64,000 nt of DNA. Source: Apoderus coryli (taxonomy: Eukaryota > Arthropoda > Insecta > Coleoptera > Attelabidae). The notes beneath the pieces were generated by a model. The model saw nothing but the letters and a program-made list of their open reading frames with translations, had not been told where the DNA came from and did not search any database. The stretch spans positions 25,916,001 through 25,980,000 of the forward strand of contig OU452201.1 in NCBI GenBank assembly GCA_911728435.2, read 5' to 3'. The position numbers and the translations under genes are program-made. Below, in pieces: positions 1 to 64,000 of the stretch. The number at the start of each line of letters is the position of its first letter. Position 1 is the stretch's first letter.

Positions 1-149
1 ATCTGTTCCAAGAAGATTATTTTACAGACTAGTGGATTGATTATAATCAATCATAGCACGGTGCTAAGTTTACATTATGAATTTTGTTTTGCCTTCCAAA
101 AATATTGATGTGATGGTTATATTTTGTTTGATTTACTTTAATTTAATTT

Positions 150-330
150 AATTAGCGCTTGTATACAAGGCAAAAAATCAGACCACGCACAAATCATTAA
201 ATTGATTTCTGTGGTAAGATTGATTGTTTGTCTACCAGTGTATTTAAGTTTTATGTTCATTAGTATAACTGTAACTGAATTGTATGTTACTATATTGGTT
301 GAATAAACATTATTATTATTATAATTATAA
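150..330 (+). repeat. probable LINE 3' end with ATT tail
   Basis: AT-rich non-coding stretch ending in an AATAAA-like signal followed by an ATT microsatellite near 309-330. The same kind of ending closes clearer LINE copies elsewhere in the window (60905-60950 and, inverted, 52262-52285). No coding remnant is visible, so the assignment rests on the tail alone. Confidence 0.35.
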
Positions 331-974
331 TAGTTTCCCATACCATATACACCCTGTACACTGGAAAATCCCATCTTTCTGTGCGTCTAAAATTTGCGTC
401 ATCTAACAGAAAATATTTCGTGAATAAAATAACACACACTCGAGTGAGATCAGATATAATAAACTGAAGTGTATAATTTTCCCACTCTATTTCAAGGTTT
501 AACACAGACATCTTTTCTTTTTTATAAAGATAAAAGAAGAAAAATGAGGTATGACGATGGTAAAAGGCTGTCTTTTGTGAAAAAATAATTCGCTACAAAT
601 TTACGTATGTGAAGATTTATGTTATATGGAAGAGGTTTTGCAATTGAGTATATTTCCCTTTATGATAATGGAGTATTACTGCTGGTACATTTATATTACA
701 TACACAAATCATGTTTTGCTGTTCTAATTCATTTGATGTAACCATAGGTTTCCAAAAACGCAAAATATAGTTGTTGGAAACTCATAAAAAAGTAATAAAG
801 TTAAATTGTACTCATCACGATGCTGTTTTAAGGGAAATTATTCTTATCATGAGCATTCACTCGCTAACGAGTATGAATTATTCCAACACAGGGATTTCTG
901 TTGTGAACCCTATGATGGCTAAACAGACCGATCCTAGAGCCACAAATTTTGTCACAAAGCTGACACACTCAATC

Positions 975-2040
975 ACTACCATTTACCGGCTGTTGTAGGT
1001 GCGCTGCCCCATCGATGCGTCCTCTTTCCTTTCGATGCTGTCTCTATGCATTCTCATGTCGTCGACGCTGTTCGTCAAAAACTTGATGACCCGCCTCCAT
1101 CTCAGTCGGTCGTTAACGATCTGTTCCCAGTTGTTCTTCACTCTAAGCCACACACGTTTAGCCGTGAATAAAGGATTTCCTTTGGAAGACGTTCCGTTGG
1201 CATGCGGATTAAGTGGCCAGTCTATCGCAGCTGGTACCTGAAAATTATAACCTCAATGCTAGTTGTTTCAGCTTCCTCCAGAATGCTGATGTTCGTTCGT
1301 CGGTCCTGCCATTTAATTCCATCTTTGATGATACTGTTCTAGGGTTTTTAAATGCCTCCGATAAGTGGTCCCAGACTCACAGCTATACGTAAATGAGGAA
1401 CTAAAATAGCATTATACACTGGTAACTTGGTTCGAACGTCGATGTTATGATTATCAAGGACTCTCTTCCTCATACGACCAAAAGATGCACTTCCATTTTA
1501 CAGGAATCTGAATCACCTCATCGATACTTGCGTTCGCCGCGAGAATACTGGCAAGGTACGAGAAACTCTGAAGTCTGTCTTCGTTAACTCGAATATATGG
1601 TGGGACTGCCACAGTTTTTGGTGCAGGCTGGTAGAAATTCTGTGTTTTGTTTATATTTAGTTCAAGCCCGATCTTGTATGCGCTGTTAAATGCATTTAGT
1701 ATATACTTCCTCTTGTATATCAGCTAGGACAACATTGTCATCCGCGTATTGAAGCTCAATGACTGATGTGGATACGATCTTCGACCCAGCTTGCGCTCTA
1801 GGTAGGTTGAGGAGTTCACCGCCATCAAATCTGTAGACGATCTGTATTCGCCCGGGCAGTTCATTAACAAGTTTAATGACCGTTGCTGTTGTTTCATCTT
1901 ATCGTGAAGGAGTCGAAGTATCCGGATGAATTTCTGGGAACATCCGTTGAGCTTTAATATCGTCCACAGAGCCTCACAGTTCACGGAGTCGAACGCATGT
2001 ATAGAGTACGATTTTGCTCCCGTCACTTTTCCTGTATTTG
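975..2040 (-). mobile_element. non-LTR retrotransposon relic, RT C-terminal part
   Basis: Read on the minus strand, pieces in shifting frames give a reverse-transcriptase segment. It has an AFDSVNCEALWTIL-like block around 1990-1930, a following HDKM block, and a downstream LIRMPTERLPKEILYSRL-like block near 1210-1160 that is typical of the C-terminal region of this LINE group. Many stops and frameshifts interrupt it, so it is dead. The same family recurs on the plus strand at 40590-41620, and an endonuclease piece sits at 24085-24340. It lies just upstream of the first visible NRF-6 exon. Confidence 0.75.
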
Positions 2041-2852
2041 GCTGGCACTAAATATCATGTCGGCTCAACCCCTGTTGGGTCTAAAACTTCTTAATTTATT
2101 TTTTTATAGAAAAGGCTAAATCAGTCATTTCGATATTCAACGCCACCTAGCGGACAGTTGGTATAAAATAATAAAGTTTGGTTTGCACTTTAAATGAAGT
2201 GTATCAATTGCGTTTTCTATGAGCTTAAGTAGACTTAAATCGGATAAAGAGTTGTTGAGATATTGCATATTTTCTAGAACATTATTATTTTACCCCACCC
2301 ACCTTTATTTTAGGAGATACGATAAACTATTAATGAATAAAGTTGTAAATTATTAAAAGTAAGATTCGAATATGTAACCTAGTGCCTACGTTTGTCCATT
2401 TGAAAAATCCTGCAATTTCATGAGATAGGTAGGTATCCGATGAAATACGAGTTCGGCAATACTTTCTTGTTGATAACGTCAATAATAATCAGATGAGCAA
2501 ATTACGGTCCTTGTGATTTCATTCTCGAACATATAGTGAAAATATAAATTTAAGTGATAAAATTAACTTACTGTATAATATAATTTTGTATAAACATATT
2601 AGGTTCCTTTTCAACAAGAATGAATATTCAGCAGTTGAGATTTCTGCCGAATAAAATTATTAAACACCCACCTATGAATTTGCCACACTAATAAATCAAT
2701 ACATTATTTTGAATTCATTTTTATTTAACAATTGTCACAATATTTTGGTTGTCACTTTAAGCACCGGTGACCGAAATGCAAATTAAATTTTAATGTTTTA
2801 TCTCTAGAACGGAAAATGAAAATTCGATTTTCTCTGTTCCAATGTAACTTTA

Positions 2853-2961
2853 ATGAAATTATTTTTGTTAATTATCGGTTATTTTAGTTTCAGTTTTGTT
2901 GGATATGCACTGATAATCATTGCCATCACAATGGTTGATGTCTATTCAACGCCTGAACAAG
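2853..2961 (+). CDS. NRF-6-like exon a (first visible; first membrane segment)
   Basis: Hydrophobic segment (FVGYALIIIAITMVDVYSTP) ending at donor GTAAGT with phase 1. The frame is open back to 2820 with no AG acceptor before the ATG at 2853. Better acceptors (TTTTAG to 2887, TTTCAG to 2893) lie inside, so the real exon may begin at 2888 or 2894 and be spliced to unseen upstream exons. The alternative is a start at 2853 without an NRF domain. Confidence 0.75.
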
Positions 2962-5900
2962 GTAAGTTAATAATAGGCGAATTGCGGTTGAAATGCGTAT
3001 TGACCAATTGTTTAAGTACAAGTAGTAGAAGAATAATATGTTTAAAATTATTGGATTTCGGTGTACAAGTTTTAAATAAAATTAGTAAATGGTGGGCTCA
3101 ATATAAATTGAACACACCTGTTGCAAATATTATAATCCGGTGGTGAGCCTTTTGTTGAAATTAAGTATCTCAGGATACAACAAGCTGATTTTGGGACAAA
3201 ATTTTGAAATATAACCTAAATGAGAACTTAAACATCTTCTTGTACTGAACTATGTCATATGCATTGCAGAGTGTAGGATCCCTTATTTAGCCTCCAGTGC
3301 AAAATCGCCAGTGATGCAAAATCTGTGCTTACACAGTTATCGCCAAAAATGAACTAGAGTCTGCTTGTTAGACAAATGATTTTAATATAAAATAGACCAC
3401 TAAGTCATTTACTGCCCGTTATTGTTACTGAATTGCAATTGTTGGCATGGAAATATTTCTATTGAATTTCAAACATTCGATTGGTTTCGTAACTTGTTTT
3501 ATTAATTTTCCATTTTACGTATATTTTGAGTGAATATGTTTGTCGGCTGTGTACCTTACAATACTAATTCCAAGCAAATGTCTATGTTTACTTTTACGAT
3601 TGAGGATTAACTGGTAACTTTCTATAAGTATTAAACAAAAAATTATATATTTCTGTTTTTCATATCGATGTCGTCCTAATTTTGCTATATTTTTAGTTGT
3701 AATCACGGTTGAATTGTATCGAAAATAAACAATTTAAAAGTCTGCTAAGCTTAATTTAAAATGATATAAAAAACCACAACTCGATATCCCTTTGTAATGT
3801 CAATACCGACCGCAGCCATCTATAGGAGCACCCTTCTTTATTTGCAGACCTTCACTGATGATATAAATATTTAAAAGAAGACGCTGGATTTGCACATGGA
3901 AATCTTGATGCTTAAACTCCCAACGTGTTCCGCTCGTGTCGTATACCGTGTCGTATACTGGCCGTGTCTGATACAGTGACTGCAAAAGGTTTCATCCACT
4001 TGTTTTATTAAAAATTATTATGTAATTTGATAGATTTTCTTTCATTTTATTAATCTAAGAAAGACTATTGAACAGATCATGGTTACAATATTCTACCACC
4101 GTATTTTACTGCATGTCGGACACACATTTTCTTGTTTAAATTCCACATTAAGTCTTCGCCATGCCATATGATGTCCATCCGATTATATTTAGATTAATCT
4201 GAGAAAATAACACGTTGCCAAAAATTATTTGTTTCATTCATATATTTATTTGCAAAGTCTAACCCTTTTTTTCGATTGATCATTAACCCAATACTTTTTC
4301 CAGTCACTGTAGTTATTTTTATTACTGTCGGTATCCTTTTATATCCCCATGGCAGGCATGATGATACGTCTTATATACGAGGGGGAAATGTATTAAAAAA
4401 CGCTGCATGCGATGCCCTTTTATAATGTAAAGAGGCATGGGAACGGTTAGCCCCGGTAGAATCTTAAATTTATATATTTTACATTGAGTTTGGATAGACT
4501 ATACATAACGTTGGCTAATTCTACCTGGTGTAATAAAAAATTCGAAGCGTCCTTAGTCTTTTTGTTTGTTTTTTCTATCGATGATATAAAGCAAACCAAA
4601 GTGAAAACATTGTTTTTCCAAGTGGCCGTATAAAATATTATTTCATGATTTACCAGTGTTAATCAACATTATTTGAATGAAAACTTAATGCACAAATTAT
4701 TCGCATGCTTAATTTATGAAATCTGATGAGTTGTTGCGAAATTCAAAATCTAATCAGAAAATGTCCAGTTAATTTTATATAACATTAAGTTCAAAAATAT
4801 CCATCAAATGACCCAATCGGGTCATTTATTTTTAAGGAAATAACGAATGAAAAGTATAAAGGTTTCGTCTGAGTGCATTGGAAGGGCATCTATCGTATTC
4901 AGTAAATGCCAAACCGCAGTTCGGCTGTAACCGATTACATATGGAATATATTAAAATGATGCAACATTATATAGTGTGAATATACCGAACAAGTCAACTT
5001 AAAATTTCTTGTCATGTTTCAGCAGTGGCAAATAAATGGATGACTATTTTCTCTGTACGACAGAATGCGGCACAGATATTTGCCAAGAGCAAAGGTATGT
5101 CGACTGTAAAAGGGAATTACAAATATTAAACTGTCTCTCGATGTTATCATGAAATACCATCTACCGATGTATTTCACTGAATATATCGTGTACGTAGCTT
5201 AACAGGAAGTTATGTATACTTGTAGTAACAAGTGATCGTGATTTTCCGCTCCTATTGGACCAGCAGTGAGGGCAAAACAAACTTACAAGATGTATATGCT
5301 TTAACCAACCTAACGAAGTGAAAAATATGTCAGTATAATATTTTAATTATATTTGAAAGATTTAAAAATACAATACATGTTTGAATTTTGCGACGCAGAA
5401 TCACATTTTGAAACATTAAATTCTCTATATTTGTGTTAGTAGGATAAATCTGCCGTCCAAAGCTAACTTAAATGTTTAATATAGCTAACATATTATAATA
5501 TCTTCAAATAATGATCGAAGTGTGTTATAATTGAACAAATTGAGGACTAACATCATTTCTTTATGTAAAAACCTTGATATTTGATCATTTTTACCTACTA
5601 TAAAACGCTAGCTAACTTATTCACTCTTATCTTCAACCAAAACGAGTTAAAGTTCATGCAGATCTCCTCCGAAGTCAAACAATTGTAAAATATGTCATGT
5701 GTTTTAACATACAGTTAACTATTCAGGTTAGGCGGTAGGTTATTTTTGGTGAGGCTCGTTTGAAGGGAAACATTTTTAAAATAGTTTCCAAATCGTCACT
5801 TTTTTCATTAAAATATTGTCATTAGAAAACAAAATAGAGAATAGAGTGTTTTTCTTGTGGAATCTACTCGCTTAAACAACATACTAACTAACAATGCTCT

Positions 5901-8900
5901 GATGCCAAAATGTCTTTGAAATTACCTCTATATTACACCTCGTACTCATTATTCGCGGAATACCGTAATTAATCCGAAATCTAATTACACCCAACACACG
6001 CGCAGATGCTTAATTAAAGACACAATTAATTTCCCCAAGTTTATTTGATTTTATTTTTGCTAAAATCATTCAAAAAATTCCATATAATTTATATTTCATT
6101 CAATTCATTCAAAATCTGGAAACAATCAAGAAAAGATTAGAAATGCGGTGATGCCACACTTTATTTGAAGATTTTCACCATAAACATATTCCAACACACT
6201 TTCCTCAATAAATCCACACATTACACAATAGACGTACACATGGAACATTACTAGATGATTTTCCAACAAATTTAATTTACTCAACTGCCACAATAATATA
6301 TCGAATATTAAGACATTATTTTTATTTTACTACTATTCACATAAATAAATTTGGCAGAATTGTTCTTAAATGACACAAGTTGACACATTTAGCATTCGTA
6401 TATTGATTTTTTACCGTCCTCTCCAGACGGGCTACAGTTTCAATAATAATAAAAAAAGTTCAATGACCCCGTTCGAGTAACAATAGGTGCAGACGGGCTA
6501 CAATTTCAATAATAATAAATAAAGTTCAATGAACTGGGTCATAGAGATGCCAGAAATGTATCGATATATTATTTCTTTCATTATTAGATATGCAAGAAAT
6601 GTATCGATATATTCCATTTGATCTCAATTATTTTTTAAGGTTCAACTATTGTCTCGAGGAGTCTATTGGCCGCTTGTCATGTAATAAAAACCCATACGGT
6701 GAATAACGTTATGTAAAATATGTGTATACTATGCCATATTCAGAGAAATATATTATAATTAAATCAAATATTTTATTTAAAAGAAATTCAAATAGTTTTA
6801 CACAAAACTTTATTCAAAAATGTTTACATTATATCTACCTATACACTATTTTATGGTACCTTCAGTTTTTTTCAGGTAGTTACATCCAAAATTGTCTATT
6901 TTGGGGTATCTTATCTACAAAAATTTTTAATATATTTTCCACTTTAGTTTTTTCAAACCCATTAGGGTGTGGTTTTATCGAAAGTTTTGGCATGTTCGAA
7001 ATATACATACATTTTATATAACGGTATTCACCGTATGGGTGGTGGTGAAAAATGTTTGAATAAAGTTTGTAAAACTGTGAATTTCTTTTAAATAAAATAT
7101 TTGGTTTAAAACTGCTTTCTTTTTATTAATTTTTATAATAATAATGTATAACATTTTAATTATAACTTTTTTCTCGAAATATGGATATTTTTATTAATTC
7201 GATGGCATATTTAAATACCATTTTGCTACTTTAATATTCCATCGAATAAGACCGTTAGTATATTATTATGTACAGCATTTTGATGAGAGAGAGCTTGTAA
7301 AAGTGATAATAAAATCACGAAACATCTTTTCATCTTTTAATTGAATGTTTTCCCTATATCCCCCTGTTTCCTCATGAAGCATTTTCGAGGGCAGGAAGAA
7401 ACCATTACAACAACATTTTACATAACGGTATTCACCGTATGGGTTTTTACCTACGATATCTATAGAATTTATAACAGTATACCAAGCAATTTCAAAAATC
7501 ATAAACTCTTGACATTTCGGTTCCTCCACAAACGTTACGTATATCAGTTGGATAACGACTAGTTTCCCTCATCTACACATATACTTCCTAATTATTGTTA
7601 TTTTTTATATTTTGTTATATTACTTACATCTATTATTATTTTATTGATGTGAGATTATGCTTTTTATTTTTTTTTGTTATTAGGGTTGGAATATATATAT
7701 CAGTATCTACTGCCTTCTAACCCTTTTTGTAGTGCTCATAATTATATGTATAAAAATAAATAATAAACTGCTTATTATTATTATTATTATATAATATAAA
7801 TATGTAGGTTTTTATATAAACAAATTATGTTACTCTTCTATTTCTTCAATTGTAACACATTTCGGTCATTTCAAGATATTATATCTTAGCTATATTAATC
7901 ATTTAAGATTAATTATGATTTTGCGCAATTTTATTTATTTATTTTTTTATTACAGGGTCTAGCTTTGGACGGCACGACAGTGCAAACGCGCGCTAAATAA
8001 TATAAACCGTACGCATAAAACCTGTATTTGAATTTTATTAAGCAAAAATCACGTATTTCATGGAAATATCACATAGTACAGCAAAAATATGCGAATTTTC
8101 CTTAGTATTTAACGTTTTTTGTGCAAATATGGCTTAAAATATTATCAATCTTTACCGATTTCCTGCTAGATACTGATTTCTAACGCAGGAAAAAATTTAC
8201 ATTTTTAGTATATAGTACTTGTCCATAATATCTCATTTAAATTTTTTTTCAAATACAGGGCTCTAGCTTTGGACGGCAGAAACATAGCCGAATATTATAC
8301 GTGTGGGTAGAATAAATTAGTAACAAGCTGATCTCACCGGGAATGTTTAAATAATAACCTCTTATTGAAACCCTTAACAATCCCATTCGGTCCCAGTGGG
8401 GGAAGATTAAAAAAATTACCTTAATCTTGGATTTTTTGCCTTTTTTAAATATCTTCGTTTGCGTATTTGTTTTGCATATAAACTTTACGTAGAGAAACAT
8501 AAACAATATACCTCTTCATACTTTTACTCTAAAGTAAGTGGTAGCAGAGCTAGAAATACTAATTAACCAAAACCGCTGTAGAACTATCCATGTCAAAAAC
8601 ACCACAGTTGTCTCAGAGGACACCGATATACTGGTTTTGTTGATACTTCAATCAATAAATAAAAACGGAACCATGCTTCGTCCGGGAAAAGCAGCAAAAG
8701 GTGACAAAATATCATCATTAAAGGTATCTGATATACAGGACTAATTGAGATACATTATGAAGAAATATATATTATTTTTACATGCTATCTCAGGTTGCGA
8801 TACTACATCTTTTGTATGTAATAATTGCAAACAAAATTGAAGCTGTATGGCTGTCCGAAACATATTTAAGAAATTAACGTTTTGAGGTCTACTTTTTACA

Positions 8901-11900
8901 GTAGAATTGCATCAAGACAAGGACTTATATCTGCATTAAATTCGTCCATGTTGCCGTCAACTGAAGATTCTGCTCAGCCACATATGCTCAGGACATACTT
9001 TTAGGTACCTAATTGTAATAATTTGTTCCAGTCGTCCTACCCTCCGATTTTCAAGAATGGACTCCCTGTATTTTAGTAAGTGGGCAATTTTTACGCTCAG
9101 TTTCGTTGCGAACAGCTTATACAAAAAACAAAATTCTTCAAATTCTTGTACATAACAATGACTTTGCAACATGAAGTAATGGTGAAGTCACATTAATTGT
9201 TAATGATTTGACCAATAGGATTTCGATCAATGTCATCTAAAATTAAAATATCTATTTTTCATACTTTTAAGCAAAATACTAATATTTTAGTACATGGTCT
9301 GGTATTCCAAAAAGTGTTTATTCAAATGGTTATATACGGTAAAACATGTTTCGAGGGTATATACCCCTATCATCAGTCACAAAAAACAGTTGAAAATTTA
9401 AAATAATATTATCGACTAAATAACGCATTGTAACGTTTCAAAAACGTACAGAGTAATTTTTAGCATATTTTTATTATTATCGACTAAAATACCAGTATTG
9501 ACAGCTTAGAAATTCCTAATAACAATTGTTTTTGTACATAATATACCATCGCCTTGTGTATACCTTTTGCGTTCTGAACTTTGTTTTGTTCTTTCTGGCG
9601 AACCTTTTGTCTTCTTGATCATCGGGCGAAGTTGCCTAAAAATAAATAAAATATCACAATAACATCGATTACTAATTTTGTTTATTTTTATTGAAAAATT
9701 TTACCGCAATTTGGGTGTCCGTACGCAGGATTATGCTGACGAAATACTGCGTAATTAGTCTTTTTTACGTCAAGTGTTGTGTTGCTTTATTGTCGAACAC
9801 CTACAATGTTCAGTTAGTTTTAGTTAATGATTTGATATTTGTATAGCGGAGTACTTACTTGTTTTGGCATGGTCCTCGTATTGGAATTTTGAGTATTGAG
9901 GGTGCTTCTGCTAGTGTTCTTGAAGTTGACGGCACGGATGTGCTTTTTTGGTAATTAGGGTATTAGTCAGGTGTTGCGCCTGATGGGTGGGATCTTATAG
10001 CTGGACTTGTTCTGTATAATTTGAACATTTCTAAGCTGAAAAAGGCAACTATCTGTCTTGTAAGAAATTGAGTAATAACGTTAGTATACCGTACATCGTA
10101 TCGCGTTTTTATTTAAGTTATTATACTTACCTATTTTGTGTGTTTGTTGTCATGTTTCCTTTTTAGTTGATTTGTTTGGTTGGTAGTCACTGGTTCTTGT
10201 TCATTCTCCCGATTAAACGGCTTCTGGACGACAGGTGCTCCTGGATCCTTAAGGGCTTCCTTGAATGGCGAGGTTCTTCGAAAGGGTGGCTGACGGAGGC
10301 TAGCATTTGGTGACCCGTTGAGGATGTGGTTCTATCGTATTAGACCGGATGGCGACGCTGGGTGCTCCTCTGCATCGTCGGCGAGGAGGTCAGGGGCAGG
10401 CTAGGGAACAACCGACTTGCTTTTGTTTTGGAACAATCGATTAGTGGCTCCGTTTTTTAAATTTTCTTTTTCATTATTTTGTGTTAATTTGTTCGCCGGG
10501 AAGGTCCTGTCGTGGGGAAATGTGTACTTTCGGGTAAGGCTTGTCTCTGTGAAAGACTTCCTGGGATATGCGACGGGAGGGCATATGAACAAGGCTTTCC
10601 GCTGCTTAGTACGGTCTGCGCAACTTATGCCTGTATCATTCCTTCTTTTGTAGAGATCACTAACCTGGTTGTATATGTCTGAGTGGCCGATTTATTTTGA
10701 CTTTCGCGTATAGACATATTGTATGTTCGTTTTCCAACCAAATGCCGAAACTACTTGGCGCGACCCTGTTGAGAATAAAATATCATTTCGGTTTGAAACA
10801 GGCATTATAACATAGGGATGTTTTAGCATTTCCTTTGCTCAACTGTATTATTGATAGTCATATGTCATTTTAATAAGAAGCGTTATCCCTAGCTTTTTTA
10901 TATAATTACATAATCACAAATGCGCCCTATTTTAAATACCTAAGTATATCGTTAAACTCTTAATGTTTAACAACAACGCAAAACCGATACGTGCGTAAAC
11001 ATTTGATAAAATATTTATTGTGTACGCATATTTCATACACAAATATGGAAAGTTTCATTAGAATAATTTTACGCTATTATAATATGCATTAGCACGTGCT
11101 ACATACGTTTTCGATGAAATATTGAGATTGCACGCTAGGACAGAATTTATATTTTATGTTATGAAATTGTGGAACTTCAGGGTTCGTATCTATATTTTAA
11201 AATCATATAAGTATCTGCCAAAATAAATAGTATACTAGTTTTTCTGAAAAATTGTCGATTTCTATTTTCAATAAAATATTGATGATGTTATAACGTATAA
11301 GAAACATTAAATCACATTTTTTATTTTACATCAATAATTTCCAATAAAAATTGTCCATGTTTAGTTTAGGTACCTATTATTATTATTAGGGTATAAAGTT
11401 TTAGGATTTTTAAAGAATATTAAAAATCCCTGAAGGCGAGAAAACTTTGAAAACCTCTATTTTTTTATTAAAATTGACAAAAACTATTTTAGTTTTAAGT
11501 AAAATTTATCTCGTAACAGTTTTCGGTTTACAAAAGTGTTTTATTTATGAATCTGAATTAGTGATCTGAATTCTTGGATCCCTAATTCACTAAAAAACTG
11601 GATAAAACCGAATAAGAATTTTATTGAGCTTGAAAGTAGAATAACTATATTTCATTTTAGAGTGTAAAAATTACCGTTCGAACATTCCCGGACATTTCTT
11701 ACAATCTTTCAGATTTCTTATAAATGTATAAAATAAAAACGCTATTTTTGTCAAATATCATTAATAACAAAAAATAAGCAAATATAGCATAACTTACCTG
11801 CAAGACTAGATCACAAATTATTTGTCTAAATAAAAAAAAAATAATTAGACAAAAATACACTTTATACAACCAAAGCCTAACTTAAACACGTGCTCTAATA

Positions 11901-14900
11901 TCAATAGTCAGATATACGCTAGCCTTAAGTACGTGAGCCAAAAAGAATATTTGTTGATTCTTTGTATATTTTGGCTTTATAATTCTGGTATATTTACTAC
12001 CCATTTCTAACAAATTTACAAATTCAAATTTTGGTGCGCTAAATTAGGCAAAATACCCCACGGTGCCGGTGTGGCGCCGCGCTTCGATTGCGGCCTTAAA
12101 CTAAACTCAAAAAAAAATGGAACGTGTCCTGTTACCTACCTAGTTTTGCTCTATTAGGGTTCAGGCTGTACCGTATAAAAACATCGAAAGTTGCCCACCC
12201 TGTACTATACCTCTTGCAACGGTTATTACGTTTGGTCCATATTCTGACCTAAACTTGTAAAATGATACCGTTAATTCTGGTGTCGAAATATAGTCGATTA
12301 GGTATTGGGTGCAATCAATTAAATAATATTTTGCTTTGAATTTTCTTGATTTTAGGTCAGGATTTTATAAAATTTTAACTACCTACCACATAATATTTTA
12401 AAAATTTATTGACGTTTCGATTATTTTTTTGATCTTTATCAAATATCTAAATATAGATGTAAAAAGTATTCATAATTATTTTTGAATTATTTAATAAAAC
12501 TCTCAAAACCACACCCAAAATCATTTATTTGTCATCACATAAAACAACGTATTTCTAACAGCTCTTATTAACATCTGTCTTCTAATACATTTTCTTATCT
12601 TCTGATATTCTCATTACTCGTTCGGCTACCCTGGTTATATCGTAAACAAAATCCTGTTTGTCCGGTGTGACGTAGGCGAACCACGTCGGAATGTACTTTA
12701 CAGGGGATGATTGCTAACATAGATATAGAAATGTCATAATAAATTGTTAAAATATTATGTGTTAGTTAAAATTTTATAAAATCCTGACCTAAAATCAAGA
12801 AAATCCAAAGCAAAATAAAATAAAAAAAAAATCAAAGCAAAATAAAAACAAATTTAAATAATATTCTTATGCAGTTAGATTGAAGGGGTTAATATGGTTA
12901 ATTTTGACCTAGTTATTTATTTTATGTAAATTAGACCGGGTGTCAAGATATTCGTCACTCATGTTTGCCATCGCATGCCAATATTTCTTTGTTTCTGGTA
13001 TATGCGCAGTACCTAATGACTAATGATGCTTTAAGTTCTAATATTTATATTTTCTTTATAGTAATATATTCCATTTGGTTCTTTGGTAAATAACTTTAAT
13101 AACTTTCGATATAATCCTTTCTTGAAACAACTTTTTTAGAGCTACTACTAGAAAATAGGATAAGTGTATTCAGATAATCAGTAAATAAATAAAACTTGTG
13201 AACTTGTGAAAGCGCAGAATTGAAATACTTACGCAATACCTACTGTATATTTCTTTTTTCAATATATAGCAAAAAGATTTCTGACACATTGTAGTTATAT
13301 TACAAAGTCAAGTCACAAAAACCAAAATAATACATAATCTTACACTTTCAGAGACGGATATGGATTGCGTGCACGGCATAAGATTTATAAGCACTTGTTA
13401 TGTTATTATTGGCCATCGCTATCTCATGATGATGTTTTTTCCTGTAATCAACAGCCTGGAAATTATGGACGTATGTAATTTTCATATAGATATATTTACT
13501 TTTTTTGCTACCCACCCACACAACATACAGGCATGTCTTTTGGGGAAAAAGAGACTAATTGAGACACGCGTCTTGTTGAATGGACTCAATTAATAAAAAA
13601 TGTTGGATGAATTATTATTCATGAGTTGATAATTGTAAAGGCGTTGGTTATTTATTTGCATTGCCAACCTTGGGTTCGACAATGTTAGCCTTTATAAGCA
13701 AATAATATCAACAAAAAAAGAAATTAGTAACTAATGAAAATAGGGGAGGCCCAGTACGCATTGATCCCCCTATTTTTTGTGCGTGCACAATGAGGTCCGA
13801 AGTAATTTTAGTTAACCGATTCTTTTGCAATAGTTTGTGTCTCTTATAAAATTTTGATATTAAGTTTTCTTCTGGAGAGAATTTAAAAAGTATTGGAACT
13901 TGTTCGATGCCTACCCCTACGTATTGTATACATTGGTTTCAAAGAGCGTGGCAATATTTAAGGGGGCGATTTGTCAGGTGATTTTATGAAAAAGTTCACA
14001 TAAACATACGTCCGAAAATGAATTGTCTCCAATGTACAAAGTGTTCAAGTTTTTTTTGTAAATAACGTTTTTTTTTAATTATCCTTACCCCAATTTCTTT
14101 GAAATTTGGCAGCGTTGTTGCTAGAAATAGGGAGCTTATAATATCGTCTCCTTAAAACCAGAAAGCCACCGCATGTTTAAATTCCCGTTATTTAATTTTC
14201 AACATAATGTCGTATGAGCATTAAACGATAATAAATAATTGGTTTTTGTGCTTAAATTATCGTATAATTTAATAATTTTCTAAAATTTATCGCGAAAAAT
14301 CACTTTCAGTCAGATTCTTTCTTAAATGACAATGTTTTAATTAATTTATCATATTAATCTTCATCAAGCAATATTGCTGGTTATTGTTTTCTTGATTTCA
14401 CAAAACTATGAAAAATGCACATGCGACCATCTGCTATTAAGGGGATGATAAATATGACCCTAACTAGATCAAAATTATTAAGTCCAGTGTCATTAGGATG
14501 GCAACTTAATAAAAATGAATTGACAAAAAATATATACAACATTGACTGTAATTTAATTTCGATATTGTCTTGAGATAAAGCAACTAAAAGTACAACTTTT
14601 TTATCTCTTGTATTTATTTCATATGTTGCATCATTTACGAAATAACACAAACATTTTTCATCATACCAAGAATATTTGCGATTAATTCAACTAAAAATAT
14701 TTTTAAGATTTCTAAGGAAGATAAACATAAATAAATAAAAATAACATTTATACCTAATACAAAAAATTAAACAACTGTTTAAAGTGACCACCTCTAGCTC
14801 GCATACATGAGTTCAATCTTCTCCTCATTGACTGACGAAGTATCTCAAAATTACCAGGGATATTTCTAATCGAATTACACCGAGCAATATTGCGATTCCT

Positions 14901-17900
14901 TAGGTCCTCCATATTTTCCACGGGAGCAACGTAAACTATGGACTTTAGGTGGCCCCACATGAAAAGATCCAGTGGGTTAAAATCCGGGGATCGTGCAGGC
15001 CATAAGAGAGATCCACCTCGGTTAACCCAGCCAGAGTTCCGAATCTTTCTGTTCAAAACTCACGAGCAACACGACTAAAAAGCGCTGGAATCGGCTGGAA
15101 TAAGTGCTTGACCGCGTTGGATGTGACAAATTGTCCTTCAGAAGAATGCGCCAAACAGTACTATTACTCGCAATCAAAACCTCAGCGATTTTTCGAGTAG
15201 AAGTACCTGGAGCTTCTTCAACCATGTCCAGCACATGCTCTTCCAGCTCTACCGTTCTTGCTGTCTTTGGCGTTCCTGTTCCTCCACTTCGTTTAATGTG
15301 CCTGTTTCATGAATGTGTCGATGAATGGATTAAAAAAAAAGCCATACGCTACGCTGAGGAAATTTTTCGGTGTATAACCGCGTAGCTTCTAATGGTTTGG
15401 AAGGCGTTTTCCCTGCTAAAATTACACAGTCAAAAATTATACCCATATTCAAAAACAAAGGTGACCCAAAAAATCTAACTAATTACAGACCTTTATCTCT
15501 ACAAAACCAGTTCAGAAAAAAAATTGGAACACATATATAACATAAGACTCACTCAATACCTTCACAAATAAAGGAATACCACAGGGATCATGTTTGTCAC
15601 CCACACTGTTTAACATTTTTATTAACGAATTACCGAACAAAATCAAGAAATTCGGAACTCCCGTTCTCTACGCCAACGACACAAGCGCCATAATAACCGA
15701 CAAACAGGAGATAAAGGTCGTGAAAAAAGCACAGCATGTAGTTGTGAAGATAGCCGATTGGTGTAAACTGAACGGACTCTCACTTAACGCTTATAAGACG
15801 GTCGCTCTTTCGATTACAGCAAATAACAAAAGGATTGATAAAAGTTTATGAATACGTATGGGCGGCAAATCCGTGAGTGACGCGGTCAATATGGTTGCCC
15901 CATGTTAATCTTTCGTCCGTGATTACGCCTAAAAATTTGGTGTTATCTACCTGTATATACCTGTGTTATCTACCTGTAACACCAAATTTGGTGTTACAGG
16001 TAGATAACACCAAATTTTTAGGCGTAATCACGGACGAAAGATTAACATGGGGCAACCATATTGACCGCGTCACACAAAAGTTGAGTAGCTGTGTATTTCT
16101 CATAAGGAACATCAGGGACACTGTCGCGTTCGGTCCTCAGGTCGCTTTACTTCGGACTGGTGCAGTCGACTAGGGCTTACAGTGTAATGTATTGCGGAGG
16201 GGCAGGGGATGCAATTAGGGTCTTTATAAAACAGAAAAAAATCATTAGAACAATGACTAAAATAAATCAGAAAACCTCGTGTAAAACTTACTTTAAAATG
16301 CTGAACATAATGACCCTCCCTTGCCTATACATGATAATCAACATGATACCTGATAATCAACATAAAAAAGCTATCAGGATCAATGAAAAAAAGAGAAAAT
16401 ATACACAATTATAATACGAGAATTAAGGCCAGCCTAGAATTGCCATTCTCCAGACTATCGAAGGGTCAGAAAATCCCGAACTATATAGGCATCAAATGTT
16501 TTAACAAGATTCTGAGACTTGGTGGGTTCGCGGACATGAAAATAGATAAGTTCAGGCTCGAGCTGAAAGACTTTTTTGTTCGTGAATGTTTTTCTTCAGT
16601 TGACGAATTTTTAAATTATTAATTGTTTGTTTTGTCGCTGTGATACTTGTAATATGTCACTGTTATACTGTTTGATTTTTATTGTTATTTTGACAAGCCG
16701 ACAATGTAATGTATTACATTCTATGGCAAATAAAGAATTTGATGCATTGCCTTCAGCGAGTCCATAAAGGAAATGCATGTCGGTCATTTCGGCATTTATA
16801 TAGGGATTCACATTAAGGAACTTCAACAAATTTGACAGAATCAAAATGATTGGCACAGTCATGTAACATCAAAGTTACTGATCTTTAGTCAAATTATTCG
16901 CAAATATTCTTGGTACGTTGCAAAATGTTTAAATTTTTATCTCGTAAACGAAGCTGATGGATATAAAAGAGAAAAAATTTGTAGTTAGAACTTTGCAATT
17001 TATTTAAATTAGATATTGATGTAAGTCGGTTCACGAAATATTTACATTAATAGACCAGTGAAGTTATTTTTTTTCTTAGTTTAACTATTTCAATTTTTAT
17101 CATATAATGTCTTGAGACCCTAGATTATTGCAACTTACAGCTTTCCCATCAGTTCAAGAGCTCTTATGAAATTCATCATCTCGATTTGTGTCCGGCAAAA
17201 TAAAAAATATTACACATACTGCTACTTTCGTAAACATATTAATTTGAATCTGTAAAAATCTTAAATTGCGTCGAAAACAAAATAATAAATGAACGTCACA
17301 ATATGGCTAAAAACCATTTATTTTACTTTCATACCTATTGTAAATAATATGTGGGAGTAAAATTGTAAAGCAGGAAACTCAACTTTACATTCTGTGTGAG
17401 AAATTATTCGAAAAATATACATTTACTCTAAGTATATAAAACATTTACGTTTTCATGGAAAAGTTTCCGGTTCCTATGCATTCTTTAACTTAATTGAAAA
17501 TTTAAATACATAAATAATAAAGGGGGTTATTTAAAAAGGGCTTTTTCGGAACCAAAACTAATTGGAAATATATTGACACGAAAGAACTCAGAGCATATCA
17601 CTAGCCCTGATTTTTTCTTACTTACGGTCGCAAGTCTACAATGCTATTTTAAAATTATTTAGGTATATTGGTTGAAATTTAAATAAAAGTAATTTGATGA
17701 TAATAATAAACGTCTTTATTGGAGAAACTTAAATTCCCTATATTTTACATTTGGGCAGTTTTCTTGTTATCGTTGTTTTCCTCTAGGGAATATTTCATGT
17801 TTGACCATTATAAATCATATCACATATAACATTAACATATATTATGAAATAAATGTCAAATTTGATTAACTTTTCTGGGACTTGAACCAGGCAGCAAGAC

Positions 17901-20900
17901 TACAATTATTGTGTGAGGGCTCTCCAATGTCGAGTTGATCATAATGTTTGCGATTTTGTTATCGACTTTATAATACTGAACTTAAAATGATAAAATATTG
18001 TCGTAGTGGATACTGTTTTACCGCAGTACTGCAATAACCGGTGGTACGCTATGTGTAGATACATTTTTTATGGTAAGTGGTATGTTGGTTAGTGTGGGTT
18101 GTTTCGAGCAAATGTCTAAAGGAAAGATGAATTGGTTAATGTTTTATGTCTACCGTTATGCAAGAATTACACCACCTCTAGCTATTGTTGTATTGTGGTA
18201 AGTTTAAAAGTTCCATATACAATTTGCGTCGAGTTTAAATTGTAGGTTGAAATGATTTATTTTAAACTTGTGTTCCCAAACTACGATATAATCTAGGCAT
18301 CATTCTACACTGAGACCCAAAAGTCTGGAATAAACTCAATTAAAATTCAGGTAATTAAGTTAAGGTAAAATGCTGAGACACGTCAAGTCGTTTACCAAAT
18401 GCCGCATTTTTGACACCCACGCCATTTATACAGGAAGTACCATTTAAGAGATATGAGGACATACATATATTTTTTTTAATGCAATACCCTGTAGTTTAAT
18501 CAACTTTTGGATGCAGAGCACGATTCTAGACATAGTTTATATAGCATGTCCCATGTCTAAAATGAAAGATTAGCGAGAAATTTTCGATTGAATAATTCAA
18601 TATGTCCATTTACAAGAATTTTTATTAAAAAAAGATAGGGTAAGTCGATGAGAGTTCGTTTTATATTTTATTGGTGTTTTGCCTCTCCATCTTCACTAAT
18701 GGAGAGCTCAGGGGTTCAGGGTTGTAATTTAGTACCAAAAGTGACAAAAACAAGTAGTGAGTTCAGCTTTTTATTTAATAACACGAAACATTGCAAATGG
18801 TCGGTCTAACCCGTGTATCGGGTTAGATCGTCCATCCAATACGGGTAAGACCGACCGTACAAAAATAACATTATATTCTAATAAACAAAATAGCAAAATT
18901 AAAAAAAAAAATACCTTTAAAGAATTTTGTTTTGGAGTTTTCCACGTAAATCACAAAGAGCGTCATATTTAGAACAATCAGAATGAAACCAACGTGTGCA
19001 TCTGCACCTTTTCACCCAGTCGTCGGTTCTGAATGTTTCGAAATAGTTTTCACCGCAACCTGCACCCTCATTTTCATCCCATTCTTCCGCTGACAGATCA
19101 CTTTCTTGGAAAAAACTATAGGACTTCCATAGTCAGAATCAGATGTGTCAACTTTGCGGTTCTTTCCTTTTTTTCCTGAATCACATCTTTTAACCTGGCG
19201 TTTCTTTCCTTTTTTTTAAATGTATTAATTTCTTTCGAGTCCATTCTTTGCTGTCTCCGCGTATTGCATTCTGTCAATGGATTCTGCTAACATTGGTTTA
19301 AATCCCACAATTACTGACGCAGATTCTTTTTACCGTTAAAGCGCATTTCTCAAGAATTGCAATAATGAATTGCCACAATAAGCATATATCAGCAGCAGTT
19401 CTCGTTAAATGTTTGGGTTAGAATTGTGGGTTACAATCTAATTGGATTAGTATAGAGCAATTTTTTGGAAAAACGCTACCGGAATTGCTGCTAGATGTAC
19501 CATTGGCAACAATAGCTGCAATCTGCAAATTAGTTTGGTAAATGTGAATGTGGTTGACCGTGATTTTTTAACAGCAACATATGGAGAGGTGGATCCCACA
19601 CAAAGCTGGATCGATCCCCGGACTTAAACCACCTGGATTATTTCGTATGGGGACATCTCCTCATTAGTTAGTTTACACTACATCAGTGTAAAACTTGGAC
19701 GATTTGCGAAATTGGATAATAGCTCAGTGTAACGCGTAGACACGACCCTGGTATATTTGAAATAGTTCGGCAATAAACGATGATAAGATTGAAGCTGGAG
19801 GAAGTTTTTGAACATTTCTTGTAGATTAACCAACTTTTTTATAATCAGATGTTGTTACTGTCGAAATTTTGGTCACCCTGTATCTTCCAAACAAAGCGGG
19901 ATTTCATAAATCATCAAACGACCAAAAATACTCAGAATAGTCCAAATAACAATCATTTTTGTCGTATGTTTACCATACAAGCCACAACTATACGGGGGCA
20001 GTCGCTTATATTTTGCTATATTTTTTTTCACTAAAAGTAAAATGTTAATTCGTAATACCAAAGATTATCTTTGGTAATAATATCCAGCGGTAACATCGGG
20101 AAGCACTACTTAGATCCAGAGTAATCTACAGAGAGTACAAGAAATTGAAAATTCTATAGTCAACATACAGGCGTATCGTTTGACAGTTCTGCTGAAGCCT
20201 TATTTGCAGATTCAAAAATTCAACAATAAACATGGCCGATAGTTGCTATAATCACAAATTAATGTACATTAGTCTTTGCTATGATGATCCTAAAATAGTG
20301 CAGAGGTTACTAACACCTTGCTAATTGGTTAAATTACTATGTTTGATTCTTTGCCAAGTAAAAAAATGTATTCCGCAACATATGAAGGATCTTCTGCGTT
20401 GAAGCCCAATTCAATACAGGACAACGTTGTGAAAAAGTATTTGCTGCAAAAACTTAACGCTAAGCTATAAAAAATGGTGGTGATATCCGCTATTTCTTCA
20501 ACGTTCATATACGGTCGATATTTTTTTATTTTTTGCCAAACGTAGCATTTTATAAAAAATAAAATAATTTACAAAGCTTTGTATCCATACCTAATGAAAT
20601 ATAATTTACCAAAGGACCCTTTGAAAATGCTTTTTAGAACGTATTAAGAACTTTTCTAGTTATTTTAAAGGTATTTTTTCTCAACTCCAGTAACTTTGAG
20701 AAATCATTAATTATTTAATCATATTTTAGGATGGCTACTCTAATGCACCATTTCGGCTCTGGTCCTCTCTGGAGGGACATGTTGGAAATAATCCAAAAAC
20801 CATGTCAGGAATACTGGTGGGCGACAATAATGCATATCCAAAATTATGTGCATCCATTTCCATTAGTAAGTATAGGTATCTGTTATAAAAAACTAAAATT

Positions 20901-23900
20901 ATTTTATAATATTGATTCGAAATCTGTTCAGAAAGTAAATTAATTTCGCATTAAAAGCGTACAATAAATTATAATATATACACATGAGTGATAATAATGA
21001 CTAATTACCGAAATAATAGTCCAGGCACCACAAAATAATATTATAATAATAATATATACAGGTTGATTTAAAACAATACCGACAAATTAAACACATAGTG
21101 TAGATAAAACATTTGAAATAGAATATGATGCATGAGTGTTTTTAAATTTTAATGATGTCGGAAATTTGATGAAGTAAGATGCATAATGCATACATACATA
21201 TCGACAGACAGACACCTGTTAATTAAACTGACACAAAACACGCATTTCCAGTGAAAATGTCAAATCAAAACTATTTTCCCACAGCCTACAAAAATTTATT
21301 GTGATTATGTTCATGGAAATACACATTTTGAGGTCCCTGATTACAAATATTAGGTGTCTGTGTCAAGAACCTCTACCATTTCAACATTTAACAAAAATAG
21401 ATTTCACAAATGGGTTTTGATGATCATGATGTACGTGAGTACGTATATTTTAAGCGGTTGAAAAGTAAAAAAAAACGATGATTAAATCAAGAGCAGTACA
21501 TTAGTTATATATAAATAGATCTTAGAGAAACAATGCGAAACGTTAGTATAGATTTGACGCACGATATATCAGAAGCATTGTTTGTCTAAGTCTATTGCAG
21601 CCTTTAGATGTTCAATGTCTAAAATAAAAATTTCATAAATACTTTAAAAACTCCAACCCTTTATCAACAGAAAATAGCAAGAGGCTATCTGAAGACGATA
21701 AGATAATTCTTAGGTTGTTAGAAGAGGAGATAGTTGATAAAGTAGGCATTTTTACGGAATCTGCCGAAATTTGGTAGGTAAGCCGGAGGACAAAAGTCTA
21801 TTTGAATTATGGAAGAAGCCTAAGGCGCGTGTGGAACAGTCCCACATAACGGCATAAGTCGAAGCAGGCAACAAAGATAAATCAGAAAACTACAGACATA
21901 ATATTTGAAGTAACAGTATTGACAGCAAACATTTGAATTTACCCGTAACAGTGGCGGTACCCGATCCATCGCCGATGACAGAGTTTCAAGAACTAATAAT
22001 GAATGAAAATGCTACAATCGTCTTAAGCGAAATACGAACAGAGGCACCCAATACCGAGCAAGAAAGAACTCCTAAAATTGCGTACCTGATGATGAAAGTT
22101 ATACCGAGAAAGTCATTATTATATTCACCGGGCATATTGCTTGCTCCCACTAGATGTCGCCACATACATCATATTTATTGGAATTTTTTTCAAGTATTTT
22201 GATTTATAATATTTATTTATTTATGATATTATTCTCTTTCTTTAACAATAAAATACTCTCGATAATTGGAGTACCTAACTTTTGTCGATAGTTACATTTC
22301 GTGTCTTTCTCTGTCATTATTTGTGACATCATGTGGTTCGACTGATGTTTAATTATTCGGTCTAAAAAGAAGACTATGAAACTCCTTCGTTGGAATACGC
22401 CTGTGCGTGAGATTTTTTAACATGGTAATGGTGCTTCACTTCAGCAATCTCACAGAAACTGAAGTCCGAACCAATGGCATAGTGACTACGACGATTGGAG
22501 ACTCCAGCACTGCTGCAATCTGTTGCTGGGGTGTAATGGATGCGTGAGTAAGATGGTGGGTTAGCATCCTAGGCGACGCTTAAGGGCATGGGATGGAGGC
22601 ACCGTTGTGGCTACAGGCAGTACGGCTCGCCAAGAGTACCGTAGCAGAGAAGTCATTCTCTGGCCTGACTCCAGTCTTCTTTTAAGTATCTGGAGTCTGG
22701 TGATGATTCTTTTTTCTGTTGAGGAAGGTTCATTCTTCGATATTATGTGTATTTCCATTGGTATAGATAATAAAAAAAAACATACGTTCTAACATAAAAT
22801 GTAATTGTTTTAGTGCATGACCCAAACATGGTATCTGACATGTGATATGCAATATTACCTTTTATCACCTATTATACTCCTACCACTTGCGAAAAATCCA
22901 ATCTTGGGATATATTAATTATATGTTGATATACACGGCTTCAGTTTTTATTAGTTTTTACTTCGCTTGGACCAATAAATACAATGGGGGTGTGCCTGTAA
23001 CGTAAGTACTTAATTTCTTTTTATTTTGTCTTCTTGAAAAACTGATATCTAATTTTATTATTTTTTTTGATTAACCCACTGTTGTATCAACTTTGATCTA
23101 TGTTCAACAAAGAGTCCCTCTTTTGGTTTTGTTTTTTTGTAACTAAGTGCACGAGATGTTCTTTGTTTAGGGTGTGAGTTTTTCAGAAAATAATGCTTAA
23201 AACTATAAATGTTTGAGACTAGATTACTTTATGGCAGATTTATGTGCTGACATGATTTAAATATATTTTAGGAATCAGCTCTTCTCAACCAAATATTTCC
23301 AACATCACTATATTGCACCACACACTAGAGCTGCTACTTATATTATTGGTTTAGGGTTTGGGTACTCTGTGTTTAGAAATAAAGGGAAACATATAAAAAT
23401 TAGTACCGGAATCGCAGTACTAGGATGGATCGTTTGCATTTCAACAATGTTGGCATCTTTAATGGGTAAGTAAAGATAAAATAACAAAGGCAAAAAGTCT
23501 TTTTAGGGTGGCCAGGGATTGGCATAGGTACCTAATTATTGTATTAATAATTATTGTCCTTGACTATAAAAGTGACGGGTTTTATTCAAAAGTCTGTTCC
23601 CACAATTCTTTTCTGCATCTCTAATTCTTAGAGACGTAAACATGATCAAAATCGATATTATGTTAACTCGGGAGAGGAGAGTAAAAATATTATATCGCAA
23701 GAAGGCATTATTCGTGGGTTTTTCAAAATTTTAGGTTGTCACGTTTTTTTCCTCGAAGAGCATGATTACAATAGATTTGAATCCAGCATTTTTATTGCAA
23801 TATCTAGATCAACATGGACGATGGGTATAGTTTGGATGGTATGGGCTTGCATTAATGGATATGGAGGTAATTGTTTTATTTTAAAGAATGAAAATATATA

Positions 23901-26900
23901 GATCCATGGAATTTTTAAACTACGAAACGAATAATAAACGCGAAGGTACAATTACTTTTGGGTTCATGTTCATATTATTCCATTTTTATGACTAACTCTC
24001 TACTTTTGTTCACTCAGGAGGTTTTCGATACGATTTGTAATCATTTTATTGTTCAACAAATTAAGGGCATTCAATATTAAGCTTTCGCCTTACCTTCCTT
24101 CCCTGTTGTGGTCGTTTTGCAGGTCGACGTAGGGCCATAATGTATCACACAATCGATGATCAATCCAGCCATTATCAACATTCGTTATAGCTTTGGTCTT
24201 TACTTCATGTCGGTCACGAGCGCGAACAATTACGGAGTCGATCAAATGCTTAGAACTTGGATGTTGCCTTTTCGTGTTAAACTTGTCTTTTTGTCTAAAA
24301 CGTGTATCTAAATCCTGTCCTGCGCATTTGGTTAGCAGCAATAGAATAAAAATGTCTTTGTGAGTTTTCGACGGAATATTTGTTCGTGACAGTCAGCAAA
24401 CATTATATTGAAAAAAAGGTTTTTATTGTCAGCTTCTCTGACAGACCGCGCGACGCAATGAAAAACAAACAAACTCACATCAATATATTTCTTTATTATT
24501 ACTTTTTTTTATGCTTCTTTAATGGTAATGATAAAAACAAATAAGAGCATAGTACATTGCTTCTGAAAAAGCTTTTTATTTTGTATTTGTTACACGTCCC
24601 TACTTATTTCGTTCATACTTTCATCCAAGGCAATGTTCTTTTTCTTTTAGGGCCAATAAATTTCATTTTATCCTTACACATTTTCCGTGTATTGGGAAGA
24701 ATTAGTTATGGAATGTATCTTTTACATATGGGCATTCAATATATGATGAGCGGTGCTATGAAAACTCCAGCATATTTTGGAGATTTTCCTTCGGTAAGTA
24801 GATAAATGACAATATATAATAGCTAATCTACCTTATACCTACAAGTTCACGCTAGCTTCAAAAATGAAGCCCCATAGATAAAATTTATTAAGGTCATCTT
24901 TAATAAATATCTATTCTCCAACATTTTAATTAATTCTGTTCCTTTTCGTAACATCCATGATTTTTCTGTACTTTTCTATAATGCTTCCTCGTTTATCAAC
25001 AGTTGAGATTGAGTTATGAAAGGTAAGTGTGTATATACTCGAAAATAGTTTTAAAGTGGCAAAAGTTTTGAGTTGGGTAACGGTATTGTAAATAGTTGTA
25101 TTATCTCGTGAGTGAGTAATATACTTTCTGTGAATTTGTAGTAGACCCCTACATACGTAACGATTTTGTGTCGGAAGTGGGATCCTGAAATATTGGGTGA
25201 GCGAAAAATAAAAGTTTAGGTAATTTACGGTATTGACGAGAAGTGAAAACACCAATATCGATGATCAGTTTAAATTTATGAGAGAATAGTCTATGAAAAA
25301 AATTAAAGGCCGGTATAGAAGAAAAAAACAAGAATCTTCCAATTCCAGGTTTCGAAGAATAGGAACAAATCAGCAAAAACCTCGTAAATATTGAAAGAAG
25401 ATATCTACGTTCGATAGTTCGATCGAAAATCCAGTAAAGAAATTCTAGTAAATAAACACGCACTTTTGCGAGGTCTAATCAGGTGTTTCTGCTACATCGC
25501 AGAGCTTGTGGGTATTAAGTTTGAATAGATATCAGAACTGCTTTAACTAGATTTGTATTTTGTAGTACAGAGGACAACATTCTTTACAGAGTCGGAATGT
25601 CCTTAACCCCAATAAAGACTGTCTCATGAGAAGCAGGGTCCATTCCTTGCCATTCAAGATGCATTTAATCCTGTATGAAAAATTTTATAAATAAAAAAGT
25701 AATTTTAAGCGGCATTTAGTACGTTGATTCGAAGACAGGCTGTATACCTATTTCGTAAGTACTTTCGGTATCTTCAATATGAAAACCATAAATGCGATTA
25801 ATTTACAGAAAAAGTTAATGTAATTACTAGTTAGAACACTAGTCCACTATCATTTTGTATTTATTCGCGTCATGGTTTGCCTCAGAACAAACAACGGAAG
25901 GCAGTTTATAAACAACAAAGTGATATGCTAGTTTTTTACAACTTTTTGTATTTACAGTCTGAAGTATCCTTTCTTGTTTAAAATATAGTAAATAAATACA
26001 TTTACTATGTTTTACTTCACTTATAAATAAATAAATTTATATTGTAACCAGAGATGCTAGTTTTTTTATACTTTTTGCGTTTGCAGTCGAAATAAAATAA
26101 ATTTCGTGGAAATCGACTTTTATTTCTCACATAACCCTACAGAGGTCGCGCTAGTTTTCAAACGCAAACGCTCGTGATGGGTAAAATTTACCTATATTTA
26201 AACAAAGAGGTTTTTCAAATATTTATTAAACCGTAAAAGGTAATACAAGAAAACAGAACTTACTAAATATACAAAAAACATTAATATTAGCGTAAAAATA
26301 AATTATAGCTACGTTAAATTTTCAACTTATAATCTATGAAACATTTTTTTGGCACAATTTTCACAAAAAAAATATTGATACTCGCGACAAATGTAAATTT
26401 TGCAACTGTAGCAACAAATTGTAGTTTTTCTGTCTTTTTTGTTTGTACAGATGGCACATCTTCCTCTGATACCAGTTGCTATTTGAATATTATCGATGGT
26501 TTTAATTCCAGCATATTTCTTTATTTTTTGGAGTAACTCTCTTGGCAACGTAGTGACTGCTGCTCTGTTTTTCATGTGTTCTTGACAAAGAGAAAGCCCC
26601 AACTCCTTCAGAAACTCTCTTCATACCACGGTATTGTCCACATTTTCTGCATAAATTACTTGCGCATTTATTGCAGCTATATTTAGCACTGAAAAAAAAA
26701 ATTGCAAGTGGCCAGCGATTGGTTTTTCGGGAAACATTGTAGGATCCTTTCATTTCATCTACACCACCAACAGCGCCTTTTGTCTTGTTGTAGTAAGTAA
26801 TAATTTCAGGTTTTAATTTTTAGTTTGGTATTTCTCTTTTATTTTTTCTTATTGTACCTACCATGGTAAGGCTGTGGTTTTTCATCAACTCTTCGGATAA

Positions 26901-29900
26901 AGGAACACTAGTGAACCAATTATCCATGCTCACTTTACGTCCTGTGCCTGTGACTAGGCGTCCGCACATTTTGACTTGGGCGATCTTTGTTCCATTTAGT
27001 TCAGTCACGTCCGACATAATTCCGCACAAAATTGGAAAGCGGAATATCATCAGGTATGCTCCATATTGCTTAATTTTCTTTAAAAGGATCCTCCTCTGAA
27101 GCCGAGTCGTGATCACTAATGTGTAGATCATCTTCTTCATCTGTTTTCTGACCTCCTAGAATATCTTCACCTTGGTCACTTTCTAACTCGTCGTACCATT
27201 TTAGGAACTGATTTTCAATTTTTTTATCCATTCGTCAGAATAGTAGTATGCCTGCAAAAAATATTTCAATGCAGATATCACCTAAATAATAAGAAAATAA
27301 AACTTACATGTTGGCAACAAAACACATAAAAATTGGAGCTTAACCGCTCGCGCTATGGGTAAATTTTACCCAGACAAAAACAAGGTCAGACAGCAAGTTT
27401 TTCAGCAGCCGAGCGACGGTCACCGAAACGAAACTGACGAATAATCTATTTTAGGAAGGTACTATGGATGGGGGGCCCATATTCGCGCATTTTAGGAAAA
27501 TATGGACCAACGAAAAAGGCATGGGTGTATTTTACCCAAGCACGTGCGTTCTATGGTTAAATACATCCACTCCACTACGGATTATTTCTCAAAAAAAAAA
27601 CTATAGTTTGAGTGTTTAAGGTGTATGTGTAATAAGATAGAGTAGTTTCCATAACTTCTAACCAACAAAGGAATGTTAGAGGACCAATAGGGAAACAATT
27701 AATATTACCTGCGTTTCTCCATTGGACCTGCTACAAAATTACACATATTATAATGATGACATTTTAAGTCTTGGCATATTAATTTAATTGTAGAGCGCTA
27801 CTAAAATACCCTTCGACTGTATTTGTAAAATCCAGTAAAGAAAGACTTTGATTCTCTATTAGATTTTGAGCATTTTAAATACAGTTAAGAAACATTTTTA
27901 AAATCAATATCTACTAATTTACCGACATTTAGTATACGTATATAAACTTTAAAATTAAACAATAAAACCACATCGGATAAGCTTAGGCCTGTTTGGTAGT
28001 TAAGTATTGACTTATATCAGAAATACGATTATTTGAACTAAGAAGGCACATATTTATGTTTACCTTAGTTTGTGAACATCTAAATAGAAAATAGCTCTGC
28101 TTTATCTACCTCATACTAACAACTAATATTGTAACTCATACTATTCATATTTCGGTAACAAGATGTTTGTGGTGACATCTAGTGTGAGCAGTCAATATGC
28201 ATAATACCATCAATACCCAAAAACTTCACCAGATCCGTATTGCATGCATTCAATTATTGAGTTTCACGTAGCGAAAATATTTTTGTTGCCGCCTTGCCAG
28301 CATTCATGCAAGGTTTATTTGCTGAGAACCATTCAGCAGCTCTTGATTGAGCGCTGGCCATGTTGGTAACCAACATATCACACGACAGATCGATGTCGAG
28401 AATAGTTAATTAAAAGAAATAGTAAATAGAGAAACGGCCCAAGTATTTAGCCTTACGCGAGTCCAGAAAGACTAAACATGTATCGAGAAAATCGTGACCC
28501 ACACATCGTTGTTACTTTTCTATTATATATCGATTTTTTCGATGGCAAAATTGGCAGATTACTGACTGATCTGCGGAGATGGCATGGGAAATTTTTATTA
28601 AACATCCATATTGTTGTTTGGGTTCTAATTGGTTGTTTTTATGTTTTATATAGTTATTGTTAAGACCTATGGTGTTGTTATATGGCCCATGGGTACTCCT
28701 TCATCTGGTTATTTTGTATTATGAATATTTAAGCATTCTGGTACTTTTGTAGTTTGATAGATTTATTTGATATTAATTGAAACTATGTAATTTTTGTCTT
28801 GTAATTGGGCTCAGACCTGTTAAGCAATAAATTATTATTTATTTATTACTCAGATAAAAACTGAGATTTACTATGGAAAATATATCAACGGTTTGTTAAT
28901 ACGCGGATTGCCCAAGGATGGATTTAGGGAACCGAAAGGAATAATGTTTTGGCAGTCGGATCTATAGATAGAGCTTTAAAAGTGTGATTGCGAATACATC
29001 ATTTAGCTATAGTAGAGTACTATACATTTGATCATTTAATTGAAAATATATTGCCTTTGATTACTGAGCTGAAAAACATCCCATTGAAATCCCAGATTAT
29101 TAATAGTACTTATATTATTTAACAAGCATAGAATGCTGGAATATAATTGTGCATTATTTTTGTGACTCATGGATCAAATTATTTGTTTTATTTTTCCAGT
29201 TATATTCAGCCTTTGGTGACTTATTCATCATGATTATAATCGGATTTGCTTTTACCGTATTATTTGAGTCGCCAATTGTCAAGTTCTTTTCAGTTATTGT
29301 CAAAGAAAGTAAGTATATAAAACATCAGAGTTTTATGAGAAATATTCTGCTATTATGTCCGTGTTATATTAGGAACATGATAAACTTTTTTCTGTTAGTA
29401 TTATGTGTCTAATAAAGTAAGCACTTAAGCTTGGGTATAATAGAAAAAAATGACGGGTTTAAAAATTAATGGAAAAAGTCAGTGGCGTAGGTATATCATA
29501 AACACAGCCCATTTAATATAAATTTAACACGATTCATTATTTATTATACAGTATACCTACACCAAAACATAGTACTGGATTAATATAAGAACAGCGTCCT
29601 CACTTATGTTTACCGTATACATGCACTCACTAGTCATAATGATAGCGTAGGCTTTCCAACATATTCGGGGTCACAAAAATTTCCCGTGGCATTGCTAATA
29701 CTAGCGAGCGATTTGGCTGGACCCCCATCCTGTTGCAACTACTGACTGTCCATTCGGTGGTTTCTGGTAGGACAGAACCTTTGAGGGCCTGAATGTTCTG
29801 ATACTGCGTTCCGGAGTAAGAGTGCGAGGTCTATTATGATCATCAATGAAATATCGGTCATACACACTGTGTTGCCACAGCTTACCACTCTCACTAGGTA

Positions 29901-31815
29901 GCGTTGGAGAACCGCACATTAACCAAGAAATGCACATCCGCGTACACTCTGACCAAAAATTGTCCAAAATATTCTGTATTTGGCATATTACATATCTTGG
30001 TATCTGAATTCGGTGCGAAAGATGTTTGTGGCGACTTACGTCTTTAGTCAATCGGCTAAGCGACGAATTGTCAATATTGAACTTCAACGAACTTTAGTTT
30101 GGTTGACTCCGAAACCTGAATGACAGAATGATGAATAATTCTCATCTATTCACACAGTCCAATTCATTTATCATTTTTTATTTTGAACGAGTGGGTTATA
30201 ATGTAATTACTTAGTAAAAACGTTAAGGAAATATTAAAGTATACAGAGAACTTTTACTATTTAAAGACACACAGGAACAGGTGCACATACGAGAGTTGCC
30301 TTTTATATTTCGGGATTAGAGAACAAAAACAAATATTAATCATCAAAAATCACTTTATTGTTTTTCAAAATATTCCTCATGAAGATCTATACACGTTTGC
30401 ATGCGTTTGAACCAATTGTCGCAGCACTTTTGCCACTCTGATTGAGGTATCTCCAAAACATGCATTCTGAATGAGGTGTCGAAAAACGTTGACCTCTCAG
30501 TTTGTTTTTTACGTACGGGAATAAAAAGAAGTCATTCGGTGCCAAGTCAGGACTATACAGCGGATGACTCATCAAATCGATGTTTTGGGTGTAGTTGTTT
30601 GAGCCGATGTGTGAGAGCTCGCATTGTCGTGGTGAAGAGTGATCCGTCTTCGGCGGTTGGTTTTCCTGATTTCTTGGAAGACAACTGCCAAACAAATGGT
30701 TGTGTGCCACTCAGAATTGACTGTTCTGCGTTGTTCTAGTGGTACGGTTGCGACATGTCCAGTTTTTCCGAAAAAACAGGCGACCATTTGCTTGGAAGTG
30801 CTTCGTGCGCGAACAACTTTTGTTGGATTTGGCTCATCTTGAAACACCCATACAGTCGACTGCTGTTTACTTTCGGGCTCATACGCGTAAATCCACGATT
30901 CATCACCTTTCACGATGTCATAGACGTGTTCGAAGCACCGCAATCGTATTTTTTGAGCATTTCTTTCGACCAATCGACACGAGCCTTTTTTTGAGCGATT
31001 GACAAATTGTGTGGGATCCAATGCGTATTTTTTTGACAGTCAAATGTTTCTGCAATATTGAATGTATGCTGGTCCCACTAATACCTAAGGTTGTGTCAAT
31101 GCCTTGATAGGTCACATGATGATCTGGCAATATCAGTTCGCGCACAGCATCAATGGTTTTCGGAACAACAACTGATTTTGGACGACCTTCACAAAATTCC
31201 TCTTGGAGTGAACTACGACCACGATTGAATTCAACATACCATCGATAAACACTGGTCCTTGATGGAGCTTCATCGCCAAAAATTTAATTAAGTTTATCCA
31301 TGCACTGTTGCTGAGTTAATCCAAGTCGAAAGTTGTAAAAAATATTCGCACGAAAATGTTCACGATTTAATTCCATTTTGGGCCGAGATGAATCTTTTAA
31401 GTTACTGTAAACAACACAAATAGTGCTCGTATGTCAAAACGTTCTGAGTACCTACGTATAACCTCAAAAATGTCCAACTTTACGATAGAGCTGGCAGTTG
31501 CCAGATTACAACACCAGGGTTGCCAAATCCCGAAATATAAAAGACAACCCTCGTACATGTGGCAACAGCGCAACCGACAAAAGATTCGGATCAAGTGTTG
31601 GCCCTTCACTGAAATGTAGGTACCGTGTTACTTTAAATTACTACTGTAATGTTTAGTTTAATGAATTGTTGAAAAAAGTTAACAATATTTTGATTTAATT
31701 TGAAAACATTGATTTGTTAATATTTCTTTTTTTTTAATTATTTGTTTAAGATTCAAAATCTGGTCCAAAAATAAGTCCTGCAAACGAGAAACAAAAAGAA
31801 CAACTGAAGTATTAA
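2853..31815 (+). CDS. NRF-6-like AT3-family membrane acyltransferase (11 exons, 5' incomplete)
   Basis: Eleven plus-strand exons join with consistent phases: 2853-2961, 5023-5094, 13352-13470, 18007-18197, 20730-20865, 22814-23001, 23272-23465, 23735-23866, 24651-24793, 29200-29308, 31751-31815. They give 1458 bases, or 485 codons plus stop. Seen in the product: a first hydrophobic segment; FSVRQNAAQIF; CVHGIRF followed by an R-x10-H pair (GIRF...IIGHRY), the catalytic signature of the acyltransferase-3 family; VDTFFMVSG; YRYARITPP; GSGPLW; QTWYLTCDMQ; SRSTWTMGIVW; GRISYGMYLLH; and a charged cytoplasmic tail. These blocks in this order are those of nose-resistant-to-fluoxetine proteins, multi-pass membrane proteins studied in worms for drug uptake and lipid transport. 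The extracellular NRF domain that normally precedes the first membrane helix is not found, so N-terminal exons probably lie left of the window. The substrate cannot be told from sequence. Confidence 0.93.
2962..5022. other. intron a-b: no gene
   Basis: AT-rich intron. The only recognisable item is a ~70 bp segment (about 3880-3970, minus sense) that is shared with 33066-33140. Nothing else could be assigned. Confidence 0.6.
3875..3975 (-). repeat. dispersed coding-like repeat (copy 1 of WEFKHQD motif)
   Basis: On the minus strand this reads WEFKHQDFHVQIQRLLLNI. The same ~70 bases, with only a few substitutions, occur in plus orientation inside the ORF at 33011-33247 (WEFKHQDLHVQSQRLLLNI). 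Flanks differ between the copies. The family is not recognised. Confidence 0.6.
5023..5094 (+). CDS. NRF-6-like exon b
   Basis: Acceptor TTTCAG and donor GTATGT bound 72 bases, phase 1 on both sides. They encode AVANKWMTIFSVRQNAAQIF plus AKSK. The FS-x-x-x-N motif after the first helix is typical of NRF-6 proteins. It is too short to appear as a free ORF. Confidence 0.9.
5449..5470 (-). repeat. inverted copy of TAGCTTTGGACGGCA motif
   Basis: The reverse complement of this site contains TTAGCTTTGGACGGCAG. The core TAGCTTTGGACGGCA recurs in plus sense near 7968 and 8271. In those copies it follows ACAGGGTCT or ACAGGGCTC, which suggests tips of a DNA transposon. Confidence 0.45.
6427..6625 (+). 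repeat. two pairs of short direct repeats
   Basis: GACGGGCTACA followed by a TTTCAATAATAATAAA-like run appears at about 6427 and again at about 6492. A second pair built on GAAATGTATCGATATATT sits near 6557 and 6597. These are local tandem-type duplications in the intron between exons b and c, with no coding content. Confidence 0.6.
6686..7449. mobile_element. nested MITE-like inverted repeat element
   Basis: A 33-bp end at 6686-6718 (begins AAAACCCATACGGTGAATAA) is matched in inverted orientation at about 7411-7449 with one mismatch. A third inverted copy of the tip lies at 7018-7042. A second inverted pair, ~62 bp, lies inside (6762-6826 versus 7046-7107). This looks like one short inverted-repeat element inserted in, or duplicated from, another. 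No transposase is present. Confidence 0.6.
8538..8840 (+). mobile_element. fragment of a repetitive insect ORF family (EDTDILVLL / HAISGCDTTS)
   Basis: The open stretch to 8744 reads VVSEDTDILVLLILQ, and the frame beyond gives LHAISGCDTTS at about 8785-8815. The aspartate-rich D-x-D core followed by HA-x-SGCDT is a pair I associate with a repetitive, uncharacterised ORF family of insect genomes, probably transposon-borne. The ORF is broken by a stop between the two motifs. The family function is not known to me. Confidence 0.45.
9345..9378 (-). ncRNA. hammerhead-like core, degenerate
   Basis: On the minus strand CTGATGA (9376-9370) is followed by a short self-complementary stretch (GGGTATATACCC) and then CGAAAC (near 9353-9348). 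These are the two conserved core strands of a hammerhead ribozyme around stem II. The base pair normally closing stem II is not G-C, and stems I and III are not complete, so activity is doubtful. Such motifs are known from Penelope-like retroelements. A second copy lies at 49244-49271. Confidence 0.4.
9564..10730 (-). pseudogene. decayed multi-exon coding region, unknown basic protein
   Basis: On the minus strand, three blocks have compatible splice sites, all phase 0. The first runs ~10660 down to 10131 and ends at donor GTAAGT. The second is 10035-9859, after a CTTTTTCAG acceptor, ending at GTAAGT. The third is 9635-9564, after TTTTTAG, ending at GTATAC. The joined reading is hydrophilic, with segments such as KRKHDNKHTK, KKHIRAVNFKNTSRSTL and RFARKNKTKF, suggesting a disordered nucleic-acid-binding protein. 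It holds five in-frame stops (three TAG, one TGA, one TAA), each one C-to-T change from Gln or Arg. An upstream exon starting MSIRESQNKSATQTY near 10722 is possible. The local base composition is less AT-rich than its surroundings. It lies nested in the NRF-6-like intron b-c. It is either a dead host gene or an intron-bearing transposon gene, and I do not recognise it. Confidence 0.5.
10731..12321. other. intron sequence with nothing recognised
   Basis: AT-rich, no ORF with coding character, no obvious repeat. Confidence 0.5.
12322..12826. mobile_element. foldback MITE-like element
   Basis: About 85 bases at 12322-12410 (containing TTCTTGATTTTAGGTCAGGA) return as their reverse complement at about 12740-12826 with few differences. 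The ~330 bp between them is AT-rich and non-coding. Target-site duplication was not resolved. Confidence 0.65.
13352..13470 (+). CDS. NRF-6-like exon c (R-x10-H catalytic motif)
   Basis: Begins after CTTTCAG and ends at GTATGT, phase 1 in and phase 0 out. It encodes DCVHGIRFISTCYVIIGHRY followed by a hydrophobic stretch. The arginine of GIRF and the histidine of GHR are exactly ten residues apart, as required in the acyltransferase-3 family. Confidence 0.93.
13471..14753. other. intron sequence with nothing recognised
   Basis: Part of the intron after exon c. Only short chance ORFs and AT-rich sequence are seen. Confidence 0.5.
14754..15320 (-). mobile_element. mariner-type transposase relic with internal deletion
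   Basis: Minus strand. The N-terminal helix-turn-helix part (LEEHVLDMVEEAPGTSTRKI, then STVWRILL) is followed after a break by the C-terminal catalytic end (WPARSPDFNPLDLFMWGHLK). The central DDE region is missing. The C-terminal block resembles the intact DD41D transposase at 46701-47774. Frameshifts make it non-functional. Confidence 0.8.
15405..16735 (+). mobile_element. jockey-like LINE relic (reverse transcriptase and 3' end)
   Basis: Plus-strand pieces give FKNKGDPKNLTNYRPLSL (RT block 1), then GIPQGSCLSPTLFNIFINEL, then YANDT where an active enzyme has YADD. These are followed by WCKLNGLSLN and a typical C-terminal RT tail (16210-16620). A 3' region with AATAAAG near 16729 closes it. 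Stops, frameshifts, an altered catalytic motif and an internal palindrome (15877-16073) show it is dead. Confidence 0.8.
15877..16073. repeat. ~79-bp arm palindrome inside LINE
   Basis: Bases 15877-15955 are the reverse complement of 15995-16073. The 39-base spacer holds a smaller perfect palindrome centred on AAATTT. The right arm is the normal LINE sequence (coding for VDNTKFLGVITDERLTWGNH). The left arm is an inverted copy of it, a template-switch or fold-back rearrangement. Confidence 0.85.
16736..18006. other. intron sequence, one possible LINE tail
   Basis: AT-rich. A GATAATAATAAA-like run at about 17698 followed by a CTTTATTGG-type segment looks like the 3' end of an inverted LINE. 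Nothing else is recognised. Confidence 0.4.
18007..18197 (+). CDS. NRF-6-like exon d (VDTFF and RITP motifs)
   Basis: Acceptor GTCGTAG, donor GTAAGT, phase 0 to phase 2. The peptide starts WILFYRSTAITGG and carries VDTFFMVSGMLV, then GKMNWLMFYVYRYARITPP. These are the 'VDTFFFLSG' and 'HRYLRLTP' blocks of NRF-6 proteins. A second acceptor (CCGCAG at 18026) lies in the same stretch but would be out of phase with exon c. Confidence 0.93.
18799..18860. repeat. short inverted repeat
   Basis: GGTCGGTCTAACCCGT near 18799 is matched by ACGGGTAAGACCGACC near 18840 as an inverted repeat with one mismatch. It sits at the edge of the pogo-like relic and may be a transposon end. Confidence 0.5.
18930..19254 (-). 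mobile_element. pogo/Tigger-like transposase C-terminal relic
   Basis: Minus strand from an ATG at 19254. A lysine-rich stretch (MDSKEINTFKKKERNARLK) is followed in a shifted frame by acidic residues and then TDDWVKRCRCTRWFHSDC. A PHD-like C-x-C-x-x-W-x-H-x-x-C tail preceded by an acidic patch is common at the C-terminus of insect pogo-type transposases. At least one frameshift is present. Confidence 0.5.
19525..19830 (+). mobile_element. mariner-type transposase C-terminal relic
   Basis: The plus strand reads, in broken frames, RSPDLNHLDYFVWGHLL followed by remnants of the tail helix. This is the last catalytic block of the same transposase group as 46701-47774. No intact ends were identified. 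Confidence 0.65.
20730..20865 (+). CDS. NRF-6-like exon e
   Basis: Acceptor ATTTTAG, donor GTAAGT, one base completing a codon with exon d, phase 0 out. It encodes MHHFGSGPLW, then EYWWATIMHIQNYVHPFPL, matching the luminal GSGPLW and the conserved WW-x-x-x-x-x-x-NYV region of the family. Confidence 0.92.
20866..22813. other. intron e-f: unassigned
   Basis: Contains a weakly coding-like plus-strand stretch at 21670-22130, with a possible acidic peptide and several stops, and a GC-richer stretch at 22480-22690. Neither could be matched to a family. No splice-consistent exon was found. Confidence 0.4.
22814..23001 (+). CDS. NRF-6-like exon f
   Basis: Acceptor TTTTAG, donor GTAAGT, phase 0 to 2. 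It encodes CMTQTWYLTCDMQYYLLSP followed by two membrane helices. The QTWYL-x-x-DMQ block is one of the most conserved stretches of NRF-6-like proteins. Confidence 0.95.
23272..23465 (+). CDS. NRF-6-like exon g
   Basis: Acceptor ATTTTAG, donor GTAAG, phases 2 and 1. It encodes QHHYIAPHTRAATYIIGLGF, a basic loop (FRNKGKHIK), then a membrane helix ending in LMG. The 'P-x-x-R-x-x-x-Y-x-x-G' pattern is the usual family signature here. Confidence 0.93.
23735..23866 (+). CDS. NRF-6-like exon h
   Basis: Acceptor TTTTAG, donor GTAATT, phase 1 on both sides. It encodes GCHVFFLEEHDYN, then ISRSTWTMGIVWMVWACINGY, the 'R-x-x-W-x-x-x-x-x-W-x-x-x-A-C-x-x-G-x-G' block of the family. Confidence 0.93.
24085..24340 (-). 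mobile_element. LINE endonuclease-domain fragment
   Basis: The minus strand reads HPSSKHLIDSVIVRARDRHE, then NGWIDHRLC. The I-D-x-V-I-V-R-x-R-D and D-H-R-L blocks are those of the C-terminal part of an APE-type endonuclease domain of a non-LTR retrotransposon. It sits in the intron between exons h and i. Confidence 0.7.
24651..24793 (+). CDS. NRF-6-like exon i
   Basis: Acceptor CTTTTAG, donor GTAAGT, phase 1 to 0. It encodes GPINFILSLHIFRVLGRISY followed by GMYLLHMG. The 'L-S-x-x-F-x-x-L-x-R-x-S-Y-x-x-Y-L-x-H' block matches the last AT3 motif. Confidence 0.94.
24794..26133. other. intron sequence with nothing recognised
   Basis: First part of the intron between exons i and j. The overlapping minus ORFs at 24926-25463 have no recognisable motif and look like chance frames. 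Confidence 0.45.
26134..27556 (-). mobile_element. piggyBac-type element, internally deleted and decayed
   Basis: Minus strand. An acidic N-terminus (MDKKIENQFLKWYDELESDQ) at 27231 is followed after a deletion by VSMDNWFTSVPLSEEL and HSLTMVGTIRKNKREIP, then by a C-terminal cysteine-rich domain (CAICTNKKDRKT, then CYSCKIYIC). Both are standard piggyBac blocks: the SxDNxFTS catalytic aspartate region and the zinc-finger tail. Frames are broken. GGGTAAA-TTTACC runs occur near both ends, and TTAA lies at 27557-27560. The left target site is no longer exact. Confidence 0.8.
27561..29199 (+). other. intron sequence; possible LINE 3' tail near 28824-28850
   Basis: No gene found. The stretch 28640-28850 ends with AATAAATTATTATTTATTTA, which resembles the LINE 3' ends of this genome. 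The ORF at 28478-28663 has no family match. Confidence 0.4.
29200..29308 (+). CDS. NRF-6-like exon j (last membrane helix)
   Basis: Acceptor TTTCCAG, donor GTAAGT, phase 0 to 1. It encodes a final helix ending FESPIVKFFSVIVKE. The family typically ends with 'E-x-P-x-x-x-L-E/F-K' just before a basic tail. Confidence 0.92.
29309..30287. other. intron sequence; unassigned minus ORF
   Basis: A 128-codon minus ORF at 29701-30087 includes LMCGSPTLPSESGKLWQHSV. It might be a frame-broken transposase piece, but no family could be named. Confidence 0.35.
30290..31553 (-). mobile_element. DD34D mariner element, near-complete but dead
   Basis: The 1264-bp element is flanked by TA on both sides (30288-30289 and 31554-31555). 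Terminal inverted repeats begin CGAGAGTTGCC (left) and, inverted, CGAGGGTTGTC (right), then share TTTTATATTTCGGGATT. The minus-strand transposase begins near 31375 (MELNREHFRANIFYNFRLGL). It shows VYRWYVEFNRG, GDESWIYAYEPESKQQS, TLHHDNASSHT and HPLYSPDLAPNDFFLF, the three catalytic aspartates of a mariner. A TAA near 31287 and several frameshifts inactivate it. It lies in the last NRF-6-like intron. Confidence 0.9.
31751..31815 (+). CDS. NRF-6-like terminal exon
   Basis: After a TTTGTTTAAG acceptor, two bases complete the codon left by exon j. The frame reads SKSGPKISPANEKQKEQLKY and stops at TAA (31813-31815). The hydrophilic, lysine-rich end suits the cytoplasmic tail. No canonical AATAAA was seen in the next 150 bases, so the 3' end is unplaced. 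The exon is inferred from phase and composition only. Confidence 0.75.
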
Positions 31816-33010
31816 TCAATAGTAATTACACACTATGACAAACTATTATAATACAGAATTTTTTTCTAAAATACATAAACTTCAAAAGTAACTTTGTTTT
31901 CTTTAACCAGATCCAAACCATGTTAATGGCTATACTACTGGCTAAACACCACATGCGTATAGATGGATCACAGGGAAAGTATTGAAACGCGCTAAAAAAA
32001 ATTGAGATAAAGACGGATATAACCATTTTGAAGTTTCCTGAGATGATTAAGACTATTTCCAGATGGAAGTATATAGTACTATATTTGTATATGTTACTTC
32101 ACAGACCCATGGAAAGTATTGTGAAAGCGCTAAAAATGTGTGTGGGTCTGTATTTATTCTTCCGTGAAAGCGCCCAAACCCTTAAACCAATTGAGCTAAA
32201 TTTTGGTGTATGAGTTTGGGGGAATCTGGTCATAATTGCCCTTATAATTAATTTCATATTCATTGCTGCTGTCCTATTGTTTTTAATTGTGGAGTCCGTA
32301 CGCATCCAGAATCAGTATACGGTAAATGTGAGTGTTCTGAAATAATTTCTATTTGCTTTTAATCGTTCCGCCTATAGATAGTTTTCGAGAACGGGTGCGG
32401 GTGAATACGACAGATAGATTTGCAAAGGATTTGAAGAAGTACCCGTGCTCTTTTGATTTGAAATAAAACTAAGTACTTACATAAAAAACAGTAATTATTA
32501 CTTTTCAAAGTTAATGTACAGTTTATTGTAAAGCCTAATTATCGAATTAGGTAAGGGTTTTTGCATTTCTATAAAAAATCTAGGCATTTTCAGAAACTTT
32601 TAAAACGGCTGGTATATTTAAAAAACGTATTTATTTATTTGTCTGAAAAAATAAAATCTTAATTGGATTCCAGAACATTCACTAATGCTGCATTTTGTAT
32701 GTTACTTTTAGGCTTTAAATAGCGTGTTACATATTACGTAATATCTTCATCTTCAAATGACAGGCAGAAAATGATTTAAATAAGTTACATTTTGCATTAA
32801 GTAAAAAGACAAAGAAACGTATTTTCATAAGACAATTTGTTTGATATCTACTCAACCCACGCGTACTCACAACCACAAGTATTACGAAATAGTTCGTCCA
32901 TAAAATTGTGCAGTCCCAAATTTGTGTTTTGTTGTCGTTTTGAGCGGGAATTATTTTGTGATCAAGTGTAAGTATATAATATAATATTTGTTTTTAAAAA
33001 TATTTTGAAA
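31816..33010. other. intergenic: 3' flank of NRF-6-like gene
   Basis: No gene. A small inverted repeat (CAGACCCA / TGGGTCTG, 32101-32149) and two similar GGAAAGTATTG segments near 31976 and 32110 are visible. Confidence 0.4.
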
Positions 33011-33410
33011 ATGGCTTTTTGGAGAGCATTTGATACATAACCAAATATTGAAGACGAGGTAACGGAGTCAGCGGAATCGGGTTGGGAGTTTAAGCATCAA
33101 GATTTACATGTGCAAAGCCAGCGTCTTCTTTTAAACATTACAACTATGGCTAGAAATTATAATTCATACCAGAACGATTGTGATATATTTAAAGATAATT
33201 TAAAACAATTCAAAAATGCTCTATCAAACCAACTTAAATCTGATTAGTATTGCTAATATGGAAGTTTCCGTCATTTAGGTTTTTAAGTTAGTGTTAAGTC
33301 TAGTTTTTAAGTACTTTAATTTAGGCAATTCTAGTTTTAGTTAAATTAAATACAACATGTAATTCGGAATTTATCCTGTGGTTGTTGATTCTAAATAAAT
33401 AAATAAATCA
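33011..33410 (+). pseudogene. retrocopy-like ORF with WEFKHQD motif and A-rich tail
   Basis: ATG at 33011 opens a 78-codon frame to TAG at 33245-33247. It is interrupted once by TAA at codon 10. After the stop it reads PNIEDEVTESAESGWEFKHQ, then a charged helix-like end (DIFKDNLKQFKNALSNQLKS). About 150 bases downstream an AAATAAATAAATAAAT run (near 33391) could be a poly(A)-type tail. The WEFKHQD core is shared with 3875-3975. It could be a processed pseudogene or a piece of a repeat. Confidence 0.45.
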
Positions 33411-34218
33411 TCAGTTGAGGTCTCAAAATAATGAAGTTACGAATACACATATTCTATAGAAAATGTCACTGACTATGTGAGTAAAATTTGGTGTTTGTTT
33501 ATAATATCAGAAGTACATTATTATAAATGTACCTACTTATATGCATAACAAGTATTAACAATAGTATTAATTATTATAAAGGTATTTTCCTTGCTGTTCG
33601 AACACGGACTAGGTACGTGTGTAAGACCCTATATATTTTTCCTAATATTATAACCGAAATATTTTTTTTTTCTTCATCAACTTCGTGGGAACATACAAAG
33701 ATTCGATAGCGCGTTATGTTTATATTAAATAAAAATAATGCAGCCTCAAGAGGTTTGTAAAGTAAACAAATAAATGGTTCTAACGTCTGAGAATCACGTC
33801 TTTGTCTATGGGATTCATTTTCAATTTTATTTCCAAAGAGTTTACAACTATTCGAATATTTTAAATTATTAATTATTAAATTGTGTGTTTGTGAATCTTG
33901 TGTGTTCAACCTACCTATTGTCGACGAGGTTCTATTCTACATCCATAAGGGTGAGTTTCTCACTGAGTAAATTTGTTTTGCATGATTTTCTTTTCGATAC
34001 ATATATTATTCATTATTTATGATTTATTTAACATTTGGCTATTATTGATATTTTAATTTGATAATACAAATTTATCTGAAGGAAGTTAAATTCAAAACAA
34101 GTGCATTTTCTAGTCTTGATCATATTTACATTGATATCGAGTAATTATCAGATTTTTCATGTTTTATTATTTTATTATCATTGACTCATTAATGCCGTAA
34201 GAAACATCCGTACATTTT

Positions 34219-34654
34219 GGTCGATTATGGAGCAGTATCTTGCGTGACTCTGCCCCTGATACATTATAAGCTCCGGACCGTTGAATTATTATTTATTTTT
34301 GGTTAGTATCTGGAGCGATATCTTGCGTGACTCTGCCCCTGATATCATTGCACACTCAGTACTAACGTTTGGTCAATTATAGAGCAGTATCTTGCGTGAC
34401 TCTGCCCCTGATACATTATAAGCTCTCGACCGTTGTATTTTATTGGTTAGTGTCTGGAGCGATACCTTGCGTGACTCTGCCCCTGGTATCATTGCACACT
34501 CAGTACTAACGTATTCCTAGTATTTGGAGGGTACCTTGCGTGACTCTGCCCCTGGTACCATGGCCACTCCAGACTAGTGTTATTTGAATTTTGTGATAAC
34601 TGCAGCGATACCTTGCGTGACTCTGCCCCTGGTATCATTGACGCTCAGTATATC
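34219..34654. ncRNA. tandem array of six structured hairpins with invariant loop
   Basis: Six units at 34219-34279, 34302-34366, 34371-34431, 34446-34510, 34517-34577 and 34595-34654. Each carries the identical 18-base loop TTGCGTGACTCTGCCCCT. The inner stems differ but always pair: GTATC/GATAC (units 1, 3), GATATC/GATATC (2), GATACC/GGTATC (4, 6), GGTACC/GGTACC (5). A middle stem follows: GGAGC/GCTCC (1), AGAGC/GCTCT (3), CTG-AG/CTCAG with one bulged base (2, 4, 6), TGGAG/CTCCA (5). An outer stem follows that: GGTC/GACC (1, 3), GTTAGTA or GTTAGTG/TACTAAC (2, 4), CTAGT/ACTAG (5), GATA/TATC (6). A 3' internal loop always starts AT. Units 1-2 and 3-4 form a ~145-bp dimer. The array lies between two convergent genes. 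Strand of transcription, if any, is unknown, and I know no RNA family with this loop. Confidence 0.75.
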
Positions 34655-35289
34655 AATGAACGATGTAATACTGGCAATTTTTGATTGATTTTATCTTAAT
34701 TCTGAATTAAAGTCGTAATTGACGACATGAAATAACAATAAGGAATTAATTAATAATAATGCACATTATAATACAAGATTTTACATACACACATGAGTAG
34801 AACAAAATTGCTCAGACTTTCCTTCTGTTTATTTACAGATATACGTCACCTCATCAACCGATTAAAGCTTCGGCCCAGTTACTGGCAAAGTAATTTTACT
34901 TTTTATATATATTTCTTTATTTTAAGTTTTTATTTTACTTTCTTTATTTCTTCATTATATGTATATATATTTATATATTTTCTTTTTCTCTGAATTTACT
35001 GTTTTACTTAAAAAGAATACAAAATAATATACGAAAACAATTAACGCATCCTGACAATTTATTATACTTTAAATTTTCCTATAGTATACGTGTGCATCTT
35101 TTAAAATCTAAAAAAGTAGTGCACAAATTAAAAAAAAAACATATTATACGGTTATTAAATTATTACCTATTTTTAGCAAAAATAAATGGGTAGGTAGGTG
35201 TGTATTGTAAAATATTTGTTTCTTATAATATAATATATAATATCCAATAATATGGAAAAAGCAAGTGGAAGTAGTGCACAACAAGTTAA
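34655..35289. other. intergenic, AT-rich, nothing recognised
   Basis: The ORF at 34793-34993 is a phenylalanine/tyrosine-rich low-complexity frame with no sign of being a gene. Confidence 0.5.
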
Positions 35290-36833
35290 CCCATTAATCC
35301 CCAACGTTGCGTAAACGAAACATTTTTTAAATATTTTTTTTTTCAATGTGCCAGTAAAAAAAAAATACTTTTTTGTTGCTACAATTTTTTCAAAATAGAA
35401 CAAAGACTTTACGTTTTAAGAAATAAGTCGACAGAGTCAAGATATTTATTTTGTGCGAATTTGTGAACTCGCAACATTTTGAGATTTATCATTTCATATA
35501 TTCGTCAATCAATTCGTCTGACACAGAAACGGCTGAGATATTTCAAATTATGGATTTAGATTCCCATGACCTTTAGTAAAATGGGCGTTATATGATATTT
35601 TACAAAACATGTATAGTTTTTGCATATTGGATCATTTTTCCTAATGTTGCGTATACGCAACGTTGGGAATTCCGGTAAGAAGGCGCCATAATGTCGCGCC
35701 CTTCGCTGACCCACAATTAGGTAGCATTTATTTTGTTTCTTACATTATTTGTGTGTGATTCTTCTTAGTGAGTGTCAACAAAGATACTAAGTTATAATTA
35801 TTGTGATTTAAAATTATATTATATATAAAATATAAAGTGAAGCTCTGGAAAATATTGACTTGAAGTAAGTTATAATTATGGTTCTGTTTGTTAATTTTTT
35901 TTCTAAAATAATTTGTTTGGTTATAGTGATGTCTTGGAAAAACAGAATGCCTTTGTCATCTGCGGAGCTTTTAGCTACATTGGAGGAGGATGAGGATTTA
36001 CTGCAGACTGATACCATTGATGCAGTATACTATATTCCGCCACCCGTAGATGCACTTACAGACGAAGAGGAGCTTGACGAAGATATATGTGAGAACGTTG
36101 AAGATTTACCAGATGTTGCGGGGACCTACGAAATACACGCAAATTTGTCTGATACTTCTGAAGCCTTAGATAATGAATCTTTACCGTCAAAATCCAAAAA
36201 AAGCAAAACTATGTGCAAAAAATATAAAAATAAAGTCGAAGAAAACTCTACCGAAGTGGAGAAAAGAGACCCCAATATATACAACAGGACCATATAATGA
36301 AGATAATAATAACTTGGAACAAATTGAAAACAGAGTTTGCGGTAAAAGCCCTTTGGAAGTTTTTTCCTTGTACTTCAGTGACGAAGTTTGGGAAAAAATA
36401 ATATCTTATACAAGAAAATATGCTCACGACAATAATCGGCATTCATTTGATATTGATAAAACAAGCCTAAAGCGATTTTTCGGCATACCCATTTTTTCGG
36501 GATACCATACGTTACCAGCTACAAAACTCTATTGGTCAAAAGACAACAAAGCAAGAAGAAGATGCCGACAGTGTAAAAACAACACAATATACATGTGTGC
36601 TAAATGTAAGGTGCATCTTCACACAAACTGTTTTGAAATATTTCACACTAAGTAGTAGTAGTATCTGTTTACCGTAAATCCCAATGTTGCGTATACGCAA
36701 CATTTTTTTGTAAGAAAACTAAAAACTTGTATTTTTTTTAACTTGATAAACAGTTATTTGGACATAGGTTTAATAATAAAATAAACTAAAATCACCGAAA
36801 TTGTTTGATTTTCCAAGCTTGGGAATTAATGGG
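35290..36833 (+). mobile_element. piggyBac derivative with deleted catalytic core
   Basis: Flanked by TTAA on both sides (35286-35289 and 36834-36837). The ends are inverted: CCCATTAATCCCCAA left and TTGGGAATTAATGGG right. The plus-strand coding part starts at ATG 35929 with an acidic N-terminus (SSAELLATLEEDEDLLQ). It shifts frame near 36280 and continues through KSPLEVFSLYFSDEVWEKII and LPATKLYWSKD. It then joins directly to a cysteine-rich tail (CRQCKNNTIYMCAKCKVHLH) and stops at 36655. In piggyBac transposases the catalytic aspartates lie between those two parts, so the core (~300 residues) is absent. Three copies of an ACGTTGCGT/TGTTGCGTATACGCAACA palindrome lie at 35302-35322, 35643-35663 and 36683-36703. 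Confidence 0.85.
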
Positions 36834-36837
36834 TTAA

Positions 36838-38758
36838 CGCAGTTATTATCGAAAATGATATAGTTTATTGTTTAACTTAAGTTTTTTAATCTAATAATCT
36901 TATAAATCTGCAGACTTTTTGAAAATATAAATAAAGCCAAAAGCAGAGCTTTTAATAACGGCTGGTATTAGACGTAGGTATTATGATTGGCTAACGGCAG
37001 GGTAAACTTAAATTGATTGAGAGTTTCATATAATGTTTTTTTATTTCGTATTATTATTAAGTAGGTAAATATAGTCTAGATAATAAATCAACTTTATTTA
37101 AATTTTTTAAGAAAACTATATTAAGGTAAGGTACCTAGAAACATAACCTATAATATTTTATGCAGTTGACGAAGTACAGATATCCCTACTAATTTTACCT
37201 TTATTTTTTGTTATGCTTCACACCACAGTAAACTGTCACAAACCGCCACCGACAAAGACTCCCCTTTTACCTTAGGTACCATGACCATTGCAGTCGATTA
37301 ATGTGTTAAGAACCGTTTATTGTCAGTGAATATGGCGGATTGGTACCAAAACGCTTAGTTATGAATTTCCTTATATTTTAATTTTACTTCTTTTAATATA
37401 ATATTTTATTTAATATTACAAATTAAAAAGTTACTGTCTATAATTTTATATAACCTTTAATTTCATAAAAAATCACAAAAATTATCTGTATAAAATAAAC
37501 AACTAAAAATTAATATTAACAACTTTAATATCTCTTTATTGCTTCTAAATTAAGAATGTATTGTAGGGATTATATTAGCACATAGGTACCTAAATATAAG
37601 TACCTAGGTATATAAGTATAGGTAGTAATTTTAATTAGAAAAAGATACAAAATGTATCTATCTATTGATCGTTTCGTTTTGTTACTTGTTCACACCTATT
37701 TTATATAAAATTGAATGACATGCCTAAACCTGATGACATGAATTATGTATAAATGATGACTTTGATAATATATAAATCTAAATTTATAAAAATAATAACG
37801 TAATATACAATATGACGACTTAAGTTTAGGTAATAAAATTAAAATGTAGTTTAACGCTGATTAATTATTTTTTGAACAACAAAATAAAAGTATTTCATTA
37901 AAATTATTATTGGCAAAGAGTAGCACAACAACGAAGATTTGATCACAGAGCCATAATAGATCCTTATAATTTATTATTAATTAAAATTGTAATATCACAG
38001 TTTGAAAAATACTAAAAAAGTATTTTTATATTATGTAAATTTATTGCTAACAAAATAAATCTTTAAGAAACTCTTAAAATTGCAACAGCATTAGAAAAAC
38101 TCGATTCAAGTATTCACACAATGAAAACAGGAATTTTTTGGGATCTGAGTCAAATATACAAAAAAACTAACTCATGTAAAAGCCAACACTTTAATCCAAC
38201 CATATTTAAAAGGGTCAAAAATATTTATTTTATTAAACAAAACACTTAACAAATAACAAAATTTGAATGAATATTTGCAAAACATTGGGATTAAACTGAT
38301 TGAGGTTTTTTTACACATTTTGACTCAAATCTCAACAAGCTCGGTTATCATTAAAGAGAAATTAGTTTATGACACTAGTGTGTTTACTTTAGAATTTGAT
38401 CAGATAAACACTTAATCTTATAACAGATGAACAACTTGTATAGTCAACCACACTCAAACAACGGCTTCGTTGACTGATTTCTAAATAGAATAGAATAGAA
38501 AGTACTATTGTTAAAAAGTTCAAAAATCTGATACTTAGATATTCAAAATATTTAGCCTTAAAAATGTCACATTGCTGAGTTGTACAGTTATTGGCATACG
38601 AAACTGAGCTAGATTTGCATTTTTAATACGCTCTAATGCAACTTTAAAGAACAGTATCTGCATGCCTAACCTTGTTGAAATTTAATACAATAATCACCGT
38701 AGGTACTCTTTATTTTCTGCGCCAACAACTTATACTTAATGTTTTTTAAAATAAGATT
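36838..38758. other. intergenic and probable dorsal 3' flank
   Basis: AT-rich, no coding signal. It may include the end of the dorsal 3' UTR. Confidence 0.45.
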
Positions 38759-38761
38759 TAT

Positions 38762-38767
38762 TTTATT
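38762..38767 (-). promoter_or_regulatory. possible poly(A) signal of dorsal
   Basis: AATAAA on the minus strand about 92 bases past the dorsal stop codon. Other AATAAA hexamers occur further on, so use of this one is a guess. Confidence 0.3.
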
Positions 38768-38858
38768 TATCACACCATGGCTCAGAATCAAGTCCTATTT
38801 GACTTAAATATTAACAACTAAACGAAATTACTGAGATTAAACTGGGACATTACTAAGG

Positions 38859-39160
38859 TTACATATTTTCTTCAAACACTTTGTTTGTTAATCGCGTCAA
38901 ACTGTCACTAAAGTTTGCATCTTGAACTTGAACATTAATATCTGACAAAGACAAGTTGTTCATATCCGGAAACGTTTCACCATTTCTCATTGAATCCAAT
39001 TTGGAATCTAATTCAGCTGAATCGATATTATGTGTATCCAAATCCAGCAAATCGTTTACATATTGTGGGATATTACTCAGTTCATTGAATGTAGTTATCA
39101 TTCCAGTGGAGGTAGATGGAATATTCCAGGTTTGGACTGGTTGTAAAGGTGACATGCTTC
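38859..39160 (-). CDS. dl: dorsal terminal exon (acidic activation region)
   Basis: Acceptor TTTTCCAG. Encodes SMSPLQPVQTWNIPST, an acidic block (VNDLLDLDTHNIDSAELDSK), and ends TNKVFEENM before TAA at 38859-38861. Leucine/aspartate repeats fit a transactivation domain. Confidence 0.93.
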
Positions 39161-42100
39161 CTGGAAAATAATAAAATTTCCTACATATTATATTTCAAAT
39201 CTTATTACTGAAAGTGTACTACTATGAAGGCGTCTCGCTATTGATGAAACCGTCATTAGGTTCCTAACGGAATTTAATATCAATATAATATAATTTTGTT
39301 TCAATATCAAAGACATAAGTCTGAATTATTATCATTAATACGTTGTGAAAATGAATGATACTCTTTGTTTTTATATATTTATGGATTCCAATCAGCAGGA
39401 CAAGAATACAAATTATCGTTACTAAAAATCTTTAATCTTACTTGGACCGAAACGATTATAGGTAGGAGAAATACATCATTTATAATAATGATTACATTGA
39501 AAAAATATAACATAATCAAGCTATATTTCTACATAGGTAATTTATTTTTAATTATTTGATTTTATACAATTATTTTTTTGAATGTAATGTGATATTTACG
39601 TATTTGGTTAGTTTCTATCTATTATTATGTGTAAATTGTTTTGTTTTTAGAATTATAAGACCAGAGGAACGAAACAGTTTTGCGTTGCCGAAACGTAATT
39701 AAAAAAAAATGATTTGACATTAAATAACAGTAAGTAGTTATTTAATTTTATATTTTTAATTGTGGACCTCATCCCATGAACATTCTGATCGAAATATGTG
39801 TGATACATTCATATATATAATGTCACCTCTAAAATATGGATCTACTTTACGATTTTTAATAACAAAGTAGGTAGAATATTAACAAGTTCGCACCGAGTGG
39901 CTCATATATAATCCACAACGATATTTCCAGTAGAATAGCGTCTCACAGGTGAGCCATGAGCATACACCAATAATAAGCATTCTCGGTTGTGTTTGTGGTT
40001 ATGAGAGAAGTATAGTCTACTGTAATGGTTGGCTCATATATGTGTCGCGTAGTCCGCGGGTTTCTGACATAGTTAGTGTTCTACATGATTCTAAATGTAA
40101 AACGTGCATTTCTATGGAACGGATGTCTCCTTTATAACAAACAAAAGTACAACAAAAATCACCTATCCAAGTACAGTTTCGGGAGATGGTAATCCTGCAA
40201 TTGTGTAAAATTCATTCTGCACGAGTATTCTTAACTCCCTACCGGAAAAAAGAAAATCATTATTCAAAAAAAGTGGAAAAAAGGCTAAGGTGTAAGTAGA
40301 ATTTGTTCATCAGAAAAAAATCCGTACACAATCATTTTGTATTTGCGAGATATGCAAGGAGAAAAATGGCCAGATGATCGGTTTGTGTGTGGATCCGTGC
40401 TTTAAAATATATCAAGAAGGTATCTAAAATAACCCAAAATGTTTTCCTATTTTTTTTTTTTTTATATATAAAATTGCCAATAAATGTCTTAACAAATGGC
40501 GCATATTTGTGTCGTGCGGTCTAAAGGGTTGATTTTGTGCCCATAGACCAACGTCCCATATATGAGCCACAGCAGTAGACCTTTAAAGAAAAAGGCATAT
40601 CATGTAACGTGCACTGTTTTTTTTTTATATGTTGTCTGTGTGGACGAAACACAAATCACCCCTCGGTAACGAACGTGTTTTAAACACGCAAGCAAGCAGC
40701 AACAACACCAGAGCTTTCTTCCATGCCACGGCCTCTCTGCGCGAAGTCTCAACCCCTTGCAAGCCCGGGATGGCTCTTGTCTTCTAAGCAATGGCACGAC
40801 AATTGGTTACCGGTGGATGAAACATTTTCAGGAACTACTAAACAGGAACAGGATTGTCGACAATGCTGCACTCGATCGGTTGCCACATAGATCAACCCAA
40901 CAACACTTAGGAGAGGTACCTTCCCTGCAAGAAGTTGATAAGCCTATTCGACAGCTAGCGCTGATGGTATATCTCCTCAGTTTTTTAAAGAAGGCGGACC
41001 AGTGATATTGGAACATTCGCATGTTCTGATAACCAAAATATGGAACACCGAAACCGTGCCTGCTGAAATAATAATAAGATGCTTCAATTGCCACTATATT
41101 TAAAAAAAGGGGATAGATCCGTATATTGAAACTATCGTGGTATCTCTCTCCATTGCGGGAAGGGTTGTTTCAAGAATTTTGTCCAATCGTCTTCTCCCAC
41201 TCTCGGAAAAGTGCTTGCCGGATACACAATATGGTTTTAGACCCAACAGGGGTCAGCCGACATGATATTCAGTGCCAGGCAAATACAGAAAAAGTCACTG
41301 GAGCAAAATCGTCCTCTATAAATGGGTTTTATAGACCTTGTCAAGGCGTGCGATTTCGTTAACCGTGAGGCTTCTTGGGGGATACTATATGAAAGCACCA
41401 GTTCTCAACAGCAGCGCACCGGGAGAGCCATTTCCAATGTGTCATTGCACCGACCTTGTTTTCGATGTTCGTGGGAACGGTCATTCAACTGGTTAACCGT
41501 AGTGATACTTATTACTATGTCAAAATTTGACAGATGTACTATTGATACTGTACCACACCACCAAAATCTTCAACTGCTTTGGCCGCGTCAGTCACATCCC
41601 GAAAGGCATGAATTTTGAAAGTACAACATCGGCAATCCAATTAATTTGATACTCTCAGACTCTACTTTAGCAAATTAGTTTGAAACAGCAATACAAAATA
41701 GTTATACCCTCACTAGAAGTAATGAATGTAGAGTAAAATATTTTTACCGTCGACCGTCCATTAATGATGTAGGTGCCTATTTTAACGCACTCAAAATCGT
41801 TCATAAAAGACCCCTATTAATCAATCATTTTCTATTAATCAACGATTCTATTACATGCAACCCAAAGTACATTGCTGTTATACATTTATATTGGCATTGA
41901 ATATAAATAGAAAATAACTAGTGATTGTTTATTATCGTTAAATAAATAAAAATTGAAATTATATAAGTATATTTTTGAAAAGTACAGTCTACGGAAAAGT
42001 TTTGTAAGGAACTATGTGAATTAAAATAGCGATTAACAATCTCGAACATTAACGCGTAAGCGCCCTTATTAATACACTTGTTTGTTAAATATCTATTACC

Positions 42101-45100
42101 CACCTACTGTTAATTTAATTAATAAATAATTTGCTAACCTGGAGAGATCATCATAGCGCCAACAGTTGGATGACATGTGACGGCATGAATGCTACCAGGT
42201 GATGGAGACGGAGTGATGGTTTCCATTTGTATGTAATTTGGACTGTAATAACCATACACTGTACCATCATATGGAGATGTAGTTTCTACAAAAAAATTAT
42301 ACCAATATATCAATGATCAATAAGAGAATAGATGCTATGCATTCATTATTAACATTTTTTTTTATTGATAGTTAAAAAAATATTTTTGTAGGAAATAAGA
42401 AAGTGAATTTAGAATTTGTCGACGTGAGACCAATCTGTCCCCGCTATCGTAAATGTTATATATAAATTTAGAGAACAAGGCAAAACAACTACTCCACTGG
42501 CTAATACTACGACTCGCATAGAATTACAAGCACAAGTATTCGAAATAAATACTAAAATGAAATTTTTATTTAGCTTTTTTGCATTAAATTAGCTGAGTGA
42601 AGAATTTGCTACAGAGCAAAAGCAATAAATTATTAATTTAACACAAAGCAAATGGTTCTGCTACTACCTTCTACTTTGCAGCATTTGCTTTTATTTGAAC
42701 CAATTGCTTCTGTTTTATTCATCAGACTTATTGTCTCCACACTCCTGCTGTATTCTTCTCATAATACAAACCCATTTTTTGTAAGATTAACTGAATACCT
42801 ATCATTTTAAATCTGTGATTTTTTGCTAAAATAAAATACCTGAGGCATTATTTTTGAACGGCAAATATAGCTCTTCACTTTGAAATTCGATATCAAAATA
42901 GAGAAAACAGATTTATGGCAAGATCCAAAAATATCACTAAGGACGATTTTAGGTAAAGTCTACAAGAAGTGACATAAAAAAAAAATTTAAAGTGCTATTT
43001 GTTGCTCGTATTAGCATGAAAATTGTAAATTTTAACAGCCTTTCGGATATATGATTATAAAGGCAGGAGTTCTAACGGATATAGGTACTTTTGACACCCG
43101 ATAGTTTGAAAAGAAGTCAGTATTACGTGAATCAGTCTACCCACCAGATAGATACAATTCTTAGGTTAAGTTAACCTAGCCTAACCTAACTACATTATTA
43201 GTAGTACATTAGTTTCAATACCTTTTTGTATAGATTAATTTTATAGATTTTGAATTGATCATTTAATAAAGTCCTTCCAAAATCTTACCTCTTGGTTCGG
43301 GTTTCACAACATTTAACTGGTGGTTTATTTGATACTGGACATCACCTGAAAATTTAAAACAACATACTAAATTAAGTAGTCGGATAATACCAGAAACAAA
43401 ACGAATTAAACTAATATACAAAATTAATTCAAAATAGACAATTATATTAAATATGAACATGCAAAATAAATTATAAATTAAATCCAAAGCCAAACCTTAT
43501 GTAATGAAAAGCATAATATTTTAAGTTATAAATACTAAAAATTAACGTGATCATTCACATCATCATCACAACAAAAACCGGTGTGTTCTATCCGAAATCT
43601 ACAGAAATACTGAAACTCCCTCGGTATTTAATAATGTAGCATTATTACATAAATAACACAGTAAAAGCATTTTGAGGTATTTTTGACATATAAAGACTTC
43701 ACACCAGCAAATTATAAGAAATAGCTTTTTTCAAATATCTTATATTATTAGTGTAGGTCCGGTATATTTTTATCATTTTCATTACACATAGACTTTTGGC
43801 TGCCAAAGAAACAAAACTTAGTGAATGATAAGTGCCACACAATAAGCTAACTACGTATTAGAACCAAACATATTTAAAACAAGCCACACAATTTAAACAC
43901 TTGTTTACAAACCTTTTATACTCCAAATATCGATAAAGCTATAATTTGAGAATCAATTACAAAAGGGAATAATGAGAGACTAGCCATATACTTTTTGTTA
44001 AAAATGTGAATATATTTCTATCTTTTATCATTGTATAATTTGATCAGATAAAAGCAATTTTATATCGTTACAAAAATGTGTAGGTATATAAAGCTTAAGA
44101 AAATCTAACAATCTACTTCATAAAAACTTTCCTAAACACGAACAATTTCTAGAATTTCTTATATAAATTATAACCGTCAATAAATACTCAAACACTCGTT
44201 CTCACTATTAAAATATGCTAAAAACCATCAACATTATGTATAGATTTTTACGTATGAATACGAAAACAATAAACCTTAATAACTTTACCAATGAAACTTA
44301 TGTGAACAGGATGTAAAATGTGTATGATGAATTAATAAATCATGAGCACGTGAGAAAGTCACATCTTTTCTTCAAAAATATCGAGACAACATTTGAGCAT
44401 AATATAGGTACCTCTAGAATTTACCCCACTAAAAGGTGAAATAGTTTCATTCTATTTTTAGGGGATTTTGGTTTCATTTCAGAGTTAATCATGATTGGGT
44501 ATAATTTAAAAAGTTTATATGATTTTTGATTATTGCATTTTCTCGAAGATGAATGAGACTATATTTGTTAGGATTTTAAAGCTAGCGCTAAACTACACAA
44601 CAATTTTTATTTAAATAGCTATTAATCTTTTTATATTACAACTAGTTTTGCAGATTGGTGTGCACTGAAAAGAAAAATTGCACATGTGCAGTACGGAGTA
44701 CTTTAAAAGTAATTCCCCGTAAGGACAGCCTATATTATTATATCTACATCCGAGATATTGCACACATTTTCCGGGATAACCTGTATATACTGGAAAACTT
44801 GTTAAATTGTGTTAAATTAATTTTCTAAGACCACTACAAACGCATGTTGGAGGCCTGGATACTACACTATAAATAATGAAATCGTTGAATTCAACTAAAA
44901 ATGTTTCCGTCCACAAAATTGTTTACGTAAAAGTGTCCCTCCGGTAATAAGCAGTAGTAGTTATTTCGACAGTAAATAAAATTATGGCATATACTGTAAC
45001 AAAATTTCATTACGCCGAATTGATTGATCAATGTACCTACTATACATAACTTGAAAAATGCATTTTATGGGTGCGCATATTTATAGCTCAGTTGTAATAA

Positions 45101-48100
45101 TAATAAGCTTTATTGTCTAATGGAGAATTCTAAAATAGAGAATTCAGGCCGCGAGTTTAACAGTGGTATGAAATTACACCATACACTTTAATATCAATCA
45201 AAAAAATTAAAGTTTCTAGTCAGAAATTTATTGATTATGACATTGCCTCGAAACTATTGTAACCTTGAATGTTGTTTTCTCACCTTTGCATGGGTTCTTA
45301 TGCACAATAAATGACTTCTCATTAAAACCAAAACTTCATAAATAAAAGTTGGATGTTGACAATCTTTCACCGAAAATATTTCCAACAAATATAATAGCCA
45401 GGAAAGAAGTTGGTTATTATTTTGTTTTTTGCTGTCTATTTTAAAATTTCATTTTACATCCTGTTCAGTACTAAAATTCATCAGGCATCAAAAATAACCA
45501 ATTAAACAACGACTATATATCTACCTTCCCAACACCTTGTTCCCAAATTACATGTAGGGTGTCTTACCCAACGCCAACTATCCCCTGATCTCGAAGACAA
45601 AAAGATTTACAGAAAATTTTTTTATATTAAAATTGATTCCTATTTAGAGTGTATGAACTAATAAAGTATACACGTGTCAATTTTGAATTAACAATATCCA
45701 CTTCTTTATTCCCTATTGACCATACCATTGTTTTTAGAAATTATAATTTCCCTAAGGATCCTTATTGTGATGGTGTAATTATATCTTTCCAGTTACTAGC
45801 CTTTTTCTAGAAAATTACAATCAACAAATATTTTTAGAAAAAACACTCCTTGATTGTTTTAATATTTAAAAATTAATTTCCCTTCGATTAAACATGGTTT
45901 TGATGATACTCGATGTAGAAAGGATATTTTAGATGTCGGCTATTGCTGAAACAAAAATCGATTGTATAGGGTACCTGAAAAAAGATATGCAATTTATACA
46001 AATATATATGGAAAAAAACTTCATTATTATAAATGACACACCGTGTATATTAATTGATTTTTGGACATCTGTTGATAATTCCTTTCATATGATATACGTA
46101 TAACTGGTGCCTTAAAACATATAAAAATATACAGGGTGGTCCAACGAAAAGTTTGCACCTAGCTTTTCTCTTTTTTTTGTAGTCGAATGCGAAAATGCTC
46201 GGACACGTCGATTTTGCTTTTGAGGGGGACACATTTTAAACATATTTTTCGATCTGCGCCTTTAACCCCCTAGCGGGGGTGAGTAACAACCCTAAAATTT
46301 TAAATGGAAAGAGGGGTCTAATGACATATCATTTGAAAGGACACAAAATTGTCTTTCTAATGATACCCTATTTGTCGAATTTTACTAAAACAGTTAATAC
46401 GAAAACGACTTTAAAGACATTAAGCCGATAATTTTGGTATTAATGAGAAATACAAATAAGTTTTAATTATTACGACTGAAAACAACTACAATCATTTCTA
46501 AATTATTTACTTTGAAGAAAAACGGGATTTCAAAAACACTATCTTATTTATCAGAACTAAATTCCTCACTAATCGTTTGCGTTTTTTGTTGAAATAAAAA
46601 CTGCAGATACGTGTAGGAAAAGAATTTACACCGTTTATTTTAGTCTTTTCATTGATTCAGTTTGGTTGCTTCTCAAGTTATTTTACTTTTACCGTACAAA
46701 ATGATTTATTCCATTCTAGAACGAGTTGAAATTGTTAAACTTTATTTTCAAAATAATAGTAGTGCTAGACTTACGGCTCGCTTATTTAATGAGAGACATC
46801 CCGATAAAAATGTGAATGATGTGTACGTTGGCAAGTTAGTTAAAAAGTTTGTAGATACCGGATCTGTCTGTAATGTAAAACACCAGCCGCAGAAACCGAT
46901 CAGAAATGAAGCTGTGGAAGTCGCTGTTTTAGGGCATGTTGAAATGGATCATAGTCAAAGTACCCGTCAACTAGCTGAAGCCTCAGGTGTCTCCCGTTCG
47001 TCCATAATACGAATTTTAAAAGCGTACAAATTTCATCCGTACAAAATCAAATTAGTACAGGAACTAAATGAGGATGATCCTGATAGAAGGCTGCAATTTT
47101 GTGAAGCAATGAGCCAGCGTTTAATTGAAGATCCGCAATTATTATTTAACATTTGTTTTTCCGACGAATGCACATTTTATTTGAATGGAGCTGTAAATAG
47201 GCACAATTGCCGTTACTGGGATGACAGTAACCCACATTTATTCCGTGAGGTTCATACCCAGTATCCTCAAAAAATAAACGTCTGGTGTGGCATATTAGGA
47301 AATCATATTATAGGACCACTTTTTATTCCTGGAAATTTAACTGGTGAAGTGTACCTAAACATGCTTGAAGACACAATTGATCCTTTAATAACACAAATAA
47401 TAGAAGATGACCAAAATCATACTGCTGATCGGCTTTATTTCCAGCAAGATGGAGCACCTCCGCACTATGTGGCTCCTGTAAGACAGTTCTTAGATGACCG
47501 GTTCCCTGGACGGTGGATTGGAAGGAGGGGCCCAATTGAATGGCCTGCCAGGTCACCGGATTTATCGCCTTTAGACTTTTTTCTTTGGGGGCACTTAAAA
47601 AATAAATGTTTTGCCACGAAGCCCGAGTCCATAGAAGATCTTCGCCAACGCATTACAGAAAAGTGCAGAAACATAACACCTGATATGCTACAAAATGTTA
47701 GAAATAGATTTGAACAAAATCTGTATTATTGTATGGAATCAAATGGGTCACATTTTCAACATTTGTTAATGTAACGTTTTAATAAATCAATTTAACAGCT
47801 TGTTTACTTTTTTTACAAAGCAATGTTAAAACTAACAAACATTGGAATGTACTAACGATTGCAGGTGTTTTCACTCGCAATAATTAAAACTTATTTGTAT
47901 TTCTCATTAATACCAAAATTATCGGCTTAATGTCTTTAAAGTCGTTTTCGTATTAACTGTTTTAGTAAAATTCGACAAATAGGGTATCATTAGAAAGACA
48001 ATTTTGTGTCCTTTCAAATGATATGTCATTAGACCCCTCTTTCCATTTAAAATTTTAGGGTTGTTACTCACCCCCGCTAGGGGGTTAAAGGCGCAGATCG

Positions 48101-51100
48101 AAAAATATGTTTAAAATGTGTCCCCCTCAAAAGCAAAATCGACGTGTCCGAGCATTTTCGCATTCGACTACAAAAAAAAGAGAAAAGCTAGGTGCAAACT
48201 TTTCGTTGGACCACCCTGTATAAAACAGAATAGTTTTAATAAAGATAAAAAATATTGAATACTGGTATTTAATGATTTGAGCATTTTTTTTTTATTGTTG
48301 ATTATCAATTAAAAATAAATTACGTGAATTAAAAATCCATATTGCTCTGGAAATATTCAACTCAGACTTATGCATATCACATGAAAGATATTAGTAGCAG
48401 GTATCAAAAATCAATATCAATCAATAAATATACAGGGTGTGCCGTTTGAAATAATGAATTTTTTACATTAATAATTTTATAAATTGCAATTATGTATAAT
48501 GGATTTTCATTTTAGTATATAACACATCTAGACTATACTTTCTACATCGAGCATAATTAAAACCATGTTTACTTTAGGAAATATTAATTTTTAAACACTA
48601 CAATAACCAACGAGCGTTTTTTGTTTGTTTTTTGTAATGTTATAGAAAGAGGTAAGAATTAAATACATATAACGAACCGTCACAATCGGGCTAACTAAAT
48701 AGTTTATGTACATTACGTACCTGTATGTCTGAGATCGGTATAGGAACTTAGGAAAATTACAAAGTATACAGACGAATCCAAATACGTTAAAATGTGAGTT
48801 GTATTTTAAAGATGAAAGATGCTTTGGCAGTAAATAACTACAGCTGTTAGTTCGATATAACTGACAACTTCATGTAGAAGAGGCTTAAGACCCAATTATG
48901 TATTGTGCCACATTTTGACATATAATTATTAACTATCATTAAACTAAAACAACAGTGAACGTAAACTAAATTATTAATTCTGAGGAAATAATTGCATCAT
49001 TTCGATGTGTAAGACAGGTATTTCTTTTTATGTATCATATTCAGAGATTCGAGTAAAATATAAATTGATTTTGATTTTATGTTGTGTCCAGCACAAATAT
49101 ATAAAAAGAAATACCTAGCTTATAACACATCGAAATGATACAATGCTTAAAATTAATAATTTAATTTACGTTACTGATGTTTAGTTTAATGTTAGTTAAT
49201 AATTATATGTAAAATTTTTTCCCACAAAATGATATTTATGTCACTGATGATTAGCCTATAAGTCTCGAAACATGTATGGCCTTTTGTAAGTTGTTCTGAT
49301 TTGACCATATATACGACTATATGGTTTTTGTAGCCGCGCCAATTCATTCCCAAAATTTTATATAAATCTTGTTTCCGTAAATCTTTATGTTTTCAAGATC
49401 AGGGGATAGTTCACGTTGCGTGAGACATCAAATTATACTAATAGATACTATACTAGTATGACAAAAAGCTACGTGCACATGAATAGTGTAAAAGTTTATT
49501 TATGATTTATAACCAATAATTATGAATTTTAGAAAATAGTGTAATTAATAGACATGTGAACGTAACTTGGAAAAAGTTTTGTTCCCTTTAACCAAAATAT
49601 TAAGGCATGTATTTCTAAATTATTAAATGAAACTTACGCTCATGTCCCTGTAATTGCCTTAAGATTTGGTTTGGGTCCTCAAGTTTCGGCCTCTTTCGTT
49701 TGCCCTTTTCACTAAACGAAACTATAAAAACACAAATATTAACAATGATACATTAGAAACTCAATAATTAACAATAAATATTTAAAATATGACAACTAGC
49801 AACATAAATATTTCAATAATCTAAACTACATTTATGGTAACCATCAATATTTTGTGAAGAGGTTTGAACCAAATAAACAGAATGAACAAGATTCTTACTA
49901 CAAATCAGTGATGTTCTAAGAACACAAAGCTGTTTATTTCAAAAGGACGAAGAAAATATAAAAATATAATTTATCTTTTTGACATTTTGCTTAACTCAAA
50001 GTTCAAAGTCTGACTCCCAAATATCTTCGACATTAAATTATAATTACATTTTAGGTACGTATATTAGCCACACCAGTTTCGAATAATTATTATTTTTTGT
50101 TGATTTGTAAACCTTGAATTCGTGAGTCAAAAACTTCCATTGAATATAAAGCAAATATTAAGTAATAATATATTTTTGGTGTCAGAAATTAACGGGAAAT
50201 GCGGAATTTAATTTTGGTTGTCAAAAAACAATAGCAAAATACAAATCTGTTGGTTCTTCTTCTTTGGTTCAAACGTATACAGTAATAAATAAAATATTCA
50301 GCGATTTATTGGTTCTTTATTATGTTTCCCGATATAACGAGGCGCTTGCACCTAATACATTCTTTCATAATATTGTTGTCAATTCCAGAACAGGCGTTAA
50401 AGAAATCTAACACAAACTTATAATCATTAGTGAAATGATACAATAAAAGTTAATTGGTCTAATAGAAATAATTGAATATTTTAAATACTTTACGCAAAAT
50501 CGAGAATAACAAAGTGTCAACTATGACTTTGATAATAATCTAGCGGTAACTTCGGCGTTTGTCAATAATTTTCCACCTTCAACAGGTGCATAATAACAAG
50601 AAACTTCATCAAATTCACTCTGAGTGGCAAACGGAGCCATTCTAGTATAAAGAGCATAGTTTTCGGCTTCCGTTAAATCTAAATTCATATCAATGTCATC
50701 ACTAACAACAACTGTAGTGACATTTGGTTGACTGACGGGTGGACTATCTTTTAAGGGGATTCTAATGCTGTTTGAAGAATGTGTTGATATGTTACCAGCA
50801 CTTGTATTATTGACATTAAGTAGATTTGTGCTTCCTGGATGTTGAAGAGATTTTGTACTTGCAAGAGAAGGTGTAACACTCGCTTCCCGTGAAGGGTTTG
50901 GAGTTTTGCTTTTACGACCGAATAACTTTGAAAAGAATCCACGTTTTTTAGGATTAGGCAGCGTGGAGTAGTTCGGTGCTGGGGGTAAGTCTTTATTTGG
51001 AGGTGACAGTTCTACCTGTGATTTTGGTCGTTGTAGATTAATTGAATGGGAACGATTGAAAGTTTCTGATTTTAAAGTCGAATTCGAACGCGTTAATATT

Positions 51101-54100
51101 GATTCAGGCTGGTTAATACTATTTATAGATCCGCCAATATACGTCTCGATTTTCTTTGAACGTTTTGGCGGTAGAGGCGGTAAACGTTCCATATCATTAT
51201 CTCGCTTATTTGGTGCAATCTCCATGAGAGGACTTGGAGGTACAAGTGGTCTAGATACTGTTATTGAAACTGGGTTTTTTAATGCCATTTGAAAACTTGT
51301 ATACGTTCTACTATCATCAAAAGATTCTTCGTTTGGTAACGAAGTCCCAGATTCTAGTTCACTTAAAAGTTTTGCATGAGTTGCTGAGTAGATTTCATCT
51401 AATTCGACCTCGACCTGATTAATTATTTCATTAAATGATTTTTCCTCAGCTGTTATGACTTTATTATTTTCGACAATGACATCATTATTTGATTGTATCC
51501 AATCAGAAGTGATATCGTTATTATTTGTTTCCATTGATTCCACATCCACACTCTTTTGGGTTTCCCTCATTTGTTTATTAAGAAGTTTCGCATCATTTTC
51601 TAATATACTATTTAACAACTCTGAATTAACTTTTTTCGCCAAATTTCTCCTAAATGACCAATAAGGTGGCCTACCTGAATCTAACGGTAATAACTGAAAG
51701 GGTAATGGTTCACTTGTGATTCCGTCAGAAGGCCTTCTTAATTGTATGAATACTTTTACTGGTTCAGTCACGTCTAATGTTTTGTACCGTGGCGTCCTAA
51801 AGTAGATGGCGTGTTGTTTATGGACTTGTGATGGCTGAAAGTCAGCATAACCTTCCCACACTGTTTTTCCATCTTTTTCTTCGTAGAAACGAATTTGGAT
51901 GTCTTCTTTTGCAACCTATATATGCACACACAAAAAATAATATAATTAGAAAAATAATATTATATTTTATTGGGTAACTATAAATTTAAATTGATCACAA
52001 ACGCTATTTAATATATATACAGGGTGTCCCACCGGCAACCAAATCGATTTCTATATAGACAAACTATCCACAGGAGAATTTTGAAAATATGACAGTGTAA
52101 CTATGTAGACGGTGGCAGATGAGATAAAATAGATATAATAATAATAATGCACACTCCAAAGCACTTCATTCTATTTATTTCTGGAGGGTGCAGACATAGG
52201 GAGAATTAACACCGCTGGAGACAGGCCACTTCAGCAAATGGTTTCTTTTACCGCGTGAAAATAATAATAATAATAATAATCTTTATTTTCTAACAGGTGT
52301 TGCTGCCCAATTACAAGACAATTATATATAACTAAACTAAGCACAGGTATTCATATTTAAATTCACAAAATAGGAATCAGTTAAAAAGAAAAATGAAAAA
52401 ATCAAACCAAAATGCATTCAAGGAAAACAATTCCATGGCGAACAATTAATTAATTAAACTATATCAATTTCGTTCGCTTGCAGACACAGACGCAAGTGAT
52501 GCTTAAATGAATTAAGTGCGCCATTGAAGTAATTAACATTATCGTGCAAATTCATACGATTCCAGTAGGTGGAAGCCCGAAAAAGGGGGGCTCTGCCTTC
52601 ATCATTTGTATGAATGTGAGGCACCCAAAACATATGTGAATTTATTGCCTGCAAGCGAGGAACACGAAACCATATCTGCCGCAGCAACTGAGGACATTCC
52701 AGCAAATTGTTTATTAATTTAAAAACAAAAATCTGAGATGCAAAAATTTGTCGTTCTGCTAGCAGTCTAAGATTAAATCTATCTAATAAAATACAATGAT
52801 CGTAGCCACGAGGTGGAAAATATCCATCAATTTTAAATGACATATACTTTAGAAATTTGCGTTGGATACTCTCGAGTCTTTGTATTTGAACATGATATAT
52901 AGGTGACCAAACAATTGAAGCGTACTACAACTTGGACCTCACAAAAGAGAAGTAGAGTGTTTTAAGACATTCAATGCTATTAAAATTCCGCGTTTGTCGT
53001 ACAATAAACCCCAACATCCTCATAGCGGCCGTCGACACCTGTGAGACATGGTCATTGAAGGATAACTCGCTGGCAACATAAATGCCGAGATCCCCAATCA
53101 CATTGCATCTCTCCAATGTTATCCCATTAAGAACATAGACGTTCAGCACTGGTTTAACACGTTTTGTAAATGTTATTAATTTACATTTAGCGGCATTCAA
53201 AGGAAGTCGGTTTAGAGCACACCATTCAGATAGAATATTCAAATCACGCTGAAGTCGATTACAATCGTCATCGCAATGTACGACCCTGTACAATTTCAAA
53301 TAGTCTGCAAAAAACAAGTGATCGCCTGAAATTCTGTTCCCAATGCTGTTCACAAAAATTTCAAACAGCAATGGTGCCAAAGTACTGCTCTGCGGTGCCC
53401 CACTCGATACATCGAAACAGTCGGACCTATAACCATTATACTCAACAAATTGTCGACGGGTTGTTAAATACGAGTCAAAGAAAGCAATCAAGTTTCCGCT
53501 GAAGCCGATGTCATACATTCGCTGTCGAAGCAGAGAGTGATCAAGCTTCTCAAATGCCTTTGAGTGTTATAAGTTATTCAAACCTCCGGTTATACTGGAA
53601 GCAGGTGTCAACTTGCTTACTGCTTACTATACAAACTGCTTAACATCAACTGAAAAGCGTAGAATTCAGAGAGTACAAAATTCTTGTCTTGGACTGATAC
53701 ATGGCATTCGTAAATAGGAACGAGTTTCACATAAAGTATAAAGCACTGGGTCGTTGAGGATGGAGAATGGTCAAAAGCTGCACAGTGCTTGCTTTTATCA
53801 TAGGATCATTAATACTATGAAACCCTCATAATATTTTTATAACAAAATACACTTCCGATGTGCTGCTCATAGGATTAAGGTAAAATTCAAAGACAGAATT
53901 TCGATTCCAAAACACTGTTTCAAAGGAGCTTTTCATAGTGTCTTTCAAAGCTCTATAAATTCAGTTCCTAGACAATTTAGGACTCTATCTTGCCCTGCCT
54001 TTAAACAAAAGTGTAAAAAGTTAAATACGCAAAATTAATTTATTATATTTTCACTCTCCGGAGATCTGTAACCTAGACAATGTTGCTTCAGTATTTTTCT

Positions 54101-57100
54101 TCCTTTTTTTGTGTCAAAACATGTTACTGTTGTTGTTTTTTTTTACGTTTTTCATTATTATTATTTTTTGTGTGCTACTTAGTACTTCACTTAACATTTG
54201 AATTATTTATTTGCAATGTAATTATTCTTCCTAAATATTCATTAATTAAGGATCTTTTAACATGATTGATTGTAATATGTATTGTATATTTAATTTTTAT
54301 TTTTAGTTCGAAGTTATTAGGGTTAATTGAACAGCAAAGTATGTATTTTTTTATATATTCTCTTTGTTTGGCTTACGAAATACAGATATTTATTATTATT
54401 ATACATAAGTCTTACCGTTTCTGACTTATTAAAGATTTATGTCAAAAATTACATGAGGGATTTCGGGATTACACACAATTCGCCCTGGGATTGCGAATAC
54501 AAAAAATCCCGATGGCATCCAGTCGGAAAAGTAGATTTTTGATTTATGTATTTTTTATTTATACTTAGTCTACCACTGACACCCACTATTAATAAACAAA
54601 TAATGGAATATTCTGACATTCGCCAAATATAACCAAAGTGTCATATTGACAGTTATTTTAACTGAAATATCCATTATACTATAATACATACGTAAGTACG
54701 GTCTTATTGTTATTTCACAGGTGTTTATTTGTCAAAATAATTACAGGTATAGCGGGTGATGATATTTTTTTTTATTTTTTGTTACTTGATATTGACTTAC
54801 ATTTACTTAAATATGCCAGCGATGAAAAAACTCTCCAAATAAATATTGTAGAGATTTAAGTGCTCTATCATTTGATATGTAACATCGGTATTTTCTATTA
54901 ACAAAGAAAAAAATATGATTTTTTTAAAACTTTGACAGGCCGCCATTCTGAAATTAGCTCTCCGATTTCAATCGCCAACGAACTCACGCGATTCCATGAC
55001 CTAGCCGATTTTTTAACCAAATTTTGTTTCGATTGGTCAAAAAATGCGGCCTAGAACGTGACGCAAAGTTTCTATATCCCATATATATATATATATATAT
55101 GCAAAACGTTAAAGTGGCCTCCAAAATATATATACGCTAAGCGCACTGGGCTCCAAAACGGAGGCGACTGCGTTTTTTCGGAGGCCACTACGTACCCCCG
55201 TGTATATAGTGTTTTTTCAGGTCTACAGGGTACACCCACCCATCTGGCAAATTTTAGGGTGGAGCCCACTGGGTAGTATACACATATACAGATATACAAC
55301 CGGGTTTGAAAAAATTCCACCACGTGGCGCGTTAGACATACACAGATATACACATTTACTTGTGCGCTAGTTGCACTGGGCTCCACGTGTAAGTACACAT
55401 ATTAGCCTCCTAAATTTGGCAACGTTACTGGTGGCTAATGATACCAGCTAACATATATCGTAAACCTTCATGTGTATATTTCGTCGGTGGAATTATTTAT
55501 TTTAGGTATTGTAAAGTATATTTGATTTCTCAACCTGTCATAGCAACACACGTACGCTAGTTGCACTGGGCTCCACGTACTAGTTGGCCAATAATAAACA
55601 CATAGTTTTTTCAGTTTTATTTTAAAATTTGCTTGGCGCAAGAATCTATTTGTTACTTAACAGTAGCTAATTACCAAGGTCGAAAATAGTACTTTGTTCA
55701 TAAACCAAATTTTATAATATATTTGTCTTTTTATGGGAGTGACTTCGAATTTCTTTTATGTCTTGAAATATAATATCCCATAATCATAGATAATTCTTAA
55801 TTGGTACTTTTCTCGGATTCTTTGACTCACAATTTTTTCCGGGACTACAACTTTATAGCCATATTTTAGTCGAACAAATATAGTTTCTTTCGCACATTTT
55901 TAATCCATTCATTTCATCCTGTTCTTACATATATTGTTCTTGTTTATTTAATTTTCTTTGGGTTTGAGTTCATTACAAAAAATACTTTTTTTTTAAATCA
56001 ATGCCACATCTATTATAACTAAATAAATAACTTCAAATTGATCACTCCTATAATACAAAAATTTTGAGTATATTGTTTCGGTTTAAAACTACTACTACTT
56101 CTGAAAATAATTTTAAGGAAAGTGCAATTGCGTTAAAAGGTGTGCAGGATTTAATATATCGACTTTGACATGACTTTGACTTAAATTAAGTATATTAATA
56201 AAGGCTCTCATAAACAGCTGAAATGGACTTAGTGAGTCTCGGGTCAATTTTGTAAGATGTACTAATGTTAACCGTAACTGTTTGGCTTTAAAACCAGAAG
56301 GCATGAATAAAATAAAAAAATAACAAAAGTAAAAACACCGTAAACACGTAAATGTAACATATGGTAAGAGAGAATACATGAAGTTAGAAAAATGTCTATA
56401 TAGTCAACCATTTAAACTTTTATAATTCGACCGAATGAACTGACCACTGTTTCCGTTGATCTTCTGTCACGATGTTGGTTGACTCTAGTAAACAAGGATT
56501 CCTTATAATAGAGTACCTACCTTACAATAGATTATTGTCAAATAAAATTATCATCGAGGAAAATATACGAGTAGTTACCGTGTTATTTCAATGTTTAATA
56601 TTTGTACTAATTGAGTAATATGAATATGAATTTTATATTGTGTTGAAATTCCAAATTTAAAATTTGCTTGTTTTCAATCATTTTTTAATTACTAATAACT
56701 AAGAAAACAATACTTTATTTTTTATGTAAAAATAAAGGCCAATAAGTTAAATGCACATAAATTATCTATATACAAAGCGCCTGCGAATAATAAAATCAAT
56801 GAAGAAGAATTTCAGTATAAAAAATAGCGAGAGATTGTAAATAATGGAGACCAATAAGATGAATGTAAATAATTTTTTGATATACAACTCGTCGTTGTGT
56901 TCTGATTATATACACTAAATGTAAATTTTGTCTTGCTATTAACAAAAAGTAGATTCCACTAAGATAGATGTACATAAATAGTTTATATATATATAGAACA
57001 CGTGTTCCGGCAATGGAGGCCTATAATATAGATGCACATAATATATTGATTAGATATACAGCTAGTGTAAATTTGACGCACGACTTATCCATAAGTATTG

Positions 57101-60100
57101 ATTCAATTATTTAAACAAAGATCTACATAGATTTTAAGCTTAAGGAATAATGTAGTATCATCATTCATCGCACCCGTCAGAATTTCAGTTAAAGTATTAC
57201 CTATCACTTGAAACATTTTAACAAACCCAACGAATTTGAGTAACTTAAACAGTATTTGTTAGTTTGTTTCTTTAGTTATCTATTATACAGGGTGTCCATG
57301 AAATTACTGTACAACGCTTAACCACAAATTTCTCAACTAAAAATATCTAGGCGAATATACCAAATATCCAAAGTCCAGAGGCGTTAAGTTGGGTGACCTT
57401 GCTGGCCGATTTCCGATCCATCTATTAGGATATGTTTCATTTGAAAATCTGCGAACGCTGGTACTAAAGAAGGGTGGCGCTCCGTCGTGCACAAACCACA
57501 TTTCAGCACGAATATGTGGGATTCTCATTGGCTTGATGAGATGGTAAAACGTCAGCCGACTTTCAGGGTCTTTTGGTAAAACATTTCGCACCTGTTAGAC
57601 ATGATACGGATGGAGTAACTGCTCTCGTAGCATGTTATTAATTTATACTTCTGGAAATCTCCAATCCAACTACTCTTCAAACTCAGCAGTCCTAATTGTA
57701 AGTTGGCGTCCTGGCTTAACATTATTTCCATGAAAACTACCTCTTTCTCTATGTTACTTACTTCTTAATATTCGTGAAAGTTTGATAGGAATTCTGGATA
57801 TTTTTCACGATAGACTCTGACACTCATACGTCCATTTCTCTCACATAATCCATATACCAGAAGCATGTCGACCTTCTCAGCGATAGAATAATGGTCCATT
57901 TTAAAGAACCAATAATTATTTACGTAAAAGAAATAAAAACTATCGTTATGTCAGATTATTTATTTTATTGTTGCCTAGTAAACAAACATAACAATTATTT
58001 TAAACATTGTTCAGAATTAAAACTTTCGACATATATTTTTTCGTGTCGAATAAATAGGCAATGATCAATTTCAAGGTATTGTAAATAATCTTTTTCTAGA
58101 TAAACTGTATGTCTAGCGCAAACTTTTCTTTACGAATCACGCACCATTTTTAAATTTCTAGGCATTAACAAAAAATCGGTTAGTTTCAAAATTAGTGAAA
58201 ATTGATAAAGGCGTTTAGAAAATAATTATTCTGAAAAAACGATATTAATTTAAGAACTTTAGCGCCCTGTAGGCAAAACGGCTAGATCGGCTTATTTTTA
58301 GTTGAGGAATTTGCAGTTAAGCGTTTTACAGTCATTTCATGGATATATTATACCTACTGTATTATGTCTTATTTTATTCTTTTAAGTAGCTATTATTTAT
58401 CTAAAACTTGAATTTGTTATTTATTTTATTTAACGTTATTTTATTGTTTATAGTATAGAGTATATTTTATATTTCTTTCAAAATAATTTTTAGAATTACA
58501 CGATACATTTTTTTAATCCATTCATTTCGTTCTGTTCTTGCATACAATGTTCTTATTTATTTATCTTTCTTTGGGTTTTGGCTCATTACAAAAATACTGT
58601 TTTTTTTTTTAAACAATATACCTAACTAGATAAAAACTTCATAAATAAGTTCAAATTTACTGGAGGGTTAATATCTGGCATTTTAACTTAAATTAATTTG
58701 TATTAATAAAGACTCTTATAAGCCTAGCCTCGGAGCAATTTTGTTAGATGTTAGAAACCAGAAGGCATAAATAAAATAAAAAAGTACCAAAAGTAAACAC
58801 AACGTAGATATGTGGTAAGAATACATGAAGGTCGAAAAATGTCTAGAGGCAAACATTTAAATTTTTACAATTCGATCGAAAGAAATGAACACTGTTTCCG
58901 CTGATCTTCTGATGTTGGTTGCCTCTGGTGAAGGAATAAATAAGAAGTCCTTATAATATAGTACCTACCTTATAAGAACAAAATATTCAGCAAAAGAATC
59001 TCACTAGTTACCGTGTTATTTCAATGTTTCGTAATTGTACTAATTGAGTAAGTTGTAAGTTGATATTCCAAATATAAATTTTCTCAATTTGCTTGGTTTT
59101 AATCATTTTTTGTCTACCAGTAACGAAAGAGACAATACTTTCTTTGTATGTAAAATAGAGCCTGATCAGTTATATGCACATAACATTATTTATATACAAC
59201 CCGTCTGCAAAACCAGAAAACCAATCAAGAGGAATTTAGGTCAGAAAACGACCGCGAAGTTCGTTATAAAAAATGGAGCCCAATAAGATGAATGTAAGTA
59301 ATTGATATACAACTCCTCAACAAAACAAGTTCAATAACGAAGTGGAATTTAGTTATAAAAAGACGGAGGCGATTAAAACGTGCCTGCGTTTATATAAATG
59401 ATATACACAGCGGAGGCTAGTCAAAGTAGAGGCCATAAAGATACATTTACATATATTGTTTAGATATACAATATGCCTCGATATGGCAACATCGTCGGTG
59501 ACCATTAGGTCGAGATAACATATCCAATTATATGCACCGGAGGAGATTTTGTCATGTCATATGCGGAGCCCGGTTTCTATCTTGAGTCTATACTTTTTTC
59601 GTATATATTTTTTTTACGAATTTTCTTCCCCTCTCAAGTTGCCTTTGTTTATTTTTTTCCGGGGAATTCAAATATGCAATGTATACACGCGTAAATAACG
59701 TGGTTCTGGTGGAGGCCAGGGCGCCTTATCCACGTATGGAGCCCACTAAGATAGATGTGCACGTATATATATATATATATATATATAAATAAACAAACAA
59801 AGATATTCAACTAAGTTGACAGAGTATAGTATATCACCGATATATATATATATAGATATATAAACTTTTGAACTGAGGTCATTTTTAGGATCCAGGGGTC
59901 ATAAAATGAAGTACTGCATAAAAAATTTTCAAAATTTCGGTTGTGTCGATCTCCTGAATAGTTAGATTTTTTTTAAAAATCTACTAAAAATAGTAGTAGG
60001 TAGTAATATTATAAGTACTTTAAAATAATCGGTTATACAGCGATAACTTGTTGCATAATCATAAAGAGTGTCAGATTGACAGCTTAAATAATCCGACCAC

Positions 60101-60916
60101 GAAGCTGTTGTAGCTGCTATTCCTGAATTTATACCGAAAATCAAACTGACGTAAGTAGCATGTAATGTAAAGTATGCCACTGTTGGCGGACGGGTCAATA
60201 TTACAAAAGGAGCAGCTTACGAATTCCAGGTCCAGATTTTTAGAGATCAACGAATTAAGTTCTTTCAGAGATTTAAACTATAATATCAATACATGTGTAA
60301 CATAAATTTAAGAGAATACGAAACGTAAACATTTTTATGAGAACTTGGGGTAGGTTAAAACCAAAAACAATATATCTGGTCGTAGACTCATTTCTTTCAC
60401 AACCAATACCCAAAATATAACGAATGGTTTATTATGCAACCAATAATATTTGTAGTTGCTCAACACGTATTCAAAAACGAACGTATTTAGAAGAAAATAA
60501 AGATAATACGGCATTATTCGAAAGGTCGTTTTCTTACGTGATATCCAAACTATACAACGGATTGCCCAATGATGTGGTAGAACGTTTAAGAGCCATTTAC
60601 TGACTTTGATTCTTGGCAATGATTGATCTTATGAATGGGTTGTACAATTTTATTTGATATATTTTGTAAATATGTAAGGTGCTTTATTATATGTGGTGTT
60701 TTATTTTGTAAATAATAGGGACAATGGTTATTGATATGTATAATATTTTCCGTTTAGCTTGACTTCTTTTTTTTCCATTTTTTTTTTGTTTCTTTTTGTA
60801 AATTAATGTAGGTATTTTGTTCCATAAATGTACGGTTAAGATAAGAGGCTATGCAATGCCTCAACTTCGCCTTTTGTGATGTAATTTGTTGTAAAAATTA
60901 TAATCACAATAAAGTC

Positions 60917-60950
<34 letters not shown>

Positions 60951-61579
60951 AAAGTAGGCAATGATATAGAGAATTACCATTCTCACTAATTGCAGTAGTT
61001 AATTAATATTGAAATAATATACGTTACCTTTTCGCACAAAAGAATAATATCATGATTGCTGCCATCTACGGAACTGACGCAATGCGATAATTTGATAATA
61101 CACAGATCTGACATTGCCTTCTTATCGTATATGGGTTCGCTGACGACAGGTTTGAGAGACACACTGAATTTTCCGGGTACATCACCTTCAAGAAAAACTT
61201 GAAAACACAGTCGTACAGCATTTAAATCTATTGAGGTCGGTTGGCTTCGATGATTAAATCCCTCTGAACAAATGAAAGAAAATATATATAATATAAATAT
61301 AATGTTATTCATATCCTGTGTTTTTATGTAAATGATAATGAGAATATGTTTGAGGTACAACAATATAATTCCTATATACTGAGCAATTATTCCTACTTAC
61401 GTCTATAAGGGTCTACTCTAATTTCTTCTCGGACTCGTAGAGCTTGTTCTATGTCTCGTTTCTTCACACATTGTATGCCTAAATTTGAAAACTGTACAGT
61501 CATTGATTCAGATGAGATTTCTAATGTACATACACCCTTTTTACAACCTTCTCTACCAACTAAATTGTGTGGATGTGCT
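38859..61579 (-). CDS. dl: Dorsal-type NF-kB transcription factor (3' two thirds, 7 exons)
   Basis: Minus-strand exons 61401-61579, 61028-61263, 51675-51915, 49638-49721, 43289-43345, 42139-42285 and 38859-39160 join with consistent phases. The product starts inside the Rel homology domain (AHPHNLVGREGCKKGVCT), then GFNHRSQPTSIDLNAVRLCF, PIYDKKAMSDLCIIKLSHC and CEKVAKEDIQIRFYEE. The dimerisation (IPT) part follows (HKQHAIYFRTPRYKTLDVTE, then VKVFIQLRRPSDG), then the nuclear localisation signal KGKRKRPKLEDPNQIL. A Ser/Pro/Tyr-rich region and an acidic C-terminus (NIPQYVNDLLDLDTHNIDSA) end it. Dorsal acts downstream of Toll: held in the cytoplasm by Cactus, then imported to control patterning and immune genes. 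The DNA-contacting N-terminal RHD exons and promoter lie right of the window. It converges on the NRF-6-like gene. Confidence 0.97.
39897..40571 (+). mobile_element. short piggyBac-derived element, C-terminal part only
   Basis: GTGGCTCATATAT at 39897 is inverted at 40555-40571, with another direct copy (GGCTCATATAT) at 40031. Inside, the plus strand around 40325-40420 reads FCICEICKEKNGQMIGLCVD and then PCFKIYQEGI before a stop. This is the cysteine-rich zinc-finger tail of a piggyBac transposase. The rest of the gene is missing. Confidence 0.65.
40590..41620 (+). mobile_element. non-LTR retrotransposon relic (RT N-terminal part)
   Basis: Plus-strand pieces read HFQELLNRNRIVDNAALDRL, LGEVPSLQEVDKPIRQL, then in other frames SLSIAGR, TQYGFRPNRG and GFIDLVKACDFVNREASWGI. 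This is the order of early RT blocks in the same LINE family as 975-2040. Multiple frameshifts; dead. Lies in the dorsal intron 39161-42138. Confidence 0.75.
42139..42285 (-). CDS. dl: dorsal exon (Tyr/Pro/Ser-rich)
   Basis: Acceptor TTTTTGTAG, donor GTTAGC, phase 1 both sides. It encodes TTSPYDGTVYGYYSPNYIQM, ETITPSPSPGS, then VGAMMISP. Low-complexity activation-type sequence with fitting phases. Confidence 0.88.
42286..43288. other. dorsal intron, nothing recognised
   Basis: AT-rich intron without ORF or repeat that I can name. Confidence 0.5.
43289..43345 (-). CDS. dl: dorsal exon
   Basis: A 57-base exon (acceptor TTTTCAG, donor GTAAGA, phase 1 both sides) encoding DVQYQINHQLNVVKPEPR. 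It is the start of the C-terminal regulatory region. VKPEP resembles a sumoylation-type motif (psi-K-x-E); this is inference. Confidence 0.88.
43346..45544. other. dorsal intron, left part; nothing firm
   Basis: No coding signal. A possible inverted LINE tail (AATAATAATAAGCTTTATTG) begins at about 45097. Confidence 0.4.
45545..46131. repeat. left arm of large inverted repeat flanking the DD41D element
   Basis: Several blocks match, in inverted order and orientation, blocks right of the transposon: 45590-45640 with 49345-49425 (AACTATCCCCTGATCT), 45850-45950 with 48520-48600 (AAACATGGTTTT, CTCGATGTAGAAAG), 46000-46065 with 48415-48470 and 46066-46100 with 48360-48410. Identity is moderate and the arms are interrupted, so the palindrome is older than the transposon at its centre. 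Confidence 0.7.
46132..46471 (+). repeat. left terminal inverted repeat of DD41D element
   Basis: 340 bases, reverse complement of 47879-48218. Contains CCCCCTAGCGGGGG, itself a small palindrome. Confidence 0.9.
46701..47774 (+). CDS. DD41D mariner-type transposase
   Basis: A 357-residue ORF from ATG 46701 to TAA 47774. The open frame extends to 46662 but without an earlier ATG. An N-terminal helix-turn-helix pair (ERVEIVKLYFQNNSSARLTA and STRQLAEASGVSRSSIIRIL) binds the ends. Catalytic aspartates are seen in FSDECTFYLNG, YFQQDGAPPHY and RSPDLSPLDFFLWGHL. Between the second D (QQD) and the third (PLD) there are 41 residues. WPARSPD before the third aspartate is typical. No stop or frameshift was found, so it could be active. 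Relatives of the same broad group are the relics at 14754-15320, 19525-19830 and 57288-58350. Confidence 0.93.
   Translation: MIYSILERVEIVKLYFQNNSSARLTARLFNERHPDKNVNDVYVGKLVKKFVDTGSVCNVKHQPQKPIRNEAVEVAVLGHVEMDHSQSTRQLAEASGVSRSSIIRILKAYKFHPYKIKLVQELNEDDPDRRLQFCEAMSQRLIEDPQLLFNICFSDECTFYLNGAVNRHNCRYWDDSNPHLFREVHTQYPQKINVWCGILGNHIIGPLFIPGNLTGEVYLNMLEDTIDPLITQIIEDDQNHTADRLYFQQDGAPPHYVAPVRQFLDDRFPGRWIGRRGPIEWPARSPDLSPLDFFLWGHLKNKCFATKPESIEDLRQRITEKCRNITPDMLQNVRNRFEQNLYYCMESNGSHFQHLLM
47879..48218 (-). repeat. right terminal inverted repeat of DD41D element
   Basis: Reverse complement of 46132-46471, ending GGACCACCCTG next to TA. Confidence 0.9.
48911..49217. mobile_element. foldback MITE
   Basis: A nearly palindromic ~307-bp unit. 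The left arm (TAATTATTAACTATCATTAA, CATTTCGATGTG, GGTATTTCTTTTTAT) reappears inverted from 49095 to 49217. The centre, about 49036-49090, is the loop. Non-coding. Confidence 0.75.
49244..49271 (+). ncRNA. hammerhead-like core, second copy, degenerate
   Basis: CTGATGA (49244-49250) and CGAAAC (49266-49271) flank a 15-base spacer, followed by ATGTATGG. Compare 9345-9378 on the minus strand (CTGATGA ... CGAAACATGT). Stem II is weak here, so it is a relic at best. Confidence 0.35.
49638..49721 (-). CDS. dl: dorsal exon (nuclear localisation signal)
   Basis: Acceptor TTTTATAG, donor GTAAGT, phase 1 both sides. It encodes VSFSEKGKRKRPKLEDPNQI and then LRQLQGHE. The basic KGKRKRPK cluster directly after the Rel domain is the canonical import signal masked by Cactus. 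A second AG (TTTAG, 49711) would break phase. Confidence 0.93.
50521..51915 (-). CDS. dl: alternative dorsal 3' exon by intron retention (Dorsal-B type)
   Basis: If donor 51674 is not used, the frame stays open for about 384 further codons to a stop at 50521-50523. The added tail begins GRPPYWSFRRNLAKKVNSEL. It contains LNSILENDAKLLNKQ, a PPLPPKRSKK block, GFFSKLFGRKSKTPN and a hydrophilic end (DIDMNLDLTEAENYALYTRM). It lacks the KRKRPK nuclear localisation signal, which sits in the skipped exon. A Drosophila splice form, Dorsal-B, is likewise made by replacing the C-terminus and losing the NLS. AATAAA hexamers on the minus strand at 50305-50310 and 50316-50321 could end the transcript. Such a long open intron is very unlikely by chance in AT-rich DNA. 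Confidence 0.85.
   Translation of the reverse strand, partial: VAKEDIQIRFYEEKDGKTVWEGYADFQPSQVHKQHAIYFRTPRYKTLDVTEPVKVFIQLRRPSDGITSEPLPFQLLPLDSGRPPYWSFRRNLAKKVNSELLNSILENDAKLLNKQMRETQKSVDVESMETNNNDITSDWIQSNNDVIVENNKVITAEEKSFNEIINQVEVELDEIYSATHAKLLSELESGTSLPNEESFDDSRTYTSFQMALKNPVSITVSRPLVPPSPLMEIAPNKRDNDMERLPPLPPKRSKKIETYIGGSINSINQPESILTRSNSTLKSETFNRSHSINLQRPKSQVELSPPNKDLPPAPNYSTLPNPKKRGFFSKLFGRKSKTPNPSREASVTPSLASTKSLQHPGSTNLLNVNNTSAGNISTHSSNSIRIPLKDSPPVSQPNVTTVVVSDDIDMNLDLTEAENYALYTRMAPFATQSEFDEVSCYYAPVEGGKLLTNAEVTARLLSKS
51675..51915 (-). CDS. dl: dorsal exon (IPT/dimerisation domain)
   Basis: Acceptor ATATAG, phase 0. It runs VAKEDIQIRFYEEKDGKTVW, VHKQHAIYFRTPRY, VKVFIQLRRPSDG and ends LPLDS before donor GTAGGC (phase 1). 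That donor is weaker than the GTAAGT used elsewhere in the gene, in line with optional retention of the next intron. Confidence 0.96.
52018..52140 (+). mobile_element. solitary mariner-type tip
   Basis: TA followed by CAGGGTGTCCCACCGG is a typical end of a Tc1/mariner element. No matching second end or transposase was found nearby, so it is a truncated relic. Confidence 0.45.
52262..53567 (-). mobile_element. jockey-like LINE, 5'-truncated, inverted
   Basis: Minus strand. RT begins near 53550 with a fragment before MYDIGFSGNLIAFFDSYLTT, then SSGAPQSSTLAPLLFEIFVN. FADYLKLYR stands where an active enzyme has F/Y-A-D-D, then WCALNRLPLNAAKCKLITFT and a C-terminal part to 52454. The 3' end is an (ATT)n run, read AATAATAAT on the plus strand at 52262-52285. 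Loss of the second catalytic aspartate and a break near 52925-52850 mark it as dead. Confidence 0.88.
53568..54415 (+). mobile_element. LINE 3' part joined head to head
   Basis: The plus strand reads, with stops, RRIQRVQNSCLGLIHGIRK, then FKDRISIPKHCFKGAFHSVF and SSINSVPRQFRTLSCP, followed by a U-rich 3' region ending in TATTATTATTAT (near 54389). This is the C-terminus and 3' UTR of a jockey-like LINE in opposite orientation to its left neighbour. Confidence 0.75.
54416..55072. other. dorsal intron, nothing recognised
   Basis: No ORF or repeat that I can assign. Confidence 0.45.
55073..55600 (+). repeat. cluster of GCACTGGGCTCC repeats with TA microsatellite
   Basis: After a (TA)n run at 55080-55100, the motif CGCTAnnnGCACTGGGCTCC occurs three times (about 55135, 55363 and 55555). 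Related GGAGCCCACTGGG (near 55261) and GGAGGCCACT (near 55181) pieces lie among ATACACATATAC stretches. Non-coding. Confidence 0.6.
55891..57075 (+). repeat. local duplication, copy A
   Basis: Shares a long collinear run of blocks with 58501-59475 in the same orientation, for example TTAATCCATTCATTTC, TTCTTTGGGTTT, AACCAGAAGGCAT, GTTACCGTGTTATTTCAATG and CCAATAAGATGAATGTAA. Divergence is clear, with many indels. Non-coding. Confidence 0.8.
57288..58350 (-). mobile_element. decayed mariner-type element between the duplicated blocks
   Basis: The left end CAGGGTGTCCATGAAATTAC follows TA (57286-57287). The right end (58290-58350) is an imperfect inverted copy, sharing GCGTTTTACAG/CTGTACAACGC and TTAGTTGAG/CTCAACTAA. 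The minus strand holds a transposase relic: VHDGAPPFFSTSVRRFSNET, PNRWIGNRPARSPNLTPLDF, with stops and lost N-terminal parts. Non-autonomous now. Confidence 0.8.
58501..59475 (+). repeat. local duplication, copy B
   Basis: Direct counterpart of 55891-57075, separated from it by the mariner relic. Beyond the shared part, both copies run into repeats of the type GGAG(C/G)CC...AAGATAGATGT(A/G)CA(C/T)AT. Confidence 0.8.
59763..59790. repeat. (TA)n microsatellite
   Basis: Perfect TA run, with a second shorter one near 59840-59862. Confidence 0.9.
60410..60955 (+). mobile_element. jockey-like LINE 3' end with ATT tail
   Basis: The plus strand reads STRIQKRTYLEENKDNTALF, SFSYVISKLYNGLPNDVVER and LRAIY before a stop, the usual C-terminus of jockey-like RT proteins. 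A 3' UTR follows, then AATAAAG (near 60909) and a (TTA)n tail to about 60950. 5'-truncated. Confidence 0.8.
61028..61263 (-). CDS. dl: dorsal exon (RHD N-terminal half, end)
   Basis: Acceptor TTGTTCAG, donor GTAACG, phase 1 to 0. It encodes GFNHRSQPTSIDLNAVRLCF, QVFLEG and PIYDKKAMSDLCIIKLSH, ending CEK. The motifs are near-invariant in insect Dorsal. Confidence 0.97.
61401..61579 (-). CDS. dl: dorsal exon (RHD N-terminal half, part)
   Basis: Acceptor TTTTCAG, donor GTAAGT. It encodes AHPHNLVGREGCKKGVCTLE through IEQALRVREEIRVDPYR. The first base completes a codon from an exon outside the window. HPHNLVG and GVC are standard Dorsal/Rel blocks. Confidence 0.96.
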
Positions 61580-62692
61580 CTGAAAACATTAAAATAACAC
61601 AACTAAATACCTACTACATAACGAAGGTTTTTAAAATGTACAAAAAAGCTGTTTTATGAGAAGCACTGAAAGTTGCGAATAATGAGAATTAAGACAGAGG
61701 CAGACTACTATCACTTGACGTGAGTTCACATGCTATTACGCTATTATGCGTGCTTATAAATAAAAAAGTTTAGAAGTAGACTCATCAACACCTGCAGCTC
61801 ACGGCAAGTTATAGACAACTGCATAATTTTGTTCTTGGAAATTTACATTTTCGGTACGCCTGCTATATTATCACGCGTGAGAGCAGTGTTGCCTTTTATA
61901 CATAATTATCGAATTTTAATATAATTTTTTCATAGATTTGCATGTAATTTACATTTACGACGAATTTTTGAACTTAGGTATAATTCGTGTATAAACGGTA
62001 CCTATGATTACAAGGAATTTAACTTTTATGATTATATGCTTATACCATTGTCTTTATTTATGCTGTATAAAGTCGGGCTTAGTCAAAATCGATCATTTTG
62101 GACAAGCGATCACATAATTTGAAACCGTGCTAGCGGCAACACTGGGTCAGTCAAACAAAATATATTATGTAATAAAAATGATCTGCGGTGTTACGTAGTC
62201 TGTTTCTGAGACGTGATGGCATGTGACTTTTTGCCGACGTGATAACACGTGACCTCACGGGACGTGATAATAGTCTATCAATTATCAAATCGCAACTTGT
62301 AATGCTAGCTTTATTGGATCAAAGCAAAAAGACTTTTGATCTGGCGAACTTCAAGCTGCTAATTAGCAGGTTTTGATAATTATGCCTCGCTGAATTGACC
62401 AGTGTGAAAACAGCAGTTAAAATTCTAGCAGTTAATTCCGAACATTGCCGAATGGAGTATACCGGGGTGATTGATGATTTACATCAAATTGATGCAATGC
62501 AAATGCAAACTACATGTAGTATCATTAATATAAGTTAATTTACTTATATGGTAATAATTATTTGTCAATAAATAAATATTTCGACAGACATATTTGAGGT
62601 TAGAATATCAATTAATTCAAATGTTGTGTTCAGAGTGGTTATATACTACTAATATCAAGAAATTCATATATAAATAACATATATATTTCAGT
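61580..62692. other. dorsal intron, nothing recognised
   Basis: No further dorsal exon could be found here. The missing first RHD exon must be further right. Short CACGTGA-type palindromic words cluster near 62210-62280 (GACGTGAT, ACACGTGA), without a clear function. Confidence 0.4.
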
Positions 62693-64000
62693 GATATAAT
62701 TATCAGAGCCGTATTATTAATTTTTAAGCCCCCAACAACATTATAGCTGCTGACCTTATAGCTCAAAACTCGCAAGGCGTGCCACTTTGAAATTTATAGC
62801 ATAGATAGTCCTCTACATGTCCTTTGAACTCATATATGTTAGAATGACTTACACCCCGTCAGAGCCGTACTATATGATTTTTTTATTCCGGGATAATATT
62901 TTAACTGCTGACCCCATATCTCAAAACTAGCAAGGCATGCCACCTTGGAATTTAAAGCATAGAGAGTCCTCAACATACCCTTTGAACTCATAAATGTCAG
63001 AATGACTTACACCCCGTCAGAGCCGGACTATCTGATTTTTTTATTCCGCGACAGGTTTTAACTGCTGAACTCATAGCTCAAAACTGGCAAGGTGTGCCAC
63101 TTTGAAATTTATAGCATAGATAGTCCTCAAAATGTCCTTTGAACTTATATATGTGAGAATGACTTACACCCCGTCAGAGCCGTACTATATGATTTTTTTA
63201 TTCCGGGATAATATTTTAACTGCTGACCCCATATCTCAAAACTAGCAAGGCATGCCACCTTGGAATTTAAAGCATAGAGAGTCCTCAACATACCCTTTGA
63301 ACTCATAAATGTCAGAATGACTTACACCCCGTCAGAGCCGGACTATCTGATTTTTTTATTCCGCGACAGGTTTTAACTGCTGAACTCATAGCTCAAAACT
63401 GGCAAGGTGTGCCACTTTGAAATTTATAGCATAGATAGTCCTCAAAATGTCCTTTGAACTCATATATGTGAGAATGACTTACACCCCGTCAGAGCCGTAC
63501 TATATGATTTTTATATGATGATATGGGGTCAGCAGTTAAAATATTATCCCGGAATAAAAAAATCATATAGTACGGCTCTGACGGGGTGTAAGTCATTCTC
63601 ACATATATGAGTTCAAAGGACATTTTGAGGACTATCTATGCTATAAATTTCAAAGTGGCACACCTTGCCAGTTTTGAGCTATGAGTTCAGCAGTTAAAAC
63701 CTGTCGCGGAATAAAAAGTCAGATAGTCCGGCTCTGACGGGGTGTAAGTCATTCTGACATATATGGGTTCAAAGGACATTTTGAGGACTATCTATGCTAT
63801 AAATTTCAAAGTGGCACACCTTGCCAGTTTTGAGCTATGAGTTCAGCAGTTAAAACCTGTCGCGGAATAAAAAATCAGATAGTCCGGCTCTGACGGGGTG
63901 TAAGTCATTCTGACATTTATGAGTTCAAAGGGTATGTTGAGGACTCTCTATGCTATAAATTCCAAGGTGGCACGCCTTGCCAGTTTTGAGATATAGGGTC
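62693..64000. repeat. satellite array with dimeric period and orientation switch
   Basis: Monomers of 157-158 bp are recognised by GACTTACACCCCGTCAGAGC. They start at about 62843, 63001, 63158, 63316 and 63473. Two monomer types alternate: type A has CCGTACTATATG, CCGGGATAATATT and AGCAAGGCATGCC; type B has CCGGACTATCTG, CCGCGACAGG and GGCAAGGTGTGCC. The higher-order unit is therefore ~315 bp. Near 63515-63530 the array inverts, and the same monomers continue as reverse complement to the window end. The first unit (62693-62840) is more divergent. Confidence 0.93.

Follow-up and report, generated by a model that had tools for sequence, protein, structure and literature searches.

Tandem repeats in long terminal repeats (LTRs) have been described before, as have tandem stem-loops and hairpins that serve in packaging. 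The Ty3/Gypsy element Woot of Tribolium has long LTRs with tandem repeats, which form an array of near-identical 122-bp units; Woot resembles the element described here in being a beetle Ty3/Gypsy element with tandem repeats in long LTRs. We know of no invariant-loop hairpins with covarying stems in Woot. The gypsy Su(Hw) insulator shares with the beetle array the tandem constant sites, separated by AT-rich linkers, and the location within a Gypsy element; unlike the array, it is a DNA site of a zinc-finger protein, situated in the 5' UTR and devoid of hairpins. The dispersed packaging signals of single-stranded RNA viruses comprise numerous stem-loops whose stems are free but whose loops have a motif in common, and it is the coat protein that reads them. 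They are degenerate and spread along the genome, whereas the beetle arrays, as putative binding sites, are exact and tandem and lie in the LTR or the pol tail of a retrotransposon. In Drosophila roX a short motif recurs in several stem-loops of one RNA, and more stem-loops result in more activity; roX differs from the beetle array by its 8-nt roXbox motif, its role as a host lncRNA in dosage compensation and the absence of an LTR (PMC4719309). The Xist A-repeat has a repeated unit sequence and belongs to a host RNA (PMC5742192), whereas in the beetle array the stems are variable and only the loop is fixed. The homologous regions of baculoviruses contain repeats with imperfect palindromes that act as enhancers, and IE1 action needs the 30-bp palindrome itself (PMC2834656); in the beetle array, by contrast, it is the centre that is fixed and the arms that differ. 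Invariant-loop arrays with free stems that recur with family-specific loops were found neither in a limited literature search (hairpin arrays, insects and beetles) nor in Rfam. How an LTR retrotransposon tells its own RNA from that of sister elements when it selects RNA for packaging is, to our knowledge, poorly understood in animals.

The array lies in the window, i.e. the whole stretch of 64,000 nucleotides analysed here, and consists of six tandem hairpin units (Table 1), all of which carry exactly TTGCGTGACTCTGCCCCT in the loop (6/6). A search of the window with up to three mismatches found no match beyond these six, with 0.02 expected by chance, in agreement with a preliminary description of the locus that had claimed one exact 18-nt loop for all units. 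As read by eye from the alignments, each unit is composed of an outer stem, a middle stem, a 3'-side bulge of 6–8 nt, an inner stem of 5–6 bp and the 18-nt loop. The loops follow each other at 69–83 bp, and the GC content is 0.45 in the array versus 0.26–0.27 in its flanks. Units 1 and 2 and units 3 and 4 look like a 144-bp dimer that was duplicated recently, which leaves four unit types. The fully invariant run comprises the loop and its closing pair. Since the 5' arms of non-duplicate units differ at 7–15 of 21 positions, a constant loop beside such divergent arms is unlikely at equal rates of change, and the earlier proposal that the loop is the constant part of the unit is borne out.

Table 1. 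Coordinates of the array units, of the LTR that carries them and of the neighbouring Dorsal exons (positions in the window)
Feature	Position	Strand	Loop	Remarks
Hairpin unit 1	34219..34282	+	34240-34257	type A
Hairpin unit 2	34302..34366	+	34323-34340	type B
Hairpin unit 3	34371..34434	+	34392-34409	type A; compensatory change in the middle stem relative to unit 1, of which it is a recent duplicate
Hairpin unit 4	34446..34510	+	34467-34484	type B; compensatory change in the inner stem and one G.U relative to unit 2, of which it is a recent duplicate
Hairpin unit 5	34516..34578	+	34536-34553	type C; inner stem GGTACC/GGTACC
Hairpin unit 6	34592..34655	+	34613-34630	type D
5' target-site duplication	33616..33619			CGTG
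Solo LTR	33620..35083	+		1464 bp, TGTAAGACCC...TTTTCCTATA; sense set by pol of L037
Extra bases	35084..35088	+		GTATA, the five bases with which the internal region of L037 starts behind its 5' LTR
3' target-site duplication	35089..35092			CGTG, after LTR and five extra bases
Possible alternative last Dorsal exon	38862-39194	-		weak match, E 5.8e-4 among 120 proteins, Callosobruchus Rel-domain protein
Dorsal C-terminal exon	50524-51915	-

With a covariance model of the units, the next match in the rest of the window after the six had only E = 0.68. Rfam gave no match in the whole window at the gathering threshold and a single one under relaxed conditions, at the edge of the array (15.7 bits, threshold 55), which is in line with the earlier remark that no RNA family with this loop is known. 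Neither the loop nor the tandem loop was found in viral contigs, and the loop had no match in genome contigs in a search separate from that of the 428-Mb beetle genome described below; the tandem 13-mer occurred in three stretches of genome contigs (two bacterial MAG contigs). Two translations of the array, checked as possible spurious proteins, had no matches, and a scan for bacterial-type promoters and terminators, a type ill-suited to insect DNA, stayed near shuffle level.

In the six units 84.0% of the cells are paired, compared to 74.7% after shuffling (none of 500 shuffles as high) and 27–47% with slid partners. The covariation score was 0.292 versus 0.148 in shuffles (1/500), and five pairs had changed on both sides versus 2.5 (16/500); the number of further pair types, 7, showed no excess over shuffles (8.6). 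When the 5' and 3' arms were reassigned among the units, the own arms ranked first of 720 assignments by duplex energy on both strands, and second (+ strand) and ninth (- strand) of 720 by the full hairpin fold. By eye, the inner, middle and outer stems are as the preliminary description had them, variable and yet paired. Swapping of arms weakened folding of the + strand in 9 of the 10 unit pairs printed, and a swap between the recent duplicates, units 1 and 3, did not (own -28.7, swapped -29.1). The seven within-unit substitutions that separate the duplicates (units 1/3 and 2/4) resolve into two compensatory pairs, one change from A-U to G.U (+ strand) and two changes outside pairs. The compensatory changes are G-C to A-U in the middle stem (units 1/3) and U-A to C-G in the inner stem (units 2/4). 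Under random placement, at least two double compensations between the duplicates have a probability of 0.000325; the absence of broken pairs has a P of only 0.07. The proposal that pairing is conserved beyond recent duplication is supported.

Folding strength was less distinctive. Compared to shuffles, single units gave z scores of -0.4 to -2.1 on the + strand, which is only modest, and -0.7 to -2.4 on the - strand, and the array as a whole folded no better than shuffles on the + strand (z -0.31) but better than shuffles on the - strand (z -2.73). In sliding fold scores along the window LTR, the array windows never fell below z -2. Single hairpins with equally strong arms are not rare (0.2–5% of 6393 sampled window positions); the 40 best positions in the LTR for a hairpin around an 18-nt spacer are all inside the array. 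In the inner stem across all copies, 13 G.U versus 10 A.C pairs reveal no clear strand bias.

The array almost certainly sits in the LTR of a Ty3/Gypsy-type retrotransposon. With up to two mismatches the loop occurs at 137 places in the 428-Mb beetle genome (reversed control, 0); the 100 places listed are all exact, and the 26 fetched loci that cover them hold 104 exact loops. Similarity to the window starts at 33620 in most near-complete copies and stops near 35083, and the LTR ends are TGTAAGACCC and TTTTCCTACA, i.e. TG...CA. Among the 17 single LTRs with both ends located, 14 terminate in CCTACA and the window copy, L022 and L027 in CCTATA, the end having been sought as CCTA[CT]A and other ends left uncounted. 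An exact 4-bp target duplication flanks 14 of the same 17; in the window copy and L022 it is found only beyond five extra bases, GTATA, and at L026 none was seen. In the window LTR and L022, this GTATA of the internal region stands between a TA (not CA) end and the duplication, which looks as though integration of a shifted 3' end had happened on two occasions. One copy, L037, has two LTRs that differ at 1 of 1462 bases, an internal region of ~2.9 kb and an outer duplication, AAAA. Pfam identified RVT_1, RT_RNaseH, Integrase_H2C2 and rve in consecutive pieces of this internal region; no gag was found among frames of at least 60 aa, and the open reading frame starts inside the RT. The order RT, RNase H, integrase is also that of BEL/Pao, and it is these Pfam families of the pol domains, together with the 4-bp duplications, that point to an element of the Ty3/Gypsy type. 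The array occupies LTR positions of about 600–1036 in the sense direction of the element, and the dispersed copies show that it is copied along with its retrotransposon. The preliminary description had left open a structured transposon end, and the array was indeed found inside a solo LTR with TG...CA ends and target duplications.

Pairing persists among the genome copies. In 136 units from 26 loci, 69 of them distinct, 81.4% of the cells are paired versus 72.4% after shuffling (none of 500 shuffles as high) and 27–42% with slid partners. Cells with double changes numbered 127 versus 56 in shuffles (0/500); there was no clear excess of pairs with double changes (9 versus 8.4) or of pair types (28 versus 26.0), and all these counts come from copies that are not independent. 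In the older copies L033 and L034 the inner stem of type A units has all 6 bp (GGTATC/GATACC), and young copies retain 5 of them, a loss that runs against strict pairing. The divergence of 18 copies from the window amounted to 1.3% in loops, 2.0% in arms, 0.8% in linkers and 3.2% in the rest of the LTR. After insertion every part decays and loops enjoy no special protection; because the loci were picked by their loops, they do not allow loop conservation in old copies to be judged. Homologues with preserved pairing thus exist outside the window: the genome copies keep it, and two related elements have invariant-loop arrays of their own.

These relatives came from an integrase query, which gave 150 scored matches among 2219 candidates, 30 of which were turned into loci. 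The covariance model of the window units had no match in 23 pol-relative loci. A model-free scan, in which a cluster was called when 500 nt contained three or more hairpins that agreed in loop and closing pair, had stems of at least 6 and comprised three or more different stems, was run on 35 relative loci (L038-L072, several being copies of one family) and detected clusters in only three of them, L068, L064 and L067. L068 is a sister element with 79% integrase identity, in which three hairpins with the invariant loop CGGT lie in the LTR (one copy), at positions 652–803 from the LTR start and on the sense strand only. The stems around CGGT are GTACATTG/CAGTGTAT, ACATTG/CAATGT and TGGGCACTG/CAGTGTCTA, with 4 G.U among 23 pairs, and all three CGGT of a 1500-nt stretch are inside such hairpins. 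Hairpin 1 folds with -13.7 in sense versus -1.7 in antisense and hairpin 3 with -10.7 versus -5.3; hairpin 2 is at least as significant on the antisense strand (z -2.67 sense, -3.34 antisense). L064 (50% integrase identity) has a cluster with AACG loops that pairs on both strands. L073, which covers the L064 array, contains eight AACG hairpins with stems of at least 5 (one copy), and 6 of 16 AACG have stems of at least 6. Its hairpins are in the tail of the pol ORF, within a 528-codon open frame, cut at the fetched start, which ends shortly before the 3' LTR. The eight loops fall into codon phases 0 (four), 1 (one) and 2 (three) and are read, for example, as QNV and ETS; with all three phases used, the constraint is therefore on nucleic acid and not on protein. 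The LTR starts of L068 and L073 were inferred from a shared preceding sequence, GGCCGA(A)C followed by TGT. The third cluster, in the degenerate L067 (43% integrase identity), has AAAGT loops; it is antisense and precedes the integrase match, and its link to the element is tentative. This AAAGT array spans + about 446–850 (antisense 2715–3116), where 9 of 16 AAAGT in 701 nt have stems of at least 6 bp.

No cluster was detected in L069-L072, and absence from most other relative loci means little because those loci reach only part of the LTR. As to the background of the scan, L039-L072 without L068 had 4 clusters in 232,422 strand-bases, all in L064 and L067. The window beyond its LTR (125,072 strand-bases), the flanks of 24 solo-LTR loci (135,800 strand-bases) and block shuffles of L064 and L068 (100 of each) contained none. 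L071 (reverse complement, 100–300) and L072 (80–300), both 45–46% relatives, have 10–11 tandem copies of the 20-bp unit AATCAGAAGCCCTCTAAGGC near the end of pol, which may form weak antisense hairpins.

Transcription brings each base of an LTR into the genomic RNA one or more times, so that this RNA can carry six hairpins with variable stems that display one loop. We propose that selection keeps and repeats a hairpin with this loop in the element, which would imply that something binds the loop multivalently on the sense RNA. The binder would be a protein or an RNA, and the loop differs between families. Recognition of the loop at the RNA level appears quite probable, and the fuller reading, a multivalent recognition array on the sense RNA of the element, perhaps for packaging by Gag, has in our estimate a probability of about 0.6. 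The foremost candidate for the binder would be the element's own Gag/nucleocapsid, with the array as RNA packaging and assembly signal, and the second a host protein that acts in export or stability. Packaging by the element's own machinery is favoured because the loops of related families differ while the layout recurs, whereas a shared host factor would favour one loop; the identification with Gag is nevertheless a guess, and a doubtful one. The position and orientation of the array relative to pol would fit a candidate packaging signal on sense genomic RNA. More tentatively, a beetle Ty3/Gypsy lineage may use stem-loop arrays, each family with its own invariant loop and drifting stems, as a putative multivalent identity tag that co-evolves with its cognate binder (Gag or other), is placed in the LTR or the pol ORF and separates self RNA from that of sister families. 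If so, repeated hairpins with a family-specific exact loop would represent a compact, directly testable recognition code, and the arrays would provide ready-made RNA tags in which loop and stem can be separated.

The loop could instead act as double-stranded DNA, in a U3 enhancer where TTGCGTG, an AhR/ARNT xenobiotic element, is fused to TGACTCTGC, an Nrf2/CncC-Maf core (TGACnnnGC), and six repeats drive LTR transcription under xenobiotic or oxidative stress with incidental stems. Tandem U3 enhancers are common, and the 3' arms of units 2, 4 and 6 contain TCAGT, which we take to be an insect initiator-like motif. Both motifs are exact in each loop and agree with the XRE core TTGCGTG (PMC11358079) and the ARE core TGACXXXGC (PMC6208165). 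The match is striking but post hoc, and it leaves the pairing of the own arms and the double compensations unexplained. The invariant run moreover covers the closing pair and four loop bases outside the motifs, the six sites are without helical phasing, and the relatives' loops, CGGT and AACG, have neither motif. The bases after TGAC..GC also misfit two functional moth CncC/Maf sites, which read GCA (PMC7978377). We consider this explanation improbable.

A mutational origin of the hairpins is given an equally small share. Template switching during replication, at a short motif, would copy a flank as its reverse complement and heal mismatches without selection, the loop being constant by common origin and unit exchange. 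Such switching is reported to give rise to hairpins as well as to compensatory changes (PMC8794818). L012, L025, L027, L029 and L035 show exchange at the loop: they contain units whose 5' and 3' arms come from different units and meet at the invariant loop, a footprint of recombination, and the five AACG stems listed are perfectly Watson-Crick. The process predicts no strand bias, yet the CGGT cluster is in sense only and tolerates G.U; nor does it predict a constant loop beside such divergent 5' arms, a different constant loop in each family or the absence of clusters from window and flank controls. Should template switching nonetheless keep the stems, the arrays would show cleanly, in a natural setting, that compensatory change can come about with no selection on structure, an outcome that would matter for all covariation-based RNA discovery.

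Just as unlikely, in our view, is that the array acts like a constitutive transport element, in nuclear export or RNA stability, with a host export factor in place of Gag as its binder. The arrays lie either inside the LTR or immediately ahead of the 3' LTR, so that they can stand at the 3' end of genomic RNA, and the export elements known from retroviruses consist of structured RNA that exposes its loops; a shared host factor, however, predicts one loop in related families, and their loops differ. Finally, a host noncoding RNA of the Dorsal locus is extremely improbable: the array is downstream of Dorsal, but the 137 dispersed places and the LTR boundaries with target-site duplications rule out a host ncRNA or the Dorsal 3' UTR as its origin and replace the earlier notion of a single-locus RNA between two genes by a part of a dispersed solo LTR, so that a host RNA could at most have come about by later co-option. 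Multivalent recognition of the loop on the sense RNA of the element is the reading we prefer.

Concerning the surroundings of the array, the preliminary description had placed it in the gap between two convergent genes. Dorsal was confirmed on the - strand, where the first twelve organism-named protein matches are all from beetles with 50–59% identity, but no Pfam match was obtained for the four + strand segments tried. A decayed piggyBac-like element adjoins the LTR at ~35285–36700 (limits by eye), with a DDE_Tnp_1_7 match within 36170–36652. At 46662–47774 (+) there is an open 370-aa transposase-like frame, for which DUF4817 was above and DDE_3 below the cut-off. Near the end of the window, at 62740–63994, two tandem arrays with units of 156–158 bp face each other, and by eye their units are apparently complementary.
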